Shown here piece after piece: positions 1 to 64,000 of a stretch of 64,000 bases of DNA. The DNA comes from Allocoleopsis franciscana PCC 7113 (GTDB lineage Bacteria; Cyanobacteriota; Cyanobacteriia; Cyanobacteriales; Coleofasciculaceae). The DNA lies in assembly GCF_000317515.1 (NCBI RefSeq), contig NC_019738.1, forward strand, positions 4,986,001 through 5,050,000, given 5' to 3'. A program made the translations under genes and the position numbers. Numbering within the stretch: the stretch's first letter is position 1; the number at the start of each line of letters is the position of its first letter. The notes beneath the pieces were generated by a model that saw only the letters and a list, made by a program, of their open reading frames with translations, was not told where the DNA came from and ran no database searches.

Positions 1-87
1 CTTCCTGAGTCTGGGGAAGTTGGGGTTAAGGAAGCTGCCACAGCAGAGTCTAATAATCAAACGACTACTTCTTCTCAGCAAAACTAG
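1..87 (+). CDS. 3' end of an unidentified protein (partial)
   Basis: Frame 1 is open from the window edge and ends at the TAG at 85-87. It encodes a 28-residue tail rich in Ser, Thr, Asn and Gln, ending TTTSSQQN. This looks like the disordered C-terminus of a longer protein whose body lies to the left. The composition gives no function. A small GC-rich hairpin follows 28 bases after the stop. Confidence 0.55.
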   Translation, partial: LPESGEVGVKEAATAESNNQTTTSSQQN

Positions 88-114
88 GATATCCAAGGCT
101 TGTGCTTGCTTGTA

Positions 115-130
115 GCCCGCAGAGGCGGGC
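115..130. terminator. short GC-rich hairpin after the partial gene
   Basis: GCCCGC and GCGGGC enclose a four-base AGAG loop. There is no real T-tract (ATAAATC follows), so it may be a weak terminator or one of the dispersed GCCCGC/GCGGGC palindromes common in cyanobacteria. The rest of 88-368 shows no coding potential that I can support. Confidence 0.4.
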
Positions 131-368
131 ATAAATCTTTGTGGCAGTTGGTGTAAGAGTTTTGTCAATCTGTGGGACTAGCAAATTCTGCTTTTTTGAA
201 GCCTTCATGGGCTTGCTAACGGCACAGGTAAATGCAATAGTCGGGGCACCCTGTTCAACCCGCTTTTGCTAGACACACCGAGTCGAAAAATGGTCAAACA
301 CCGTGTCGTTGGTTGTGGAAAGTCACCTGTAATTTGACGCCAAACTTATAGAGTTCGAGGAGTCTATG

Positions 369-1094
369 TTAAGATTCAGGCTTGCCATTTTTGTGGCTAT
401 TAGGAGCCTCAAACTTATAACCCACGCCTCGGACAGTTTGAATTAATGAAGGTTGACTAGAATCAATTTCAATCTTTTTGCGAATTTGACCGATATGAAC
501 GTCAACCACCCGTTGATCTCCGACATAATCGTACTCCCACACTTCCTGGATCAGCTCAGAGCGGCGCAGCACCCGACCCGGATGACAGGCCAGAAAATGC
601 AGGAGGTCAAATTCTAAGGCGGTCAAAGGCACCTGTTGTTCATTTATGGTCACCTCCCGACGCCCTGGATCGATAACCAATTTATCGAAGACGAGACGCT
701 GTTGTTCAGTAGGAGTGACTTCGCGCTTGCGTTTCAAAATCGCTCCGACGCGGTTTTCCAGCTCTAGCAAATCAAAAGGCTTGGTGAGGTAGTCATCAGC
801 ACCTCGCTTAAACCCTTGGTCTTTATCGGCGGCATCTCCCCGACTGGTGAGCATGAGGACAAAGACATCGGTACGGCTCTGCATTTCCTGACACAGGTTG
901 TAACCAATGGCATCAGGCAAATTCACGTCCAGAATTACCAGGTCTGGGTTAAATTGCTCAAACAGGGTGAGAGCCGTCTTCCCGTCTTGAGCAGATTGCA
1001 TTTGGTAGTTCTTCTTGCTTAAAAAGCGAAGAATTAAATTTCGGATGGCCGGGTCGTCATCCACGACAAGAATTTTGGCAGAGGCCATGGTCAT
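369..1094 (-). CDS. OmpR/PhoB-type response regulator
   Basis: This 241-residue two-component transcription factor has an N-terminal receiver (about residues 7-120) with the acidic pocket VDDDP, phospho-acceptor Asp56 in LVILDVNLPD, the MLTS threonine and the switch lysine in LTKPFD. A winged-helix DNA-binding domain follows (about 135-230) with the recognition region DVHIGQIRKKIE and the QTVRGVGYKF wing. It resembles cyanobacterial RpaA/RpaB-class regulators in layout, but I cannot assign it to a named one. No sensor kinase lies beside it, so its partner is elsewhere. ATGs at 1094 and 1088 are both possible starts. A perfect 17-bp palindrome lies 48 bases upstream and could be an autoregulatory or heterologous operator. 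Confidence 0.93.
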   Translation of the reverse strand: MTMASAKILVVDDDPAIRNLILRFLSKKNYQMQSAQDGKTALTLFEQFNPDLVILDVNLPDAIGYNLCQEMQSRTDVFVLMLTSRGDAADKDQGFKRGADDYLTKPFDLLELENRVGAILKRKREVTPTEQQRLVFDKLVIDPGRREVTINEQQVPLTALEFDLLHFLACHPGRVLRRSELIQEVWEYDYVGDQRVVDVHIGQIRKKIEIDSSQPSLIQTVRGVGYKFEAPNSHKNGKPES

Positions 1095-1141
1095 AGCTTT
1101 TCACGGAGAACTGGATTGTTGGGATCAACACGCAGGATGTT

Positions 1142-1158
1142 TTACACCATTGGTGTAA
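1142..1158. promoter_or_regulatory. 17-bp perfect palindrome upstream of the response regulator
   Basis: TTACACCA-T-TGGTGTAA is a perfect inverted repeat with a single central base. It sits 48-64 bases upstream of the response regulator start, in a 407-bp spacer with no gene. It has the size and symmetry of a dimeric repressor or activator operator rather than a terminator (AT-rich ends, no loop). The rest of the spacer (1095-1501) shows nothing else recognisable. Confidence 0.5.
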
Positions 1159-1501
1159 TCAGCATTCTAGTCAATTATCCGTCGTAGAATTAGGGGATGC
1201 CAATAGCTAGGACATCCCGCTTAGGTCAGAGAATCAAGAAATTTCTCAAGTGCCTAACTACTTTTAGCACTTGCGGATGTGTTTCTCCAATCTTGAACGT
1301 GTTGATTCTAGGAAGCGCTTGTCTTCAAAGATCAGGCTAAACTAGCTTCCAGGGGAGTTGGCCTAACACTCAATCATATTTAACCTGTTACCCTGTCAGT
1401 AGTAACAGCATCATTGAGCGTGTGCGATGCCTAACATCTAAACTACTAGTGTAAAGTTGCTGTCATACGAGTCAAGAGAAGGGATGTCTCGGAGGTTTTG
1501 A

Positions 1502-2131
1502 ATGAGCGATCAAAATCCCTACGAAAAGCTTGGGGTTACAGAAGATGCTTCGTTTGATGAAATTCAAGATGCTAAAAGTCGCCTGATGCAGCAGCATCGT
1601 GGCGATCAAAAGCTGTTAGAGTCGGTGGAGGCTGCCTACGATGCGATTATTATGGATCGCCTGAGGATGCGTCAAGAGGGCAAAATCAAGGTTCCGGAGC
1701 GCATCCGCTTTGCAGAGAAATTGTCTCAAGCCACGCCGAGTTTTTCCCAATCTCCAGTGAATAACTCTCCACCTTGGCTGCAAAGGCTGGTGGATACTCC
1801 AGCTCCTGGAGACTTGCTCTGGCCGGCTGTCTCATTCCTACTGCTTGGGGGTGTGACCATTTTTTATCGTACTCAGGATATGTCGTCCATGCTCTCGCTC
1901 GTTTTGGCGCTGGGCGTGGGATGTAGTATTTACTTCCTGAATCGTAAAGAATCACAATTTGGTCGTGCGGTGTTACTGACCCTCGTCGGTCTCTTGGTCG
2001 GCGTAGGTTTGGGGAGTTTGTTGGGGGGTTTTCTAGCTCCACAACTCAGCCCTGTCGGGATCTCACCCGATCAATTGGCTACACTGGTGACCTTTTTCGT
2101 TCTCTGGCTCATTAGTAGCTTCCTCCGTTGA
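1502..2131 (+). CDS. CPP1-like (chaperone-like protein of POR1) family membrane protein
   Basis: This 209-residue protein has an N-terminal J-domain-like helical bundle (NPYEKLGVTEDASFDEIQDA, about residues 5-75) that lacks the catalytic HPD tripeptide of true DnaJ proteins. Hydrophobic segments fill the C-terminal half (about 105-125, 128-147, 155-180, 190-209). This is the CPP1-like/DUF3353 architecture of cyanobacteria and plastids. In plants CPP1 stabilises the light-dependent protochlorophyllide oxidoreductase; the cyanobacterial role is inferred from that. The start is supported by GGAGG at 1491-1495, six bases before the ATG. The gene converges with the SDR gene across overlapping terminators. 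Confidence 0.88.
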   Translation: MSDQNPYEKLGVTEDASFDEIQDAKSRLMQQHRGDQKLLESVEAAYDAIIMDRLRMRQEGKIKVPERIRFAEKLSQATPSFSQSPVNNSPPWLQRLVDTPAPGDLLWPAVSFLLLGGVTIFYRTQDMSSMLSLVLALGVGCSIYFLNRKESQFGRAVLLTLVGLLVGVGLGSLLGGFLAPQLSPVGISPDQLATLVTFFVLWLISSFLR

Positions 2132-2135
2132 AAAA

Positions 2136-2204
2136 AGTCTCCAAGTCACAATGCTCCCTGTCTTCAGGACAAGGGGTAGGTTTTTTCTGGAACGCTTGGA
2201 GGCT
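2136..2204. terminator. nested bidirectional terminators between convergent genes
   Basis: The outer arms AGTCTCCAAG (2136-2145) and CTTGGAGGCT (2195-2204) pair at 9 of 10 positions. On the minus strand they are followed by a six-T run, serving the SDR gene. An inner hairpin, CCCTGTC/GACAAGGGG (about 2156-2176), is followed on the plus strand by TTTTTT (2181-2186), serving the CPP1-like gene. The two structures are mutually exclusive in one RNA but act on opposite strands. Confidence 0.7.
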
Positions 2205-2230
2205 CTAGGCGCAAACCATTGCGCGACACA

Positions 2231-2950
2231 TCAGAAAAATAAATGACTTTCCGGCTGAATATTAATTTCCATTGGTACGGCTTGGGGGTCAGCCTTGAGG
2301 GCGAACAAAATGGCGTTAGCGGCAGTTTCTGGCGTCAGCATTTTTGATCGGTCTACCTTCAAATTGGCGCTGTCCCAGAAGGGAGAGTCAACGCCCCCAA
2401 AGTAGAATAGCGTGAACTTGATGCCGTAGCGCTTCAGTTCCTCTGCCATGCATTTACTGAAACCCACCACACCGAACTTGGACGCACAGTAAGCGGATGC
2501 CATCACCATTGAGTGCTTCCCTAAAATTCCGACGATGTTACAGATGTGACCGGCTTTTTTCTCCTTCATCACCTCAGCCGCCGCTTGAGCGGTGTAGAAG
2601 CTACCCTTCAAATTCAGGTCAAGCATCGCGTCTAAATCAGCAGGTTCAATTTTGTTGTACTGCTTCATCACCGCAGCACCCGCCGCATTTACCAAAACGT
2701 CAATTTTACCGAACTGTGAGATCGCCTTGGACATCAGTGTCTCGACTTGAGCAGGGTTCGTAATATCCGTGGGGACACTCAAAACCTGCTCTGCCTGGGT
2801 AATCGGCAGTTCAGACACCAGTACGGCTAAGCGAGAGCTATTTCTGGCTGCCAGTACCAAACTTGCTCCTTCCTGTGCCAATTTGTGCGTTAACGCGGAA
2901 CCAATACCGCCAGTGGCACCCACAACAACAACGACTTTATCCTGCATCAT
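2231..2950 (-). CDS. SDR-family oxidoreductase
   Basis: This 239-residue classical short-chain dehydrogenase has the Rossmann glycine motif GATGGIGSA (about residues 11-19), the NAAG motif near residue 88, an active-site region around residue 140 and the catalytic YCASK (about 154-158). An NADP-type cofactor and a small carbonyl or alcohol substrate are likely, but the substrate cannot be read from sequence. Length is typical for the family. It lies downstream of pstB on the same strand, with a 243-bp gap containing an 11-bp hairpin, so it is probably not part of the pst transcript. ATG codons at 2950 and 2947 are both possible. Confidence 0.9.
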   Translation of the reverse strand: MMQDKVVVVVGATGGIGSALTHKLAQEGASLVLAARNSSRLAVLVSELPITQAEQVLSVPTDITNPAQVETLMSKAISQFGKIDVLVNAAGAAVMKQYNKIEPADLDAMLDLNLKGSFYTAQAAAEVMKEKKAGHICNIVGILGKHSMVMASAYCASKFGVVGFSKCMAEELKRYGIKFTLFYFGGVDSPFWDSANLKVDRSKMLTPETAANAILFALKADPQAVPMEINIQPESHLFF

Positions 2951-2988
2951 TCTTTACATTTCTTTACACTTTCCCATGATACAGATTT

Positions 2989-3017
2989 AGCCGTGAGGAT
3001 ACTTACTCCTCACGGCT
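2989..3017. terminator. strong hairpin between pstB and the SDR gene
   Basis: AGCCGTGAGGA (2989-2999) and TCCTCACGGCT (3007-3017) form a perfect 11-bp stem with a seven-base loop. No T-tract follows on the minus strand, so it may end or attenuate the pst transcript or protect its 3' end. It lies 39 bases before the SDR start. Confidence 0.55.
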
Positions 3018-3193
3018 CAAAAGATATATGCACAGAGCGCTATTCTTGTCAAGAATATAGCAACCGCCAAGGGGATTAGGACTCTCGCCGAATACTGAAA
3101 CCAAGACCCACCAATATGCATCCCTTGGAGCCTACTCCTGCGGAGAACGCTGCGCGAACTGTCCTGGAGCCTTCTGCCTTTTGCTATATTTCT

Positions 3194-4054
3194 CTAACCA
3201 AAGCGACCAGCAACGTAATCACGGGTGCGCTCTTGGATAGCCTCTGTAAAAATCTTGGGAGTCAGTCCGAATTCAACAAGCTGACCGATACGACTCTCAT
3301 CTGTACTGAAAAAAGCCGTATAGTCAGATATACGAGAAGCCTGCTGCATATTGTGAGTGACAATGACGATTGTCAGTTCCTGGCGAAGAGTCTGAAGCAG
3401 TTCTTCTATCCTCATCGTGGCGATTGGATCGAGGGCAGAACAGGGTTCATCCATCAGTAAAACCTTGGGCTTTACAGCTAGAGCACGGGCAATACAAAGT
3501 CGCTGTTGTTGTCCGCCAGAAAGTCCATAAGCGGATTGATGCAACTTATCTTTTACCTCATCCCACAAGGCAGCGCTACGCAAGGCTGATTCCACAATTT
3601 CATCTAATTGTGCCTTGGAACGCCGCCCCATTAACCTAACACCGTAGGCAACATTATCGTAAATACTTCTGGCAAAGGGATTGGGTTTTTGGAACACCAT
3701 GCCGATGTGACGGCGTAGTCGATTAGGATTAACGCGGCGACCATAAATATTCTGACCGAAAAATGTCACCGTACCTTCAACCCTTACCTTTCCCTCCAGT
3801 TCCCCGATACGGTTAAGGGCTTTAATAAAAGTAGATTTACCGCAACCTGATGGGCCAATAATCGCTGTAATTTGATTGCGGTAGATATCCATTGATATCC
3901 CTTCTAGGGCTTTTTGACTGCCGTAGTAGAAACGGAGGTTCTTGACGCGCAAGGCTGGAATTAACTCATCATTTGATGTTGCAGTTGGTATTCCAGAAGT
4001 TTGGGCAGTCGGAGCAGGAAAATTTCCCCTTGAATCTTTGCTATTAGATTGCAT
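3194..4054 (-). CDS. pstB: phosphate ABC transporter ATP-binding protein PstB
   Basis: This 286-residue ATPase of the high-affinity phosphate importer energises the PstC-PstA channel at the inner membrane. Visible motifs are Walker [10 protein letters not shown] (about residue 72), the Q-loop region with VFQKPNPF typical of PstB, signature [15 protein letters not shown] (about 178), Walker [14 protein letters not shown] and the switch histidine [10 protein letters not shown] poorly conserved N-terminal stretch of about 35 residues precedes the ABC domain, so a later start is possible. The gene starts two bases after the pstA stop, indicating tight co-transcription and likely translational coupling. 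Confidence 0.97.
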
Positions 4055-4056
4055 AT

Positions 4057-5013
4057 TTACCGAATCTTTAGACGTTTACGAGTAACTTGACGAGACAAAA
4101 TACTGCTGAGCAAAACCAGTCCAATCAGAACAATAGAAGCTGTCCAAGCAAGTTGGTTTTGCTGTTTGTAAGGTGAGCTAGCGTAGTTGTAAATTAATAC
4201 CGATAGGGAAGGGGTTGGTTCCAACAAGCCTTGCAGCGACAGTTTAGGCCAGAATTGAGTAGAACGAGCTGTGAAGATGAGAGGTGCGGTTTCCCCGGCA
4301 GCACGGGCAACGGCAAGCAGAACACCAGTCGTGATGCCAGGGAGCGCTGAGGTGAGTACAATGCGGACGGTAGTTTGGAAGCGTCCACCTCCTAAGGCAG
4401 CGGAGGCAAGACGGTGGGAGGTGGGAACCAACTTTAAGGCTTCTTCTGCACTTAAAGCCACAATGGGAAGCATGATAACGCTCAGGGCAAATCCACCTGC
4501 GATCGCTGAAGCACCTTTCGTGGTGAGAACGATGACGCCGTAAGCAAAAACACCGACAACAATTGAGGGAACGCTACTCAGGATAACGATGATAAAACGG
4601 ATATAGTTAGCAACAGCAGAACCTTTGCTAAACTCCGATAAAAAGATACCCGTCATTACGCCAAAAGGAACGCTGAATAAAAAAGCAATTCCTACCATCA
4701 TCAGCGTTCCTACAATGGCATTGGCAAAGCCATTAGTTCTGTTCTCTATGCCCTCTGGTGCAGGTAGAGAAACGAGTACTTCTGGTAGGGGAACTGGTAG
4801 GCCGAAAAGATGTACTTCCTGCAACTTCATTAGTTGAGGAAACCCTTGACGTAGAAGCTCCAATAAGATGGCGAACAGGGGTAGTAGTGCCGCAGCCGTC
4901 AGTGTGAAGGCAAGTAACGTCATGCCAATGCTGAATGCAGTTCGAGCTAATGACAGGGGTTGATGAATTTCTTGCTCTAGGGATTCGTCTAAAATGTTTT
5001 GCTCAGTAGTCAT
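4057..5013 (-). CDS. pstA: phosphate ABC transporter permease PstA
   Basis: This 318-residue inner-membrane permease has about six hydrophobic helices and a long periplasmic loop after the first helix. The BPD-transport EAA-type loop is visible around [23 protein letters not shown], followed by [22 protein letters not shown], a signature of PstA. It forms the translocation pore with PstC and is driven by PstB. It is third in the pstS-pstC-pstA-pstB order, 116 bases downstream of pstC; that gap holds a 10-bp hairpin. Confidence 0.96.
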
Positions 5014-5070
5014 TGGTTATTCGCCCTTCGCTATAGTAATCCTATTTGAGTTACTTTCCTTGGCCTGTTC

Positions 5071-5103
5071 AGCTCCCCGAATTTTTGAAGAAGTCGGGGA
5101 GCT
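5071..5103. repeat. 10-bp stem hairpin in the pstC-pstA gap
   Basis: AGCTCCCCGA (5071-5080) and TCGGGGAGCT (5094-5103) are perfectly complementary around a 13-base loop. It lies inside the operon without a T-tract, so a role in differential mRNA decay or partial attenuation is more likely than full termination. It may also be a copy of a dispersed palindrome. Confidence 0.6.
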
Positions 5104-5129
5104 TTGCGTTTCCGAATCATTGAGGACTG

Positions 5130-6140
5130 CTATAGCGATAGAGAACCGAGTATATTTTCAATTCGTTTCCCGCTGATTAACTGAACCATCAACACGGCGA
5201 TCATGTTAACAATTAGGGTAATCACAAATAAAATTAGCGCTAAATACATCAAAGCTCCAATATGAAATTTATCTAAGGCTTCTGCAAATTGATTGGCTAA
5301 AACGGCTGGGATGGTATAACCAGCCGCCAAAAGTGAGGGACTGATTTGAATGGAATTACCAATCACCATTGTTACTGCCATCGTCTCTCCCAAGGCACGC
5401 CCCAAAGCAAGAATGACTGCTCCTAAAATTCCCGATCCGCCTGTTGGCAACACAACATTCCAAATTGTTTCCCAACGAGTTGCGCCCAAAGACATGGAGG
5501 CACTTCGCAACTCCTGAGGCGTGACTAGCAAAACTTCCCGACTAATGGCAGCGACTGTGGGCAAAATCATAATCGCCAGGACAATTCCTGCTACGAACAT
5601 CCCAGGCCCAAAGGGTTCGGTATTAAACAGGGGTATCCATTGGAAATGGTCGAATAGCCACTGCTGAAAGGGGAGCAGGAAGGGAATCAACACAAAAATT
5701 CCCCATAGACCAATAATGACACTGGGAATGGCAGCGATGAGTTCAACGAGGAATGCTAAAGGCGATCGCACCCATTGGGGTAAAAAATCTTCGCTGGTGA
5801 CAATGGCTACCGCTAATCCTGTAGGTACGGCTAGCAACAGCGCCAGTGCTGAACTAACCAGTGTTCCATAGATAAACGGTAGAGCACCAAACTTCTCCTG
5901 CCCTACATTCCAGGTTTTGCTCCACAAGAAAGGTAGACCGAATTGCTGAATGGCTGGCGCGGCATCTTTATAAATTACCCAGCTCATCCAGAACAGCACT
6001 CCTGCTGTTGCCAATGCAATAGTCCAAACCAAACCTGTAAATCCGTACTCTAGCCAGATACCCTCTCCTTCTGTGCTTGTGAGATCTATATCAAAGCCAG
6101 CTTCTATAGAAGTGTCGGTTTGCTCAGAGAAATCAGTCAT
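5130..6140 (-). CDS. pstC: phosphate ABC transporter permease PstC
   Basis: This 336-residue inner-membrane permease partner of PstA has an N-terminal cytosolic stretch of about 30 residues, TM1 at about 36-58, and further helices. The cytoplasmic coupling loop is LRSASMSLGATRWETIW, followed by LPTGGSGILGAVILALGRA and the family signature GETMAV. It follows pstS after a 297-bp gap containing a long palindromic repeat. An acidic, charged N-terminus is usual for cyanobacterial PstC. Confidence 0.96.
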   Translation of the reverse strand: MTDFSEQTDTSIEAGFDIDLTSTEGEGIWLEYGFTGLVWTIALATAGVLFWMSWVIYKDAAPAIQQFGLPFLWSKTWNVGQEKFGALPFIYGTLVSSALALLLAVPTGLAVAIVTSEDFLPQWVRSPLAFLVELIAAIPSVIIGLWGIFVLIPFLLPFQQWLFDHFQWIPLFNTEPFGPGMFVAGIVLAIMILPTVAAISREVLLVTPQELRSASMSLGATRWETIWNVVLPTGGSGILGAVILALGRALGETMAVTMVIGNSIQISPSLLAAGYTIPAVLANQFAEALDKFHIGALMYLALILFVITLIVNMIAVLMVQLISGKRIENILGSLSL

Positions 6141-6264
6141 ATTGTGTCGTTTTACATTAGTGCTTTACATGGTTGTAAAGAATATGCTGAGAGGACATCT
6201 CCGTACTGGAAATGCCCTCATAACCCAAACTTAGAGCCTCAGTCAAGTAATCACATTTGTGGGT

Positions 6265-6333
6265 AGGGGCGAAGCATTTGGGCGACAATTTATCGCTCAA
6301 ATCCTAGTTTTTCTGTCCAAATGCTTCGCCCCT
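6265..6333. repeat. dispersed palindromic element between pstS and pstC
   Basis: AGGGGCGAAGCATTTGG (6265-6281) and its perfect complement CCAAATGCTTCGCCCCT (6317-6333) form a 17-bp stem with a 35-base interior. The GGGGCGAAGCATTTGG...CGCCCC termini are typical of a miniature palindromic repeat class abundant in filamentous cyanobacteria (recalled, not searched). Placed between pstS and pstC it could lower expression of the permeases relative to the binding protein. Confidence 0.75.
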
Positions 6334-6437
6334 CCAGGGGAAAAATGCTCTAGTGACTCTTAGTGGATCGGAATTCTAGAAGATGGTGAGCGTTGAGTCT
6401 GGCACAATTTGTACGTTTCTCAAAACTCAACACTTTC

Positions 6438-7478
6438 TTAGCGGGCTGCAACGTTGGTGGATACTTCTTGCTTCGCCCGACTCGCTACAGTTTGCGGAAT
6501 CTGGGTATAGCCTAGCTGACCGTTGATAGCTTGACCTTTAGTCAGAATCCAATCAACCATCTTTTTAATGACTGGCGCTTTCTGAGCGTCATACTCTTTT
6601 TTGATGAGCAGCCAAGTTACGCCAGCAATGGGATAGCCATCCGCTGGGTCTGATGCGCCGCTTACATTGAAATCAGAGCCAAAACTGATGGCAGATAATG
6701 CCTTATTCGCCTCAGCCAGGGTGGGCGAAACAAACCGATTAGTCTTATTCTGCACCTGAGCTTGCTGAAGGTTGTTCTGAGAGGCGTAGGCAGCCTCTAC
6801 ATAACCGATCGCACCTTCTGTTTGTTTTACTAAAGCAGCTACACCAGGGTTGCCTTTACCACTGAGGGGGGTTCCTACCCAAGTGGGAGCAGCATCGGGT
6901 GGAATTTTGCTCTTGAAGGCGGGACTAATGGCAGCCAAGTGGCTGGTGAATATTTTCGTGGTGCCGCTGCCATCGGAACGGACTGCTAATCTAATGGGTT
7001 TGTTGGGCAGTTTCGCGCCTGGGTTATCGGCAGCGATTTTAGGGTCGTTCCAACGGGTGATTTCGCCCATGAAGATAGCAGGCAGTACCGATCGCGATAA
7101 CTTGAGATTAGATACGCCAGGGACATTGTAAACCACTGAAACAGCGCCGCCTGCTGTTGGCACTAGGATTACACCCTTTTTCATCTGGCTCTTATCTTCA
7201 GCCTTGGGATAGGAATCACTGGCACCGAAGTCAACTGTGTCAGCGATGAACTGCTTAATGCCGCCACCGCTACCAATTCCTTCGTAGTTGACCTGAATCC
7301 CTGTTTCCTTTTTGAACTGGTCAAAGTAACGGTCGTACAGGGGTTTTGGGAATGTTGCTCCGGCACCGTTTAAGGTCACGGTTTGAGCGATCGCAGTATA
7401 GACTGAACCGAATGAAAAGGCGATCGTTGCTGTTGAAACCGTAACAGCACGACGCAAACCGTTTGTCAAGAAAACCAT
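6438..7478 (-). CDS. pstS: phosphate ABC transporter substrate-binding protein PstS
   Basis: This 346-residue periplasmic phosphate-binding protein has a signal peptide of about 31 residues ending near TAIAQ. The mature protein has LNGAGATFPKPLYDRYFDQF and YEGIGSGGGIKQF, both PstS phosphate-pocket segments, then RSDGSGTTKIFT, and ends with a helical tail. No lipobox Cys is present, so it should be freely periplasmic. AAGGAAG lies about 7-13 bases upstream of the ATG. It is the first gene of the pst operon, and the upstream region carries a three-unit PHO-box-like repeat. Confidence 0.97.
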   Translation of the reverse strand: MVFLTNGLRRAVTVSTATIAFSFGSVYTAIAQTVTLNGAGATFPKPLYDRYFDQFKKETGIQVNYEGIGSGGGIKQFIADTVDFGASDSYPKAEDKSQMKKGVILVPTAGGAVSVVYNVPGVSNLKLSRSVLPAIFMGEITRWNDPKIAADNPGAKLPNKPIRLAVRSDGSGTTKIFTSHLAAISPAFKSKIPPDAAPTWVGTPLSGKGNPGVAALVKQTEGAIGYVEAAYASQNNLQQAQVQNKTNRFVSPTLAEANKALSAISFGSDFNVSGASDPADGYPIAGVTWLLIKKEYDAQKAPVIKKMVDWILTKGQAINGQLGYTQIPQTVASRAKQEVSTNVAAR

Positions 7479-7580
7479 ATTGTTTCTTCCTTGAGAAGGA
7501 TGTGGCTACCAGGAGTGAGGAATCTATTGTTAGAACTAAGCTAAATTACCAGGTAAATGTAAGCAAAAAACTAAGCTTTA

Positions 7581-7610
7581 TTTAACTAAAATTTAAAGAT
7601 AGTTTAATGA
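7581..7610. promoter_or_regulatory. candidate PHO box (three 8-bp units, 11-bp period)
   Basis: TTTAACTA (7581-7588), TTTAAAGA (7592-7599) and TTTAATGA (7603-7610) recur every 11 bases with three-base spacers, matching the cyanobacterial PHO box design (YTTAAYYW repeats bound by SphR/PhoB). It lies 103-132 bases upstream of pstS on the minus strand and about 295 bases upstream of the TonB-like gene on the plus strand. The plus-strand reading fits the consensus slightly better, so it may serve either or both genes. Confidence 0.6.
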
Positions 7611-7904
7611 AAGATTATCCTCTTTTTTTATGGTATTTAGTGGCTAAAAAGTTGTAAGTTATTACCGTAATATTATTAATTTTCCCTTAATTTAATTTTG
7701 ACTTAGCAATCCTTATTTAAGGATTGGGAAAAGGTCTGCTTATTACAGCCAAAGTCAATCAGTAAGATTTCAAAAGCATTATTAAATTCAGCCAGCGTTA
7801 TTGGTCGCCAGAGCGATAAGCCTGACGACATGCAACGCTTAGGCGCTATGACTATCAAGCCCTTTACTCCTAACCCTACCAAGCCATATCGCCAAAGTAC
7901 ATCG

Positions 7905-9080
7905 ATGAATCAGTCTTACTTCCTTAAAAACTTACCTACGCCCCTGCAAACGTTATGGCGGCCTATGCTGCTGATTTCCTTAGGGTTGCATGGCCTATTG
8001 CTAGCCGTACCCATGCCGTCACATCGTAAGCCTCAACCCCCTAAAAAAGAGCCAGAAAAGGTAAAAATTACGCAGTTACCAACTACGCCACCGTCCCCTC
8101 ATCCCGCTATTAGACCCACTCCTAAACCGACTCCTCAGGTACGTCAGACGATTCCTCCCAAACCGAAACCCATTCGCCCACCTTCAACCGCGATACCTCC
8201 CTTACCTCCTAAAACAAAGGCAATTCCGCGACCTCAACCGTCGCCAACTCCAGAAAAAACACCGCAGTCAAAAGCAACACCAACGCCATCCCCAACACCA
8301 ACGCCATCACCAATTCTAGAGCAATCACCACAGTCAGCCGCGACATCAACGCCATCCCCAACACCAACTCCAGAAGCATCGCCAACTCCTGCTCTACAAA
8401 ACCCCTTTGCAGATTTTCCCTTTCCAGACAATGCTCAGCTTGGTTCATTGGGTTTACTGTCCGGAGAAACTGACAAATCAGCACGTAACACAATAGATGC
8501 ACTCGCTCAAGTGGCTGACTTCTACACCAAAGAACTACCAGCCAGGACATTCAAGTCTCAACCTCTTAACGAGGCAACAGACTTAAAAGTTTATAAAGTC
8601 TCTAAGGAAGGAGCTGAGCCTCAATTTCTGCATTTAATTGCCCAAGATGGAAAAACAGTAATTGTTCTGGCATCCCAAGAAATTAAAGACCTAAGTACTT
8701 TGAAGAGTGCAGAAACACGAAGTCCTGAGGAAATTGCTTTTGAAAATGCGCTTGCACCGATTAAAAGCAGTGAAGACTTCGGTGCAGTTTTTCCTGAGGA
8801 TATTACTAAGCTCCCTGAACCTGATAAATTTGCTGATGCCAACAAATTCCGAAGCATAGTTGCAACAACAACATTTAAACCGATGTCTACTGAACAATTA
8901 TTCTCAGAAGTTCAATCTCAACTAATCGGCGCTGGGTTTGCACAAATTTCTCAAGAAGCCTCTTATGGGGGTGGACTCACCTATAAAGTCACACAAGGGA
9001 ATTTCACCACTTATCTCTACTTTGTTGCGAATGCAAATAATAAGATAATATTTTTTGTGTCGAAGGATTCTCCGTTCTAG
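7905..9080 (+). CDS. TonB-like protein A with non-canonical C-terminus
   Basis: About 391 residues. It has a short cytosolic start (FLKNLPTP), one transmembrane anchor with the TonB-hallmark SxxxH pattern (SLGLH), a basic PPKKEPEKVKITQLP stretch, and a Pro/Thr/Ser-rich spacer of about 125 residues with PTPSPTP repeats. Two small globular segments follow (about residues 165-260 and 275-391). The C-terminus does not show the classical TonB CTD motifs. Paralogue B starts MKPLDFLKKLPTP and aligns to the ATG at 7905; upstream in-frame ATGs at 7830 and 7848 would add an unmatched extension. It probably transmits proton-motive energy from the ExbB/ExbD complex encoded convergently downstream; its outer-membrane partner is unknown. 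Confidence 0.75.
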   Translation: MNQSYFLKNLPTPLQTLWRPMLLISLGLHGLLLAVPMPSHRKPQPPKKEPEKVKITQLPTTPPSPHPAIRPTPKPTPQVRQTIPPKPKPIRPPSTAIPPLPPKTKAIPRPQPSPTPEKTPQSKATPTPSPTPTPSPILEQSPQSAATSTPSPTPTPEASPTPALQNPFADFPFPDNAQLGSLGLLSGETDKSARNTIDALAQVADFYTKELPARTFKSQPLNEATDLKVYKVSKEGAEPQFLHLIAQDGKTVIVLASQEIKDLSTLKSAETRSPEEIAFENALAPIKSSEDFGAVFPEDITKLPEPDKFADANKFRSIVATTTFKPMSTEQLFSEVQSQLIGAGFAQISQEASYGGGLTYKVTQGNFTTYLYFVANANNKIIFFVSKDSPF

Positions 9081-9430
9081 TCGTAGAGACATTTCCGTGG
9101 TTCGACGTTAGCGAAGCGTTAGTGGTCAGGAGATCACTGTTCGTTGACTCCTCTATCTGGCAATTTTTTTTAATTTATGCATCTAATTGGCCTATTTTTA
9201 CGTCTTGATCTAGAAAGAAGTAAGGGTGCAGAGATTGTTCACTCGCCTAATGGGGGACTCACGCCAAATTTTCCTCTAGACGCCGTAGGTAGTAGGTTGT
9301 GTTCATCACGTACTATAACGGTAGAGTGGCTGCGCGAGTCCTGACCTCTTAATTGCTCATGCTCACTTTTGAGTCCAGCTAAGATCAAGTTTGGCTGAGT
9401 TTCGCCTAGCCATCGCATCCCAGTACGTTT
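9081..9430. other. 350-bp spacer between the two TonB-like genes
   Basis: No supportable gene. A short palindromic motif of the GTTAGCGAAGCGTTAG kind occurs near 9108-9123. The spacing suggests gene B has its own promoter, but none is clear. Confidence 0.4.
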
Positions 9431-10747
9431 ATGAAACCGCTTGACTTTCTGAAAAAGTTGCCGACTCCAGCACGGATGGTGTTTCGACCCATGCTGATGA
9501 TGTCTCTCGTGCTGCATGGCGTAGTCCTAATGCTACCTATATCGTTGGACATCAAAAAGTCTGAACCTCCCAAAAAAGAGGAAACCGTCAAGATTACAAA
9601 GTTACCTCTTGCTGCCAAATCCTCTTCGCAGATTTCTCCTCAATCTTCCCTAAAAACGACTCTTCAACTTACCCCTCAGGAACGTCAGGTCAATCTTCGC
9701 CCAACTTTTCAGGAACGTCAGGTCAATTCTCCCAAAATTACGGTTACTCCTCCGGTACGCCAGATCAATTCTTCTCCAAGGCAGCCGATTAATCAGAAGT
9801 TAGTTAACTCTGATACCTCTGAGACAAAAAAGCTACAGGAAAACTCTCCAACGTCACAAGAGTCAACTCAAAAATCACAAGACCCAGCCCAAAAATCACA
9901 AGAACCAACTCAAACGTCCCAAGAGTCAACTCAAAAATCACAAAATTCAACTCAAAACTTGCAAGAGTCAACTCAAACGTCACAAGACTCCACTCAAGAG
10001 CCTACTGTAGCCCAAAAAATCATCAGTTTTTTTGCCACCTTTCCTCGTTATCCAGGAGCTGAAAAAGGTTCGGGTGGTGTATTACGGCCTGAGTTTGACG
10101 ATGCCACTTACATATTTCATACAGAAGATAATTTAGCCAGCGTAGCTTCTAAATTTGAGAAAGAACTCCTGCCGACTGAAAACTTTACTCGCCCCAAACC
10201 TATTAGTGACGAGGCTAATTTTAAAACTTATGAAGTCTCTAATTCTACAGGCAGTGAAACAAACTATCTTTATTTAATATTTAAAGATAACAAAACAGCT
10301 ATTTATTTAGAAAAAGAAAATTACACTCTTGCCCAATTAATCAAGGAGCAAACAGAAGAGAGAAAAAATCAACTGCTGGGGGGATTTATTCTGGCTGGTA
10401 TTGAACAAATTAAGCCCCAGTATAAGCTCGACAATTTTAACCCAGCCAATGATTTTGATCGACTTGAGGAGAAGGAGAAATTCAAAGCTCAAAAGTTTGA
10501 TTTAAAAAAGGCGAAAAAAACAACAGCAGATAATCCAATATCTGAAGAAAAACTGATTTCTAGTCTGGAAGATCAACTCAAACTTTTTAATTTTGATTCC
10601 TTGTCACTAGAAGGTAAATATGGGACAAGTACTGTTTACAAAGCAAAGCAGGGTACATCTGCAACTTATCTAGTCTTAGCTCCGGCAAAAGATGATCAGG
10701 GTAAGCCTATCACAGTGATTATCTTATCTGAAGAAAAGCCGAGTTAG
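9431..10747 (+). CDS. TonB-like protein B with heptad-repeat spacer
   Basis: This 438-residue paralogue of the preceding protein has the same N-terminal pattern (FLKKLPTPARMVFRPM), a transmembrane anchor with SxxxH (SLVLH), and the conserved EPPKKEETVKITKLP. The spacer is not Pro-rich: it holds ERQVN repeats and about seven tandem STQxSQx heptads (about residues 141-190). The C-terminal part again has two globular segments (about 195-300 and 325-438) sharing YPGA, a helical region, and a Y-V...YLYLI strand pattern with protein A. No classical TonB CTD is visible. It ends 13 bases before the stop of the convergent exbD, so the two sets meet tail to tail. Confidence 0.75.
   Translation: MKPLDFLKKLPTPARMVFRPMLMMSLVLHGVVLMLPISLDIKKSEPPKKEETVKITKLPLAAKSSSQISPQSSLKTTLQLTPQERQVNLRPTFQERQVNSPKITVTPPVRQINSSPRQPINQKLVNSDTSETKKLQENSPTSQESTQKSQDPAQKSQEPTQTSQESTQKSQNSTQNLQESTQTSQDSTQEPTVAQKIISFFATFPRYPGAEKGSGGVLRPEFDDATYIFHTEDNLASVASKFEKELLPTENFTRPKPISDEANFKTYEVSNSTGSETNYLYLIFKDNKTAIYLEKENYTLAQLIKEQTEERKNQLLGGFILAGIEQIKPQYKLDNFNPANDFDRLEEKEKFKAQKFDLKKAKKTTADNPISEEKLISSLEDQLKLFNFDSLSLEGKYGTSTVYKAKQGTSATYLVLAPAKDDQGKPITVIILSEEKPS
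9853..9999 (+). repeat. 21-bp in-frame tandem repeat within TonB-like gene B
   Basis: About seven degenerate 21-bp units of the type CAAGAGTCAACTCAAAAATCA encode STQKSQE-type heptads. The spacer length is probably variable between strains because of slippage. This would tune the reach of the protein across the periplasm. Confidence 0.8.
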
Positions 10748-10759
10748 CGAAGAAAAATT

Positions 10760-11173
10760 TCATCCACCCTCAATAGCTAAAGAAACGCGATCGCCTCCCA
10801 CATCCCGCATTTCTCCTAATAGCTGAATAACTTGTTCGTAGGGCACTTTACTATCCGCTTTGAGTAATACCGCACCTTGGGGATTTTGAGTTACATACAC
10901 TTTCATTTGCTCAAACAACTGCTCTTTACCCACAGGTTGGTTACCCAGAAAAATTTTCCCTTGTTCCTTGAACTCTGCGATTAAGGGTTCTGGTAAGTTT
11001 TGCTGAGCAGCACCCGCCTCACCGCTTGGTAACTGCACATCCACACCTTCCTGGGTAGTCAACATCATGGAAGTCATCACAAAAAATGCCAGGACTCCCA
11101 TCATGACGTTGAGCATTGGGATAAGGTCAATTGTCGGTATTCCTGAGCTTTGTCGCTGGCTTTTAAATCGCAT
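10760..11173 (-). CDS. ExbD/TolR-family protein, Asn variant (ExbD-2)
   Basis: This 137-residue ExbD/TolR-type stator has one N-terminal transmembrane helix and a periplasmic domain with the ILLKADSKVPYEQVIQLLGEM region typical of the family. The membrane segment reads IDLIPMLNVMMGVLAFF. The position of the essential proton-carrying Asp of ExbD (Asp25 in E. coli, PFIDV) is Asn22 here, while residue 16 is Asp. The neighbouring ExbD has the opposite arrangement. It is last in the exbB-exbD-exbD operon, 32 bases after the other exbD. It may be a structural subunit in a heteromeric stator or use Asp16 for proton transfer. Confidence 0.9.
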   Translation of the reverse strand: MRFKSQRQSSGIPTIDLIPMLNVMMGVLAFFVMTSMMLTTQEGVDVQLPSGEAGAAQQNLPEPLIAEFKEQGKIFLGNQPVGKEQLFEQMKVYVTQNPQGAVLLKADSKVPYEQVIQLLGEMRDVGGDRVSLAIEGG

Positions 11174-11205
11174 GACCGAGAATGAAAATTTTGATTTTTG
11201 TTGGC

Positions 11206-11628
11206 TTAACTGCGTTCGATGGATAGAGAGACTCGACTGCCGCCAATTTTACTCATTTCTTTTAAGAGTTTTACCACCTCTTCATAAGCTAATTCACGGT
11301 CTGCCTTTAAAATCACAGTTCCCTCTGGATTTTGAGCGAGGTAGGCTTGCATCTTTTCTGATAGCTGAGCAACACTGGCTACTTGACTATCGAGTAAGAT
11401 TTCACCTTGGCGATTCAGTCCAATGACTAGAGATTCCGTGGCTTTCTGCTCACTCTCACCTGCTCCAGCACCGGCTATACCGGGTAGATTAATCGTTCCT
11501 AACCTCTGACCTGTTAGGGTCATGGATGTAATGATAAAAAACGTCAAAACAGACATCATCACATCCATCATTGGCACCAGATTGACCTCTGGTATTGAAG
11601 AGCTTTGTTGCTGATTTTTAAACCGCAT
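11206..11628 (-). CDS. ExbD/TolR-family protein, canonical Asp (ExbD-1)
   Basis: This 140-residue ExbD/TolR homologue has an N-terminal transmembrane helix VNLVPMMDVMMSVLTFFII, with the conserved proton-binding Asp22 in PMMDV. A periplasmic domain follows with VILKADRELAYEEVVKLLKEM. With ExbB it should form a proton-driven motor. It starts 14 bases after exbB ends, and the second exbD follows 32 bases later, so all three are one transcription unit. The first ten residues (MRFKxQ.QSS) are near identical between the two ExbDs, indicating a recent duplication. Confidence 0.92.
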   Translation of the reverse strand: MRFKNQQQSSSIPEVNLVPMMDVMMSVLTFFIITSMTLTGQRLGTINLPGIAGAGAGESEQKATESLVIGLNRQGEILLDSQVASVAQLSEKMQAYLAQNPEGTVILKADRELAYEEVVKLLKEMSKIGGSRVSLSIERS

Positions 11629-11642
11629 TTTTCACTTAACCT

Positions 11643-12356
11643 TCAGTATTTTTCTGAAGAAGAAGAAAACGTATCATTAACGTAGGCAGTCGAGGGAGGC
11701 AAGGCAGGGTTTGAGTTGACTGTAGAGGGTTCGTACCAAACTTGGCGATAAATCAGTTCTAGTTCACTACCCACTTCAGCAAAGTAATCGATTTGCCGGG
11801 ATTGTAATGTTACTAATATTCGGAAAACGAGTAAGGCAATAATCGCCACAATCATACCTGCCGCCGTAGTAATCAATGCCTCACCGATACCGGCGGCAAC
11901 TCTTGAGGCTTCGGCGGTTGTACCCCCACCGCCAATTTTGAGGTTGTTGAACGTACCAATTAGACCGGTTACCGTTCCCAGTAATCCTAATAGAGGAGCC
12001 ATCGCAACAATGGTTTCTAGAAGCTTGTCTCCTTTTCGCATTTGCACGAATTCCTTATCACCTGCGGCTTCCATGGCTAGACGAAAGGTTTCGGGTGTGG
12101 GTTGCCGGAGCTTCAAAGGGGCATACAGAAAGCGACCGATCGGTAAATGACGAGCATAATCAGCGGCTTCGGCGGCTTTTTGCAGGTCATAACGAGCCGC
12201 ATCTAGGACATCACGCACGATGCGATCTTCTTGGCTCAAAAGCCTGAACCAAAACCAGACTCTTTCTAGAGCACAAGATATGGTGAAGATGGACAACGCC
12301 AAAATCGGCCACATCACTGGGCCGCCTTGGAGGAACAAATCAAATACGCGGGTCAT
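11643..12356 (-). CDS. ExbB/TolQ/MotA-family proton channel protein
   Basis: This 237-residue membrane protein has the family opening FLQGGPVMWPILALSIFTIS, a cytosolic loop, and the conserved core IVAMAPLLGLLGTVTGLIGTF (about residues 112-132). A final helix, GEALITTAAGMIVAIIALLVF, lines the proton path with ExbD. It heads the exbB-exbD-exbD operon that converges on two TonB-like genes. By family it powers outer-membrane transport or envelope maintenance; the TonB-like partners argue for the Ton type. The C-terminal 30 residues are Ser/Pro-rich and probably disordered. Confidence 0.93.
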   Translation of the reverse strand: MTRVFDLFLQGGPVMWPILALSIFTISCALERVWFWFRLLSQEDRIVRDVLDAARYDLQKAAEAADYARHLPIGRFLYAPLKLRQPTPETFRLAMEAAGDKEFVQMRKGDKLLETIVAMAPLLGLLGTVTGLIGTFNNLKIGGGGTTAEASRVAAGIGEALITTAAGMIVAIIALLVFRILVTLQSRQIDYFAEVGSELELIYRQVWYEPSTVNSNPALPPSTAYVNDTFSSSSEKY

Positions 12357-12611
12357 AAGGTCAAGAAGATGGCGAATAAGCAGATAGTGGCGATTTCCTT
12401 GTTAGCATACCGGACATTGTAGGGCAACTGGTTAAGTGACAGTAAGCAAGCAGCAAAGTAAGGGTTAAGGAAGTTAAGGACGTAAACTCAATCCTTAAGT
12501 GCGGCAGCGCTTGCCTTTTCTTGATTGATACATGATACGTTGGCTTATCAAGTGTTTTTCACCTAAAACACTATCCGAAGAGTGAAGCGCTTAGACTACA
12601 GGAGTAAGGGG

Positions 12612-14405
12612 TTAAGAGACTGCGATCGTTATTTGATATCCCTTCCCCTTTTTTTCTATCTTGAATGTGCTACAAGACTGTATAAACTTCACCAAGTTAT
12701 CACCCAACTTTAACTCTTTAATAATTGCAGAAACAGGTTTGCCGTATTGCTTGTGAAATTCACTCCCTAAAATTTCAAGAGGTATTTTATTCTGTGGCGA
12801 TTTAGCTACTAAAGATTTCAGTATATTGAATAAATACCGTTCCAATTCATTGGATGACTTGATTTCACACAAAGACGATTGAGAGAGTATGACTTGAGCA
12901 TTGCTTCCACTATTTTCAATAGTAAAACTTGTACATGATTTTAAGAATTTAGTTAAATTACTTCCAAGTTTTAGCTTTTTTGTAATTGAATTGGCTGATT
13001 CACCAGAAACTGTCTTTAGCATTGAACCCAGTTTTGATATCGGGATTTTACCCCCTGGAAAATCAGCTTTTGTTGATTCAATGACCTTAATAATTACTTG
13101 TTCAAGTTCTTGCTTAGAATTAATCTTATTAATCGCTAAATTAATATTTGTTTTAGCTGAATCAGCTTCTTCTAGACCTGCTTTTTTAAGACTAGATAAT
13201 GGGGCTTGGTCTTCAGAATCCAAACTAACTTCAGCTAATGTTTTAGATGCCAATCTAAGTTCTGATTGTTTATAAGAATGATTAATGTCTCGGACATCAA
13301 TAGAAGAAGCATCAAACAAGTTGATATAAATTTCTGACTTATCGGAAACTTGATGAATGCTAAAAATAGCAGGATTATCAATAAAAATATCCCTGGCTCT
13401 TTTACCAGGTAAATGATGAGAGACAACTTGACTAATAGATATTTGAGATGTTTCTTGAAATAAACTAGAGATTTGAGATAGCCTTATCCAATGATTATTT
13501 GTTCGTTTTTGCTCCGATTGGATTAACACTTTCAACTGATTAACGAAATCCTCTAAAGAGGGAATTACTCGTATAGGTTCGAGGTAATGGGTTTGCGTTT
13601 GATGGGTTTGGGTATTAAGAATGTTGATTATATTACCTTGTTGTCGAATTTGATACACGTTCAATCCGTGAGTTTGCAGGGTGTTGCAAAGGTGTGTTAA
13701 AACACCATCAGACGAGCAGACTAAAACCTCTCTGGCTGTTGGGTAATGCACAAAAATTGACGAACCAACCGTAGCCATTTTCACATCAGCACTATCCTTG
13801 GCAGCAGGTACATGAATCAATTCGTAACCGCGATTGTGAAATTCAACATCTTGCTTGCCCATGTTGCGCCAGTTGGCAAAGGCAATTTTAATTTGAATAG
13901 GGTAATTACAAATGCCTTCTAAAAATTTTTCAGTATTGGCATTGATTTGTAAATTTTCAGCATCAAGCAGCAAGATAGCAATTCCGTTAGAAAACTGGTT
14001 TGATTTTTCCGCTATAGGTGATGATAATGGCTCATTTGCCTGTGCGGTATTCTCACAAACGATAGGATTAGACTCGGCTAATTGCTGAATTACAGGACAA
14101 AGTTTGCTAATCAAGTTACTGAAATGAGGTAACTCAAAGTAGTTGGGAATCAGCAAAATCTCTAGAAATTTCTGCACCTTCCGAATTAAGAGTTCCTGGT
14201 CTTGAGTATTGCTGATTCCTGCTTCCAGCTTTACCCGCAAGGTAGACCGATGGCGGGTATCATGCCAAGGAATCGTTCTGTATTTTTCCTTCAAAAATTC
14301 AGGCTGCTGCTGCTGGATTTCCAGGATAGCTTGATAGACACAAAAACTAATTTTGTGAATCACAGCAGAATCATTAGCTGGTGTCACGTTGGTGTTATCT
14401 GACAT
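12612..14405 (-). CDS. NYN-domain (PIN-like) nuclease with LOTUS/OST-HTH repeats
   Basis: This is a 597-residue protein. A helical N-terminal region (about 1-130) precedes a NYN domain (about 140-265) with acidic residues Asp148 in LLLDAENL, Asp207 in DSADVKMA and Asp233 in SSDGVLTHL, the layout of a metal-dependent PIN-like RNase. Downstream are one diverged (about 305-355) and two clear LOTUS/OST-HTH domains (about 450-515 and 525-595) sharing KLGxNLxKFxxSCxxFxIE. LOTUS domains bind RNA or protein partners, including G-rich RNA. A sequence-specific RNA decay or RNA-defence role is plausible but unproven. It lies upstream of exbB with a 255-bp gap, so it is probably a separate transcript. 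Confidence 0.85.
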   Translation of the reverse strand: MSDNTNVTPANDSAVIHKISFCVYQAILEIQQQQPEFLKEKYRTIPWHDTRHRSTLRVKLEAGISNTQDQELLIRKVQKFLEILLIPNYFELPHFSNLISKLCPVIQQLAESNPIVCENTAQANEPLSSPIAEKSNQFSNGIAILLLDAENLQINANTEKFLEGICNYPIQIKIAFANWRNMGKQDVEFHNRGYELIHVPAAKDSADVKMATVGSSIFVHYPTAREVLVCSSDGVLTHLCNTLQTHGLNVYQIRQQGNIINILNTQTHQTQTHYLEPIRVIPSLEDFVNQLKVLIQSEQKRTNNHWIRLSQISSLFQETSQISISQVVSHHLPGKRARDIFIDNPAIFSIHQVSDKSEIYINLFDASSIDVRDINHSYKQSELRLASKTLAEVSLDSEDQAPLSSLKKAGLEEADSAKTNINLAINKINSKQELEQVIIKVIESTKADFPGGKIPISKLGSMLKTVSGESANSITKKLKLGSNLTKFLKSCTSFTIENSGSNAQVILSQSSLCEIKSSNELERYLFNILKSLVAKSPQNKIPLEILGSEFHKQYGKPVSAIIKELKLGDNLVKFIQSCSTFKIEKKGKGYQITIAVS

Positions 14406-14528
14406 GGGTGTCCCCAGTAAGTGATGGTGAGGCGACTAGCCCCCGAAGTTTTCAGGAGGCGATCTTACTGTTTCAGATTCCCATCATAATAGAAATAGAA
14501 ATGGCTTCATATTTCTTAATTCATCACT

Positions 14529-16037
14529 ATGGCAAGAGACCTGCGGGGATTCATCAAACAGTTGGAAGAACGGGGGCAATTGCGCCGAATTAAGGCTTTA
14601 GTTGACCCAGATTTGGAAATTGCCGAGATTTCTAACCGAATGCTGGCTGCCGGTGGCCCTGGCTTGCTGTTTGAGAACGTGAAAGGGTCATCCTTTCCGG
14701 TAGCGGTGAATCTGATGGGTACCGAGGAACGGGTGTGCTGGGCGATGAACATGGAACATCCCCAGGAATTAGAAGTACTGGGGAAGAAGCTGGGAATGTT
14801 GCAACAGCCGAAGCCACCGAAGAAGATTTCCCAGGCTGTGGAGTTTGGTAAAGTTTTGTTTGATGTGGTGAAAGCCAAGCCAGGACGAGACTTTTTCCCA
14901 GCTTGTCAGCAGGTGGTACTTGAAGGAGATGCCCTAGATTTAACCCAAATACCGCTGATTCGCCCTTATCCAGATGATGCTGGCAAGATTATCACCCTGG
15001 GATTGGTGATTACGAAAGATTGTGAAACGGGTACCCCGAATGTGGGGGTTTATCGGCTACAGCTACAATCCCGGAACACGATGACGGTGCACTGGCTATC
15101 GGTGCGGGGGGGGGCGAGGCACCTGAGGAAAGCGGCGGAACAGGGGAAGAAGTTAGAAATTGCGATCGCCCTCGGTGTCGATCCCTTAATCATCATGGCA
15201 GCCGCCACTCCCATCCCCGTTGAACTTTCCGAATGGCTTTTTGCCGGACTTTATGGCGGTTCGGGTGTAAAGCTAGCCAAATGCAAGACAGTGGATTTAG
15301 AAGTGCCAGCCGATTCCGAATTTGTGTTAGAAGGGACGATTACACCAGGGGAAGTGTTACCCGATGGCCCTTTTGGGGACCACATGGGTTATTACGGTGG
15401 GGTGGAAGATTCGCCCTTGATTCGCTTCCAGTGCATGACGCACCGCAACGATCCGATTTATATGACGACGTTTAGTGGGCGTCCACCCAAGGAAGAGGCG
15501 ATGATGGCGATCGCACTCAACCGCATTTACACCCCGATTCTGCGGCAACAAGTCACAGAAATCGTGGACTTCTTCCTACCCATGGAAGCCCTCAGCTACA
15601 AAGCCGCTATTATTTCCATTGATAAAGCCTACCCCGGTCAAGCGCGACGGGCGGCATTGGCCTTCTGGAGCGCATTGCCACAATTTACTTATACCAAGTT
15701 TGTGATTGTTGTGGATAAAACCATTAATATTCGCGATCCCCGTCAAGTGGTGTGGGCAATTAGTTCCAAAGTTGATCCGGTACGGGATGTGTTTATTTTG
15801 CCAAATACGCCTTTTGATAGTTTGGACTTTGCCAGCGAGAAGATAGGGTTGGGAGGACGTATGGGCATTGATGCGACCACTAAAATACCTCCAGAAACCG
15901 AGCATGAATGGGGTGAACCGTTGGAATCCGACCCAGATGTAGCTGCGATGGTGGACAGGCGTTGGGTAGAGTATGGATTGGCTGATTTGCAGCTAGGGGA
16001 AGTTAACCCCAATTTATTCGGCTACGATATCCGTTGA
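14529..16037 (+). CDS. ubiD: UbiD-family decarboxylase
   Basis: This 502-residue enzyme has UbiD features: MARDLRGFIKQLEERGQLRRI at the start, PVAVNLMGTEERVCWAM, an FMN-binding central part and the MGYYGGVEDSP region. UbiD enzymes use prenylated FMN (made by UbiX) to decarboxylate 4-hydroxy-3-polyprenylbenzoate-type acids. In cyanobacteria the homologue is placed in plastoquinone synthesis. No ubiX is in the window. The gene runs divergently from the NYN gene, with a 123-bp shared upstream region. The length matches the family. Confidence 0.93.
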   Translation: MARDLRGFIKQLEERGQLRRIKALVDPDLEIAEISNRMLAAGGPGLLFENVKGSSFPVAVNLMGTEERVCWAMNMEHPQELEVLGKKLGMLQQPKPPKKISQAVEFGKVLFDVVKAKPGRDFFPACQQVVLEGDALDLTQIPLIRPYPDDAGKIITLGLVITKDCETGTPNVGVYRLQLQSRNTMTVHWLSVRGGARHLRKAAEQGKKLEIAIALGVDPLIIMAAATPIPVELSEWLFAGLYGGSGVKLAKCKTVDLEVPADSEFVLEGTITPGEVLPDGPFGDHMGYYGGVEDSPLIRFQCMTHRNDPIYMTTFSGRPPKEEAMMAIALNRIYTPILRQQVTEIVDFFLPMEALSYKAAIISIDKAYPGQARRAALAFWSALPQFTYTKFVIVVDKTINIRDPRQVVWAISSKVDPVRDVFILPNTPFDSLDFASEKIGLGGRMGIDATTKIPPETEHEWGEPLESDPDVAAMVDRRWVEYGLADLQLGEVNPNLFGYDIR

Positions 16038-16161
16038 TAGTGATAAAAGGGGCAAAGTTAGCAGCCTTACAGCCCTTTCGAGAAGCGGCAATCGTTTCTG
16101 TTTATAACCAAGTAGGGCAAACTGAATACATTTCCTGGAATGGTAACGATTGAGAGGTTGT

Positions 16162-17082
16162 ATGGAGACAAAGAGACGGCAAGGGTTTCGATGGGCTTTA
16201 CAGCAGAAAGGTTCAGTCGTTCCAGTCGTTTTTAAGCAGGTACTTTTGTGTGGATTGTTCGGTTTTTTTATTTCCAGTGTGCACAATCTTCGCAATTTAG
16301 GATTTTCTCTATCCGTCCCACTTTGGGCAGGAGTCATTCCGACGATTGTGATCGCTTTATTGTTAGCTATCCGAACCCAAACCGCTTATGAGAGATTTTT
16401 AGAAGGTCGTAAAAGCTGGGGGAATTTAACAAATACAGTACGAAATCAAGCTCGTCAAGTTTGGGTGGCGGTTAGAGAAATTGAACCAGCCGATCGCGCC
16501 AAAAAACTAGAAACTATTCGCTTATTGGTTGCCTTTGTCGTTGCCACTAAATTACATCTTAGGGGCGAAACTGTAAACAGTGAATTAGAATATTTGCTTT
16601 CCACGGAGCGCTGTTTAGAGTTGAAAAACCTAACGAATCCACCGCTGCAAATTTCATTTTGGATTGGAAATTATTTTCAGGAACAGTACTCTCGAAAAAG
16701 CATCAATAGTACTCAACTAGCAGCCATGCATAAGTTGTTGGATCGGATGGTGAATAATTTAGGAGCCTGTGAACGGGTGATCAAAACTCCAGTACCGCTA
16801 GCCGACGCACTTCACCTGAGAGAGTTAGTGTTGATTTATTGCTTTTCATTGCCCTTCCAAATGGTTGGTGCTTTCTTCTGGTTGACTGGGCCGATTGTGG
16901 CGTTGATTAGTTTTGCCTTGTTAGGGCTTGAAGAAATCAACCGTGAAATGGAAAATCCTTTCGGCTACGATGACAATGATTTGCCTTTGGATTTAAACTG
17001 TGACATTATGTTACATAATATTGAAGATTTAATATCTCAGGAACTGAGTCCAGACCATTGGGAGTTGACCTCAGTAAATTAG
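16162..17082 (+). CDS. bestrophin-family anion channel, copy 1
   Basis: About 306 residues from the ATG at 16162, which has AGAGG about five bases upstream; a TTG at 16150 is in frame but less likely. Family features are the N-terminal hydrophobic segment, VPLWAGVIPTIVIALLLAIRTQTAYERFLEGRKSWG, and the C-terminal NREMENPFGYDDNDLPLD signature. Bacterial bestrophins (UPF0187) are pentameric channels, and plant and algal thylakoid members conduct chloride or bicarbonate. In a cyanobacterium, a role in ion balance of the proton-motive force or inorganic carbon is an inference. A paralogue follows 191 bases downstream. Confidence 0.9.
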   Translation: METKRRQGFRWALQQKGSVVPVVFKQVLLCGLFGFFISSVHNLRNLGFSLSVPLWAGVIPTIVIALLLAIRTQTAYERFLEGRKSWGNLTNTVRNQARQVWVAVREIEPADRAKKLETIRLLVAFVVATKLHLRGETVNSELEYLLSTERCLELKNLTNPPLQISFWIGNYFQEQYSRKSINSTQLAAMHKLLDRMVNNLGACERVIKTPVPLADALHLRELVLIYCFSLPFQMVGAFFWLTGPIVALISFALLGLEEINREMENPFGYDDNDLPLDLNCDIMLHNIEDLISQELSPDHWELTSVN

Positions 17083-17273
17083 CAGTTTAAACGACAATTT
17101 AAAGTAAGATAAATAGCTCTTAATTTGTGAAGGCAACTTTCTCTATTTTAAATTTGTAATGCTCACGTAATCAAATAAATCAAACTAATGGGGATTTACC
17201 TCAAGGCAGTGGCAAGAACAAGGCAACGCTAAGGTACGGGTTGGTAATCTTGTAGATGTGGAGGTTAACCCCA

Positions 17274-18239
17274 ATGGGTTTGGGTGCGATAGATAGAAAA
17301 GCCAATAAATCTAAGCCAATACCACTCCAGGATACAGATTGGAAGAAACGACACTGGTTTCGAGTGGCTTTACGGCTGCAAGGGTCTGTTATTTTTGCTA
17401 TTCTTCCACGAGTAATATTGTGCAGTACCTTTGGTTTTTTAATTACAGGATTCCATGAACTAGGATTTTCTTTATCCTGGCCTGCACTGAGCGGTGTTGT
17501 TCCGAGTATTGTCTTAGGATTACTATTAGTTTTTCGGACAAATACGGCTTACGAACGATTTTGGGAAGGGCGTAAACTTTGGGGAACGTTAGTCAATACG
17601 GTTCGTAACTTAGCTCGTCAAATTTGGGCAGCGATCGCAGAAAATAAGCCACAAGATAGAACGGCAAAAGTAGAAACACTACGATTATTAATCGCTTTTG
17701 CAGTGGCGACTAAGTTACATCTACGGGGAGAGCGGTTGAACAATGAGTTAGAACCCTTAATGTCAGCCGAAAGGTATCAAATACTCCAAACCATGAATCA
17801 TCCACCCTTGGAAATTGCCTTTTGGATTGGAGATTATTTGCAAAAACAGCATGAACGCGGTTGTCTTAATACATATCAACTCAGTGCTATGCTGAAATTG
17901 CTCGATACAATGGTGGATGTTTTAGGGAGTTGTGAACGAATCTTAAAAACACCTATACCCTTAGCGTATTCGATTCATTTAAAGCAATTGTTATTGCTTT
18001 ATTGCCTCTCACTCCCTTTCCCAATGGTCAATGATTTACACTGGTGGACGGCGGTAGTGGTAGGTTTAATTAGTTTTGCTGTCTTTGGAATTGAAGAGAT
18101 TGGAATTGAGATTGAGAATCCCTTTGGTTATGACGCGAATGATTTACCTTTAGATACGATTTGTGCCACCATGGAGCGCAATATTGAAGATTTAATTACA
18201 CTGGCTCCTTGTGTGAGGCATTGGAAAACACATCGGTGA
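17274..18239 (+). CDS. bestrophin-family anion channel, copy 2
   Basis: About 321 residues from the ATG at 17274, which has GGAGG nine bases upstream; the ATG at 17256 overlaps that ribosome site and is less likely. It shares with copy 1 the RxxTAYERFxEGRKxWGxLxNTVRN segment, the KLHLRGE motif and the ENPFGYDxNDLPLD tail. The first 25 residues are a polar extension absent from copy 1. The two genes are clearly a tandem duplication with substantial divergence, so different selectivity or localisation is possible. A long GC-rich palindrome follows 42 bases after the stop. Confidence 0.9.
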   Translation: MGLGAIDRKANKSKPIPLQDTDWKKRHWFRVALRLQGSVIFAILPRVILCSTFGFLITGFHELGFSLSWPALSGVVPSIVLGLLLVFRTNTAYERFWEGRKLWGTLVNTVRNLARQIWAAIAENKPQDRTAKVETLRLLIAFAVATKLHLRGERLNNELEPLMSAERYQILQTMNHPPLEIAFWIGDYLQKQHERGCLNTYQLSAMLKLLDTMVDVLGSCERILKTPIPLAYSIHLKQLLLLYCLSLPFPMVNDLHWWTAVVVGLISFAVFGIEEIGIEIENPFGYDANDLPLDTICATMERNIEDLITLAPCVRHWKTHR

Positions 18240-18281
18240 AATAGCGCGATCACAAATTCCACCCCAAGCTATATCTCTTAG

Positions 18282-18307
18282 CCCCCTCCTCGCTAGCGAG
18301 GAGGGGG
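18282..18307. terminator. 26-bp perfect palindrome after bestrophin copy 2
   Basis: CCCCCTCCTCGCT and AGCGAGGAGGGGG form one uninterrupted palindrome. It is GC-rich and adjoins both the bestrophin 3' end (plus) and the truncated tryptophanase-like remnant (minus). There is no T-tract, so a repeat element is as likely as a terminator. Confidence 0.6.
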
Positions 18308-18322
18308 AACATGAATCTTGAG

Positions 18323-18406
18323 TCATGGCTGGTCAACCACTTTGATTTTGAATGGTTCAGCCCATGACCGACGGCGATGCGGGCGGGTGGGAATGGTGTC
18401 GCTCAT
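18323..18406 (-). pseudogene. 5' remnant resembling a tryptophanase/beta-eliminating lyase gene
   Basis: An ATG at 18404-18406 preceded by AAGGAG with six-base spacing opens a 27-codon frame ending in TGA. It encodes RRRSWAEPFKIKVV, close to the N-terminal segment (EPFRIRVIEPVKRTTR in E. coli TnaA) of tryptophanase and tyrosine phenol-lyase. Similarity stops after VV, just before a stop codon and the 26-bp palindrome. The ribosome site and start are intact, so a functional short peptide is possible, but a deletion remnant is simpler. The family match is from memory and has not been searched. Confidence 0.45.
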
Positions 18407-18613
18407 GACCTACTCCTTCAATCGTATACTTCAAGGAGATACTACTGTTTTAGATTAAAAAATCTGTTCACAGCGATCGCTCTATTCCATAAAATGTGAT
18501 TGCTACTTTCCTGTTGTCTGGTATTGGTGAATACTGGTTGGAGATGATCACTCCAATCGCCGCCTGTTCAAGCGATTTTTACTACCAACAAAATAACGAC
18601 TGAGGACAAACTT

Positions 18614-19066
18614 ATGGAGCCTGTAACAAAAGATTATGGACTATCACTCCTCCCACCCTTCCAGTGTTTCATGGGTCAGTGGGAAGGCTTATGTAAAACC
18701 TTTGGCCTTGATGGAAATTTTCTGGAAGCCTCAGCCGTCCACGCCAATATCTACTGGATTACTCCTAAAATCTGGCATTTCCATGAACACTTTGAAAACC
18801 TTTATGGGTATGGTGAAGCTGTCTTTCATAGTGATATTAAAGTGACTGGAAAGACCTGCTATGCAGAAGACGCACAGCTTAAACTTCACGGAACTGAATT
18901 AATTCCCTACAACTACATCTTCAAGGTTGAGAGTACCGTCTCTCAATCTGTAATCTTTAACAACCACTACTTCATCGACCCTAATAATCGCCGGATAATA
19001 ACTCATAAGTTACGCGACGGCGAAAGCTATATTTTTCAAATCCAGGATTTTGTGAGAGTGGCCTAG
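18614..19066 (+). CDS. conserved hypothetical protein, possibly lipocalin-like
   Basis: This 150-residue soluble protein lacks a signal peptide or membrane segment. It opens with LLPPFQCFMGQWEGLCKTFGLDGN, a pattern reminiscent of the calycin/DUF3598-type beta-barrels of cyanobacteria that bind small ligands. Alternating hydrophobic strands follow (FHSDIKVTGKTCYAEDAQLKL, SVIFNNHYFID). The fold call is an inference. It stands alone between the bestrophin pair and an SDR gene, and a heptameric repeat follows its stop directly. Confidence 0.7.
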   Translation: MEPVTKDYGLSLLPPFQCFMGQWEGLCKTFGLDGNFLEASAVHANIYWITPKIWHFHEHFENLYGYGEAVFHSDIKVTGKTCYAEDAQLKLHGTELIPYNYIFKVESTVSQSVIFNNHYFIDPNNRRIITHKLRDGESYIFQIQDFVRVA

Positions 19067-19073
19067 TTACAGC

Positions 19074-19099
19074 AAAAGGCAGAAGGCAAAGGGCAGAAA
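19074..19099. repeat. short tandem heptamer repeat
   Basis: Units of the AAGGCAG / AAGGGCAG type directly after the preceding gene. Similar purine-rich heptamers recur at 50481, 54643 and 60066, typical of cyanobacterial STRR sequences. Confidence 0.7.
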
Positions 19100-19209
19100 A
19101 TTTATTACTAGTACATCATTAATTTTGCCGTTAAATCTGTTTCATTTTGACACTTTACTTGCTCTCAAATGGGGAGTCTTAATTAATAACTCCCCATTTC
19201 TAAAAGACT

Positions 19210-20034
19210 CTAACGTGAGATTGCGGCTGCTTGTCTCAGTTTCGGGTAGTGTTTTTGTCTATCCTTGGGTAGAGGAGCCGCCATCAGCAAAACCTTCTCT
19301 AAAAGCCAAGGCGCAATCCTGCTGCACCATACGGCTAAATGACTTTGCCATCCCACCAAGATTTCCGGCGTGTCCTTACGTAGTCCGGTAATCAAAGCTT
19401 GTGCGACTTGCTGAGTCGTCATCGGTACAACCCAGCGAAACAACTGTAAGTCTCGCACCATGTCCGTATCCGTCAGAGTTGGCAGCAAAGCCACCACCCG
19501 AATATTGTATTCAGCGAGTTCACCGCGCAAAGCTTGGGTAAATCCTAAAATCGCAGACTTGGTTGCGGAATAAGTTGCCATTGTGGGCGCGGCTATTTTG
19601 CCCATCAGGCTAGAAACGTTAACGATTGTCCCTTCCTCTTGTGCTGCCATGCGTCGGGCAACCAAACGGGTGATCGTGTACATTCCCATTAAATTCGTCG
19701 CGATTTCTTCCTGCATTTTGGGCAGGGGTGAGCGTAAAAAGGGCGATTGGTGGGCAACTCCAGCACAGTTAACGAGTAGATGAATCGGGCTATAATTTCG
19801 CCAAGCCTGTGCGATCGCAATATTCACTTCCACCGCCTGACTCAGATCCAACGCCAAGATCACGACTTCTACGCCTAGCGCCTCGATTTGTGTCGCCACT
19901 TCCGTTAAGCGCTGGTGATCGCGTGCCACCAGTAATAGGCGTTTTGCGCCTTGTTGCGCTAATTCAATGGCGATCGCTCGTCCAATTCCACGCGAAGCCC
20001 CGGTAATCAGGGCTGTTTTGCCTTGAATGTTCAT
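19210..20034 (-). CDS. SDR-family oxidoreductase
   Basis: This 274-residue classical SDR has the cofactor motif GASRGIGRA (about residues 13-21), LDLS with the acidic/adenine-binding region, NCAG near residue 90, catalytic Ser in VSSLMG and the YSATK motif (about 155-159). The C-terminal 50 residues carry a hydrophobic stretch (VWCSRIAPWLLEKVLLMAAPL) suggesting membrane association, as in many fatty-acid or retinol-type SDRs. The substrate is unknown. No partner genes adjoin it; a 970-bp spacer lies upstream. Confidence 0.9.
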   Translation of the reverse strand: MNIQGKTALITGASRGIGRAIAIELAQQGAKRLLLVARDHQRLTEVATQIEALGVEVVILALDLSQAVEVNIAIAQAWRNYSPIHLLVNCAGVAHQSPFLRSPLPKMQEEIATNLMGMYTITRLVARRMAAQEEGTIVNVSSLMGKIAAPTMATYSATKSAILGFTQALRGELAEYNIRVVALLPTLTDTDMVRDLQLFRWVVPMTTQQVAQALITGLRKDTPEILVGWQSHLAVWCSRIAPWLLEKVLLMAAPLPKDRQKHYPKLRQAAAISR

Positions 20035-21004
20035 AAATTAAAACCTTTGGATGTTGGAGTTCTTTTGAGTTTTGCAGTTAACGTCTCACCACGCCGTGCA
20101 GCCGTGTTGATCGCAAAGATGGAAACACATGAAGCAACTAACTCATTGGCAATGAGACGAACAGGGATAGGTAATGTCGGTATGAGTTGGACTCAACCTT
20201 TAAGAGCCAGACATTCCTCAGGGATGAATGTAGGGAACACTTATGTCTTGCAGGCAAAGTGAGAGAAATGTCCTCTGCGTGAGACTTCTGTAAAGTTTGA
20301 GGCTGACTCGCAACAGACACGGATATTGCCAGTCAGTGACATGATGGAGTTGTCCTACCCGTAGTCAAATAATCCACAGCGATATCTCTAAGCCGTCTTT
20401 TAGGAAAGGTTGTGTAGAGCCGTCCAAGAAATATCGTTAACCCATTGTGGAGTCAGTGAATCGGTGAAAAGACAAAATTGACATAGAGCATAAATGGTAC
20501 ATCTCCTAGAATCGAGAATTGACCAGAAGCAACACATAATGCACACGTTAGCAACTTCTCTTGTAAACCCGCAACATTTTTTAATAAAAACTGCTTAATG
20601 CTTGTTCACAAAACAGCGATCCCTATTAATGAAGCTGCAAATTGTCTGCCTGTAAGGGTTTTAGCTTCTGCCCAATAGGAGGGGTGCTGGTTGGCAGGAG
20701 ATAGCGCACCGATGGAGTTGATTTACATCACAGCATAATCTTGAAGAGTTCTTTTACAGTGCGATCGCTTTTACCCTATTAAGTAATAATACTTACTCCA
20801 TGAGGGAAAAATCCATGAGCGCAATTTATAAGGTGGGTTAGGCGTAGTGGTAAACCACCAAAGGTTTCGAGACGGTGTGTTTGCGATTGGATAACGTACC
20901 TGACGAATGTCTTCTGTGCTCTTATGAGAGGAGAGGGATGAGGCAGTGACGAACTCTCATATTTGATGGCACAAGGGAATCCTTTTGTGCTCATTTTGTG
21001 CTCA
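20035..21004. other. 970-bp spacer with possible coding remnants
   Basis: No gene can be supported. A frame at about 20095-20262 (plus) encodes a segment with MRRTGIGNVGMSWTQP and RHSSGMNVGN that looks like a decayed coding tail, perhaps of a mobile-element protein, but I cannot name it. GGTGGGTTA and TAAACCACC near 20832-20861 form an imperfect hairpin. Confidence 0.35.
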
Positions 21005-21589
21005 TTAAGCAGAACTGCCACTTTCTCCCTTGATCACCGCTGCACCAATTAAATGAGCCAAACGCAATGCCTCCGGCACATTTCCACAGTCCGTCAGGCG
21101 TTTTAGTACCGAAAACGTTACCTGCGGACAAGCACCATACACCTGGAAGAAAAATGGCGGGTGAGCGTGAATTGTTCCGGCGCGATACAGCCGCTCTAAA
21201 CGTTTCTCTGGCTCTGGTAAACGACGAATCGCTTGTTCTATCGCCGTCAAGTTAGGCATCCGTCGCATGACGGCTACACAGGGGAGTTTGAGTTGCTCGG
21301 AAAGCTTGGGTAAGTCAATAACATTAAAGCCGCCAAAGGCAATACCATCCAGCAGCAAAATATGGAGTTGAGGGAGAAATTTTCGTCCTAACAATAAGCT
21401 TAAAATGACATCTGTCGCATTCCAACCATCCTGCTCGACTTGTCCCCAAACCATCCCCTCAAAGCGAGTACCCGCACAAACAATACCTGCAACAGATACA
21501 TTCCCACCCGTGTTACGGACAAAGGGGGCATCATCGAAGCCAATGACGCGAATCACACGATTCAGTCGGATCAGAGCGTCAAGTTCCAT
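21005..21589 (-). CDS. DUF99 family protein
   Basis: This 194-residue protein matches the DUF99 pattern: IRVIGFDDAPF at the start, VAGIVCAGTRFEGMVWGQVEQDGWNATD, then HILLLDGIAFGGFNVIDL. The acidic residues in FDDAPF, DGWDATD-like and LLDGI positions resemble the endonuclease V-like active site proposed for the family. The biochemical role is not established. It is closely followed downstream on the same strand by nothing related. A histidine kinase remnant lies 31 bases upstream of its start. Confidence 0.85.
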   Translation of the reverse strand: MELDALIRLNRVIRVIGFDDAPFVRNTGGNVSVAGIVCAGTRFEGMVWGQVEQDGWNATDVILSLLLGRKFLPQLHILLLDGIAFGGFNVIDLPKLSEQLKLPCVAVMRRMPNLTAIEQAIRRLPEPEKRLERLYRAGTIHAHPPFFFQVYGACPQVTFSVLKRLTDCGNVPEALRLAHLIGAAVIKGESGSSA

Positions 21590-21619
21590 TAACTTATAAC
21601 TCTATTCTAAATTTATTTC

Positions 21620-21985
21620 TTAGGTTGGTATAGGATTCAATGGCAGTATAACCGTAACCGTTGTTCCTACACCCACTTCACTTTCTAAAGTTATTTGACC
21701 CCCAAGTAAGTCTACACATTTTTTGGCGATCGCAAGCCCTAACCCCGTCCCCTGAATTGTGCCTGCATTGCTGGCTCGATAGAAGGTTTCAAACACTCTT
21801 TCTCGATCTTCAGGCGGAATACCGATACCTTCATCCTGAATCCGAAAAATAGCCTGACCTTGTTGAGACACTAAGTCTACGCGAATTTTCTTACCTTGAG
21901 GAGAATCTTTGACTGCAAGGGACTGCCACAATTCTCTTGATATCAGTTGGTCATTAGGGTGAACGTAATTTAGAAAGGGGTGTGG
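21620..21985 (-). pseudogene. histidine kinase remnant (HATPase_c domain only)
   Basis: The open frame encodes only the C-terminal ATP-binding part of a sensor kinase. The G1 box DEGIGIP, F box (VFETFYRAS) and G2 box GTGLGLAIAK are intact. The N box is altered: the expected LSNAVKYSPQG reads QSLAVKDSPQG. No HisKA, sensor or transmembrane region precedes it; the frame closes at a TGA at 21986-21988. A TTG at 21929-21931 is the only nearby start. The break lies at a 15-bp inverted repeat (21978-22038), suggesting truncation by rearrangement. A translated fragment would not be an active kinase. Confidence 0.75.
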
Positions 21986-22038
21986 TCAAAAGGGACGCTT
22001 GGAGCGATCGCATCTACCAACAGCTTTTGACCACACCC
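21978..22038. repeat. 15-bp inverted repeat beside the kinase remnant
   Basis: GGGTGTGGTCAAAAG (21978-21992) and CTTTTGACCACACCC (22024-22038) are perfect complements 31 bases apart. The structure resembles a miniature palindromic element. It coincides with the point where kinase homology ends. Confidence 0.75.
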
Positions 22039-22150
22039 GCTGATGATGGAAAGGTAAAAATTAATGTTCTATTAGTTTTATGCCAATATCCAGATAAAGC
22101 TGTGAGGCTGTCAAATTAGCCGATAATGACTTTTCATAAACAACAAGAAA

Positions 22151-22207
22151 GCATCCCTAATCGGTCAAGCCTTTAATCCCTCTCTCGCACGACCTATTTA
22201 GGGATGC
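22151..22207. repeat. 10-bp inverted repeat
   Basis: GCATCCCTAA (22151-22160) and TTAGGGATGC (22198-22207) are perfect complements around a 37-base interior. Function unknown; it lies downstream of the aminotransferase terminator. Confidence 0.5.
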
Positions 22208-22235
22208 ACCTTACCCAAGAATTAATACAGAATAA

Positions 22236-22282
22236 GGCTGGCGTTAGCCCAAAGAGTTGTCAATAACGCCCCGTTGCCAGCC
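22236..22282 (-). terminator. probable terminator of the class V aminotransferase gene
   Basis: GGCTGGC and GCCAGCC arms, with inner CGTTA/TAACG pairing, form a long hairpin just after the stop at 22291 on the minus strand. It is followed by TTATTCTGTATT, a weak T-rich tract. Confidence 0.6.
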
Positions 22283-22290
22283 ACTGTAGC

Positions 22291-23793
22291 CTATAGCAGG
22301 CCATGGACGACTTTTAAGTGGCGCTCACCGGTGGAGCTGTGAGTCGTTGGCTCTGTGTCAAAACCAGGCAGATCAGAGAAGTCGAAGCGGAAACCGCGAG
22401 GCAAATAATCGCCTGTAGTGGCATCTTGCTCGTAGTCGCCCTGCCACTGCTTCTGAGCAATGCGGGAAACAGCTTCTATTAAAGTTTCCATTTCCTGCTC
22501 CGTGTTGTGGATTCCCAGACTGGCGCGGACAGCCCCTGGCACATTGTGGCGATCGCCCCGAACGCTAGTTTCTTCTTCCGAAGGACAGGAGCAAGTTTCT
22601 TCCACTCCCAAGAGGCGCTTCATCAAAGGTTGGGCGCAGAAGCAACCATTGCGTACCGCAATGCCCCACTCATAAGAAAGAATGGCAGCTACTAGGCCAT
22701 GAGGAACGCCATCGACGGTAAAGGTGACAACGCCCACGCGCTTGTCTGTGCCATTGGGGTCGCGGGAGCCTAAGATTTTAACTTGGGGAATGTGAGACAG
22801 ATTTTCTAAGAGGACAGAGGTGAGATGACGCTCGTGAGCCTCGACTTTATCCATCCCTACCGCTTCGAGTACCTGAATGGTGCGGGCTAGCGCTAACATT
22901 CCTAAGATGTTGGGCGTTCCTGCCTCGTTGCGATCGGGGGGCGCAGCCCAAGTAACGCTGTTGGTACTCACAGAACCGACGGTTCCACCACCGGGTTGGT
23001 AGGGTGCAGCGGCGGCGAAAATATCGCGCCGTCCGACAACCGCTCCGACTCCTCCGGGAGCGTTCATTTTGTGACCACTGAACACCAGGAAGTCAATGTG
23101 ACCTGGATCGGTATGGGGTCTCATGTTCACACGACGGTGGGGCACCAACTGAGCACCATCCACAACCATTAAGGCTCCATACTTGTGAGCTAAGGCGGCA
23201 ATTTCGTGGATTGGCAGCACTGAGCCGAGGATGTTGGAGGCACCAGTCATGGTTACGACCCGAACTCTGCCCTTGGCGGGGTCTAAGCGGCGTTCTAGCT
23301 CCTTGAGGTCAATTTGTCCCTCAGCGTTAATGGGGAGGTGTTCCACCTTAGCTTTGTTACGCCAGGGGAGGTCGCTGCTGTGGTGTTCCAGGATTGTGGT
23401 GAGGACGCGATCGCCAGGAGCAAAGGAGATAGTGTTCGCCAGCAGGTTCATTCCTTCGGTCGTGTTACGCACCGGGATAACCACATCCCGCTCACTATCC
23501 CAACCGACAAACTCTCCCACAATCCGGCGTGCTTGTTCGTAGCGCTCTGTACAAAAATGGGAGTCAAAACCGGTACCGCGATGAATGTTGGAGTAGTAGG
23601 GTTCAATGTCTCGGATGAAGTCGCTAACCACTCGGAAGGGTTTGGTGCTAGCTCCATTATCCAAGAAGATTTGAGTAATATGGCGACCGTCCAACAAAGG
23701 CACAAAGTGGTTAGCACCGAGTACTTCTGGGCATTGAAAACTTTCGCTTTTGGGTTGGATAGCCTTGATGTCCTGTCTTTGGATTAACTGCAT
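22291..23793 (-). CDS. class V aminotransferase, cysteine desulfurase-like
   Basis: This 500-residue PLP enzyme is of fold type I. It has the cofactor Asp212 in MVVDGAQLVPH, the Schiff-base Lys242 in FSGHKMNAPGG, the phosphate-binding TTEG near residue 112 and EAGTPNILGMLAL. A Cys-rich loop RNGCFCAQPL (about residues 382-391) sits where SufS carries its persulfide Cys. A further CSCPSEEET insertion and a C-terminal extension of about 60 residues distinguish it from the 400-residue SufS proteins. The substrate could be cysteine or another amino acid. The neighbouring gamma-glutamylcyclotransferase-like gene hints at sulfur or thiol metabolism. Confidence 0.85.
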   Translation of the reverse strand: MQLIQRQDIKAIQPKSESFQCPEVLGANHFVPLLDGRHITQIFLDNGASTKPFRVVSDFIRDIEPYYSNIHRGTGFDSHFCTERYEQARRIVGEFVGWDSERDVVIPVRNTTEGMNLLANTISFAPGDRVLTTILEHHSSDLPWRNKAKVEHLPINAEGQIDLKELERRLDPAKGRVRVVTMTGASNILGSVLPIHEIAALAHKYGALMVVDGAQLVPHRRVNMRPHTDPGHIDFLVFSGHKMNAPGGVGAVVGRRDIFAAAAPYQPGGGTVGSVSTNSVTWAAPPDRNEAGTPNILGMLALARTIQVLEAVGMDKVEAHERHLTSVLLENLSHIPQVKILGSRDPNGTDKRVGVVTFTVDGVPHGLVAAILSYEWGIAVRNGCFCAQPLMKRLLGVEETCSCPSEEETSVRGDRHNVPGAVRASLGIHNTEQEMETLIEAVSRIAQKQWQGDYEQDATTGDYLPRGFRFDFSDLPGFDTEPTTHSSTGERHLKVVHGLL

Positions 23794-23933
23794 TGAATAC
23801 TCCTTGGTCGTTTTTCTTGGGTAAAAAAGAGGGTCAATCTTATGAGAAAACGGTCAGTGATTCTAAAGGCAGTTTGTGCGATTGGGACACAGGCACAAGG
23901 CTAGGACTGCCTACACTACAGTTCAAGAAATGA

Positions 23934-24512
23934 TTAAGCGGCTTGAGGTTGCCACCTCCGGGTTCCCAATTGTTGCTGTTGTAGCTGATGCATGTGGTTA
24001 AACAACTTCCAGCAATATTGCTCTGGTAGTCCAGAGGTAACCGCTCCCCGGAGAACAACGTTGAAGTACCAGTCGCCGGGAGCAACTTCTTCCGAAAGTT
24101 TGTCAATCACCACGTAGGTACGAACAGTCTTGTAAAGTTGACCTTGGCAGACAACCTCAATCATTTCGTGTTTATATCGACCTTCGTGGACACATTCGCG
24201 CCGATCAAGATTAATGCTTTGCTGCCAAGGCAACTGATAGAGAACTCCTTCCACAGAGCTATTGGGGTCTTCGACCACATCGAGTACACCACAATCGCGC
24301 TTTTCGCAGTAGCAATAAAACCCTAGTCGATAGCCTTTAAGGGTCGCCGGACCTACGACATAATTATGTGTGTTTTCGCCAAGGGAGCGCTTTAGGTCTA
24401 CCGGACACATGCAGGAGCCATAAGCAAAATAGTAGAACGTTGCCATATTCTTTTTGCTCAAAATTTTTAGGTCCGACATAGTTTTTTGAGTGTTAGGAGA
24501 AACAACAAACAT
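23934..24512 (-). CDS. gamma-glutamylcyclotransferase-like protein
   Basis: Up to 192 residues. It carries the GGCT/AIG2 signature FAYGSCM near the N-terminus (the phosphate-like loop YGS), VVGPATLKGYRLGFY, and LDRRECVHEGRY, where the conserved acidic residue of the LDxxEG motif acts as general acid/base. Family members convert gamma-glutamyl compounds to 5-oxoproline. The Cys-rich CYCEKRDCG loop is unusual. In-frame ATGs exist at 24512, 24479 and 24446; the last (MATFYYFAYGS) fits family length best, but no ribosome site decides. It lies 140 bases upstream of the class V aminotransferase on the same strand and may be co-transcribed. Confidence 0.8.
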   Translation of the reverse strand: MFVVSPNTQKTMSDLKILSKKNMATFYYFAYGSCMCPVDLKRSLGENTHNYVVGPATLKGYRLGFYCYCEKRDCGVLDVVEDPNSSVEGVLYQLPWQQSINLDRRECVHEGRYKHEMIEVVCQGQLYKTVRTYVVIDKLSEEVAPGDWYFNVVLRGAVTSGLPEQYCWKLFNHMHQLQQQQLGTRRWQPQAA

Positions 24513-25206
24513 TAGTTATGGCAAATCTTCGACGGGTGCTTAGCAAGTGCTCTGTGGAATTTCATTGCCTAAGTTCTTGTGTAGATATTGGCATAGTCTC
24601 CCTATAGCTTGTCTAGCTTTAAGGGCGCTATTTACCGAAGTTTTATATTGCCCCTCTTAGCTTTGAACATCAGGATGTGGCTGGATTGCTGAATATAGCT
24701 AAAGTTTCGTCTCTCTTTAAACCCGACCCTTTATCAAGTATTTGTAAAGCCATACTAGGGGTTAACGATAAAAAGTAAACTCTACAGTTAAGATTTCGAT
24801 TTTCCAGAGTGAAGTGAATCAAGCGTTTTATTCCTTGACCAAGAATTAATTTGAGTCATTAAAAAATGACACAACCGCAGCGAAGCTATACGGTATCGAA
24901 TCGCTGTATCCGTGTCATGATTTGACTTGCAAGTATTGAATTGACGTATTGCCTAATCGAGCAGCGTTACGGAATCAAACGCCATCGAGCTGACTTAATG
25001 ATATGAAGAGTCTCTGTAACAATACCTCTGAGAAATGGCGGAAAAATTTGAGCCATATGGCTGAACTTTAAGAATTATGGGATAATCCGGTAAAAATGTA
25101 GCAAAGCACACTGCATTTTGGACGTGGAAGTTGATTCGCTGTCTTAGATTTGAGTCGAGAAATTCTTTTTCCTTTCCCTACAAAATTAGGGTTACAGCCT
25201 CCGGAT
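24513..25206. other. 694-bp non-coding spacer
   Basis: I see no gene, RNA or strong hairpin. It contains AT-rich stretches and should include the promoter of the downstream minus-strand gene at 24512. Confidence 0.4.
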
Positions 25207-25584
25207 TCAGAATTGAGAATCCAACGGTTCACAAAAATGGTTGATGTCTTGGGTAACAACATACATCAGCACGGGCGTTGCCAGGATTGACGGCAACAGA
25301 GGTGTCTCTGCTAAGTATCGAATCATGGGTGCATAAGAACCCTTGAGCAAATCGTCGCGAAATTCCTTCTGGCAAATCACAGCACGGCATTTCCGAGCTA
25401 AAGCGTCTAGCCACTCGGCATTATCTCTTTGGGGTTGCTGTCCGGCACGGATGGCTAATGCTATAGCGGCATCTTCTAAATCTCCCTCGCAATCTTCAAT
25501 CGCATCCAGTGCTTTCATGGCTTCGGGATTATTGGCTAACTCAGTGCGAAACTGGGCAATTTGTTGAGAAGTAACGGTCGTCAT
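25207..25584 (-). CDS. conserved hypothetical protein
   Basis: This 125-residue protein is mostly helical. It starts MTTVTSQQIAQFRTEL, has an acidic segment AIEDCEGDLEDAAIALAIRAG, a CRAVICQKEFRDDL stretch and a hydrophobic C-terminal part (LLPSILATPVLMYVV). I do not recognise the family, but the codon pattern and composition are those of a real gene. It is divergent from the acyl-CoA synthetase gene, with a 388-bp shared upstream spacer (25585-25972) in which I see no other feature. Confidence 0.7.
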   Translation of the reverse strand: MTTVTSQQIAQFRTELANNPEAMKALDAIEDCEGDLEDAAIALAIRAGQQPQRDNAEWLDALARKCRAVICQKEFRDDLLKGSYAPMIRYLAETPLLPSILATPVLMYVVTQDINHFCEPLDSQF

Positions 25585-25972
25585 AGAGTCTTGCTGGCAA
25601 TAGGCTCAGGATTGAGGATTGTGGAACAACCGGAGATGAGAGCGAGGAGGAACTTGGGTGGCTCGCAGCTATTGTGATAGCGGAGCGGGACATCGTCCGG
25701 TGGTAAACCTTTGTTGATAATTCTAGGTTTAAGTGGACAAATTCGCCTGATCTTCTCTGCTCACTCCAGCTCCACTCTTGATTCTGGGGATTTTCCTCTG
25801 TGACTTGCTCATGACGTAACCCAGAGCGACGTAAGCATTTTTACTGACCTGTAGAGAAACTGCGAGTAAATTAGAAATAGGACAGCGCTGCACAGAATCC
25901 ACGATCCGTCACCAAGGCAGGTACACAATCCAAGCCTACCCACTGACCGAGAAACAAGTTCAGGTATGAACG

Positions 25973-28729
25973 ATGTCAAAAACCTTAATGCAAACTACCG
26001 ATCCAGCTCATGACGTTCTGCGCTATGAACGTCAACCTCTCGATGCAATCTTTGCCCCCAAAAACGTCGCTGTGATTGGTGCGACGGAAAAAGCAGGCAG
26101 TGTTGGGCGTACTCTGTTATGGAATTTAATTAGCAATCCCTTCGGCGGAACCGTTTTCCCTGTTAATCCCAAACGACCGAGTGTTCTGGGAATCAAAGCT
26201 TATCCCAGCATTGCAGCGGTGCCTGAAACCGTCGATTTAGCCGTTGTGGTCACACCTGCCCCAACAGTGCCCGGTGTGATTGGCGAATGCGTAGCCGCCG
26301 GGGTCAAGGGAGCAATTATTATCTCGGCTGGCTTTAGGGAAGTCGGAGAACAAGGCATTCAATTAGAGCAGGACGTTCTTAAACAGGCACGTCAGGGCAG
26401 AATGCGAATTATTGGCCCGAATTGCTTGGGGGTGATGAGTCCCGTCAGTGGCCTGAATGCCACCTTTGCCAGTGCCATGGCACGACCCGGTAACGTGGGG
26501 TTCATCAGTCAAAGTGGCGCTCTGTGTACATCGATTTTGGATTGGAGTTTTCGGGAAAATGTAGGCTTCAGCGCCTTCATGTCCATCGGCTCCATGCTGG
26601 ATGTTAATTGGGGTGACCTGATTTATTACCTGGGCGACGATCCTGCCACCCACAGCATTGTGATTTACATGGAGTCCATCGGCAATGCGCGGTCATTTTT
26701 GTCCGCCGCACGGGAAGTGGCTCTGACGAAACCGATTATTGTGATTAAAGCCGGTCGGACTGAGGCCGCCGCCGCCGCTGCCGCTTCTCATACGGGGGCG
26801 CTAACCGGCAGTGATGAAGTATTAGAAGCCGCGTTTCGTCGCTGCGGCGTGTTGCGGGTCAACATGATTGACGATTTATTTAACATGGCGGAGGTATTAG
26901 CTAAAGCGCCACGCCCCAAAGGCAAACGGTTGACCATTATCACGAATGCCGGTGGCCCTGGGGTATTGGCAACCGACGCGCTGATTTCAGAAGGGGGTGA
27001 ACTGGCTCCCTTATCACCCCAAACCATGGAGGAACTCAATCAGCTATTGCCGACCCATTGGAGTCACAGTAACCCCATTGATGTTTTAGGGGATGCTGAC
27101 CCCAATCGCTATGCCAAAGCCTGCGAGATAGCTTTGAAAAATCCTGAGAGTGATGGACTGCTTGCCATCCTCACCCCACAAGCCATGACTGACCCCATCC
27201 AAACGGCGAAGCAGTTTGTGGAACGGTTGCAGGGAAGTACTCTGCCCGCAAAACCCATCCTTGCGAGTTGGATGGGGGGTGCTGAGGTGGCAGGAGGGGA
27301 AGCCATGCTCAACGAGGCGCGGATTTTCACCCTCCCTTTCCCAGATACCGCTGCCCGTGTGTTCAACTACATGTGGCGCTATGCTTATAACCTGCGGGGT
27401 ATCTACGAAACACCCGTCCTAGAAGGAGGAGCGGATGAAAAGGCTCCTGACCGAGTTCGGGCAACAGAAATTATTCAATCGATTCGAGCATCGGGTCGGA
27501 CTCTGCTGAGTGAGTTTGAATCGAAGCAGCTCCTAAAAGCCTATGGCATTCCCACGGTTGAAACTCACATTGCCCAATCGGAAGCGGAGGCGGTACAGTT
27601 AGCCCAGGAGATGGGCTACCCCGTTGTCTTGAAGCTATATTCCGAAACTATCACCCATAAAACCGATGTCGGTGGCGTGAAGCTGAACTTGGCAGATGCC
27701 GATGATGTGCGTAAAGCTTATCAGGCGATTGAGTCAGCAGTACTTCTGAAAGCTGGCGCGGAGCATTTCTTGGGTGTGACGGTGCAGCGGATGTTGAAGC
27801 TGGACGGCTATGAACTGATCCTCGGCAGTAGTCCTGATCCCCAGTTTGGGCCAGTCCTCTTGTTTGGCACTGGTGGGCAGTTGGTCGAAGTCTTTAAAGA
27901 CCGAGCTTTGGGGTTACCGCCGCTGAATACAACCTTGGCACGGCGGATGATGGAACAAACAAAAATCTACACGGCTCTCAAAGGTGTGCGTGGACGAGCG
28001 CCTGTGGATTTGGCCATGTTAGAGCAATTACTGATTCAGTTTAGTCAGCTTGTGGTTGAACAACGCTGGATTAAGGAGATTGATATCAACCCCTTACTCG
28101 CTTCTGCTGACGGGTTAATGGCTCTGGATGCGCGTGTGGTGTTACATAGCCTGGATGTACCGGAGGACAAACTCCCTCAGGCGGCGATTCGTCCCTATCC
28201 GATTCAGTATGTGTCTGACTGGACGATGAAGAATGGCACATCGATCAAAATTCGCCCGATTCGCCCAGAGGATGAACCCCTGGTGGTTAAATTCCACGAA
28301 AATCTATCGGAAGAAAGTATTTATTCTCGTTACTTTCACTTAATGAAGCTGCAAACGCGAGTGGCTCACGATCGACTCTCCCGGATTTGTTTCATTGACT
28401 ACGATCGCGAACTTGCCCTAGTGGCGGATTATAAAGACCCCGCAACGGGCGAACATCACCTTCTCGGTTTCGGTCGCTTGAGCAAATTGCATGGCAGGGA
28501 TGAAGCTGAGTTTTCGATGTTGATTGGCGATCGCTTCCAGTGTAAAGGGTTGGGTACGGAGTTCTTGCGTCGTCTGATCGAAATCGCCAAAGACGAGCAA
28601 TTGCAATACATCACGGCTGAGATTCTATCTGAAAATCGAGCCATGCAGCACGTTTGTCAAAAACTTGGCTTTCGTCTTGAACCCACCTCTGAGCCATCAA
28701 TCATGAAAGTAGTTTACGAGTTGCGCTAA
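25973..28729 (+). CDS. NDP-forming acyl-CoA synthetase fused to GNAT acetyltransferase
   Basis: This 918-residue fusion begins with a CoA-binding domain ([20 protein letters not shown], about residues 26-150), then two succinyl-CoA-ligase-like domains ([36 protein letters not shown]), an ATP-grasp half ([22 protein letters not shown], about 500-720) and a C-terminal GNAT domain (about 755-918; [29 protein letters not shown]). The phosphohistidine region [12 protein letters not shown] is present. This is the layout of Pat-type protein lysine acetyltransferases and of ADP-forming acetate-CoA ligases. It could make acyl-CoA, acylate proteins, or both. Length is full. Confidence 0.92.
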
Positions 28730-28858
28730 TCCTGCCGAATTAGGTGTAACTTAGGTGACTGAGGGGGTGTGAATAAGTATATTTTCCTAGTGACTTTCCT
28801 CAGTCCCCTTGACCACGAACAAACGACGAATAGAATAAGGGATTCTAGGGTACAGACC

Positions 28859-29473
28859 ATGATGAAAGCAGCAGACATCATGACCAAGGATGTAGTCACC
28901 ATTCGCGGTGCGGCGACAGTGGCTCAGGCCGTAGATTTGATGAAACAGAAGGGCTTACGAGCCTTAATTGTGGAGCGCCGCCACGACCAAGATGCCTACG
29001 GGATTGTGACCGAGACCGATATTGTATACAAAGTGGCAGCGTTTGGCAAAGACCCCAAGACGGTACGGGTTTACGAAATTATGACAAAGCCCTGCATTGT
29101 GGTCAATCCTGACCTCGGTGTGGAATATGTAGCGCGATTGTTTGCCAATAGCGGCATCCGACGCGCTCCGGTGATCACAGATAAATTGCTCGGCATTATT
29201 TCAGTAACCGATATTCTCACCAAGAGTGACTTCGTGGAGCAACCCAAAGAAGTTGTCTTTGCGGACAAAATCCAGGAGGCCATTGAGAACGCACGCACCA
29301 TTTGTACCCAGAAAGGGGCGGCTTCTCCGGAATGTGCGGCGGCTTGGGATGCTGTGGAGGAGATGCAAGCGGAAGCGGCACATCAACGAGCCAAGAAGGT
29401 TGACAAAACAGCCTTTGATGAGTATTGCGAGGAATATCCAGAGGCACTAGAAGCTCGAATTTATGACAATTAA
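28859..29473 (+). CDS. CBS-CP12 fusion protein
   Basis: About 204 residues from ATG 28859 (or 28862); the GTG at 28769 would add 30 residues without family support. Residues 1-125 are a CBS pair (AADIMTKDVVTI, VYEIMTKPCIVV), a module that usually binds AMP/ATP. Residues about 140-204 are a CP12-like tail with the AWDAVEEMQAEAAHQ core. CP12 redox-tethers GAPDH and phosphoribulokinase of the Calvin cycle. The N-terminal CP12 cysteine pair is present (Cys149, Cys159); of the C-terminal pair only Cys190 remains, and the partner position is Ala199 (EAR instead of ECR). The family suggests an adenylate-sensing regulator of carbon fixation, likely at phosphoribulokinase. Confidence 0.9.
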   Translation: MMKAADIMTKDVVTIRGAATVAQAVDLMKQKGLRALIVERRHDQDAYGIVTETDIVYKVAAFGKDPKTVRVYEIMTKPCIVVNPDLGVEYVARLFANSGIRRAPVITDKLLGIISVTDILTKSDFVEQPKEVVFADKIQEAIENARTICTQKGAASPECAAAWDAVEEMQAEAAHQRAKKVDKTAFDEYCEEYPEALEARIYDN

Positions 29474-29509
29474 TGGTATTTGGCTCAATCACAGCTACCA
29501 ATAAAGATG

Positions 29510-29566
29510 GGTAATAGGTAATAGGTAATGGAAAAAAAGTTTACTCATTACTCATTACTTATTCCC
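29510..29566. repeat. heptamer repeats in inverted arrangement (3' of dtd)
   Basis: GGTAATA-GGTAATA-GGTAATG (29510-29530) faces CATTACT-CATTACT-TATTCCC (29546-29566), so the RNA can fold into a hairpin. The same heptamer recurs on the other side of dtd at 30103-30124. Confidence 0.8.
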
Positions 29567-29600
29567 TGATTTTAATCACCTTACCAAAGCTAGAAATCCC

Positions 29601-30056
29601 CTAATCATGCTCTCGTTCTAAAAGTAGCGTCACAGGGCCATCATTTTCAATGGAGACTTGCATCATGGCTCCAAACTGTCCTGTTTCTACTCGTAAACCA
29701 CTTTGCCGTAACGTCTCAACAAACTTATCGTAGAGCTGTTGTGCGACATCAGGCGCGGCTGACTGAGAGAAGGAAGGGCGGCGTCCTTTACGACAGTCAC
29801 CGTAGAGAGTAAACTGACTGACGACTAAGAGTTCACCTCCAATCTCCTGAACCGATTTTTCCCAACGGTCAGCAATACTTTCATCACCCGGAAATAGCCG
29901 TAAATCCAGGCATTTTCGCGCCATCCAGTTGAGTTCTGTTTCGGTATCTGTGTTGGCAATCCCTACCAAGAGATTCAATCCTTTCCCGATTTTGCCAATC
30001 ACGACATTGCCGACTTGTACTTGAGAAGATTTAACTCGTTGGATGATAACACGCAT
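29601..30056 (-). CDS. dtd: D-aminoacyl-tRNA deacylase
   Basis: This 151-residue enzyme hydrolyses D-aminoacyl-tRNA (and Gly-tRNAAla) as a translation proofreading step. It starts at [15 protein letters not shown], the usual DTD opening; an upstream in-frame codon at 30074 would add six unsupported residues. The active-site motif SQFTLYGD (around residue 77) and the second motif near the C-terminus, [18 protein letters not shown] (GPVT follows the variant SIENDG), are present. It is flanked on both sides by the same heptamer repeat. Confidence 0.95.
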
Positions 30057-30102
30057 AAAACTTACGTTCTGCACTAATCAAAGGTCAAACTATGTAATTT
30101 TC

Positions 30103-30124
30103 GGTAATGGGTAATGGGTAATGG
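30103..30124. repeat. heptamer repeat (5' of dtd)
   Basis: GGTAATG repeated three times (GGTAATGGGTAATGGGTAAT core), matching the array at 29510 on the other side of dtd. Confidence 0.8.
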
Positions 30125-30160
30125 CAAGAATTTTATCCTTTATCGCTCAATAAAATACCA

Positions 30161-33100
30161 TTAAAACGGTAGCTCTATCACAAACTCTGTTCCTTGTCCA
30201 TCAGGTGAGTGATAGTATAATTCACCTTTATGTTTCTTCACCACAATAGAGTGGGAAATCGACAACCCTAAACCCGTACCCTTGCCAATGGGTTTGGTGG
30301 TAAAAAACGGGTCAAACACACGCAGATTAACATTTTCTGGAATACCAATACCATTGTCGGCGATGCGAATCACAACCTTGTCAGTGAAGGGAATAGGAAA
30401 TTGACCCTTAGCAATTGAGCAGGGGGAGTGGGTTATTGGGCATTGACCCTGAGAATTTTGACTGTTTCCTGTTCTTTTCCGGCTGCTCAAAACTTGCGTA
30501 CAAATCCGAATTTGAGGAGTTAGAGAAGCATCTTTTTTCATCCTGCATTCAAGGGCATCAATGGCATTACTCAAAATATTGATAAATACCTGATTTAGCT
30601 CACTAGGGTAGCAATCCACCAAGGGAAGGCTACCGAATTCTTTAATCACCTGAATTGCCGCTCGACTGGACTGTTCTCTCAAACGGTTTTGCAAAATCAT
30701 CAAGGTATTATCAATTCCCTGATGAAGGTCAACTTTCTTGCGTTCAGCTTCATCAAGACGCGAGAAGTTCCGCAGAGATAGGACAATTTCTTGAATGCGC
30801 GAGGCTCCTTTTTGCATGGAACGCAGCAATTTGGGAAAATCTTCTTTAATAAAATCTAGGTCGATCGCGACAATCTCGTTTTCGATTTCGGCAGGAGGCG
30901 TCGGATAGTACTTTTGGTAAAGAGAAATCAGATTCAGTAGGTCATCGGTATATCCCAGCGCTGGGGCAACATTGCAGGAGATAAAGCTGGTGGGATTGTT
31001 AATTTCATGGGCAACACCCGCCACGAGTTGACCCAAACTCGCCATTTTTTCAGTTTGCACTAACTGAGTTTGGGCGTTTTTCAGGTCGTGTAGTGCGATT
31101 AACAGTTGCTTGGCTCGTTTCCGTTCTCGCGCTTCACTTCGCCGCAGGTTCTCTTCAACTCGCTTGCGTTCCAGGAGTTCTGTTTGCGCTTGTTCAAAGA
31201 GGGTGGATTGCTGGATAGCGATCGCTAATTGTACAGAAAGCTGGCTGAGACACTCGATCTCAAAGGAGTCCCACGCCCTGGAATCCCTACAGTGATGAGC
31301 AATCAGCAGTCCCCATAATGTTTCTCCTTGCAATAGAGGAACCACCAGGTTGGCTTTAACCTCTAACTGGCTGAGGAGATCGATATGGCACTGCCTCAAA
31401 TCCGCCTGATGAATATTATCGACCGCTCGAATCCGACCTTGTTGATATTGGGAGGTATAGTTTTGGGCAAAGCAGTTGTCTTGAATGTCCAGTCCGAACA
31501 GGGGTGTCCAATCCTCGCCAACGGACTCAACCGCTATCACCCCACTCCAATCCGGGTAAAAGCGGTAAATGACTGTTCGATCTGTTTGGAGAAACTGCCG
31601 CACTTCCTCCACTGCCGTTGTTAGGACTTCTTTTAGGTTCAGGGTGCGGCGAATACGCGATCGCATCGCCCCTACCAAGTGCTCTCGCAACACTTGCTGC
31701 CTTAATGCTGCTTCTGCCTGTTTGAGTTCGGTGATGTCCCGGTGAACGCCGATATAATGAGTTAAAATTCCAGCGCTATTTCGCACTGGGGAGATGGAGA
31801 ATTCATTCCAAAACAAAGAGCCGTCTTTTCGGTAGTTCCGTAACACAACCCGACATTCTCGCTCCTGTTGCAGCGCTGTTCGCAGTTCAGTCAGAGCCGG
31901 TTGCTCTCGATCCGTTCCTTGCAAGAAGCGACAATTTTGACCCATCACTTCTTCTACCGAGTAACCCGTAATTCGCTCAAATCCAGGATTGGCGTAAACT
32001 AACGGATGATTAGAGTCAGTGGCATCCGTAATCACAATGCCGTTACTGGATGCTGCGATCGCTCGTTCTAGGAGGCGTAGACGATCAATGGTCTGTTGGC
32101 GCTCAGTAATATCATCTGCAATTCCTAATACATATTGGGGTCTACCAACTTCATCAAAGATCGGAATTTTTTTGACATGAAAGATGCGTTGCCCCCGATG
32201 GGTAGGAATCGGTTCTGCGGGGTTATCAATCAGCTTGCCTATTAAAAAGGCTTCTTGATCTTGAGCCTTCGAGAAATTCGCATGATCGGCTGAAAATAAA
32301 TCAGAATCAGTCTTGCCAATCACCTCATTTGCACTGTAGCCAATCAGTTCAGTCAGGGTTTTGTTCCAGAAGACAAATTGCAATTTCTGGGCCTCTTTGG
32401 CAAACACGCCCACAGGCAAATTATCCAGCAAAGAGTTGAGGAATTGTTGAGTGCGATGAAGTTCTGCTTCAGCCTGTTTGCGCTCGGTGATATCAAAAAT
32501 AACACCATCTAGACAGAGTAGTTCTCCTTTAGTTTTAAAGATACCATGCCCCTTTTCATAAACCCATCGAATGCTGCCATTCTTATGAATAATTCGGTAT
32601 TCCAAAGAGAAGGGCTGTTTAGTTCCTAAAGCATCCCGAATTGCACAATTGACCGATTCAACATCTTCCGGATAAATAATACTGGTTAAGTTTCGCTTGT
32701 AATTAGCAATAAAATCTGAAGCCGGATAACCGCTAATCCGCTCAATTTCTTGGCTAAAAAATTCTATCGTCCAATCAGCATCACACTTGCCGCGATAGAC
32801 AGCACCAGGAATATTGCTGACTAAGGTACGATATCGTGCTTCACTGCTTTGTAAGGCTGCTTCTGAATGCTTACGCTCTGTGATATCACGGGCAACGGCA
32901 TAGATTAAACCTTCTTGAAAAAAAGACACCATTGTCCAGGAAAACCACCGATAAGAACCATCTTTACCGATAAAACGGTTTTCAAATTTCAGCGAGGGAA
33001 TGCTACCATTTTTGAGTTTTTGCACCGCTCGTCGGCTAGCTTTTCGATCGTCTGGATGAACCAATTTAAGAATAGGTTGGTTGAGCAGCTCGGAGATTGT

Positions 33101-33775
33101 ATAGCCAAGGGTGGTTTCCCAAACCGGATTCAATTGCTTGAAATAGCCATCAACACCCGCAATACAGAGTAAATCGAGGGAAAGGGTAAAAAAACGCTGT
33201 TCTTCTTGGCTGACGAATTCTTGTTGTGACGGTTGAGGTTCAGGTGGATCAATCACCTCTGGAAGATCGGAAATTACACACTGATATTCCTCTTGATTTC
33301 TCAACAAAGCTTCTCGCATTTTTTGATGGGCAACAGAGGCGATCGCGTCCCGTCTGGCGATTGCATAACGTAAGGAATTCATCAAGGGAATATGGCTTAG
33401 TTTCCCTTTCTTCCAAAAATCTTGTACTCCGGCACTAAGGCATTGGAGAGCGAGCGTTTGATCATCGTCTTCTATGATCACAATAATGGCAGGACACGCC
33501 CCGTTTTTGGGAGAGCTAATGTATTCGTGAACTCTAGCAAGGGGATGTAGATCATTACGTTCAGGAAGTGATAAATCGAATAAAACAACATCGAAATTCT
33601 CCTGACTCAACGCTTCTATCGTTTCAGTGATACTCTTAACATGGGTTAAGAGTATATTTTCTCCTTGAGCTTCTAGAAGTACCTCTTGAAGCCGTTGTGC
33701 CTCAGTTAGGTTGTCTTCAACCAGGAGAACTCTGAAAGCATCACGGTTGAGCGTTGGCTTCAGCGTTGATGTCAT
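30161..33775 (-). CDS. hybrid sensor histidine kinase: REC-PAS-PAS-PAS-LOV-GAF-HisKA-HATPase
   Basis: This 1204-residue soluble kinase starts with a receiver (Asp67 in VVLFDLSLPE). PAS domains lie at about 190-305, 312-435 and 440-560. The fourth PAS (about 570-690) has the LOV signature GQNCRFLQG with Cys615 and NYRKDGSLFWN, but the usual Gln of IGVQ is His (YIGVHRDIT). The GAF (about 697-860) has DNCF (Cys768) and, 28 residues on, CHIDLL (Cys796), the spacing of DXCF cyanobacteriochromes such as TePixJ. A HisKA with His923 (GVAHEINNP) and an HATPase with DNGIGIP and GKGTGLGLSIS complete it. It could sense blue light through flavin and another colour through a bilin; chromophore binding is inferred. 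No output regulator adjoins it. Confidence 0.92.
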   Translation of the reverse strand: MTSTLKPTLNRDAFRVLLVEDNLTEAQRLQEVLLEAQGENILLTHVKSITETIEALSQENFDVVLFDLSLPERNDLHPLARVHEYISSPKNGACPAIIVIIEDDDQTLALQCLSAGVQDFWKKGKLSHIPLMNSLRYAIARRDAIASVAHQKMREALLRNQEEYQCVISDLPEVIDPPEPQPSQQEFVSQEEQRFFTLSLDLLCIAGVDGYFKQLNPVWETTLGYTISELLNQPILKLVHPDDRKASRRAVQKLKNGSIPSLKFENRFIGKDGSYRWFSWTMVSFFQEGLIYAVARDITERKHSEAALQSSEARYRTLVSNIPGAVYRGKCDADWTIEFFSQEIERISGYPASDFIANYKRNLTSIIYPEDVESVNCAIRDALGTKQPFSLEYRIIHKNGSIRWVYEKGHGIFKTKGELLCLDGVIFDITERKQAEAELHRTQQFLNSLLDNLPVGVFAKEAQKLQFVFWNKTLTELIGYSANEVIGKTDSDLFSADHANFSKAQDQEAFLIGKLIDNPAEPIPTHRGQRIFHVKKIPIFDEVGRPQYVLGIADDITERQQTIDRLRLLERAIAASSNGIVITDATDSNHPLVYANPGFERITGYSVEEVMGQNCRFLQGTDREQPALTELRTALQQERECRVVLRNYRKDGSLFWNEFSISPVRNSAGILTHYIGVHRDITELKQAEAALRQQVLREHLVGAMRSRIRRTLNLKEVLTTAVEEVRQFLQTDRTVIYRFYPDWSGVIAVESVGEDWTPLFGLDIQDNCFAQNYTSQYQQGRIRAVDNIHQADLRQCHIDLLSQLEVKANLVVPLLQGETLWGLLIAHHCRDSRAWDSFEIECLSQLSVQLAIAIQQSTLFEQAQTELLERKRVEENLRRSEARERKRAKQLLIALHDLKNAQTQLVQTEKMASLGQLVAGVAHEINNPTSFISCNVAPALGYTDDLLNLISLYQKYYPTPPAEIENEIVAIDLDFIKEDFPKLLRSMQKGASRIQEIVLSLRNFSRLDEAERKKVDLHQGIDNTLMILQNRLREQSSRAAIQVIKEFGSLPLVDCYPSELNQVFINILSNAIDALECRMKKDASLTPQIRICTQVLSSRKRTGNSQNSQGQCPITHSPCSIAKGQFPIPFTDKVVIRIADNGIGIPENVNLRVFDPFFTTKPIGKGTGLGLSISHSIVVKKHKGELYYHSPDGQGTEFVIELPF

Positions 33776-34486
33776 AATGGCTAATTCTCAGAATTAGGTA
33801 GATAGCAAGTACACGATTAAACTTAACTGGCTAAAAAATTTGGAGGAAGTCTTACTGCTAGAATCTCCGTGCACCCCTACAACGTAATAATTTTTACGCT
33901 TCAAAGCTCAATCTATAAGGCTGAATTGACTACTCTTCGGGAAGTTGTGTCAGTCAATCAGCACCTCAAGTTTATTATTTCCCTAAACTTAAATCGCCTT
34001 CTTATCGGTTGGCTGTCTCCATAGCTTCATTCGTTCCCTTGATGGGTTTTAAATAAAGCAACTGTCAGCTATATAAAGCATTTTAAATTTCGACTCTCCT
34101 AGAAAGAGCCAGTTACTGTAGACGACCCCTAACAAACGTCTGTTCAAATCTTATCCTCTGTTTATACTCTTGTACTAGACCCCCTCAAAAAATAAGTGTT
34201 TCGGTGCTGAGTATTCAGGAACACAATCGAGGGAGGAGGGATAGGAGATCTGATCCTGTAATATACTGCTTTAGATATAAGTTATTAAGCGAATAGAATG
34301 CTAATAATAACTCGATTTTGGGGTTGTTAACTTTCCGATGACTGTCGGACAAGGTTGGAAAAAGTTAGCTCAATTTAGGATGACTATTCTGGGATTATGA
34401 TGGATTCTCAGTTAAATTGAGCCAATATACCGGCTGTAGGGACACACAGATGTACGTCCCTACAAGGCCAAACGCAGGACTAAAAA
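33776..34486. other. 711-bp spacer upstream of the photoreceptor-like kinase
   Basis: No gene is seen. It should carry the kinase promoter. The only distinct structure is the palindromic repeat at 34435-34464. Confidence 0.4.
34435..34464. repeat. GTAGGGAC palindromic repeat
   Basis: TGTAGGGAC (34435-34443) and GTCCCTACA (34456-34464) form a nine-bp stem at the 3' side of the CobW gene. The TGTAGGG termini resemble those at 6265 and 37422. Confidence 0.65.
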
Positions 34487-35617
34487 TTATCTTCCAAACC
34501 CCTTACCACGATTGGGGGACGGTAAACAAACGCATTTTTCAATTTGCGTCCGCAACGTCTGGTGATCCAAATCCTGACCAATCAGAACCAGTTGGCTTTT
34601 CTTGGGCTTATCGTTCCATTCATCATCTTCAATCGTGAACCGCTTACCACTGAGGTGGAAGATATGGCGATGCGGACTCTCATCAAACCACAGAATTCCC
34701 TTCGCCCGGAAAACATTGGACGGTAACTGATTGTCGAGGAAATACTGAAACTTCCGGATAGCAAGAGGCTTATCACTTTCAAAAGAAAGCGAGGTAAATC
34801 CATCATTTTCTAGGTGATTGGAATGATGATGATGGTCATGGTCATGGTCATGGTCATGGTCATGATGATGATGCTCATGCTCACAATCCGGGCCATGCTC
34901 ATGGTCGTGATGCTCATGGTCATGATGCTCATGAGCCTGCTCCGTTGCTTCTGACCCAAAATACTTATCCGTTTCAAACAGACCGACACTGAGAATTAAA
35001 GGCAAGGGTACCTGAGATTTGGTCGTGCGGAGAATTCGCGCACCGGCTTTGATTTCGCGAATCCTAACCTCTAGGGCATCGACAGCCGCTTCATCCACCA
35101 GGTCTACTTTATTCAAGAGAATGATGTCACCATAAGCAATCTGGCTATAGGCAGCTTCACTGTTAAATAAATCCAGACTGAAATTTTCGCAATCCACCAC
35201 CGTGACGATGGAATCGAGACGAGTCAAGTCTCGCAATTCCGTCCCCAAAAAGGTCAGCGCGACAGGTAGAGGGTCAGCCAAACCCGTCGTTTCTACTACC
35301 AGATAATCAATCTTGTCTTCGCGTTCTAAGATTTTGTAGACGGCTTCTGCTAAATCATTATTAATCGTGCAGCAGATACAACCATTACTCAGTTCCACCA
35401 TGTTCTCGTCGGTGGTGACAATCAGTTCATTATCAATGCCGATTTCACCAAACTCATTCACCAGCACAGCCGTCTTCAGACCTTGCTGATTCGTCAAAAC
35501 GTGGTTGAGCAGAGTGGTCTTGCCGCTACCGAGAAAACCGGTAATGATCGTGACCGGCAAGCCATGTTTCGGGGCGTCCATTGGCTGAGATTGTTCGGAA
35601 CTAACTGCTGATTGCAT
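34487..35617 (-). CDS. CobW/P47K-family GTPase with His-rich metal-binding region
   Basis: This 376-residue G3E GTPase has the P-loop GFLGSGKT (residues 27-34), the metal-binding CICC motif in SNGCICCTINND, LVVETTGLADP, and LLNKVDLVDE (NKxD base specificity). A run of about 35 mostly His/Asp/Glu residues (about 228-265) precedes the CobW C-terminal domain. This form is typical of zinc or cobalt metallochaperones (COG0523) induced by metal starvation. The exact metal cannot be read. No Zur-type operator was found in the 335-bp upstream spacer (35618-35952), and no cobalt or zinc transporter adjoins it. Confidence 0.92.
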   Translation of the reverse strand: MQSAVSSEQSQPMDAPKHGLPVTIITGFLGSGKTTLLNHVLTNQQGLKTAVLVNEFGEIGIDNELIVTTDENMVELSNGCICCTINNDLAEAVYKILEREDKIDYLVVETTGLADPLPVALTFLGTELRDLTRLDSIVTVVDCENFSLDLFNSEAAYSQIAYGDIILLNKVDLVDEAAVDALEVRIREIKAGARILRTTKSQVPLPLILSVGLFETDKYFGSEATEQAHEHHDHEHHDHEHGPDCEHEHHHHDHDHDHDHDHHHHSNHLENDGFTSLSFESDKPLAIRKFQYFLDNQLPSNVFRAKGILWFDESPHRHIFHLSGKRFTIEDDEWNDKPKKSQLVLIGQDLDHQTLRTQIEKCVCLPSPNRGKGFGR

Positions 35618-35952
35618 AACGTCGCTGTCTGAAAGAGTCAGAATATAGAGAGAATCGCGTATAGAGGCAATTTACATCGGCGGGAGAGTTTTAGCCGAGG
35701 TCTTGCACCCCTATCCGTCAGGGATAATTTAATCCCTAGCTGATCGCCCAAGCTTCCCCAGAGGACAAAATAGAGTTCTTGTGTTCCACTAAAGTGGATT
35801 TAGGCGATTAGCTCGGAAAGTGATTTCCGGGCGGTTCTGGGCAGGAGGCTGGGCTGATTGAGAACGATGCCATATCCTCGTTTTACCAATATCCCTGCCT
35901 CCCCCATTATTGCCGATCTATCCTGAGTACTGATTTCACTTTTTACTGTGTC
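35618..35952. other. 335-bp spacer between divergent cobW-like gene and cysS
   Basis: Holds both promoters. I see no palindromic Zur or Fur-like box, T-box or other recognisable control element. Confidence 0.4.
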
Positions 35953-37416
35953 ATGACTTTAAATCTTTACAACACCCTGACTCGTCGCAAAGAACCTTTT
36001 GAACCATTGGAAACTGGCAAAGTACGGATGTATTGCTGCGGCATCACGGTGTATGACTATTGCCATTTGGGTCATGCCAGAACGTGCATCGTTTGGGATA
36101 CGGCAAGACGCTATCTGCAATGGCGCGGATATGACGTTCAGTATGTGCAGAATTTTACCGATATTGACGATAAAATCCTCAACCGGGCGCGGCAGGAGGG
36201 AACTTCTATGGAGGAAGTTTCAGAGCGCTTCATCCAGACCTATTTTGAGGATATGGAGCGGCTGAATGTGAAAAAAGCCGATGCTTATCCCAGAGCTACA
36301 CACACCCTGGATGGGATTAAACGGCTAATTTACGACTTAGAACAGAAAAATTATGCCTACCCAGCAGGGGGCGATGTCTACTATGCGGTGCGTCAATTCT
36401 CAGAGTATGGCAAGCTTTCCGGACGCAAGTTAGAAGACATGCTCGCGGGGGCAAGCGGACGGGTGGAAGTACAAGAGGAGGAATCTAAGAAAAAAGACTC
36501 CAGTGATTTTGCGCTGTGGAAAGCGGCAAAACCAGGGGAACCGGCGTGGGAATCGCCTTGGGGTGCCGGTCGTCCGGGTTGGCATATTGAGTGCTCAGCG
36601 ATGATTCGGGAACAACTGGGTGAAACCATTGACATTCACACCGGTGGAGCCGATTTGATTTTCCCTCACCATGAGAATGAAATCGCTCAATCTGAAGCGG
36701 TAACCGGTAAACCCCTATCCCGTTACTGGCTGCACACCGCGATGGTGAAAGTCGAAGGCGAGAAGATGGCGAAGTCTTTAGGCAACTTCATCACGATTCG
36801 AGATTTGTTGGATAGACCGGTTGACCCCATGGCGGTGCGGCTGTTTGTGCTGATGGCACAATACCGCAAGCCGATTGATTTTTCCGATGATGCCATAGAG
36901 TCCGCTACCAATGGGTGGAATACCCTGAAGGATGGCTTGCTATTTGGTGAGCAATATGGTATGCGATTGGGTTGGATGCCAGATGCCGTCCGGGCGAACA
37001 GTGATTTACCCCTACAATCGGCCTTGGTGGAACGATTTAATCTGGCAGTCGATGATGACTTAAATTTTGCTGGGGGTTTAGCGGTTTTGTTTGAAGTGGC
37101 GAAGGACTTACGCCGCGAGGGGAATCTCCTGGTGCATGAGGGGAAAACTGAAACCTCGCCGCAAGAGTTGGAGGTTTTGTGGCAAACACTGGTAACTCTG
37201 GCAGAGGTACTGGGTTTGGCAGCACAACCAGAGGTAGAGGAGGCATCGGCGGATGGGTTAAGTGATACCCAGATTGAGGCATTCATTCAGCAGCGTGCGG
37301 ATGCGCGGAAAGCCAAGAACTTTGCTGAGGGCGATCGCATCCGCAACGAACTGCAAGCCAAAGGCATTACCTTAATCGATAAGCCCGGTGGTGTCACAAT
37401 TTGGCATCGTGATTAA
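35953..37416 (+). CDS. cysS: cysteine--tRNA ligase
   Basis: This 487-residue class I synthetase charges tRNA-Cys. It has the zinc ligand Cys in YCCGITVYDYCHLGHA, which also includes the HIGH-equivalent HLGH, then the zinc-binding WHIECSAM and HHENE segments and KMSKS-equivalent KMAKS (near residue 276). The C-terminal anticodon-binding part ends in LIDKPGGVTIWHRD. Length is normal. It is followed within 10 bases by a palindromic repeat that may act as its terminator. Confidence 0.97.
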   Translation: MTLNLYNTLTRRKEPFEPLETGKVRMYCCGITVYDYCHLGHARTCIVWDTARRYLQWRGYDVQYVQNFTDIDDKILNRARQEGTSMEEVSERFIQTYFEDMERLNVKKADAYPRATHTLDGIKRLIYDLEQKNYAYPAGGDVYYAVRQFSEYGKLSGRKLEDMLAGASGRVEVQEEESKKKDSSDFALWKAAKPGEPAWESPWGAGRPGWHIECSAMIREQLGETIDIHTGGADLIFPHHENEIAQSEAVTGKPLSRYWLHTAMVKVEGEKMAKSLGNFITIRDLLDRPVDPMAVRLFVLMAQYRKPIDFSDDAIESATNGWNTLKDGLLFGEQYGMRLGWMPDAVRANSDLPLQSALVERFNLAVDDDLNFAGGLAVLFEVAKDLRREGNLLVHEGKTETSPQELEVLWQTLVTLAEVLGLAAQPEVEEASADGLSDTQIEAFIQQRADARKAKNFAEGDRIRNELQAKGITLIDKPGGVTIWHRD

Positions 37417-37421
37417 CGGTG

Positions 37422-37447
37422 TAGGGGCATGACAATGTCGTGCCCTA
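37422..37447. repeat. palindromic repeat / possible cysS terminator
   Basis: TAGGGGCATGAC and GTCGTGCCCTA pair with one mismatch and a short loop. It shares the TAGGGGC terminus with the element at 6265 and lies directly after cysS. Confidence 0.65.
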
Positions 37448-37517
37448 ATGATGACTCTGTGCCAGAATTAACGCTATAAAGCGAACAAAATGCTACACCA
37501 GCCTAGGAGCTTAAATT

Positions 37518-37871
37518 ATGCGTAGGAATTTTAGTCCAGAGAATGATTTTGCCCATCGTTTAGGTATTAGTTACATCAAAGTTTCTCGCCAAAATCATCA
37601 AAACTTCGATACCAAAGTCAGTCTCAGAAGAATTTATCCCAGAAAATTCGGTAGTCACCCCTCCACAACCATTTCTTCTCGACTGAAGCCACTCAAGGAA
37701 GAGGTTCCAGAGATTATAAAACAACTCCATTCTTTTCAACCCATTTGTTGTTCAAATCACCAACACAAACTTGCCCAAAAAGCGCTCATTTCCTTAAGGA
37801 ATCGCCAACCAGAAGACATGAAAACTCTCGCGAAAACTCTCGCTGATGATATTGCAGGTGCTGTTGATTAA
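37518..37871 (+). CDS. small protein upstream of a Fic-family gene (possible antitoxin)
   Basis: This 117-residue basic protein has no signal or membrane segment, opening MRRNFSPENDFAHRLGISY. AGGAG at 37505-37509, eight bases before the ATG, supports the start. It is Ser/Arg/Lys-rich in the middle with a helical C-terminus (MKTLAKTLADDIAGAVD). I do not recognise a family. It precedes the Fic protein by 21 bases, the spacing of a two-gene operon, so it could be a cognate inhibitor; it lacks an obvious (S/T)xxxE(G/N) Fic inhibitory helix. Confidence 0.6.
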   Translation: MRRNFSPENDFAHRLGISYIKVSRQNHQNFDTKVSLRRIYPRKFGSHPSTTISSRLKPLKEEVPEIIKQLHSFQPICCSNHQHKLAQKALISLRNRQPEDMKTLAKTLADDIAGAVD

Positions 37872-37892
37872 TTCTGCTTTAATATAGACCGG

Positions 37893-38537
37893 ATGCATCC
37901 TCCTGATTGTCCAGCTTGGGAATATGCCGATCATCCCAAACGGGAGATCATCCTAAAGGAAAGAACAGAAGATATCGTCGTTCAGCTCTACCAGCAAACC
38001 CTAGATTTTATAGAAATCGCGGCTGACACACGACCCATTCATGGATATCTTTTCAGCCTTTTAGTACCCAGGCAATCTATTTACTATGCTGGTCATTATC
38101 GCGGCGAAGACTTCCCCTGCTTAAAAGAATATTATGTTGGTTCAACAGAAGGATTAGATGTTGGTTTTCCTCCTTTTCTGGTTGAACAGAGAATGGAGAA
38201 AATTGCTCAGTGGATTCGAGAAGGAATGAAAGTATTAGAGTTAACCCATCAACTCCCGGATACTCAAATTTCACCCGAAGATAAACTGCTCAATACAGTA
38301 GCCTTTGCCTGTGGGATTTTTGATGAAGTGCTACGAGTGCATCCCTATGCCAATGGGAACGGACACATTGCCAGATTTATTCTCTGGACTATTTTAGGCA
38401 AGTATGGTTATTGGCTCAAACAATTTCCGATTGAACCTCGACCTAATCACCCATTATACGCTTGGGCAATTACCGAATATCGCAAAGGAAATAAACAGGC
38501 ATTAGAAAATTATATTTTGATGTGCATTGCAGGTTGA
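37893..38537 (+). CDS. Fic/DOC-family protein with variant active site
   Basis: This 214-residue protein has the Fic motif HPYANGNGHIAR (His150-Arg161) where the consensus is HxFx(D/E)GNGRxxR. The catalytic His and the GNG anion hole are present. The Mg-binding Asp/Glu is Asn and the first Arg is His. Fic enzymes transfer AMP or other phosphate-containing groups to proteins; this variant may differ in donor or be less active. The flap region is near YYAGHYRGEDF. It appears co-transcribed with the small upstream protein. It could be a toxin-type or housekeeping Fic. Confidence 0.8.
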   Translation: MHPPDCPAWEYADHPKREIILKERTEDIVVQLYQQTLDFIEIAADTRPIHGYLFSLLVPRQSIYYAGHYRGEDFPCLKEYYVGSTEGLDVGFPPFLVEQRMEKIAQWIREGMKVLELTHQLPDTQISPEDKLLNTVAFACGIFDEVLRVHPYANGNGHIARFILWTILGKYGYWLKQFPIEPRPNHPLYAWAITEYRKGNKQALENYILMCIAG

Positions 38538-38736
38538 ATTGATATTATCACCCCCTCTAATATTATTTCCGTTGACACCGGAATGAACAGAGATTGGAAT
38601 ACAAAAACTCTGCGCCCCTCTGCGTGAACCTTTGCTACCTCTGCGTTAAAAAAATCTAGTATTCCAATGCCAACGCATTAAACTCTTCTAATTAAGAAAA
38701 TGATTGGTAATATAAGCCCTGAAAACACCATTGATC

Positions 38737-39570
38737 TCATTCCTGCACCTTGGACAAAGTAGGCGAGGCAACAGGTTGAGTCATTGTCCAGGGAAAAGCT
38801 TTGTACTTGAGATAGTAGCCACCCAAAACCAACAGTACAATCGCCACAGTCCCCACACCCAAAGGACTCGGAAGCCAAAAGACAGCTTCTAAATGATTCA
38901 TCTGTCCAGGTTGGAGTTTCCACACGAGCTGATGGCCATTTTCATAGACAGCTAGGGGGATAGCATTCTCTCCCTGAGTCACGCTGCGTGCTCCCCAAGG
39001 TGTCTCTAAACTAAACTGCAAATCTAACAGAGAACTAGGGCTAATAATTACATTTCCGTTGCTGGAGAGAACACCGAGCGATCGCAAATCTAAGTCGTAG
39101 ATTAAATGATTTCGTTGCACGAAGAACCAGTTGCCCTGATTCAAATAGAATTTAGAATCTAAACTGGGTAAATCGAGCGGCACACCCGCCTTAGCAGGAG
39201 ACTTTTTCTTCGCTGTCGGGTTAAAAAATTGATTAAACTTTGACTCTAATTCCGTACCATTGCTAAACGGAATCGTCACCCTAACTTCTTGCTCAGAAAG
39301 ACGCTGGGTTTTCCCGTCAAGCTGACGTGCCCTCTGCTCAATACTTTTGAGCCATTCTTGCGCCTGTTCGTTACTAAAGCTGGTCAACTGTTCCCCTAAT
39401 TTGATATGCTGCACAATTGCGCCATGATGCTGACCCTGGAAATTGACTCCGACATCATATTCAACACAGCCAGAAAGTAGCAGCGCTGGCAGCAAAATCA
39501 CCCAGAGAACCCGTAAGCGCCCTAAAATTTGACGCCAAAACGGCAATAAATTGACAATTGCTGGTTTCAC
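38737..39570 (-). CDS. DUF3153 lipoprotein
   Basis: This 277-residue protein has an N-terminal signal with lipobox LLLSGC (Cys about residue 35). A mainly beta/alpha extracytoplasmic domain follows, then a single C-terminal transmembrane helix (GVGTVAIVLLVLGGYYL, about 240-256) and a short cytosolic tail. This is the DUF3153 layout seen across cyanobacteria. Function is unknown. The double anchor (lipid and TM) suggests a membrane-proximal role. It is a single gene. Confidence 0.85.
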   Translation of the reverse strand: MKPAIVNLLPFWRQILGRLRVLWVILLPALLLSGCVEYDVGVNFQGQHHGAIVQHIKLGEQLTSFSNEQAQEWLKSIEQRARQLDGKTQRLSEQEVRVTIPFSNGTELESKFNQFFNPTAKKKSPAKAGVPLDLPSLDSKFYLNQGNWFFVQRNHLIYDLDLRSLGVLSSNGNVIISPSSLLDLQFSLETPWGARSVTQGENAIPLAVYENGHQLVWKLQPGQMNHLEAVFWLPSPLGVGTVAIVLLVLGGYYLKYKAFPWTMTQPVASPTLSKVQE

Positions 39571-39798
39571 AAATCTTTCTCCTGACGCTAAAAGTAAATC
39601 TTTTAAGTTGATTGAGTTGATTTAAATTACAGCCTTCTCGGTACCAGATTACTGTAGGAACGGGTGGATTGGATCTATTGATATACAGTTGTACTCAAAC
39701 CGAGTACTTGATCTTTCCCGCCATGTCCCAATCCTCCAATCTCCCCATCCAACTGATCTCCTATCTTGGAACGTAACTGGGAATGAGATGATATTCTC

Positions 39799-42597
39799 TC
39801 AGCGAGAGCCAATCAGCCAATAAGTCGTCATCTCCCCCTTACCCTTAACGGGAATAGTTCCCCGCTTTTCCAATAAATACTGATTCTGCAAACGTTCATA
39901 GGTAGTAGCTGTAACTTGAATTCGTCCCGGCATTCCTTGAGACTCCATCCGGGACGCCACATTAACGGTATCACCCCATAAATCGTAGATAAACTTTTTC
40001 ATGCCAATCACACCGGCTACAACCGGCCCCGTATTAATGCCAATCCGAATCTGAAACGGTTCCCCTTTGTCGGCTTCAAATTGGGTAATTGCTGTTTGCA
40101 TATCCAGTGCCATTTGGGCGGTACGCGAAGCGATATCCCCATTAGTCATGGGTTCGGCATCATCCTCTCTGGGCATCGGTAAACCTCCCGCAACCATATA
40201 GGCATCCCCAATCGTTTTTATTTTCTCCAAACCATGTTTTTCCACCAATTCATCAAAGGTAGAAAAAATCTCATTCAGCAAGTTGACGAGTGCTTGTGGC
40301 GAGATGCGGGCAGAAAGAGGGGTAAAACCGACGATATCTGCAAACATAATTGTTACATCATCGAATTGCTCGGCAATCAACATAGCACCATTGGACTTAG
40401 CAAAACCATTTTCCCGAAAGTTCCAGAGGTTCTGTTTTAATTGTTCCGCGATCGCTTTGGGTAAAATATTAAGTAATAATCGCTCTGACTTTTCTTGTTC
40501 TACCCGCAACGCCTCCTCTGCCTTTTTGCGTAAGGTGATATCTTCCACAACACCCAGGATGCCAATTACCTTTCCTGTTGAGTCCTGCAAGGGAATTTTA
40601 CTGATATCGAGCCAAACCGTTTGCCCATCGGCTGAGGGTCTTGGCTTGGATGCCACAATATGTAATTCTGGTGTCATCGTCTCCATAATACGACGGTCTT
40701 GAACACGGAATAAGTCTGCTATTTCCCGGTTCGGCAGCACATCGTAATCTGTTTTACCCACTACAGCTTCCGGATGATTAATCTCAGCCGCTTTTGCCCA
40801 GTTTTGATTACAACCGAGGAAAACTAAGTTGGCATCTTTCCAAAAGACTTGCAACGGAATATTATCCAAAATCAAGCGCAGATACTCTTTTTGTTCTCTC
40901 AACGCTTTTTCCATCAGCTTGCGTTCGGTGATGTCATTCCCAATACAAAGCAGGCAAACTTCTCCAGCCAACTCAATTTTTTCAGCGGAGAGTAGCACCG
41001 TTCTCACTTCTCCCAACTTGGTGCGAAAACGGACTTCCCAATCCCGCACAGCTCCCTCAACATCTAGCCACTGAATAATCCAGGTGTACTCTTCTGGATT
41101 CGCCCATATCTGAAGCTCATGAGTGGTATGACCAATTACCTCTTGAAGCTCATATCCACACAGGTGTAAGAAGCTTTCATTGACCTCGATATAGCATCCA
41201 TCAAGCAGGGTAGTAATGGCAATGGGGTGAGGAGAACAACGAAAAGATAATGCGAACTTTTCTTCAGATAAACGGAGCGCGGCTGTCCGTTCTTCAACAC
41301 GACTTTCTAACTGTTCATTCGTCTGCTTTAAGACTTTATAAGACTCGCGCAATTGAACAACCATTTGATTGAAAAAAGTCGCCAATACCCTCAGTTCGCC
41401 AACACCCTGTACTTCAACATATTGGTCTAATTCTCCTCTAGCGATCGCCCTAGAGGCTGCACTTAGCCGAATAATAGGCTGAGTAATCCAGCGAGAGGTA
41501 ATCAAGCCCAGCAAGAGTGCCAACATTAACGCCAAAAAACACAGCAGAATAGTCATGCGGGTGTTGGCATGGATTTGTTCCATAAAGTCTGATTCCGGAA
41601 CAACAACCACCACTATCCAGTCCAGTCCGCCAACGTCTCGGAATGGGATCACTTGGAGAAATTGTCGCTTCCCTTCTAGCTGAAACTCTAGTGACTGACT
41701 ACTATTAATTTGGGTAAAGTTGCTAAAGATAGCGGCTAAATATTTGGCGGTAGAACGAGTTAAAGGATTGGTGCTATTTACCCCTAGTAACCGTTCAGGT
41801 TTTTGGGTATTTTGGGGGAGATAAAAAGGTTCTTCCGAGGTTGAAGTGGCAATTAACCGTCCATTGCGCTCCATAATAAAAGTCTGTCCAGTCTGGCCAA
41901 TCTTCAAGCCCCTGAGGAACTGACTAATTTGTGATAAGCTGAGACTAGAACTCGTAACGGCTAATAACTTACCCCTTGGATCGTAAACAGGTTGCGTCGC
42001 CCAAACTCTAAGATACGCCGGATTAGAACTTAAGGAAATCTCTGTCCAAGTTGGTTTACCCGCCTTGAGTGCGGCCTGATATCTGGGTTGTTCCCAATAT
42101 TGATTATTCGGGTTAGTTCGCAGAATTTTAGTGCGGTTTCCTTGGTGATCCGTCGCCCAACTTTGGTGACGTCCTGTGGTTTTATCGGTGATACCGATGG
42201 TAATTGAGCCATCCTCTCGTCGAATAATACCAATGTATCCTTTGTTGGGAGTAGAAATATTAATAGAAGTCAAGGTATCAAATTTATGGATTTGTCTCCA
42301 CAAGAAGCGATCCAGTGTAGGAAGATTATCTAAATTTTCTAATCCCGAATCGATAGCATCTGCATGGAATTGATTAACCTGATGGGGAATTTCTAAGTAA
42401 GTTTGCAGGCGAAGTTGGATGCGATCGCCGATTTCACGACTTAATTCACTGGCTACTTCATTGACGGCTTGCTGTCCGTTACGGATAGAGAGGTAGCTGA
42501 TGACTCCGACAGCAATAAAGATTTGCAACACAAAAGGCAGCACTAAGAGGAGGCGCAACTGCATGTTTTTTGTATTTTTTAAAAGCCGTTTGAGCAT
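39799..42597 (-). CDS. membrane adenylate cyclase with dCache, HAMP and PAS domains
   Basis: This 932-residue protein has TM1 at about 15-37, an extracytoplasmic sensor (dCache-like, about 40-340), TM2 (about 345-368), HAMP (about 370-425), two PAS domains (about 450-560 and 575-690) and a class III nucleotide cyclase (about 735-925). Metal Asp lies in IMFADIVGF and the second acidic site in KTIGDAYMVAGGLP. The base-selecting Lys (EKIKTIGD) and Asp (IYDLWGDTVN) point to ATP, so the product should be cAMP. The external ligand is unknown. Full length with no truncation. Confidence 0.93.
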   Translation of the reverse strand: MLKRLLKNTKNMQLRLLLVLPFVLQIFIAVGVISYLSIRNGQQAVNEVASELSREIGDRIQLRLQTYLEIPHQVNQFHADAIDSGLENLDNLPTLDRFLWRQIHKFDTLTSINISTPNKGYIGIIRREDGSITIGITDKTTGRHQSWATDHQGNRTKILRTNPNNQYWEQPRYQAALKAGKPTWTEISLSSNPAYLRVWATQPVYDPRGKLLAVTSSSLSLSQISQFLRGLKIGQTGQTFIMERNGRLIATSTSEEPFYLPQNTQKPERLLGVNSTNPLTRSTAKYLAAIFSNFTQINSSQSLEFQLEGKRQFLQVIPFRDVGGLDWIVVVVVPESDFMEQIHANTRMTILLCFLALMLALLLGLITSRWITQPIIRLSAASRAIARGELDQYVEVQGVGELRVLATFFNQMVVQLRESYKVLKQTNEQLESRVEERTAALRLSEEKFALSFRCSPHPIAITTLLDGCYIEVNESFLHLCGYELQEVIGHTTHELQIWANPEEYTWIIQWLDVEGAVRDWEVRFRTKLGEVRTVLLSAEKIELAGEVCLLCIGNDITERKLMEKALREQKEYLRLILDNIPLQVFWKDANLVFLGCNQNWAKAAEINHPEAVVGKTDYDVLPNREIADLFRVQDRRIMETMTPELHIVASKPRPSADGQTVWLDISKIPLQDSTGKVIGILGVVEDITLRKKAEEALRVEQEKSERLLLNILPKAIAEQLKQNLWNFRENGFAKSNGAMLIAEQFDDVTIMFADIVGFTPLSARISPQALVNLLNEIFSTFDELVEKHGLEKIKTIGDAYMVAGGLPMPREDDAEPMTNGDIASRTAQMALDMQTAITQFEADKGEPFQIRIGINTGPVVAGVIGMKKFIYDLWGDTVNVASRMESQGMPGRIQVTATTYERLQNQYLLEKRGTIPVKGKGEMTTYWLIGSR

Positions 42598-43141
42598 ACC
42601 TGATGACGTTATTCGTTTTTATTGGGAAAGGGAATATCTCTTTCCCTGTATCCCTCTCAACCCTCACGTCAGTAAAGCTGGCTAGCCGTTAAATGATAAA
42701 TTAAAAAACAGTCAATATTATGATTAAAAACTTTGAGCATTAATGGCTTTTGATGATTGTAATTTCATGAATATAGCTTACAAAAATCATCAAACTTCCT
42801 GAATGTATGGCTAGACCATTTCAACTCTTAAACGTGAGTAAGAGGAAAAATCTTCACAGGCACCCTGAGTCAAACTCAAAAAGTAGTTGCTTATACAAAA
42901 AATAAAATTATACAGCCATGAGTTCCTGTTCACCTTATATAGGGTCTCGACCAAAATCATTTCGACTATCAACTGGCTCCAAGACTATAAGTCTAACAAG
43001 ATAGCTGATAGGAATTGGGAGAGAGAGCGCAGGGGAATGCCTCAATTCTCTCTCCAAAACGGTCAACAAAGCTTCAGCGACGCATCTTTTCAGGTTCTCA
43101 CCAGCTAACTCTCCACTGAAGTGATTCACCGAGTTTCAGCC
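42598..43141. other. 544-bp non-coding spacer
   Basis: AT-rich, with no gene I can support; a 73-codon plus-strand frame in it has no ribosome site or family likeness. It should hold the cyclase promoter. Confidence 0.4.
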
Positions 43142-43693
43142 TCAAACTCCGAGCCAGATTAGCCCTCCTACGGTCAGAATCAACGCAATCAGAGCCACCC
43201 AGATAAATTGATTATCTTTGGTATTGACCTGGCTCAGGTCAATGGGTTCTGGTTCAAGTTTGTCTTTGCGGTCGCGTTTGCTACTACCACTCGCACTTTG
43301 GCTGCCGCGACGATCTTCAGGAGAACTTTCTGCGATCGCGCCTAAGTCCGGGATTTGCGTCATCCATTCTGCCGGTCGTTTGAGCTCAGGCGCTTGCAGA
43401 ATATAGAGTAAGCGTTTACCTTCTTTGCGCGTTTCTGTATCGGGATGACGACTCAGTTGTTGACAAAGCGCGATCGCTTCCGGCTTTTTCCCCGCCGCTT
43501 CATACGCCGTCACTAACCACATCTGCGCCTCTCCCCCTAACCGAGAGGTTCGATTCATCAAAGCACAGGCGGCTTCTAAATGCTTAACAGATGCACGATA
43601 CTCACCCCGTTCAAAGGCAACTTTTCCGGCTTGATACTCAATTTGGAATTTTTCTTTGTTTTCTGAACTCACGTTTCGACTCTGCCAATCCAC
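43142..43693 (-). CDS. TPR-like protein with C-terminal membrane anchor
   Basis: This 183-residue protein has TPR-like helix pairs (EYQAGKVAFERGEYRASVKHLEAAC and AQMWLVTAYEAAGKKPEAIALCQQL, about residues 18-85). A charged Ser/Arg/Lys/Asp-rich linker (about 125-155) follows, and a single C-terminal transmembrane helix (IWVALIALILTVGGLIWL). This is a tail-anchored topology with the TPR in the cytosol. The function is unknown; similar proteins are common in cyanobacteria. It runs divergently from the truncated SBP remnant. Confidence 0.8.
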   Translation of the reverse strand: MDWQSRNVSSENKEKFQIEYQAGKVAFERGEYRASVKHLEAACALMNRTSRLGGEAQMWLVTAYEAAGKKPEAIALCQQLSRHPDTETRKEGKRLLYILQAPELKRPAEWMTQIPDLGAIAESSPEDRRGSQSASGSSKRDRKDKLEPEPIDLSQVNTKDNQFIWVALIALILTVGGLIWLGV

Positions 43694-43739
43694 TCACGTC
43701 AAACTGCTTTAGTTTTATTGTCATCGTTCTCAAGACACC

Positions 43740-44276
43740 GTGCATCACTCAATCTGGATATCTCGACGACTAGGTTTGAATGCAACTTTGGACAAGATAT
43801 CTCCGAACCGGGCAGACACCTACAGCCGCAATGCTGAGAAAATGACCCGTGAACTCACCCAACTCGATACCTGGATTCAATCGCAAATTAGCACGATTCC
43901 CACCCAACAGCGTAAGTTAGTCACCACCCATGATGCCATGGGATATTACGCCACCGCTTATGGAATTCCCATAGAAGGGGCTTTGCAGGGTATCAGTACC
44001 GAAGAAAAACCAACAGCAGGACGGGTAAAAGAATTGGTCGGTGAAATTAAGCGAGCAAATGTGCCGACAATTTTTGCAGAAGCAACCATTAACCCGAAGC
44101 TAATAGAAACGGTTGCCAGAGAAGCGAACGTCAAGGTTTCAGAGCAAAAACTATTGGCTGACGGACTCGGCGAAAAGGGAACCAATGCTGACACTTACGA
44201 AAAAATGCTTATTGCCAATACTCAGGCAATCGTTGAAGGACTCGGAGGCAAGTACACAGCTTTTCAAGTTCAATAG
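43740..44276 (+). pseudogene. truncated metal ABC transporter substrate-binding protein (ZnuA/MntC-like)
   Basis: The frame holds only the C-terminal lobe of a cluster A-I metal-binding protein. KISPNRADTYSRNAEKM leads the linker helix, then LVTTHDAMGYYATAYGI has the conserved His ligand, TIFAEATINPKLIETVA the Glu region and LADGLGEKGTNADTYEKM the Asp region. The signal peptide and N-lobe with its two His ligands are absent, and the first 20 residues match nothing. No permease or ATPase adjoins it. The product could not be exported or bind metal normally, so it is a remnant, although its surviving frame is intact. Confidence 0.8.
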
Positions 44277-44422
44277 ACCTCTTGCATCAATCCGAAAAAC
44301 CCCTCCCCAGCCCCCCTACTCTCATCCAGCGAAAGATCCTTCCTTTGAAATAGCCAGTTTAAGCCAAAAATCGCATACTCTATCTACATTAGGGACGATC
44401 GAGTGATGCATAAACCATAGTT

Positions 44423-44611
44423 GTGGTGGGATGGGAACTAGATATCGGTAACTCATTTCAAAAACTGCGACAGGATTTGGGACGGACGCCAATTAAATTC
44501 GCCACCCAGTTAGACGCCCAAGAACGCGATTACACCAACATTGTGATGAAACTCTTTGTTCCCCTGTGTGCATCCCGACGTTCTCACATTTATTTTCACC
44601 GAGGAGCATAG
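44423..44611 (+). CDS. small ORF coupled to the hybrid kinase (doubtful)
   Basis: A 62-codon frame from a GTG ends three bases before the kinase start, with the kinase ribosome site GAGGAG inside its last codons. It encodes KLRQDLGRTPIKFATQLDAQ and has no recognised family. Coupling by overlap would suggest a real gene, but it may equally be a decayed tail of an older gene. Confidence 0.3.
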   Translation: MVGWELDIGNSFQKLRQDLGRTPIKFATQLDAQERDYTNIVMKLFVPLCASRRSHIYFHRGA

Positions 44612-44614
44612 GCT

Positions 44615-47600
44615 GTGACTCAGCAGGGAGAGGAAATCGCACTAGAACAGCTCTTCGCTGGGGGAGGGGAAACGGGTGCTATGATGCGATCGCTCGACTG
44701 GTCGCGTCACCCCTTAGGTTCCGTCGATCAATGGCCACAAAGCCTAAAGACGATGGTGCGGATTATGCTCACCTCCCGCCAACCCATGTTCGTCTGGTGG
44801 GGTGAGCAACTGATTAACCTCTACAACGACGCCTATAAATCCATTGTCGGCGGCAAACATCCCAAAGCACTGGGGCAACCAGCGTCTGAGGTGTGGCGCG
44901 AGATTTGGGATCAGGTCGGGCCTAGGGCAGAATCCGCAATGCTCAAGAATGAGGGGACTTACGACGAAGCGTTGCTGCTAATCATGGAGCGCAACGGCTA
45001 CCCAGAGGAAACCTATTACACCTTCTCATACAGTCCGGTTCCTAACGATCAGGGGGGAACAGGTGGCATCATCTGCGCCAACACGGATGATACGCAGCGG
45101 ATCATCGGCGAGCGACAGTTGTCACTCTTGCGGGAATTGGCAGCGAAGACAGCAGACGCACGAACCTTTGATGACGCCTGCACACGGAGTGCAAAATGTC
45201 TGGAAACCAATCCTTACGACTTACCCTTTGCGATGATTTATCTGGTCGATCCGGGCCAGAAGTGCGTTGTTCTGACTGGGACATCGGGCATCGATCGCAC
45301 CCACGCCGCAGTCCCTGAAACGATCGCTCTCGATTCCGATTCGCCCTGGCCTTTTGCAGAAGCAATCGCCATGCACAAGCCATGCCTGGTTGCTGATTTG
45401 GAAGCCTTGTTTGGTAACCTGCCCATGGGGGCTTGGCAGCGTCCGCCTCATCAGGCCGTCGTTGTACCGATCGCACCCTCCGGGCAAACCGGACAAGCGG
45501 GTATCTTAATTGTCGGTTTGAATCCGTTTCGACTCTTCGACGATAACTATCGCGGATTCATTGATTTGGTTGCCGCTCAGATTGCCGCCAGCATCGCCAA
45601 CGCCCAAGCTTATGAGGAAGAACGCAAACGGGCAGAAGCTTTGGCTGAACTCGATCGCGCCAAAACCATCTTCTTTAGCAACATCAGTCATGAGTTTCGC
45701 ACTCCGCTTACCTTGATGCTCGGTCCCTTGGAAGAGATGCTAGCCAATTCAGCCAGACTCTTACCCAGCGAACGCTCTCACCTCGAAACCGCTCACCGCA
45801 ACTCCCTGCGCTTGCTGAAGCTGGTGAATACGCTGTTAGATTTCTCCCGCATTGAAGCCGGACGAGTGCAGGCGGTATATGAGCCAACGGATTTGGCGAT
45901 GTTCACAGCGGATTTAGCAGGCATGTTTCGCTGTGCGATCGAACAGGCTGGAATGCGTCTTTGTGTGGAGTGCCCTCCACTCCCTGAACCCGTCTATGTA
46001 GACCGGGAAATGTGGGAAAAGATTGTTCTTAACCTACTTTCCAATGCGTTTAAGTTCACGTGGGAGGGAGAAATTACCGTTGCCTTGGGTTGGGCAAATG
46101 ACCATGTTGAGTTAGAAGTCCGAGACACCGGCACCGGAATTCCTGCCGAAGAGATGCCCCACTTGTTTGAGCGATTTCATCGGGTGGAAGGGGCAAGGGG
46201 ACGAACCTATGAAGGCTCAGGCATCGGTCTATCGTTAGTACAAGAATTAGTTAAACTGCATGGCGGTACGATTCAAGTGAGTAGTGTTGTCGATCGCGGG
46301 AGTTGCTTTACCGTCGTGATTCCCACCGGCTACGCCCACATTCCCAAAGAACGTATTAGTACACCTCGCACCCTGGCCTCAACAGCAATAGGGGCTGCAA
46401 CCTATGTGGAAGAAGCCTTGCGCTGGCTACCGGAAGGAGCCGGGGAGCCGGGAAGTAGGGGAGCCGGGGAGCCGGGAAGAGAGGTTTATCCTGTGTCCTT
46501 GAACTCTTGTGTTCCCTCTGCCCATATTCTCTTGGCTGACGATAACGCAGATATGCGTGATTATGTAAAACGCCTGTTAGTCACTCAAGGGTATGAAGTG
46601 GAAACCGTGGGGGATGGGATTGCTGCTTTAGCCAGGATTCATGAGCGAACTCCAGATCTAGTTTTGACAGATGTAATGATGCCAAGGTTAGATGGTTTGG
46701 GGTTGTTGCGATCGCTGCGGGATGACCCACGTACCCGCGAAATCCCCATCATTCTCCTGTCTGCCCGTGCTGGAGAAAAGTCTCGCATCGAAGGGCTGGA
46801 AGCTGGAGCGGATGATTATCTGATTAAACCCTTTTCAGCTCGCGAACTGCTGGCGCGGGTCGAGGCATCGCTGAAACTGGCTCAGATGCGTCAGGAAGCA
46901 GCCAGTCGGGAGGAGGTGTTACGCGCTGAGGTACAGTCTGCCAAGGATACTCTGGAAAACGTACTATCCAGAATTAGGGATCAGTTTTTAGCCTTGGATC
47001 AAGATTGGCGTTATACATACACCAATGACCGGGTTGTGGAAGTCACCGGCAAAAGCCGAGAAGAACTACTGGGTAAAAGCATTTGGGAATTATATCCCGA
47101 CACAATCGGTAGCCAGTTTCAGATTGAAGTGCAGCGTGCCGTAGCCGAGCAAATTCCTATTCAATTTGAATACTTTTACCCATCATTGAATCGGTGGTTC
47201 GAGAATCGGATCTATCCTTCAGCGGATGGGTTGTCTGTTTTTGTTGCTGATATTACTAATCGCAAACAAGCAGAGGAGGCTTTACAACAACGAGAAGCGG
47301 AATTGCAACTCATTACCGATACCGTTCCGGCTCTGATTGCCTATGTTGACCGCGATTGCCGTTATCGCTTCGCCAACCGCGCTTTTACTCGTTGGTTTGG
47401 AAAACTTGTAGAAGAAATAATCGGTCAGCGCGTGGAAGAATTTGTCGGTGAAACCGCATATCAGTATATACGCTCTGATATTGAGAAAGCCTTAACAGGA
47501 GAATCGGTCACGAGCGAACTCTGGGTGCCCTTTCGAGACGGAGGTTCCCGCTATGTTCGTCGGCAATATATTCCTGACATTGATGCCCAAGGAGAAGTCC

Positions 47601-50062
47601 GAGGGTTTTTTGCGATGATTACCGACCTTACCGACCTCAAACGAACCCAGGAAGCCTTCCGCGCTAGTGAGGAGCGGTTTAGCGTGATTGTCAATCAGGC
47701 AACCGTAGGGATTGCACAAATGGATTTGACCGCTCAGTTTGTACTAGTCAACCAAAAATATTGCGATATCGTGGGTTATCCCATGGCAGAACTGCTACAT
47801 AAGCGGAAGCAAGATATCACTCATCCGGAGGATTTGCCCTACAACATGGAGCTTTTCCATCGCTTGGTAACAAGAGGAGAGAGCTATGCGCTCGAGAAGC
47901 GCTATATTCGCAAAGATGGTTCTGAAGTTTGGGTGAGCAACTACGTGGCAGCGATTTGCGATGCATCTGGGAAACCGGAGTCTGCAATCTCTGTGGTATT
48001 GGATATCAGCGAACAAAAAGCCGCGCTGCGCGAACGCCAGCAAGCCGAAGCCGAGCGGGAACGGCTGCTCCAAGAATTAGCGATCGAACGTGCCCGATTT
48101 GAGGCGGTATTACGTCAGATGCCTGCGGGTGTGATGATTGCAGACGCGGCTTCGGGTAAATTGGTACTGACCAACGAACAAGCTAAACAAATTGTTGGTT
48201 ATGATTACGAACAATCGATCCAACTGGCAGAATATAACCAAATTGTACCTTTTGAAGGCTTTCGTTCAGACGGTCAACTTTATAACCCCGAAGACTATCC
48301 CCTGATGCGCTCGCTGCAAACCGGTGAAACTATCACTAACGAAGAAATTGAATTACAGCGGGGGGATGGTAGCCACATTGTCATGAATGCGAACTCAGCC
48401 CCAATTTTGGACAGCAAGGGACAGATTATTGCGGCGGTTGTCGTTTTTCAGGATATTACGGAGCGCAAACGAGCTGAGGAGGCTTTGCGACAAGCCCTAC
48501 TAAAACTCAATTTTCATGTCGAAAACACTCCGATGGCAGTGGTTGAGTGGGATCGGGACTTCCGGATCATACGTTGGTCGGCTGCCGCAGAACGCATCTT
48601 GGGATGGAAAGCTGAAGAAGTCATTGGCAAACAGTTAACAGAATTGCGTTTTGTCTATGAAGAGGATGCCGAAGCCGTTGCTGAAGTCTGTAGACGACTT
48701 GTATACAGTGAAGAACCCCATATTGTTGGGTACAACCGCAATTACACCAAGGATGGCGACATTGTTCACTGTGAATGGTACAACTCCAGTCTCAGGGACG
48801 AATTGGGCCGGATGACTTCGGTGTTGTCTCTTGTGCTAGATGTGACCGAACGCAAGCGAGCAGAACAAGAACGAGAGCAACTCCTGAAACGGGAACAGGC
48901 AGCCCGTGCTGAGAGCGAAGCGGCACGAAGTGCGGCGGAAACAGCCAATCGGATTAAAGATGAGTTTTTAGCTGTACTTTCTCATGAATTGCGATCGCCC
49001 CTCAACCCAATTCTCGGCTGGTCAAGATTACTGCAAACCCGAAAATTTGATGCCGCTAAAACCGCTGAAGCCCTGGCAACTATCGAACGCAATGCCAAGT
49101 TACAGGCTGAACTCATTGAAGATTTGCTCGATGTCTCCCGGATTCTACGAGGCAAGCTCAGCCTGAATATTACTTCCGTTGCTCTGACATCCACCATTCA
49201 GGCCGCGATGGAAACAGTGCGTCTAGCGGCTGAAGCCAAATCCATTCAGATGTCTACAAAACTTGAACCCCAGGTGGGCAAGGTTTCAGGGGATGCCAGC
49301 CGCTTACAGCAAGTCGTGTGGAACCTGCTCTCCAACGCGATTAAGTTTACACCCCCAGGAGGAAGGGTGGATATCCAACTAGAGCGTATTGATTCTTATG
49401 CCCAAATTGTTGTCAGTGATACAGGTAAGGGTATCCCCGTTGACTTCCTACCCCATGTGTTTGACTACTTCCGCCAAGCCGATGCCACTACCACCCGCAA
49501 GTTTGGCGGGCTGGGGTTAGGGTTGGCAATTGTCCGTCACCTAGTCGAACTGCATGGAGGAACCGTTCAGGCAGATAGCGCGGGTGAGGGGCAAGGAGCC
49601 ACTTTTACGGTGAGACTCCCTCTCCTGCTATCTCCACCCCAAAGCGATCAAGACAGCGAACAGCCTGAGCCATCTTTGGATTTGCAGGGCATAGAGATTT
49701 TAGTCGTCGATGATGATATCGATACACGGGAGTTTGTCGCCTTTCTGCTGGAACAGTATGGAGCACAGGTAACAGCCGTTGGCACAGCAGGTGAGGCACT
49801 GGCGGCTTTAAGTCAATCTGTACCCGACGTGCTATTGAGCGATATCGGGATGCCGGAGATGGATGGATATATGCTGATGCAAAAAGTGAGAACTTTACCT
49901 CCAGAGCAAGGAGGACAGATTCCGGCGATCGCTCTTACCGCCTATGCAGGAGAAATCAACTATCAGCAGGCGCTATCAGCAGGCTTCCAAAGCCATCTGT
50001 CCAAACCTGTAGAGCCAGCCGAGTTAGTTGCTCTTGTCACCAAGCTAGCTCAACGTCAGTAG
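44615..50062 (+). CDS. giant hybrid histidine kinase (two kinase cores, two receivers)
   Basis: This 1815-residue soluble protein starts at GTG 44615, with GAGGAG nine bases upstream. Order: PAS-like (about 30-165), GAF (about 170-340), HisKA with His359 (SNISHEFRTP), HATPase (to about 580; DTGTGIP, GSGIGLSL), a repeat-derived linker (about 608-622), receiver 1 with Asp686, five PAS domains (about 775-1425), a second HisKA with His1457 (LSHELRSP), a second HATPase (DTGKGIP, GGLGLGLAI), and receiver 2 with Asp1743. Both kinase cores look intact. The arrangement resembles two fused hybrid kinases and permits internal phosphorelay. The GAF lacks the cysteines of a bilin-binding domain. Its signal is unknown. 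Confidence 0.92.
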   Translation: MTQQGEEIALEQLFAGGGETGAMMRSLDWSRHPLGSVDQWPQSLKTMVRIMLTSRQPMFVWWGEQLINLYNDAYKSIVGGKHPKALGQPASEVWREIWDQVGPRAESAMLKNEGTYDEALLLIMERNGYPEETYYTFSYSPVPNDQGGTGGIICANTDDTQRIIGERQLSLLRELAAKTADARTFDDACTRSAKCLETNPYDLPFAMIYLVDPGQKCVVLTGTSGIDRTHAAVPETIALDSDSPWPFAEAIAMHKPCLVADLEALFGNLPMGAWQRPPHQAVVVPIAPSGQTGQAGILIVGLNPFRLFDDNYRGFIDLVAAQIAASIANAQAYEEERKRAEALAELDRAKTIFFSNISHEFRTPLTLMLGPLEEMLANSARLLPSERSHLETAHRNSLRLLKLVNTLLDFSRIEAGRVQAVYEPTDLAMFTADLAGMFRCAIEQAGMRLCVECPPLPEPVYVDREMWEKIVLNLLSNAFKFTWEGEITVALGWANDHVELEVRDTGTGIPAEEMPHLFERFHRVEGARGRTYEGSGIGLSLVQELVKLHGGTIQVSSVVDRGSCFTVVIPTGYAHIPKERISTPRTLASTAIGAATYVEEALRWLPEGAGEPGSRGAGEPGREVYPVSLNSCVPSAHILLADDNADMRDYVKRLLVTQGYEVETVGDGIAALARIHERTPDLVLTDVMMPRLDGLGLLRSLRDDPRTREIPIILLSARAGEKSRIEGLEAGADDYLIKPFSARELLARVEASLKLAQMRQEAASREEVLRAEVQSAKDTLENVLSRIRDQFLALDQDWRYTYTNDRVVEVTGKSREELLGKSIWELYPDTIGSQFQIEVQRAVAEQIPIQFEYFYPSLNRWFENRIYPSADGLSVFVADITNRKQAEEALQQREAELQLITDTVPALIAYVDRDCRYRFANRAFTRWFGKLVEEIIGQRVEEFVGETAYQYIRSDIEKALTGESVTSELWVPFRDGGSRYVRRQYIPDIDAQGEVRGFFAMITDLTDLKRTQEAFRASEERFSVIVNQATVGIAQMDLTAQFVLVNQKYCDIVGYPMAELLHKRKQDITHPEDLPYNMELFHRLVTRGESYALEKRYIRKDGSEVWVSNYVAAICDASGKPESAISVVLDISEQKAALRERQQAEAERERLLQELAIERARFEAVLRQMPAGVMIADAASGKLVLTNEQAKQIVGYDYEQSIQLAEYNQIVPFEGFRSDGQLYNPEDYPLMRSLQTGETITNEEIELQRGDGSHIVMNANSAPILDSKGQIIAAVVVFQDITERKRAEEALRQALLKLNFHVENTPMAVVEWDRDFRIIRWSAAAERILGWKAEEVIGKQLTELRFVYEEDAEAVAEVCRRLVYSEEPHIVGYNRNYTKDGDIVHCEWYNSSLRDELGRMTSVLSLVLDVTERKRAEQEREQLLKREQAARAESEAARSAAETANRIKDEFLAVLSHELRSPLNPILGWSRLLQTRKFDAAKTAEALATIERNAKLQAELIEDLLDVSRILRGKLSLNITSVALTSTIQAAMETVRLAAEAKSIQMSTKLEPQVGKVSGDASRLQQVVWNLLSNAIKFTPPGGRVDIQLERIDSYAQIVVSDTGKGIPVDFLPHVFDYFRQADATTTRKFGGLGLGLAIVRHLVELHGGTVQADSAGEGQGATFTVRLPLLLSPPQSDQDSEQPEPSLDLQGIEILVVDDDIDTREFVAFLLEQYGAQVTAVGTAGEALAALSQSVPDVLLSDIGMPEMDGYMLMQKVRTLPPEQGGQIPAIALTAYAGEINYQQALSAGFQSHLSKPVEPAELVALVTKLAQRQ
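46437..46479 (+). repeat. heptamer repeat inside the hybrid kinase gene
   Basis: Tandem GAGCCGG/GGAGCCG heptamers encode GAGEPGSRGAGEPGR in the linker between HATPase 1 and receiver 1. Since 7 is not a multiple of 3, only certain copy numbers keep the frame; here the frame is maintained. Confidence 0.85.
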
Positions 50063-50070
50063 CTTATCCG

Positions 50071-50180
50071 TCTTCAGAAGTTCTTCACTTTTAATCTTTA
50101 TCCTTTCTCTTGAACTATTCGTGATTTTCGTTGCAGCCTCAGTTCTTGGTCAGTCTTGTCCTTGTCTGAGGCTTTTTATA
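50071..50180 (+). ncRNA. candidate small RNA / duplicated non-coding element, copy 1
   Basis: A 110-bp element whose sequence recurs at 50317-50426. Shared blocks are TCTTCAGAA.TTCTTCACTTT, TTGAACTATTC, and a 3' hairpin GCCTCAG...CTGAGGC (50136-50172) followed by TTTTT. It begins 9 bases after the kinase stop, so this copy may simply be the kinase terminator region. CTTATCC stands where copy 2 has TATAAT. Confidence 0.5.
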
Positions 50181-50316
50181 CACAAGCGCAGTCATAGCAA
50201 AAGGCAGAACGCTCCAGGGCAGACCGGAGCTCTCGCGTGAGGACAGAAGGTTTATGACTGGTGTGTGGTCATTTTAGCGATTAAATCTGTCCTAACCTTT
50301 ATGGCAACAGCTATAA

Positions 50317-50426
50317 TCTTCAGAACTTCTTCACTTTCGGTTTTTATAATTCCTTATTGAACTATTCCTGTATTTATAAAGTCGCCTCAGCTCTTGGTCA
50401 GCCTTGCCATGTCTGAGGCGTTTTTG
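50317..50426 (+). ncRNA. candidate small RNA / duplicated non-coding element, copy 2
   Basis: Diverged second copy of the 50071 element. A perfect TATAAT (50312-50317) lies just upstream, so a transcript starting near 50324 and ending after the hairpin GCCTCAG/CTGAGGC (50384-50419) plus TTTTT would be about 100 nt. The two copies differ mainly in the middle, while the 5' block, TTGAACTATTC and the hairpin stem and loop are kept. No matching -35 box is evident. No open frame is shared by the two copies. Confidence 0.55.
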
Positions 50427-50442
50427 TTGATTTACTGTTTGA

Positions 50443-50534
50443 TATCATGTCCGGTTGAATACTTACACTCTGGTGGCAACAAGGCAGAGGGCAGAGGGCA
50501 GAAGGAAATGATAACTGTTTAGCCGGACATGATA
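50443..50534. repeat. inverted repeat enclosing a heptamer array
   Basis: TATCATGTCCGG (50443-50454) and CCGGACATGATA (50523-50534) are perfect 12-bp complements. Between them lies an AAGGCAGAGGGCAGAGGGCA array (50481-50505). It looks like a MITE-type palindrome into which an STRR has been inserted or expanded. Confidence 0.75.
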
Positions 50535-50707
50535 TGACCCCTAAACGCTTTCAGGATTGTGAGGTCGTTCGTTGAATGTCACAATAATCTGTATAGTAAG
50601 AAACATCTGACTCAATCTATCCTTGAGGGGTGTACCCAAAGGTTGATTAATATTCTCTACCAGCTTCCTTAAAATCTGATTGCAACCAGAGAGTGCGTTT
50701 GAAAACA

Positions 50708-50965
50708 ATGCAATTAGAGACAGGATTAATTTTTACAGACCCCAAAACCGATTTCACCTGGGAAATTTCCCATCCTTGGCTAAGTCGATGGCGGAAACAG
50801 CAAGTAGGCTGGATTTGTAAAAGGGCAGGCTTCAATCCATTACAATATCCAGTTTCTAACTGGTATGAGCATGATATCCTCAGATGTATTCAAGCCAGTG
50901 GCATCAACAGCAATCCAACATCGGGGTACTCGCTCATGGGATACACAAGGCTGATACAATCCTGA
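50708..50965 (+). CDS. small hypothetical protein
   Basis: About 85 residues from ATG 50708 (a GTG at 50693 is also in frame). It contains FTDPKTDFTWEISHPWLSRW and CKRAGFNPLQYPVSNWYEHD, rich in Trp and aromatic residues, which looks like real protein rather than chance. I do not recognise it. It ends 25 bases before cutA and may share its transcript. Confidence 0.5.
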   Translation: MQLETGLIFTDPKTDFTWEISHPWLSRWRKQQVGWICKRAGFNPLQYPVSNWYEHDILRCIQASGINSNPTSGYSLMGYTRLIQS

Positions 50966-50990
50966 AGGTTTTGGAATTGGGTGGCAACCA

Positions 50991-51332
50991 ATGGAGAGTG
51001 ATTCTGCCGCAACAGGCTATGGTGTTGTATTAGTAACCGCGTCTTCCCAGGAAGAAGGAAAAGCGATCGCGCAAGCTTTAATTGAAGCTAAACTAGCGGC
51101 TTGTGTCACTCTCATGCCTGTGCATTCCATCTATACCTGGCAAGGTCAAGTGATGGACGAACAAGAGTGGCAAATGGTGATTAAAACCGAATTAGCCCAA
51201 TTCCCACGATTAGAGAGCAAAATTCGAGAATTGCACTCTTACGAAGTCCCCGAAATGATTGCATTGCCTATTGTGGCGGGTTCTGAGCCTTATTTGCAAT
51301 GGATTTCCAGTCATGTAGCGGCTGATTCTTGA
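50991..51332 (+). CDS. cutA: CutA-family protein
   Basis: This 113-residue protein has the CutA fold signature: VVLVTASSQEEGKAIAQALIEAKLAACVTLMP, then SIYTWQGQV, EWQMVIKT and a C-terminal ELHSYEVPEMIALPI with the conserved HxYExPE pattern. CutA proteins form PII-like trimers. The historical label is divalent-cation tolerance; the true role in cyanobacteria is unclear. The final residues YLQWISSHV are typical. It overlaps no gene and has a 253-bp gap to the next. Confidence 0.94.
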   Translation: MESDSAATGYGVVLVTASSQEEGKAIAQALIEAKLAACVTLMPVHSIYTWQGQVMDEQEWQMVIKTELAQFPRLESKIRELHSYEVPEMIALPIVAGSEPYLQWISSHVAADS

Positions 51333-51585
51333 TTAGATATCGATTGGGTATAGCTTGCAACGTTGCCATTTGCCGAATATTGATAATAAATTCTTATTGT
51401 TTCTTCCCCAACTTCCCCCACATCCTGGAAAATTCCAGGACAGTCCTGAGTTTATAGGATCACAACCGAAAGAAACTTTTCAGAAGGATTCTCATCTGAG
51501 TAATAATCTTTAATCGGTCAAGACAGCATTTTTGGTAATCAACGTTTTGATCGATAGAACCCAGACCCAGGAATAAGGAACAATA

Positions 51586-52908
51586 TTGGTGAAACTACGC
51601 TGGCTCTTACCCGGCTTAATGGGCACTTTTTTGCTGTGCGCTCCCGCTCAAGCAGGTAGCTTAGAATCTTGGAACTTCAATCGCAATCTTCGTCAACTCA
51701 ACTTGACAACGGATGAGGGGGTTCAACCCAGAGTCTTTCTGATGACGAACCCAACTCGTCTGGTGATTGATCTTCCCAACATTACCCTAAAACGCTCTCA
51801 AACCAATCAACAAGCAGACCCCTTGATTAAGGAGATACGGTTAGGACAGGTTGACTCCCAAACCACCCGGATGGTGGTTGAATTAGCTCCCGGCTACACC
51901 TTAGACCCCAACAAAGTCCAGGTTCGTGCAGATTCCTCCTCGCGTTGGAGTCTTCAGTTACCGACTCCTGAGCGGCTTCCTGGGGATAACCCTGCTCAAT
52001 TTGGCTCAACGGAAGCAACTGGGCAAACCCAGCAGGTTATTGCTGTACCCCCAGCGCCTCCCACACGGTTTGCCGGAGTGGTTTCTTTAGGGAAAGAAAT
52101 GCCAGGACTTGAGCCTCAAATTAAAGCGTTGATGGCTCGCTATAGTTTTCTCCAGACGGGTATGTTTTTCCTAGATTTGGATACGGGAAACTATTTAGAT
52201 ATCAGTGGCGATCGCGTTTTTCCCGCCGCCAGCACCATCAAGTTACCCATCCTAATTGCCTTTTTCCAGGCTTTAGACGAGGGGAAAGTCAACCTGAATG
52301 AAACCCTAGTGATGCGGCGGGACTTGATGACGAACGGCTCTGGAACGATGCAGTACCAACGAGCAGGGAAGAAGTTCAGTATCCGAGAGACGGTGACCAA
52401 GATGATTACAATTAGCGATAATACCGCTACCAATATGATCATCGATCGCTTAGGCGGAAGAGCAAAACTCAATCAGCGTTTCCAGAGTTGGGGACTGAAG
52501 GATACGGTGATCCGCAATATGCTCGGTGATTTTAAAGGCACTAATACCACCAGTCCTAAAGACTTAGTGCGGTTACTAACACTGGTTGCGAATCAGAAGT
52601 TACTGGCTCCATCCAGCCGGGAGCAGGCTTTAGAAATATTACGCAATACCAAAACAAGAACGCTGCTACCTGCCGGTTTGGCTCCTGGTGCTGAGATTGC
52701 TCACAAAACTGGAGACATCGGTTTTCTGATCGGAGATGCGGGAATGATTGAGATGCCCAATGGCAAGCGCTATTTGGCGGGTATTTTTGTCAGACGCCCC
52801 TATAAAGATGTCAGGGGGCGAGATTTTATCCGTCAAGTTTCCCAAACCGTCTATAACTATCTGGATCATCAAACAGCAGGACTTCCCATGAATTCCTCAG
52901 CACGCTGA
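51586..52908 (+). CDS. secreted AMIN-domain serine hydrolase, class A beta-lactamase-like
   Basis: This 440-residue protein starts at GTG 51586, with AAGGA about nine bases upstream. A signal peptide (to about residue 23, APAQA) is followed by an AMIN domain (about 25-125) that targets peptidoglycan-associated sites. A serine hydrolase domain (about 185-425) has Ser216-Thr-Ile-Lys219, Ser277-Asp-Asn279 and Lys374-Thr-Gly. I do not see the omega-loop ExxLN of true class A beta-lactamases (the region reads GDFKGTNTTSPKDL), so deacylation of beta-lactams may be poor. A cell-wall role is more likely than resistance. Confidence 0.9.
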   Translation: MVKLRWLLPGLMGTFLLCAPAQAGSLESWNFNRNLRQLNLTTDEGVQPRVFLMTNPTRLVIDLPNITLKRSQTNQQADPLIKEIRLGQVDSQTTRMVVELAPGYTLDPNKVQVRADSSSRWSLQLPTPERLPGDNPAQFGSTEATGQTQQVIAVPPAPPTRFAGVVSLGKEMPGLEPQIKALMARYSFLQTGMFFLDLDTGNYLDISGDRVFPAASTIKLPILIAFFQALDEGKVNLNETLVMRRDLMTNGSGTMQYQRAGKKFSIRETVTKMITISDNTATNMIIDRLGGRAKLNQRFQSWGLKDTVIRNMLGDFKGTNTTSPKDLVRLLTLVANQKLLAPSSREQALEILRNTKTRTLLPAGLAPGAEIAHKTGDIGFLIGDAGMIEMPNGKRYLAGIFVRRPYKDVRGRDFIRQVSQTVYNYLDHQTAGLPMNSSAR

Positions 52909-52921
52909 AACGATTACTGCA

Positions 52922-52949
52922 AGTAGGGTGCGCCAGAATGTACCCTACT
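52922..52949. terminator. palindrome after the AMIN hydrolase gene
   Basis: AGTAGGGT (52922-52929) and ACCCTACT (52942-52949) form an eight-bp stem with a 12-base loop, followed by ACTTTTC. It fits a weak terminator and also the AGTAGGG-type repeat family. Confidence 0.55.
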
Positions 52950-53470
52950 ACTTTTCTCATCAAAAATGTCAAAAGAACGTCCTACAGACAGCCTTGTACT
53001 TTGAATTTATTACGGAATATTAATAAACTAACATTCATCTAATTGACCAGTCTCAAGAGCAGAAATGGCTTTTGTGATAAGCATTTTACTCATTTGAACC
53101 ATGCCCGTTCAATCCACAACAGCTTAATATTACCCTTTAAAAGTAAACTTACGTTTCATTTGCTTCTGCTTTGAATAGGGAGTGGTAAATTAGTAATTGA
53201 AGCTGAAAGGCTTCTCTGACAGATACTACAGCGCAGTCCACATTAGATTAAAGGAGTAAAAAACGCTGTTTCAATTAAAGTCTGTCTCATCAACAAACAA
53301 CATCAACACTCAACGTAACGCTAATATTTCCTAAGTTAGTGAATGGAGAGCGATGCACTTGACGATGTTACTCAGTGCAACTCTATTTAAAATTACTTAA
53401 GAAAGGAAATCACTTAGTATTCAAGATTGAGTGTTGTTGTTGTTTTAAAGCTTAAGCATAAAATTTAAAA
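52950..53470. other. non-coding spacer between convergent genes
   Basis: No gene or strong motif is seen. It is unusually long for a region between two convergent 3' ends. Confidence 0.4.
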
Positions 53471-53493
53471 AGCGCCCCGATGGAGGAGACGCT
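53471..53493 (-). terminator. terminator of the small Cys-rich membrane protein gene
   Basis: On the minus strand AGCGTCTC and GGGGCGCT pair (two G-U pairs) around a short loop, followed by TTTTTAAATTTTA. It lies 33 bases after the stop of the gene at 53526. Confidence 0.65.
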
Positions 53494-53525
53494 TGATTAG
53501 CTATAAGTTGAATGTGGAGCAACAT

Positions 53526-53819
53526 TCACCACGTTGTACTCACTCGGCTATTGTGTGGACAATAATCAGAACAGTTAATAGCGGACTCGGTATTTGCTAC
53601 AGAAGGATGCACCGTACACTTCAGGCGGTAATCTGCGGTGAAAAACTGACACTGGCTACAAGGAATTTGATGCATCCGTTTGGCAATCGCAACGCTGTGT
53701 GTAATCGTTGACCAGATCGTTAAACCGACGAGAAGCATTAACCCCCACGTTAGGCAAAAGCATATCGGCACCAAATAAGGCTGGATGGCGTGAACCAGGG
53801 GGTATAGCAATTGAAACAT
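53526..53819 (-). CDS. small membrane protein with C-terminal Cys motifs
   Basis: About 97 residues from the ATG at 53819; an upstream in-frame ATG at 53855 adds 12 residues. A hydrophobic part (about 1-45: PYLVPICFCLTWGLMLLVGLTIW) is followed by MHQIPCSQCQFFTADYRLKCTVHP and NCSDYCP. The CxxC plus C...C pattern suggests metal or Fe-S binding on the membrane face. I have seen near-identical short proteins in other cyanobacteria, but they have no named function. Confidence 0.75.
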   Translation of the reverse strand: MFQLLYPLVHAIQPYLVPICFCLTWGLMLLVGLTIWSTITHSVAIAKRMHQIPCSQCQFFTADYRLKCTVHPSVANTESAINCSDYCPHNSRVSTTW

Positions 53820-54313
53820 AGCTTGATTGTTGGTAGAGGAACCAAAGAATATCAATTAAATTAATTTAATTCATAAGTTTTTGCAATAAGCTACAGTAAG
53901 ATTCAGGTTCACTGCGTGGATAAAAGTACAACTGAAGCACTAAAGTATTTTTGGTTTAGTCTTCGCGTTGCAGCGATCACACCTAGATTTAAGCATGGGT
54001 GTTCGACATCAGACACGGCTCAAGAAAAGAATAAGAATTGTAACGGGGGGTGAGGATTTAAGATGATGTAGAAGGATTCTTGCAGCGTCCCATCTCTGAA
54101 GCCGCGTTTATCGGAACTCCTCTGGTGCAACCCATGGAAAAAGAGAGCAGGAGAGGGTTGAATAATTACCAGATACAAAAAACAGTCCTGAAGGAGTTGC
54201 TCTTGTCCACCACGCTCTGCTAAAAGCTAAAGACAAAGGTCAAGAACCCTTTCAAGGGGAGGAAACTTGATAACGACTGATGGGTTGCATCTATTTATAC
54301 AGGGAGCTTAAGT
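53820..54313. other. 494-bp spacer
   Basis: AT-rich palindromic stretch AATTAAATTAATTTAATT near 53853-53871; otherwise no recognisable feature. Confidence 0.4.
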
Positions 54314-54643
54314 ATGGGCATTGAAATTTTTTACTGTAATCAAATCCCAATGTTTGACTTAGCAGAACTAGATTGGCTCATACAAACTCCTGTACGGGAC
54401 TCGGAACTCGAAGAAGAGTTAGCTCAGGAGGTTTGGAGAGTAGAGTACAATGCCGAACATCCCGACATGCAATACCATAATCGCGACGAAACATGTCTCC
54501 GAGTAGGTTTTGTCGGGGTCATCTTTGAAGATGAGGCGACATTAGATGATCATTGTGCAATCTTCCCTAGTTGTTGCACCAGCTTACTCCCTTCCGAGTT
54601 GACTTATCTTCAGAATAGCTTAGTGCAAGAAGGAATAAGATAG
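54314..54643 (+). CDS. hypothetical acidic protein
   Basis: This 109-residue acidic protein begins MGIEIFYCNQIPMFDLAELDWLI, with an ATG not preceded by a strong ribosome site (GGGAGC is 8-13 bases upstream). It contains DSELEEELAQEVWRVEYNAE and several Cys (CLR, CAIFPSCC). I do not recognise the family. It is a single gene followed at its stop by a dispersed repeat that recurs at 60066. Confidence 0.55.
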   Translation: MGIEIFYCNQIPMFDLAELDWLIQTPVRDSELEEELAQEVWRVEYNAEHPDMQYHNRDETCLRVGFVGVIFEDEATLDDHCAIFPSCCTSLLPSELTYLQNSLVQEGIR

Positions 54644-54710
54644 GAGGCAAGAGGCAGGAGGCAGAAAGGATATTGGTTGTACAGTAAGCTTTTTGACTTT
54701 TTTGAACGGG
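54643..54710. repeat. dispersed repeat: heptamer array plus conserved tail, copy 1
   Basis: A GGAGGCA/AGAGGCA array runs into TTGTACAGTAAGCTTTTT, then AACGGG. The same array-plus-tail arrangement occurs at 60066-60133. Confidence 0.75.
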
Positions 54711-54878
54711 TGTGGTATTTTAGCCGCGCTGCACTAGTGCCTTAGCAAACTTGACTAGGGTCTGTTTGCCAGCTCAATCGTGACACGATTAACGGTGCTA
54801 CTCTTAAGGGAATTTAACGGGTGAGTACGCTAAATTTAACTTAGGCAAATATGCCCTAGCTTGTTTCACGTCATTCGC

Positions 54879-55439
54879 CTAGAAGGGAATATCATCTAAA
54901 TCTTGTGAGCTATCTGGAGTTGGAGTGGTTGAAGTGCGAATGGTCGGGGTTTCATAAGTTGGCTCCGTCACTGAAGACGTGTAGTCTCTCTCCAAATCGC
55001 TAGTACTCGACATCGGTGCTGATTGTCGGGGTGACCTTAAAGGAACTACCACATTATTGGATTTTGGAGAAGAAACAGGGGCTGGAGCCTCAGAGGTTGT
55101 CGCCGGTACAGCGATATGAGGTTCAAATAAAGTGTCAGCGCCCAGTTTGTAAATGCGGGAAACGGTCAATTCCGCTCGTTTTTCCTTAAACCCTTCTGGT
55201 CGCTCAACGGTATTCATGCCTAATCGACCTTCAATGACGACGCGATCGCCCACGGCATAGTTTTCCTTAATGGAATTAGCCAAATTCCCCCAACCGACCA
55301 CTCTTAACCGTGCAGGTGGGTCTTCAGCCCGTTGACTGGGAAACTCCACCAGCATCTGGGCGATAGGGGTTTGGCTATCAGCCGTGTAACGGAGCTCTGG
55401 ATCTTGAATGATTTGTGCCATCAAGATGCAGCTATTCAT
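54879..55439 (-). CDS. ssb: single-stranded DNA-binding protein
   Basis: This 186-residue protein has an N-terminal OB fold (about 1-105: NSCILMAQIIQDPELRYTADSQTPIAQM, RLRVVGWGNLA, GDRVVIEGRLGMNTVERPEG). A long Pro/Ser/Thr-rich linker follows, then the acidic partner-binding tip DLDDIPF. This is the bacterial SSB plan, binding ssDNA and recruiting repair and replication enzymes. The start is supported by AAGGAGGA seven bases before the ATG. The low-complexity linker is of usual length. Confidence 0.93.
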   Translation of the reverse strand: MNSCILMAQIIQDPELRYTADSQTPIAQMLVEFPSQRAEDPPARLRVVGWGNLANSIKENYAVGDRVVIEGRLGMNTVERPEGFKEKRAELTVSRIYKLGADTLFEPHIAVPATTSEAPAPVSSPKSNNVVVPLRSPRQSAPMSSTSDLERDYTSSVTEPTYETPTIRTSTTPTPDSSQDLDDIPF

Positions 55440-55840
55440 CGTGAAATCCTCCTTGGCGCTCTTGGTGATCGACCTGCTAGGCGAGAAGTTCTACATGGCA
55501 TGGCTTTGTGAGTCGCACTGGTTGCTTGGCACTCAATGGCAAGCCGTGAACCATCTCCCCCTTAATCTACAAGTCCCATGAAAAAAATAAAAGGAGTCTG
55601 CGAATGTTTCAGCCTCCTCCTGATCCATCATAGAACAAGCGTACCAAAGGTGTTGAGCGAGTGGGGGAATTGGGGACTGGGAAAGGATGAAGTCTCAAGG
55701 AAAAAAGCAATCATTCAATGCTCTCGCTTGGTTTCTTTCCAGGTTTATCCTTCAGTCTTCTTCCCAATTCCCTTGTCTATCAGGCATCCCACCCTAGATA
55801 GTGGCGACAGGATGCCTAGAGGCATAGACCGTTCGATGTT
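55440..55840. other. 401-bp spacer with a terminator-like inverted repeat
   Basis: AGGCATCC (55782-55789) and GGATGCCT (55810-55817) are complementary and lie just after the stop of the downstream GDP-mannose gene on the minus strand; no clear T-tract. The remainder shows no gene. Confidence 0.45.
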
Positions 55841-58387
55841 CTATGATGTCATGGCTTCAACTTTGGGCGGTTCTACCACACCTTGTTCGTGTTCCACAAA
55901 GTCTTGAACGTAATTACGATATTTCCTCAAACTGTCATCGACCCAATCTCGGTCATCGCTGTTGGCAAAGATGTGTACCAAGGGTTCGCCGGCATCGGGT
56001 AAAATCAACACCCAACTGTCCGTTTGGTGGTTGACAATTTTCACCCCATCGATCAGCTCTAAGTTCTCATTGGGATGAGTTTCTACCAGATGGCGCATGA
56101 GGGAACCTTTCACCGTCCAAGGGCAGCGAACTGTGTAGGTCTTGTGACAAACACGAGGGAGATCGGTACGAATTTGACCGAGCGATCGCTCCTGTATAGT
56201 TAGCATCTCAATTAACTTAGCCATACAGAACATTGCATCAAAGCCGGGATGAAGATGTGGGAAAATAAAGCCCATTTCTCCACTACCGCCCAACACGACA
56301 TTAGGATTGGCTTGAGAGGCTTCCATCAACGCCGTTGGATTTGCTTTAGTCCGAATCACTTTGCCATCATGACGGCGAGCAATTTGTTCAACGGCACTCG
56401 ATGCCTGTACGGGTACAACCACTGTGCCTCTGGGATTGGCGGTGAGCATGACGTTGACCATCAGTGCGGTTAACATCTCACCCCGAATTGGGATTCCCGA
56501 TTCATCCACCAAAATCAGCTGTTCTCCATTCGCCGACACCTGCGCACCAAAATTCGCTCTCAGTGCTTCGACAACGTGACCCAACTGCGTGAGCAATCCC
56601 TCCCGTTCATGGGTTGAGAGTCCCATTTGGTTCAAACTGGCATTGAGAACGACCGCATCACAACCAAATTTTCCTAGCAATTGCGGCAGTACCGCCCCCG
56701 AAACCGAGTAACCGTAGTCAATCACGACCTTGGAACCACTGTTGCGAATCGCTTCAATATTCAGGTAGCGGGTAAACCCAGTACTGTAGAGGTCGTTCAC
56801 TTGACTGGGATAGCCAACATTGCCGATTTCATGAATTTGCGATCGCCGCAAGTCTTCTTTGAAATAAGCCCCCTCGATTTTCTTCTCTTGCCCCTTGGAA
56901 ATATTGATTCCCTGGGAGTTGAAAATTTCAATCAGAATGTAATCGGGACGGTCTGGATGGACTCGAACGTGAATGCCCCCAACCACCGAAAGTGTGGGTA
57001 TCACCAAACGGGCAATGGGAATGGCTGTGTGTTCCAGATTCTGGACATGGACTCCCACAGACATCAATCCAGCAATTAAAGCCCGCGACACCATGCGGGA
57101 AATACTGCGTTGATCGCGGGAGATCGCCACTTGGGAACCGGGTTTTAAGGTCGATCCATAAGCTGCTCCCAACTTAACCGCAAATTCGGGAGTAATGTCA
57201 ATGTTCGCCAACCCTTGAACACCGCGCTGACCAAACAGATTCCGTTGAGCCGTTTGCCCCCAAATCAAATTGATATTCAAAGTTGCCCCGGATTCAATCC
57301 GCTTACAAGGCCAGACTCGCACACCCGGACTGACTAAAGCTTCTTCACCAATGGTGGAGAGAGGGCCGACAACGGCACCTTCCAAGACATGAGCGCGACG
57401 GTCTACCCTCGTACCTCGGCAAATCACACAGGCACGCAGATGTGCTTCCTCACCAATGATTGCGCCATTCCAGAGAATGGGACGCTTCAGGTCAGCATCT
57501 GCGCCGACCGTTACATTATCCCCAATCACCGTTCCGGCTTCGAGCGTTACTCGTGGACCAATGCGGCAGTTGCTGCCAATAATGGCTGGAGTTTCAATCT
57601 TAGCCGTTGGGTCAATGTAGGTATTCTGACCGACCCATAGTCCTGGCTTTTGCTCGGCGTAAGCAAAGTCTAGCTCCACCTTTTGGTGTAAAGCATCGTA
57701 CTGGGCTTCGCGGTAGGCATCCAGGTGACCAACATCACACCAGTAACCCTCTGCAATGTAGCCATACATTGGCTCATTTTTGGCTAAGAGCAACGGAAAC
57801 AAATCTTTGGAAAAGTCACATTCCTCATTAACCGGCAAATATTCTAAAACCGATGGGTCTAGAATGTAAGTCCCGGTGTTGACCGTATCTGAAAAAATTT
57901 CACTGGTCGAAGGCTTTTCTAAAAACCGTCGAATACGCATTTGCTCGTCGGTGATCACGACCCCAAACTCAACTGGATTGGGAACGCGAGTCAGAACCAG
58001 AGTGGCTTTTGAATTCTGGCGTTTATGGAATTCAATCGCTGCGCTTAAATCAAAGTCAGTAATACTATCGCCGCTGATGACTAAAAATGTGTCATCTAGT
58101 AGTTCGGCAATATTTTTAACACAACCGGCAGTCCCTAAAGGCTGGTCTTCCTCCACAGCGTAGGTCATTTGTACGCCAAAATCACTGCCGTCTTGGAAGT
58201 AGTCTCGCATGACATCAGGGAGATAGTGCAGTGTTGCTACAACCTCTGTTATGTGATGTCTCTTGAGAAGGTTGATAATGTGTTCAGCGATGGGTCGATT
58301 TAGGATCGGGACCATCGGCTTGGGAAGATCGCATGTCAGCGGCCTCAGACGTGTTCCTGAACCGCCAGCCATCAGCACTGCTCGCAT
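55841..58387 (-). CDS. mannose-1-phosphate guanylyltransferase / phosphomannomutase-like fusion
   Basis: This 848-residue protein begins with a nucleotidyltransferase domain (about 1-235: [32 protein letters not shown]). A left-handed beta-helix of hexapeptide repeats (about 250-365) follows, then a phosphohexomutase-like half (about 375-830). In the mutase half the catalytic TASHNP serine loop is not recognisable ([15 protein letters not shown] in the expected region) and the metal-binding DGDxDR reads VDESGIPIR. So the transferase is probably active and the mutase half regulatory or structural. AGGAGGA five bases before the ATG supports the start. The likely product is GDP-mannose for polysaccharide or glycan synthesis. 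Confidence 0.88.
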
Positions 58388-58941
58388 AAGTCCTCCTAAT
58401 TTGCGCGCTTCACGGTGTAATATCGTGAGATTCTAAGTTTTGTTACCTATTCTTAATAGTCTCCTATATCGTGAGAATTATGCTATCCCTCCGCAAGATA
58501 GAACTTGTATAAAAATGGTGATTTTTACTCTTGACAAAAGTATATCAAATATGAATTTGCTCTTCACAATTTTTAACAGTTATATATGTATATAGCTGTT
58601 TACCAATCGCTGTCTTCATCGTTGAAGACTTAGGGATCGAGTTCTACTGGGTTTGAGGGTCAAGATCTAATTAAGAACATCAATAATATATGGGGTTGCT
58701 TTGAAGATCAGCGTGACGCTACAACCCTCACCTAGATAGACTAGAACTAAATTAATGCTACTTTGACCTGTAGGGGGAATCAATTTCGTAGACTTTTCTA
58801 AACTTTTAGCGCGTGGCTGTAGAGGTTTCCTGATGGAAATGGCTTGCAGCAGGGTAGCGGGCGTGAGAGAGGCGGAACTTGACGGTCAAACAGCTTTGAG
58901 GCGGTGAACCTTAGTTAGTTATCATAGGGGTTGATTGCATT
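58388..58941. other. 554-bp spacer with a 26-bp AT-rich palindrome
   Basis: AACAGTTATATA (58575-58586) and TATATAGCTGTT (58589-58600) pair at 11 of 12 positions, an operator-like palindrome. The spacer holds the divergent promoters of the GDP-mannose gene and the small membrane gene; no gene is seen. Confidence 0.45.
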
Positions 58942-59133
58942 ATGAAACTATTTATTATTGTGCTGGGACTGGGAATTTACGGGTATGGTGCCTGGAAGTT
59001 CTGGAAGGGGTTTGAACGGACCAACTTCTCCCGTAGTTTGCCTAACCGGATTACCCTGTCACTGTTGTGGCCGGCCTTGATTATTGCCAATAAGTCTTAT
59101 CGCAGGAACTTTACCAAAGCCTTAAAAGGTTAA
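58942..59133 (+). CDS. small conserved membrane protein
   Basis: This 63-residue protein has an N-terminal hydrophobic helix (LFIIVLGLGIYGYGAWKFW) followed by a basic segment and a second weakly hydrophobic stretch (ITLSLLWPALIIA). The tail is rich in Lys and Arg. It looks like a real cyanobacterial small membrane protein of unknown function. It lies 32 bases upstream of cobK and could be co-transcribed with it. Confidence 0.65.
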   Translation: MKLFIIVLGLGIYGYGAWKFWKGFERTNFSRSLPNRITLSLLWPALIIANKSYRRNFTKALKG

Positions 59134-59165
59134 TTGGTGCAGTGACTCGTTGAGCTGGCTCGATA

Positions 59166-59978
59166 TTGCTAGACCCTACCGATCGCGCCTTGGGAGGCTA
59201 TTTTTTGGGTAATCGCCTCTGGCTGATTGGCGGTACGAGTGAAAGTGTGGCTTTAGCAGGCGCGATCGCCTCTCTGGGTCTGCCCTGTCTTGTATCTGTG
59301 ACAACAGAGGCAGCTCAGAGCCTTTATCCTAAAACCCCACTGCTCAAGGTTCAAGTAGGGCGTTTGCAGATTGAGCAGTTAGATGATTTTTTACAACAGC
59401 AACAAATTGCGGCTATTCTCGACGCCTCTCATCCGTATGCCGTAGAAATTTCCCAAATGGCGACAAGGCTAGCGGCTCAGCGGAAAATCCCCTATCTGCG
59501 CTTTGAACGGCCAGTCGTTAATCCTCAAAAGGACCATTCAAGGGTCATCATGCTAGACAGCTTCGAGGCTCTTTTAGCTAGGGACTACCTTCTCCAGCAG
59601 CGAGTACTGCTCACTGTTGGTTATAAAGCCTTACCTCTGTTTCAAGGCTGGCAAGATAGGTCTACCCTATTTGCCCGGATTCTACCGGCTGTCACGTCCC
59701 TGGAAGCGGCGATTGCGGCTGGATTTACATCGGATCGGATTATTGCCATTCGTCCTCCTGTGTCCGCTGAGATAGAAAAGTCCCTCTGGCGTCACTGGGA
59801 AATTTCATTGGTTGTAACCAAGGCTTCTGGTGTGGCTGGAGGAGAAGAGATTAAGCGAACCGTTGCCGCTGAGTTGGGTATTCCACTGGTAGTTATTACC
59901 CGTCCTGTGGTTGATTATCCTCAGCAAACCAGCGATTTTTCTTTAGCCTTGGAGTTTTGTCGCACTCATCTGAGGTAG
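59166..59978 (+). CDS. cobK: precorrin-6A/cobalt-precorrin-6A reductase
   Basis: This enzyme of about 270 residues reduces precorrin-6A (or its cobalt form) in corrin ring synthesis for cobalamin. Visible are the nucleotide-binding opening LWLIGGTSESVALAGAIASL, then VGRLQIEQLDDFL, DASHPYA and the central LTVGYKALPLF, with VVTKASGVAGGEEIK near the end, all CobK/CbiJ segments. The annotated start is TTG; TTG or GTG starts nearer GNRLWLIGG are possible. No other cob genes and no cobalamin riboswitch lie nearby, as is common in cyanobacteria where the pathway is scattered. Confidence 0.92.
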   Translation: MLDPTDRALGGYFLGNRLWLIGGTSESVALAGAIASLGLPCLVSVTTEAAQSLYPKTPLLKVQVGRLQIEQLDDFLQQQQIAAILDASHPYAVEISQMATRLAAQRKIPYLRFERPVVNPQKDHSRVIMLDSFEALLARDYLLQQRVLLTVGYKALPLFQGWQDRSTLFARILPAVTSLEAAIAAGFTSDRIIAIRPPVSAEIEKSLWRHWEISLVVTKASGVAGGEEIKRTVAAELGIPLVVITRPVVDYPQQTSDFSLALEFCRTHLR

Positions 59979-60065
59979 CCGCCTCGTCTGATTGGAAAAA
60001 AAAGAACCACTCAAGGCGCAGAGAGCGCGGAGGAAAACAAAAGAGAGAATTTTACTTAGTGCAAA

Positions 60066-60133
60066 AAGGCAGGAGGCTGGAGGCATAAGGCAAGAAAGTT
60101 TGTACAGTAAGCTTTTTAACCTTTTTCAACGGG
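60066..60133. repeat. dispersed repeat: heptamer array plus conserved tail, copy 2
   Basis: AGGCAGGAGGCTGGAGGCA array followed by TTGTACAGTAAGCTTTTT and AACGGG, matching the copy at 54643 in order and tail sequence. Confidence 0.75.
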
Positions 60134-60421
60134 ATAGTTATTTCTGCCAGCCTGGTCTAGGTTGTTTTGAGAGTTTGAGTTAACTAACAGCAACAGGTCT
60201 TGTTTAAGCCCGATATTCTGAACAACGACGTTGATCGACAACTTCAAAAAGTTTAGTGTGATCGGACGTCCAGATGTTTTGCAACTCCTGACTAAAACCT
60301 CACTCAGAACCAGCATCGAGGTTCTCGATATTCGCATTTTGTCGCCAAATTGCTCAAAATCGATCCGGAGGTGGTGGCTCGTTTTGGAATAAAGGAATGG
60401 TAGATGCACCCTGATTAATAT

Positions 60422-60445
60422 CCCCAGCTCTTAACAGGGCTGGGG
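60422..60445. terminator. strong intrinsic terminator between convergent genes
   Basis: CCCCAGC (60422-60428) and GCTGGGG (60439-60445) form a stem; on the plus strand GTTTCCTTATTTTT follows. It can stop read-through from the cobK side and may also serve the alpha/beta hydrolase gene. The stretch 60134-60421 has no gene I can support. Confidence 0.7.
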
Positions 60446-60469
60446 GTTTCCTTATTTTTGTCTCTTTGC

Positions 60470-61327
60470 TCAAGCGTTTGCTGGGGAGCCAACAGCCAGA
60501 AATTCCTGCACCCGCTCTAAATAAACGTCCGGCTTCTCCAGCATGGGGAAGTGAGCCGTGTCAGGAATTTCAAAATACTCAACTTTTTCATTGAGCTGAG
60601 CCGCCCGACGCCCCAGCTCTGGGGGGATAATCTTGTCAAATGTACCCGCAACCAAGAGCGTTGGCACGCTGAGTTGAGCAAACTCTTGGGGCATCACCTC
60701 AGATGCATATTTGCTCACAGATGTCAACATTGTGCCCAACGCCGCTTTGTAATCCGCCTCTAAGAAATCCTCTAAAAAAGCACGGCTCACCGTCACAGGC
60801 AACGGACGGTGCAAAAATCGCGCCATGAACATCGCGCTGGCAAAAGGAATTCGCAAGAACCAACGGGGACGGAACTGAACAACGTACTTGCCAAATTTAT
60901 GGAAGGCAGAGAAGGATTTCTCGTCGTATTCAAAGATGCCGCTACAGGTTAAAACCGCCCGTTCCACTCGCTCTGGATAACGGTTGAGAAAGAACACAGC
61001 AGAAGACGCCCCCATGGAGTGAGCCATGATGTAGACGCGACGTAGCTCTAGAGTATCTAGCAATGCCGCTAAATCTTCAGCGTAATCCTCCATTTCATAG
61101 AGCAACTCCTCGATTGGCTCTTGGGGTAACTTTGAGCGACCAAATCCCCTTAAATCGTAGAGCAGGCAGTCAAATTGCTCGGACAGGCTACGCGCGGTAC
61201 TTTCCCAGTACCGCGCCGAACCGCCCCATCCATGAATGAAAACGATGACTGGCTTGGTTCGAGAGGCTGTCGGTTGGCGTATCCACTCGTAGTAATGCTC
61301 GACGCCACGAACGTTAATTACTGGCAT
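60470..61327 (-). CDS. alpha/beta hydrolase
   Basis: About 285 residues from the ATG at 61327; the TTG at 61336 in frame is less likely. It has an alpha/beta hydrolase core with oxyanion HGWGGS (about residue 33), nucleophile Ser in AHSMGASS, catalytic Asp in GTFDKIIP and His in TAHFPM near the end. A helical cap lies at about 150-210. It could be an esterase, lipase or C-C hydrolase; substrate unknown. It is downstream of clpX on the same strand, separated by 121 bases with a palindromic repeat. Confidence 0.9.
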   Translation of the reverse strand: MPVINVRGVEHYYEWIRQPTASRTKPVIVFIHGWGGSARYWESTARSLSEQFDCLLYDLRGFGRSKLPQEPIEELLYEMEDYAEDLAALLDTLELRRVYIMAHSMGASSAVFFLNRYPERVERAVLTCSGIFEYDEKSFSAFHKFGKYVVQFRPRWFLRIPFASAMFMARFLHRPLPVTVSRAFLEDFLEADYKAALGTMLTSVSKYASEVMPQEFAQLSVPTLLVAGTFDKIIPPELGRRAAQLNEKVEYFEIPDTAHFPMLEKPDVYLERVQEFLAVGSPANA

Positions 61328-61353
61328 ATTAAACAATTTGAGTAAAACAAGTC

Positions 61354-61382
61354 ATAGGGACGTATGACTGATACGCCCCTAT
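61354..61382. repeat. ATAGGG palindromic repeat between clpX and the hydrolase
   Basis: ATAGGGACGTAT (61354-61365) and ATACGCCCCTAT (61371-61382) pair at 11 of 12 positions. It belongs with the GTAGGG-ended palindromes at 6265, 34435 and 37422. Confidence 0.65.
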
Positions 61383-61448
61383 CAATATCTGCTATTAAAA
61401 ATTTTCCTACGCTCTGGCTCGAATCTCCTACCCTAACCTCCTCTTTTT

Positions 61449-62789
61449 TTAGGCGGATTCTGGTTTTGGTAGGGAAGAGGGATGTACCAATAGTTCTGCT
61501 GTGGAACGTTTTTCCACCATTTCCCGCGTAATCATGCAGCGAGTGACATCTTTACGAGAAGGCAACTCGTACATTACGTCTAGCATCAATTCTTCCACAA
61601 TGCCGCGCAGTGCCCTAGCCCCCGTTTTCCGGCGGTAAGCTTCTTGCGCGATCGCCCGAATCGCATCGGGTTTAAACTCCAATTGCACACTGTCCATCTT
61701 CAGCAGTTTTTGATACTGCTTCACCAGCGCATTGCGGGGTTCGGTCAAAATTTCCATCAACGCTTCTTCATCGAGTGGGTCAACGACAGCCACCACGGGT
61801 ACGCGCCCAATGAACTCTGGAATCATGCCAAACTTCACCAAATCATCCGGCTCTAAATGCCGTAGCACATCGGCTGTACGTTTTTCTTTGGACTGACCTT
61901 CTCCAGGTTGAATAAACCCGATGGATCGCTTGCCAATCCGCTGCTCAACCACCTTTTCAAGACCGACAAAAGCTCCCCCGCAAATAAACAGGATGTTGCT
62001 CGTGTCAATCTGAATGCAATCTTGATAGGGATGCTTACGACCCCCCTGGGGCGGGACATTGGCAACCGTCCCTTCTAACATTTTGAGCAAAGCTTGCTGG
62101 ACGCCTTCCCCAGAAACATCTCTGGTAATGGAAGGGTTTTCACTCTTGCGAGCAATCTTGTCTATTTCATCGATATAGATAATTCCGCGCTGAGCTTCCT
62201 CGACATCGAGGTCTGCCACTTGCAGCAGCCGCAGTAAGATATTCTCGACATCTTCCCCGACATAGCCGGCTTCTGTCAGCGTCGTGGCATCGGCGACGGC
62301 AAAAGGCACATCCAATACACTCGCTAACGTCTGAGCCAGAAGGGTTTTCCCGCAACCGGTTGGCCCCATCAGGAGAATGTTGGACTTTTGCAGCTCTACC
62401 ACATCCTCCAACCCTGCCTTGCCATTGCCCTTGGACTGAATAAAGCTCAGGCGCTTGTAGTGGTTATAGACGGCAACCGAGAGTACTTTCTTAGCGTCGT
62501 CTTGACCAATGACATGCTCATCTAGGTACTTTTTCAGTTCTCTGGGTTTGGGAATTTGATTCAACGAGAGACCCGAAGCACGAGCACGACGCTTCTGCGG
62601 GGGTTCTTTGGGAGGTACAGGTTGGGGAGCTGGCCCACTGGAGTCGAGCAACTCCTCATCTAGAATTTCGTTACACAGGTCAACGCATTCATCGCAGATG
62701 TAGACTCCTGGCCCTGCAATTAGCTTACGCACCTGCTCCTGAGACTTGCCGCAAAACGAACATTTTAGATGGGAGTCGTATTTAGACAT
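61449..62789 (-). CDS. clpX: ATP-dependent Clp protease ATP-binding subunit ClpX
   Basis: This 446-residue AAA+ unfoldase has an N-terminal C4 zinc finger ([22 protein letters not shown]; about residues 10-38), a linker, Walker A GPTGCGKT, Walker [11 protein letters not shown], and the pore loop in the AGYVGEDVE region. The C-terminal part ends near [19 protein letters not shown]. It delivers substrates to ClpP. It lies 10 bases after clpP, so both are co-transcribed with the upstream tig. The long linker with [10 protein letters not shown] is usual in cyanobacteria. Confidence 0.97.
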
Positions 62790-62799
62790 ATGAAGCCTC

Positions 62800-63492
62800 T
62801 TACTTGATAGGAGTGACAGCCGCTTCCGACTTGGGAAGATTCTGCCTGGTGATGACCTGATCGATCAAGCCATAGTCTTTCGCCTCAGCCGCTGACATAA
62901 AGAAGTCGCGCTCGGTATCTGCTTCGATTTTTTCGAGCGACTGACCCGTATGATGAGCCAGTAACTGGTTCAGCGTCCGCTTATGGTAAAGAATTTCTCT
63001 CGCTTGGATTTCAATGTCGATCGCCTGTCCCTGGGCACCCCCCAAAGGTTGGTGAATCATGATTCTGGAATTGGGCAGAGCCATCCGTTTTCCGGGCGCT
63101 CCGGCGGTCAGGAGAAATGCTCCCATGCTGGCAGCTAAGCCGAAGCATATAGTAACAACATCTGGACGAATTTGCTGCATGGTGTCATACATCGCCATCC
63201 CTGCTGTTACCGAACCACCAGGAGAGTTGATGTACAGTTGAATGTCCTTTTCGGGGTCTTCGGCATCTAAAAACAGGAGTTGGGCAATAATGGAGTCAGC
63301 GACAGTATCGTCTACCTGCGTCCCCAAAAATATGATGCGCTCTCTTAAGAGCCGTGAGTAGATGTCAAAAGCCCGTTCCCCGATACCGGACTGCTCTACC
63401 ACCATCGGGACGACGTTGCTAGGGCTAAGGGAGCCAATGTCAAAGGAACTTAAGCTCGTGAACTGGTAGCCGTTGGACTGAGATTGCAGCAT
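62800..63492 (-). CDS. clpP: ATP-dependent Clp protease proteolytic subunit ClpP
   Basis: This 230-residue serine protease subunit forms the tetradecamer chamber. The catalytic Ser is in [11 protein letters not shown], His in [11 protein letters not shown] and Asp in [37 protein letters not shown] is the conserved core. The N-terminal 30 residues before [20 protein letters not shown] form a variable leader, so a start nearer residue 30 cannot be excluded. The operon order tig-clpP-clpX marks it as the ClpX-partner copy (clpP2 type); cyanobacteria carry other clpP genes elsewhere. Confidence 0.97.
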
Positions 63493-63674
63493 AGAACAGA
63501 CGTTAAAGCATTTTAGTTAGCCGTGGTGCTATCTCACCCCTGCATAAAAGGGGGAATATCACAACTATTCTTCTAGTGTTCATTATGCCTCAATTGCCAG
63601 AGGACTGACGGTCTGAGGCATTGGATTTGAGTTTGGGGATCGAGAGAGATAGCCCTCCCATCCCCATCTTTGGG

Positions 63675-64000
63675 CTATTCAGCGGGTTCGGCTTGTACGT
63701 CAATTGTCTGGGACGCAGCCTCAATTTCCGGCTCTTGAGGGACGGTTGCGGTTGGAGATTCTGGTTGAGTTTCTTCTCCTTGTGTCTCTTCTGGTGTCAA
63801 GGAACCTTTGGGTACCAATTCAATGGTGGCGTGTTCTTCGAGCCACTTAATCGCTTTCTCTTTAATTAAATCGGATTCAACGACCTCTCGCAGGCGCTTG
63901 GGATCGACATCTTGTCCAGAAAGCTGCTCCAACACTTCTTGGGATTTGGCTTCAATCTCCTCTGGCCCAACGGTGAGAGATTCACGTTTCGCAATTTCCT
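63675..64000 (-). CDS. tig: trigger factor, C-terminal part (runs off the window)
   Basis: The frame reads in from the right edge to the stop at 63675-63677. It has the helical C-terminal part with EIEAKSQEVLEQLSGQ and DPKRLREVVESDLIKEKAIKWLEE, then an acidic Pro/Glu/Thr tail. This matches the C-terminus of trigger factor, the ribosome-associated folding chaperone. The identification rests on this tail and on the tig-clpP-clpX order. Most of the gene, including its start, lies beyond 64000. Confidence 0.88.
   Translation of the reverse strand, partial: EIAKRESLTVGPEEIEAKSQEVLEQLSGQDVDPKRLREVVESDLIKEKAIKWLEEHATIELVPKGSLTPEETQGEETQPESPTATVPQEPEIEAASQTIDVQAEPAE

Follow-up and report, generated by a model that had tools for sequence, protein, structure and literature searches.

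Two paralogous TonB-like proteins with a predicted tandem C-terminal domain are encoded with ExbB and unlike ExbDs beside pst genes in Allocoleopsis franciscana

What do two TonB-like proteins without the usual TonB tip do beside the genes of a phosphate importer? The question is raised by a window of 64,000 nt from Allocoleopsis franciscana PCC 7113 (NC_019738.1 positions 4,986,001 to 5,050,000; assembly GCF_000317515.1), which is the whole stretch of DNA analyzed here. An initial annotation described two TonB-like genes, A and B, lying tail to tail with an exbB-exbD-exbD operon beside pst, and read the set as a complete but divergent Ton system with a new C-terminal output domain.

Results

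The open reading frames, their strands, and their order are as first described: pstA, pstC, and pstS on the reverse strand are followed by A and B on the forward strand and by exbD2, exbD1, and exbB on the reverse strand. A and B are therefore convergent with exbB-exbD-exbD and divergent from pstSCA (Table 1). Within the pst operon, the Pfam and NCBIfam searches covered pstS. Homologues of pstC (E ≤ 1e-20) occur in 238 of the 242 genomes of the class, so that this gene does not mark the module specifically. In some relatives, the syntenic stretch also takes in NYN and UbiD genes, without an evident link.

TABLE 1 Features of the locus, in window positions
Feature	Position	Strand	Basis
pstA, phosphate ABC importer permease	4057..5013	-	ORF; name from position and conserved operon order
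pstC, phosphate ABC importer permease	5130..6140	-	ORF
pstS, phosphate-binding protein	6438..7478	-	TIGR00975, 307.8 bits, above cut-off
Pho-box-like triple direct repeat (8 bp + 3 bp spacing), pstS/A intergenic	7675..7704	+	Motif scan
TonB-like protein A, 391 aa	7905..9080	+	ORF; start ATG 7905
A, predicted tandem beta-alpha-beta4 output domains, residues 168-391	8406..9077	+	Model ma2d5f46e4f86, mean pLDDT 85.7
TonB-like protein B, 438 aa	9431..10747	+	ORF
B, 21-bp tandem repeat encoding linker heptads	9854..9997	+	Tandem Repeats Finder, 6.9 copies, 77% matches
B, predicted tandem beta-alpha-beta4 output domains, residues 200-438	10028..10744	+	Model m0e97ac58e509, mean pLDDT 86.3, pTM 0.54
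exbD2, Asn22	10760..11173	-	PF02472, 86.3 bits
exbD1, Asp22	11206..11628	-	PF02472, 94.2 bits
exbB, proton-channel scaffold	11643..12356	-	PF01618, 112.7 bits

We scanned the window with a motif that we take to represent the Pho box. The repeat between pstS and A has 2 mismatches in 24 specified bases. Sites with up to 3 mismatches numbered 2 in the whole window, compared with 0.15 expected, both of them in this intergenic region, and such a repeat was found in 0 of 100 local shuffles. Pho-box-like repeats of relatives lie mostly near pstS, and these repeats may serve pst alone. A sigma-70 scan yielded no useful promoter (1 site versus 8.5 expected), and a plasmid search gave no match.

A and B are paralogues: with A as the query against its own genome, B was retrieved with 37% identity (E = 4.6e-28). 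The annotated start of A is common to its orthologues. The traits first noted in both proteins were all recovered, namely the SxxxH motif in the transmembrane (TM) helix (S25/H29 in A and in B), a KKE stretch, and a low-complexity spacer. This linker comprises 127 aa of the Pro/Thr type in A (34% Pro) and 159 aa of low-complexity repeats in B (9% Pro); the heptads of B are encoded by a tandem array, and A has a short array of 18-bp repeats (8275-8313). Across 88 family members, the TM His is present in 85, with 2 of the 3 misses near contig ends. The first position of SxxxH is Ser in 58, Ala in 23, and another residue in 4, and median linker lengths range from 101.5 to 163 aa.

Although A and B combine an SxxxH TM helix, a long linker, and ExbB/ExbD encoded alongside, all of them TonB-type traits, TonB_C (PF03544) had no match in either protein at E ≤ 1, and 14 family members searched at E ≤ 0.01 likewise lacked one, in agreement with the initial claim that the classical C-terminal domain is missing. 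Pfam searches of A and B matched no transducer domain. As judged by sequence, we do not file A and B as TonB, since TonB_C is unmatched. The two small alpha/beta segments proposed for each C terminus are predicted to fold as tandem beta-alpha-beta4 domains, which fits a new output domain on a divergent Ton-type transducer; in these models, each of the two rods carries at its end a double domain not previously described, in place of the usual TonB tip. The profiles of domains 1 and 2 are homologous (hhalign probability, 97.5; E = 3e-11). We concluded that the tandem unit arose by domain duplication.

Foldseek gave no PDB match at E ≤ 0.001. TonB and TolA were absent among the matches listed by Foldseek and VIA-align, a relation to either being still possible. 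The BamC helix-grip, Flpp3, DcrB, and KA1 likewise place a helix on an antiparallel sheet (single-domain Z of ~5.6 to 6.8), but with Z below 8 and identities of ~4 to 13%, any likeness to the A and B domains would be one of predicted fold. The BamC structures 2yh5 (Z of 6.4 over 80 residues, 2.8 Å) and 5d0q_C (Z of 6.6 over 77 residues, 2.6 Å) are also below 8. The predicted tip may thus resemble BamC loosely (best Z, ~6 to 7), and a Z of <8 may reflect just a common arrangement. Identity with DsbG_N, for which there was a weak match (E = 0.15), was rejected, as the predicted model gave it no support.

The motor proteins of the window match PF01618 and PF02472 above cut-off, and ExbB aligns to solved ExbB over residues 105 to 196. 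Each ExbD also hits TolR models, with scores below cut-off. ExbD1 has the canonical Asp22 (codon 11563-11565), aligned with the Asp of 7ajq_F. In ExbD2, Asn22 (codon 11108-11110) replaces the proton-carrying Asp, as aligned with 7ajq_F and 6tyi_Y; this change had escaped the initial annotation. In 44 other two-ExbD operons, the pair is Asp/Asn in 30, Asp/Thr in 3, and Asp/Asp in 11, and none is without any Asp. The ExbD tree, built on only 139 columns and with an unsettled bootstrap, leaves it uncertain how often Asp/Asn pairs arose. ExbD(D25N) of E. coli is called inactive (PMC11658791). In this motor, ExbD1(Asp) and ExbD2(Asn) probably pair as a heterodimeric axle that has a single proton site.

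We counted the family with a profile of the C-terminal region over 242 genomes of the class and found it in 66. Whole-protein queries with B were insensitive across the class (8 of 194 genomes), and a scan of genome contigs returned 9 loci only. Among the family-f6 genomes listed, f6 being by our assumption the holder of Anabaena's family, only G391 matched the profile. The module recurs in many genera and is therefore not a chance arrangement.

Importer genes (Pst, another Pst type here called Pst2, Fut, sulfate, or sulfonate) lie within 6 kb of 67 of the 88 members, all drawn from the class, compared with 0 of 20 control regions. Two-domain members (n = 44) are found with Pst (18, in 13 genera), sulfate (7), and Fut (6) genes; members with the first domain only (D1-only) are mostly beside Fut iron genes (19 of 26, 17 genera), and those with the second domain only (D2-only) beside Pst2 (12 of 18, 10 genera). 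Domain architecture thus tracks importer substrate. The iron-type neighbor is an iron-binding protein of the FutA type, whose best match in the PDB is 6g7n, with further matches to 2voz and 2pt1, and the sulfate-type neighbor is a sulfate-binding protein (PDB match, 1sbp). A binding-protein gene adjoins several members (sulfate: L115, L116, L122, and L124). For the remaining 21 members, none of these importers was found in the 6-kb range; 11 of the 21 are flanked on each side by 6.5 kb of sequence or more. Only 15 of the 88 have an SLH-OprB porin gene in the same range. Two further paralogues in the window's genome, which the initial annotation had missed, also lie beside importers: C is directly upstream of futB, and D is beside znu-like genes (ZnuA/ABC-3).

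An ExbB gene lies within 6 kb of 40 of the 88 members (two-domain, 29 of 44; D1-only, 4 of 26; D2-only, 7 of 18), so that exb operons and TonB-like genes do occur together. ExbB is missing from the neighborhood of most Fut-linked D1-only members, whose coupling would consequently be in trans. Among 40 loci of close ExbB homologues picked for having no strong TonB-like match, 9 had a weaker match, 3 a similar protein with a TM His, and 28 none; the last group tells against strict pairing of exb genes with this transducer.

The cluster contains neither a TonB-dependent receptor nor an outer-membrane partner. Receptor plug domains are present in 55 of the 66 carrier genomes and undetected in 11, of which 5 (G005, G015, G020, G145, and G156) have a member beside ExbB. 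Elsewhere, the window's genome encodes two genuine TonB_C proteins and, next to a receptor-like ORF, a canonical exbBD pair. Of the proposed complete but divergent Ton system, the divergent transducer with ExbB/ExbD is supported; completeness in the classical sense is not. Since the constant partners are ABC importers, the system probably serves the import of small ions and not classical receptor-mediated uptake.

Discussion

We consider it reasonably probable that the module is an importer-dedicated, Ton-like machine driven by the proton motive force, here for the Pst phosphate importer. We favor this reading because of the conserved TM His, the importer linkage, the placement of C and D, the plug-less carriers, and the Pho-box-like repeat. 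Proton flow through ExbB/ExbD would act on the S25/H29 face of A or B and so move the single TM helix, and the long, presumably disordered linker would transmit the motion across the periplasm to the tandem domain in place of the TonB tip. The tip would most likely engage an outer-membrane channel or an envelope partner instead of a classical TonB-dependent receptor, and phosphate would be helped toward PstS under phosphate limitation. Iron (Fut), sulfate, sulfonate, zinc, and a second Pst system would be served by the paralogues in the same way. Against this reading are the lack of an outer partner in the cluster, the few neighboring SLH-OprB porin genes, the importer-less members, the D1-only members far from ExbB, Ala for Ser in 23 of 88, the Pho-box-like repeats that may serve pst alone, and the canonical Exb and TonB_C systems of the same genome; moreover, adjacency to importers does not prove joint function.

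If the tips instead bound peptidoglycan or an outer-membrane lipoprotein and tied the membranes together during phosphate-starvation remodeling, in a Tol-like manner, the below-cut-off TolR matches of both ExbDs, the loose likeness to the envelope lipoprotein BamC, and a TolA-like role proposed for Anabaena TonB2 (PMC8597729) would find a place. We think this rather doubtful, as it leaves the Fut, sulfate, sulfonate, and znu linkage and the match of architecture to importer unexplained, and such Z values may reflect a mere common arrangement. An unlikely alternative is that the tips bind substrate-binding proteins, the motor speeding handover to the permease or reporting occupancy; the constant neighbors are binding-protein-dependent importers, several with the binding-protein gene adjacent, but the linkers exceed the reach to a periplasmic binding protein, and ABC importers elsewhere operate without help from a motor.

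A reading of A and B as diverged TonB proteins that energize ordinary receptors, with a fast-evolving TonB C-terminal domain as the tip, agrees with the TM motif, the linker, the ExbBD linkage, and the plug domains of most carriers. The empty TonB_C searches, the predicted fold, the plug-less carriers, the canonical Ton genes already in the genome, and the ABC importer neighbors make it quite improbable, and on these grounds we rejected a canonical TonB for siderophore receptors as the main reading. Accidental placement of the TonB-like and exb genes beside pst is already disfavored by the importer linkage: NYN and UbiD genes do share the synteny in some relatives, but with Pst linkage alone in 13 genera, and other importers besides, against none of the control regions, hitchhiking is extremely improbable.

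The importer-dedicated machine that we favor shares with E. coli TonB-ExbB-ExbD the ExbB/ExbD families, the SxxxH single TM helix, and a long periplasmic linker; it differs in its predicted tandem tip, two unlike ExbDs, adjacent ABC importer, and receptor-less cluster. Ser16 and His20 of E. coli TonB are described as contacting ExbB in cryo-EM (PMC12215075). Anabaena PCC 7120 TonB2, TonB4, and SjdR are also cyanobacterial TonB-like proteins, reported as dispensable for schizokinen uptake; their descriptions, a TonB-box binding region for TonB2 and TonB4 and a short periplasmic part for SjdR, set them apart (PMC8597729, PMC8262864). In Synechocystis, ExbB-ExbD complexes are reported to be needed for inorganic iron uptake (Jiang 2015, as cited in PMC7676907), and inorganic iron also enters through porins and FutABC (PMC7676907). 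ExbBD would thus act in inorganic-ion uptake there as proposed here, and the account in PMC7676907 that we draw on names no transducer protein. A candidate for that role is the D1-only family next to fut genes, which may supply iron-linked transducers for ExbB-ExbD-dependent inorganic iron uptake.

Rods with a new, predicted double domain, and their relatives beside phosphate, sulfate, iron, and zinc importers across cyanobacteria, hint at powered small-ion uptake independent of the classical receptors. Tentatively, cyanobacteria might give each ABC importer, whether for phosphate, sulfate, sulfonate, ferric iron, or zinc, a receptor-independent Ton motor of its own. The ions would be driven through outer-membrane channels, and many of the motors would run on a naturally half-inactivated axle, an ExbD(Asp)/ExbD(Asn) heterodimer that has a single proton site in each 5:2 unit. 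If so, Ton-type energization would reach from bulky chelates to phosphate and sulfate in organisms reliant on scarce nutrients. Rotary 5:2 motor models take both axle chains as equivalent, and in the conserved Asp/Asn ExbD pairs nature offers an experiment on such models. The Myxococcus AglRQ/S gliding motor likewise combines one ExbB/MotA-like with two ExbD/MotB-like subunits, but AglQ and AglS are both said to retain the conserved Asp (PMC9389320), whereas one ExbD here has Asn.

The module of A and B

The ORF check agreed with the gene order and coordinates that the initial annotation had claimed for the paralogues A and B and the exb genes, which lie tail to tail beside pst genes (see table). 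The other features read there, S25xxxH29, a KKE stretch, and low-complexity linkers in both A and B, were all confirmed to be present; the heptads of the B linker are encoded by a 21-bp tandem array. ExbB matched PF01618 and both ExbDs matched PF02472, well above the cutoff, and PstS matched TIGR00975. No sensible Pfam or NCBIfam family was matched by A or B, or by the set of 14 family members searched at an E value of ≤0.01. Three single-member matches among the 14 look like low-complexity noise. We consider the pieces of the module, their order, and the swapped C-terminal tip to be solid, and we rate the module as a variant among the Ton/Tol motors.

Features of the window and of other loci in the same genome
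Feature	Location	Strand	Remark
Triple direct repeat	window 7675-7704		pstS/A intergenic region
A	window 7905-9080	+	TonB-like
B	window 9431-10747	+	TonB-like
exbD2	window 10760-11173	-
exbD1	window 11206-11628	-
exbB	window 11643-12356	-
NYN + OST-HTH/LOTUS protein, then presumed UbiD-like gene	window 12612-16037		adjoins exbB
NsiR1 (nitrogen stress-induced RNA 1)	window 60398-60454		53.6 bits
TonB_C protein	L001 562-2460		TonB_C domain internal, then long repeated Pro/Ser/Thr/Glu-rich tail
Paralogue C	L004 1489-3746		first domain only
Paralogue D	L006 4-2351

The C-terminal tip

AlphaFold2 models from an input alignment of 11 rows gave the same arrangement for both tips, beta-alpha-beta-beta-beta-beta twice over (mean pLDDT of 85.7 and pTM of 0.55 for A; 86.3 and 0.54 for B). 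A profile of the first domain (78 sequences) aligned with one of the second (73 sequences) with an hhalign probability of 97.5 and an E value of 3e-11. Judged by this alignment, the tip is the product of an old duplication. Foldseek found no match for the tip in the PDB at an E value of ≤0.001. The best VIA-align scores were a Z of 6.4 for B (BamC, 2yh5) and, for A, 7.0 (METTL16 VCR) and 6.6 to 6.8 (KA1 domains and BamC), all below the level for claiming a shared fold. Hence, the tip has no strong look-alike in the PDB.

Among the 242 class genomes, 66 gave a match to the C-terminal profile, as did 47 of the 121 genera. Named relatives that carry the family belong to Coleofasciculus, Symploca, and other cyanobacteria. 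In a phylum-wide draw, 12 of 194 genomes had members, and all 12 belong to the same class. Members take three forms: two-domain, first-domain-only (D1), and second-domain-only (D2).

Neighboring importers

We counted neighbors for 88 members at 86 loci in 60 genomes, i.e., most matches of the class profile search with the weakest tail left out; 14 further loci from closer relatives were inspected outside these counts. Recurrent families were found by ORF clustering and then assigned through matches in Pfam, NCBIfam, and PDB. Five were of importer type: Pst, a second Pst type (Pst2; TIGR02136), a sulfate-binding protein, a taurine/sulfonate-type binding protein, and the iron importer Fut (a FutA-type iron-binding protein plus a fused double permease whose matches are to generic importer models). 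At least one lay within 6 kb of 67 of the 88 members, compared to 0 of 20 control regions, a small set of 17-kb stretches taken from other parts of some of these genomes.

The importer type varied with the form of the member (one member can count under two types). Two-domain members had an importer within 6 kb in 32 of 44 cases (Pst, 18; sulfate, 7; Fut, 6; sulfonate, 2; Pst2, 1), D1-only members in 21 of 26 (Fut, 19), and D2-only members in 14 of 18 (Pst2, 12). For the same three forms, ExbB lay within 6 kb of 29 of 44, 4 of 26, and 7 of 18 members, respectively. None of the five importers was found within 6 kb of 21 members, 11 of which have at least 6.5 kb of sequence on both sides. Within the window's own genome, paralogue C lies directly upstream of futB (gap within ~50 bp; 67% identity to the query), and paralogue D lies between an ABC-3 permease and the start of ZnuA, i.e., among znu-like genes. 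We concluded that dedication of the family to importers is strong as a statistical association.

Other recurrent neighbors were an SLH-OprB porin, a DUF4333 protein, encoded next to sulfate-linked TonB-like/exb genes (L112, L115, L118, L122, L125, and L149), and a pentapeptide-repeat protein, whose gene sits amid futA, futB, and the TonB-like gene at Fut loci such as L179 and L186. The ZnuA frame beside paralogue D stops after 152 amino acids in the present assembly.

We compared by eye the 66 carrier genomes with a list of 154 genomes that have a receptor plug domain. No plug match was found in 11 carriers (G005, G015, G020, G039, G125, G131, G145, G156, G186, G240, and G243), and 5 of these have a member beside ExbB (L115/L126, L118, L127, L148, and L161). 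Therefore, unless the plug model misses receptors in these genomes, the general partner must be something other than a classical receptor.

In the literature searched, which is thin on subscription journals, no title or opening of an abstract described this TonB-like family, its importer link, or Asp/Asn ExbD pairs. The closest studied proteins are Anabaena TonB2, TonB4, and SjdR (PMC8597729, PMC8262864), and a review covers inorganic iron uptake via ExbB-ExbD and porins (PMC7676907).

Unlike ExbD pairs

At the position of Escherichia coli ExbD Asp25, the alignment has Asp in ExbD1 and Asn in ExbD2. Among 132 ExbDs, including the window pair and two outgroups, 95 have Asp, 34 Asn, and 3 Thr. 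The loci were picked by similarity to the window module and so do not sample ExbDs at large; moreover, operons that are related do not count as independent cases. At the 84 ExbD loci besides the window, pairs were Asp/Asn in 30 cases, Asp/Asp in 11, and Asp/Thr in 3, and lone ExbDs had Asp in 37 and Asn in 3. No pair without any Asp occurred in the 44 two-ExbD operons besides that of the window (10760-11628). Of the lone Asn forms, that of L061 has an Asp partner at a greater distance along its contig (L072), and that of L052 sits on a 3.8-kb contig; for that of L161, the surrounding region examined contains no second ExbD.

On an ExbD tree built with the Asp/Asn column removed, the Asn/Thr forms need 7 changes, compared to a mean of ~30 after shuffling. 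Most cluster; the Asn forms of L183 and L224 stand apart, and each has an Asp partner. The Asn group also has Ala for a nearby Thr (consensus LAFF versus LTFF), and pair members are 24 to 53% identical. Window ExbD2 also has an Asp six residues before its Asn, where the group consensus is Asn.

The D25N form of E. coli ExbD has been described as lacking activity (PMC11658791), and models of the 5:2 motor treat both axle chains alike (PMC9389320). Together with these descriptions, the conserved Asp/Asn pair suggests that the two ExbDs would form a heterodimer holding one proton site. Instead, the Asn form could sit in a separate, nonconducting complex.

Putative regulatory sites and genome setting

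The triple direct repeat upstream of A resembles the cyanobacterial Pho box. At ≤3 mismatches, the 64 kb contains two such sites, both in the pstS/A intergenic region, with 0.15 expected. Among 22 pstS/TonB-like intergenic regions, including that of the window, 13 have a best site that no more than 2 of 100 shuffles equalled; in the remainder, 4 to 13 shuffles did so. The sites are mostly close to pstS, and the role of most may be limited to that gene.

The genome is ~8 Mb and encodes, elsewhere, two TonB_C proteins and four ExbB-family genes, one of which lies beside an exbD and a receptor-like ORF. The NYN + OST-HTH/LOTUS gene and the following gene, presumably UbiD-like, adjoin exb in several relatives too.

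Follow-up and report, generated by a model that had tools for sequence, protein, structure and literature searches.

In PPHK (phosphorylation-responsive photosensitive histidine kinase of Leptolyngbya JSC-1; PDB 6oap/6oaq/6ob8), a receiver, a cyanobacteriochrome (CBCR) GAF domain and a histidine kinase are combined in one protein, an architecture shared by the protein described here, whose GAF domain has its best sequence and fold match in PPHK. We know of no LOV domain in PPHK, whereas in our protein three PAS domains and a LOV domain lie between the receiver and the GAF domain; PPHK also lacks the DXCF cysteine (DQYF there, DNCF here). It photoconverts between Pg and Pr (PMC11480761). The DXCF CBCRs, including TePixJ, have a D-x-C-F second cysteine 28 residues before a canonical Cys-His, as does our protein. 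In the LOV histidine kinases YF1, SB2F1 and Brucella LOV-HK a helical linker likewise runs from the LOV domain toward the kinase, but our protein has a CBCR GAF domain in between. As far as it is described where it is cited in PMC6798134, YHF is an engineered LOV and heme-PAS kinase that also places two chromophore sensors in series before one kinase; it is engineered and uses flavin and heme, while our protein is natural, with flavin-type and bilin-type sensors. The protein is a variation on known kinds of sensor, not a new kind.

The window, the whole 64,000-nucleotide stretch of DNA that was analysed, comes from the GAF-rich 7.97-Mb genome of Allocoleopsis franciscana PCC 7113 (nine contigs, 156 GAF domain matches). 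It contains an intact open reading frame with an ATG start for this kinase (Table 1), and a syntenic locus is found in a sister species at 91% DNA identity. The flanking genes are housekeeping or metabolic (D-Tyr-tRNA deacylase, CBS-CP12, CobW and CysRS), and an adjacent cognate response regulator was therefore rejected. The CBS-CP12 gene encodes a fusion protein (28769-29473). The ∼0.7 kb between the kinase and CobW genes (33776-34486), which is without an open reading frame of 80 aa or more, is a possible regulatory region, and a Cache-HAMP-PAS-PAS-adenylate cyclase is encoded ∼6 kb from the kinase gene (39799-42597). Searches of plasmids with tblastn returned partial or distant matches only, none at 60% identity or above.

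Table 1. Features of the kinase gene (window positions; the gene coordinates include the stop codon)
Feature	Position	Strand	Remarks
Histidine kinase, REC-PAS-PAS-PAS-LOV-GAF-HK	30161..33775	-	1204 aa; Pfam and NCBIfam
Receiver domain, residues 16-123	33407..33730	-	Pfam; LFDLSLP is the phospho-acceptor Asp region
PAS domain 1, residues ∼191-306	32858..33205	-	Boundaries approximate
PAS domain 2, residues ∼307-436	32468..32857	-	PAS_3 match 339-426
PAS domain 3, residues ∼437-560	32096..32467	-	PAS_4 match 450-560
LOV domain, residues 561-690	31706..32095	-	PAS_9 match 578-683 and PDB matches
LOV adduct cysteine C615	31931..31933	-	GQNCRFLQG
H678, at LOV active-site Gln position (YtvA Q123, AsLOV2 Q513)	31742..31744	-	Codon CAC
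DXCF CBCR GAF domain, residues 691-860	31196..31705	-	Pfam GAF 713-854, E 4e-23
Second cysteine C768 of DNCF	31472..31474	-	
Canonical bilin-attaching cysteine C796 (then H797)	31388..31390	-	CHIDLL
Long GAF-to-kinase signalling helix, residues 837-904	31064..31267	-	Heptad-spaced in relatives
Histidine kinase module, residues 906-1204, phospho-acceptor H923	30164..31060	-	

A receiver and, besides the LOV domain, three PAS domains were matched in this protein, as the initial annotation had stated. The motifs also lie where it had reported them: C615 in GQNCRFLQG, NYRKDGSLFWN at N647 to N657, C768 in DNCF and C796 in CHIDLL, with 28 residues between the two GAF cysteines. Both hallmarks of a HisKA-type kinase are present, namely a phospho-acceptor histidine (H923, in AHEINNP) and an ATPase domain (Pfam HATPase_c, residues 1058-1204, E 7e-20), and the HisKA match itself falls slightly below the Pfam cut-off (25.5 vs 26.9 bits). 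The receiver match is above its cut-off (32.8 vs 30.2 bits); by eye, its Asp and Lys seem present and the usual Thr/Ser is replaced by Ile. Chance occurrence of the LOV and GAF motifs can be dismissed, because the 131-aa LOV segment and the GAF domain are 96% and 94% identical, respectively, to those of the syntenic sister-species orthologue, and because no variation is seen among 28 aligned GAF-linker segments in the Asp, Cys and Phe of D766-N-C768-F769, in the canonical cysteine (C796) or in the 28-residue spacing.

The GAF domain is a genuine CBCR as judged from its sequence, its phylogeny and its fold. Its closest solved match is PPHK 6oap (phmmer E 5e-50; Foldseek 1.5e-20, 44% identity over 181 columns), followed by miRFP670nano (derived from NpR3784), AnPixJ and TePixJ. 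When 62 GAF domains were placed in a maximum-likelihood tree, in which the CBCR references are PDB chains only, it fell inside the CBCR reference clade (support 100/96) rather than with non-bilin GAF domains. PDB 6oza is among the CBCR reference rows of the trees, and Anacy_2551g3 has been assigned to PDB 6UV8 (PMC11480761). Within the clade, the domain forms a small cluster with uncharacterised DXCF GAF domains (90/90). Two cysteine-less GAF domains of the same genome (L144 and L145) were placed far outside in a wider quick tree. The description as a DXCF CBCR such as TePixJ held for the cysteines and their spacing but not for the kinship: membership of a TePixJ clade, i.e. common ancestry excluding the other CBCR GAF domains compared, was rejected (AU p = 2.5e-5), and the output here is a kinase instead of the TePixJ-type methyl-accepting one. 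Since the domain lies outside the TePixJ clade and its nearest solved matches are PPHK and miRFP670nano, its colour pair is not readable from TePixJ. Three ferredoxin-bilin-reductase (Fe_bilin_red) genes are found in the genome, so bilins should be available. We judge the bilin arm of the protein very likely to be real.

Could a signal from the GAF domain reach the kinase? Only four distances (81, 88, 95 or 102 residues) were observed between the GAF core and the phospho-acceptor histidine, and they are equal modulo 7 in 41 of 41 distinct proteins, which are related and hence not independent counts. Such heptad periodicity is the signature of coiled-coil linkers in photoreceptor kinases (PMC6798134). 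These data support the GAF domain being wired to the kinase via a heptad-spaced linker. In an AlphaFold model (monomer, 28 rows, mean pLDDT 84), one helix (682-710) runs from the LOV domain into the GAF domain and another (837-904) from the GAF domain toward the kinase. The LOV and GAF cysteines are exactly 181 residues apart in the window protein and in L112 and L114, in all of which the two domains adjoin.

LOV domains read out flavin protonation through a glutamine located where their last strand ends. The LOV domain of the window protein, which finds its best PDB matches among short LOV proteins of bacteria (7r5n, E 1.6e-40), has the complete GxNC(R/K)FLQ motif including the adduct cysteine (G612, N614, C615, R616, F617, L618 and Q619) and both flavin-contacting asparagines (N647 and N657), i.e. 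all nine LOV motif residues are intact. The active-site glutamine (the YtvA Q123 position), however, is replaced by H678, both here and in the sister-species orthologue L002, a replacement overlooked in the initial annotation. A sequencing error was rejected, as the codon is CAC in both species. Among the 65 distinct Cys-bearing LOV domains taken from all loci fetched, 62 have Gln, two have His (the window protein and its sister orthologue) and one has Leu; the last belongs to a protein of the LOV-GAF-HK family (L184; G010:C68:8500-13500). Between the two species, the LOV domain is the most conserved domain (dN/dS 0.058, compared with 0.117 for the GAF domain and 0.167 for the whole gene; Fisher p 0.006-0.02 depending on rounding in a post hoc test). 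This strong constraint indicates that the LOV domain is used for something.

The consequences of losing this glutamine have been studied by Dietler et al. (2022), who tried every residue at this position of the kinase YF1: signalling survived in most variants, including that with Leu, and was lost with His, Trp, Tyr, Pro or Arg (PMC9098866). YF1 Q123H bound flavin, did not form the adduct and no longer responded to light, in agreement with earlier AsLOV2 data, and a Gln-to-His change likewise removed the light response of NmPAL (PMC9098866). The same study found ∼350 natural LOV domains without the glutamine, some with His, and argued that they are likely functional receptors (PMC9098866). Our LOV domain resembles Gln-less variants such as YF1 Q123H (PMC9098866) in combining a full LOV motif with His for Gln, but it is natural, strongly conserved across two species and placed directly before a CBCR. 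The proposal in the initial annotation that the protein could read blue light through flavin is therefore doubtful in view of the YF1 result, a doubt that the natural His-bearing domains lessen. In this protein the flavin arm probably does not work as a standard switch for blue light, although compensating changes could let this LOV domain cycle.

Computation shows the order of the domains, the cysteines, the CBCR ancestry, the replacement of Gln by His, the selection on the LOV domain and the linker periodicity; the chromophore, colours, LOV silence and signal direction are inferred parts of the following possible mechanism. C796 would hold a phycocyanobilin-derived chromophore; light would flip its 15,16 double bond, and C768 would attach to or leave bilin C10. 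The dark state would most likely be blue-absorbing and the photoproduct green-to-orange. Bending or rotation of the long helix 837-904, which would extend into the kinase dimer in the form of a heptad coiled coil, would then alter autophosphorylation of H923. Flavin is probably bound by the LOV domain, which a continuous helix connects to the GAF domain; with His for Gln, the LOV domain would most likely lack a normal adduct photocycle and would instead serve as a brace, either fixed or flavin/redox-sensitive, that tunes the GAF domain and the kinase. The N-terminal receiver and the three PAS domains may supply non-light input. We consider it somewhat more probable than the opposite that the protein is a sensor histidine kinase without a predicted neighbour partner whose working light input is the DXCF CBCR, with the LOV domain perhaps silenced or repurposed.

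That both sensors are photoactive, as the initial annotation proposed, with a (perhaps altered) LOV adduct forming despite H678 alongside GAF photoconversion, so that a single kinase would combine flavin-sensed blue light with a bilin colour pair, appears rather unlikely to us, yet much is consistent with it. The adduct motif is complete with both asparagines, the LOV domain has the lowest dN/dS of all domains, the 181-aa LOV-GAF spacing is fixed, natural His-bearing LOV domains exist and the glutamine is often dispensable (PMC9098866), and 18 related LOV-CBCR proteins keep it. Moreover, use of the adduct cysteine would account more readily for the strong conservation of the LOV domain and of C615 within it. 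However, Gln-to-His is among the few YF1 substitutions that kill the response, the adduct not being formed. If the light signal comes from the CBCR only, the LOV domain might serve as a flavin redox or semiquinone sensor, or as a reporter of flavin loading. Retention of flavin by Gln-to-His variants, the purifying selection on the LOV domain and the existence of several LOV relatives that have kept the fold without the cysteine are compatible with such a role; C615 is nevertheless kept, although a sensor of redox state alone could dispense with it, and we regard such a role as improbable. Still less credible is a GAF domain that binds no bilin, with the DNCF/CH pair as a relic: many GAF domains of the same genome do lack these cysteines, and one relative (L014) has lost the second (DNFF), but the clear CBCR placement, the invariant cysteines and the low GAF dN/dS speak against it. 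We retain the CBCR as the favoured light input, and the window protein may be a two-colour receptor in appearance only.

A related GAF-kinase module occurs in 163 of 388 Cyanobacteriia genomes (E 1e-110), and a Cys-bearing LOV domain and a DXCF GAF domain are found together in at least 21 proteins from 17 cyanobacterial genomes and several families, most of them with at least one PAS or another GAF domain in between. The LOV domain of the window protein lies in a different LOV clade (support 98/97). A single origin for all LOV domains fused to these GAF domains was rejected (AU p 0.0012), so the LOV and CBCR combination arose at least twice. In four genomes of genus g189, 1931-aa long-frame proteins (L203-L206) have a LOV domain directly before the GAF domain; the LOV domain reads GNCR(I/L)LQ and the GAF domain has a CY-type cysteine without DXCF. 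Our search of the open-access literature, with subscription papers largely outside its scope, found no description of a LOV and CBCR protein.

The same genome encodes a 940-aa paralogue (L096; G000:C1:3349951-3352602) with a canonical, Gln-containing LOV domain, a PAS-like stretch, a DTCF/CH GAF domain and a kinase. Judged by its residues, with the full set for both sensors, this would be a better dual-photoreceptor candidate than the window gene. The idea of a dual LOV and CBCR kinase fits this paralogue and ∼17 other proteins better than it fits the window protein. In another relative, L100 (G342:C140), an intact DXCF GAF domain and kinase follow a LOV domain whose core residues have decayed (GNSDFLQ...H...D...H). 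Tentatively, and with less confidence than we attach to the CBCR as light input, we suggest that in one lineage of natural LOV-CBCR kinases the LOV domain, once a switch for blue light, has been turned by selection, through the Gln-to-His change, into a flavin module that is conserved, forms no adduct and tunes the neighbouring CBCR, a paralogue in the same cell keeping both photoreceptors working.

The Gln-to-His change means that the GxNCRFLQ motif by itself is insufficient to infer blue-light sensing, and a LOV domain carrying it is a natural test of the claimed dispensability of the glutamine in LOV signalling. Should the proteins of this family behave in the way their sequences indicate, these are natural single-chain kinases with flavin and bilin photoreceptors in series, and because some members have lost one input (the LOV glutamine in the window protein, LOV core residues in L100 and the second GAF cysteine in L014), the integration of two photochemistries would be testable across natural proteins.
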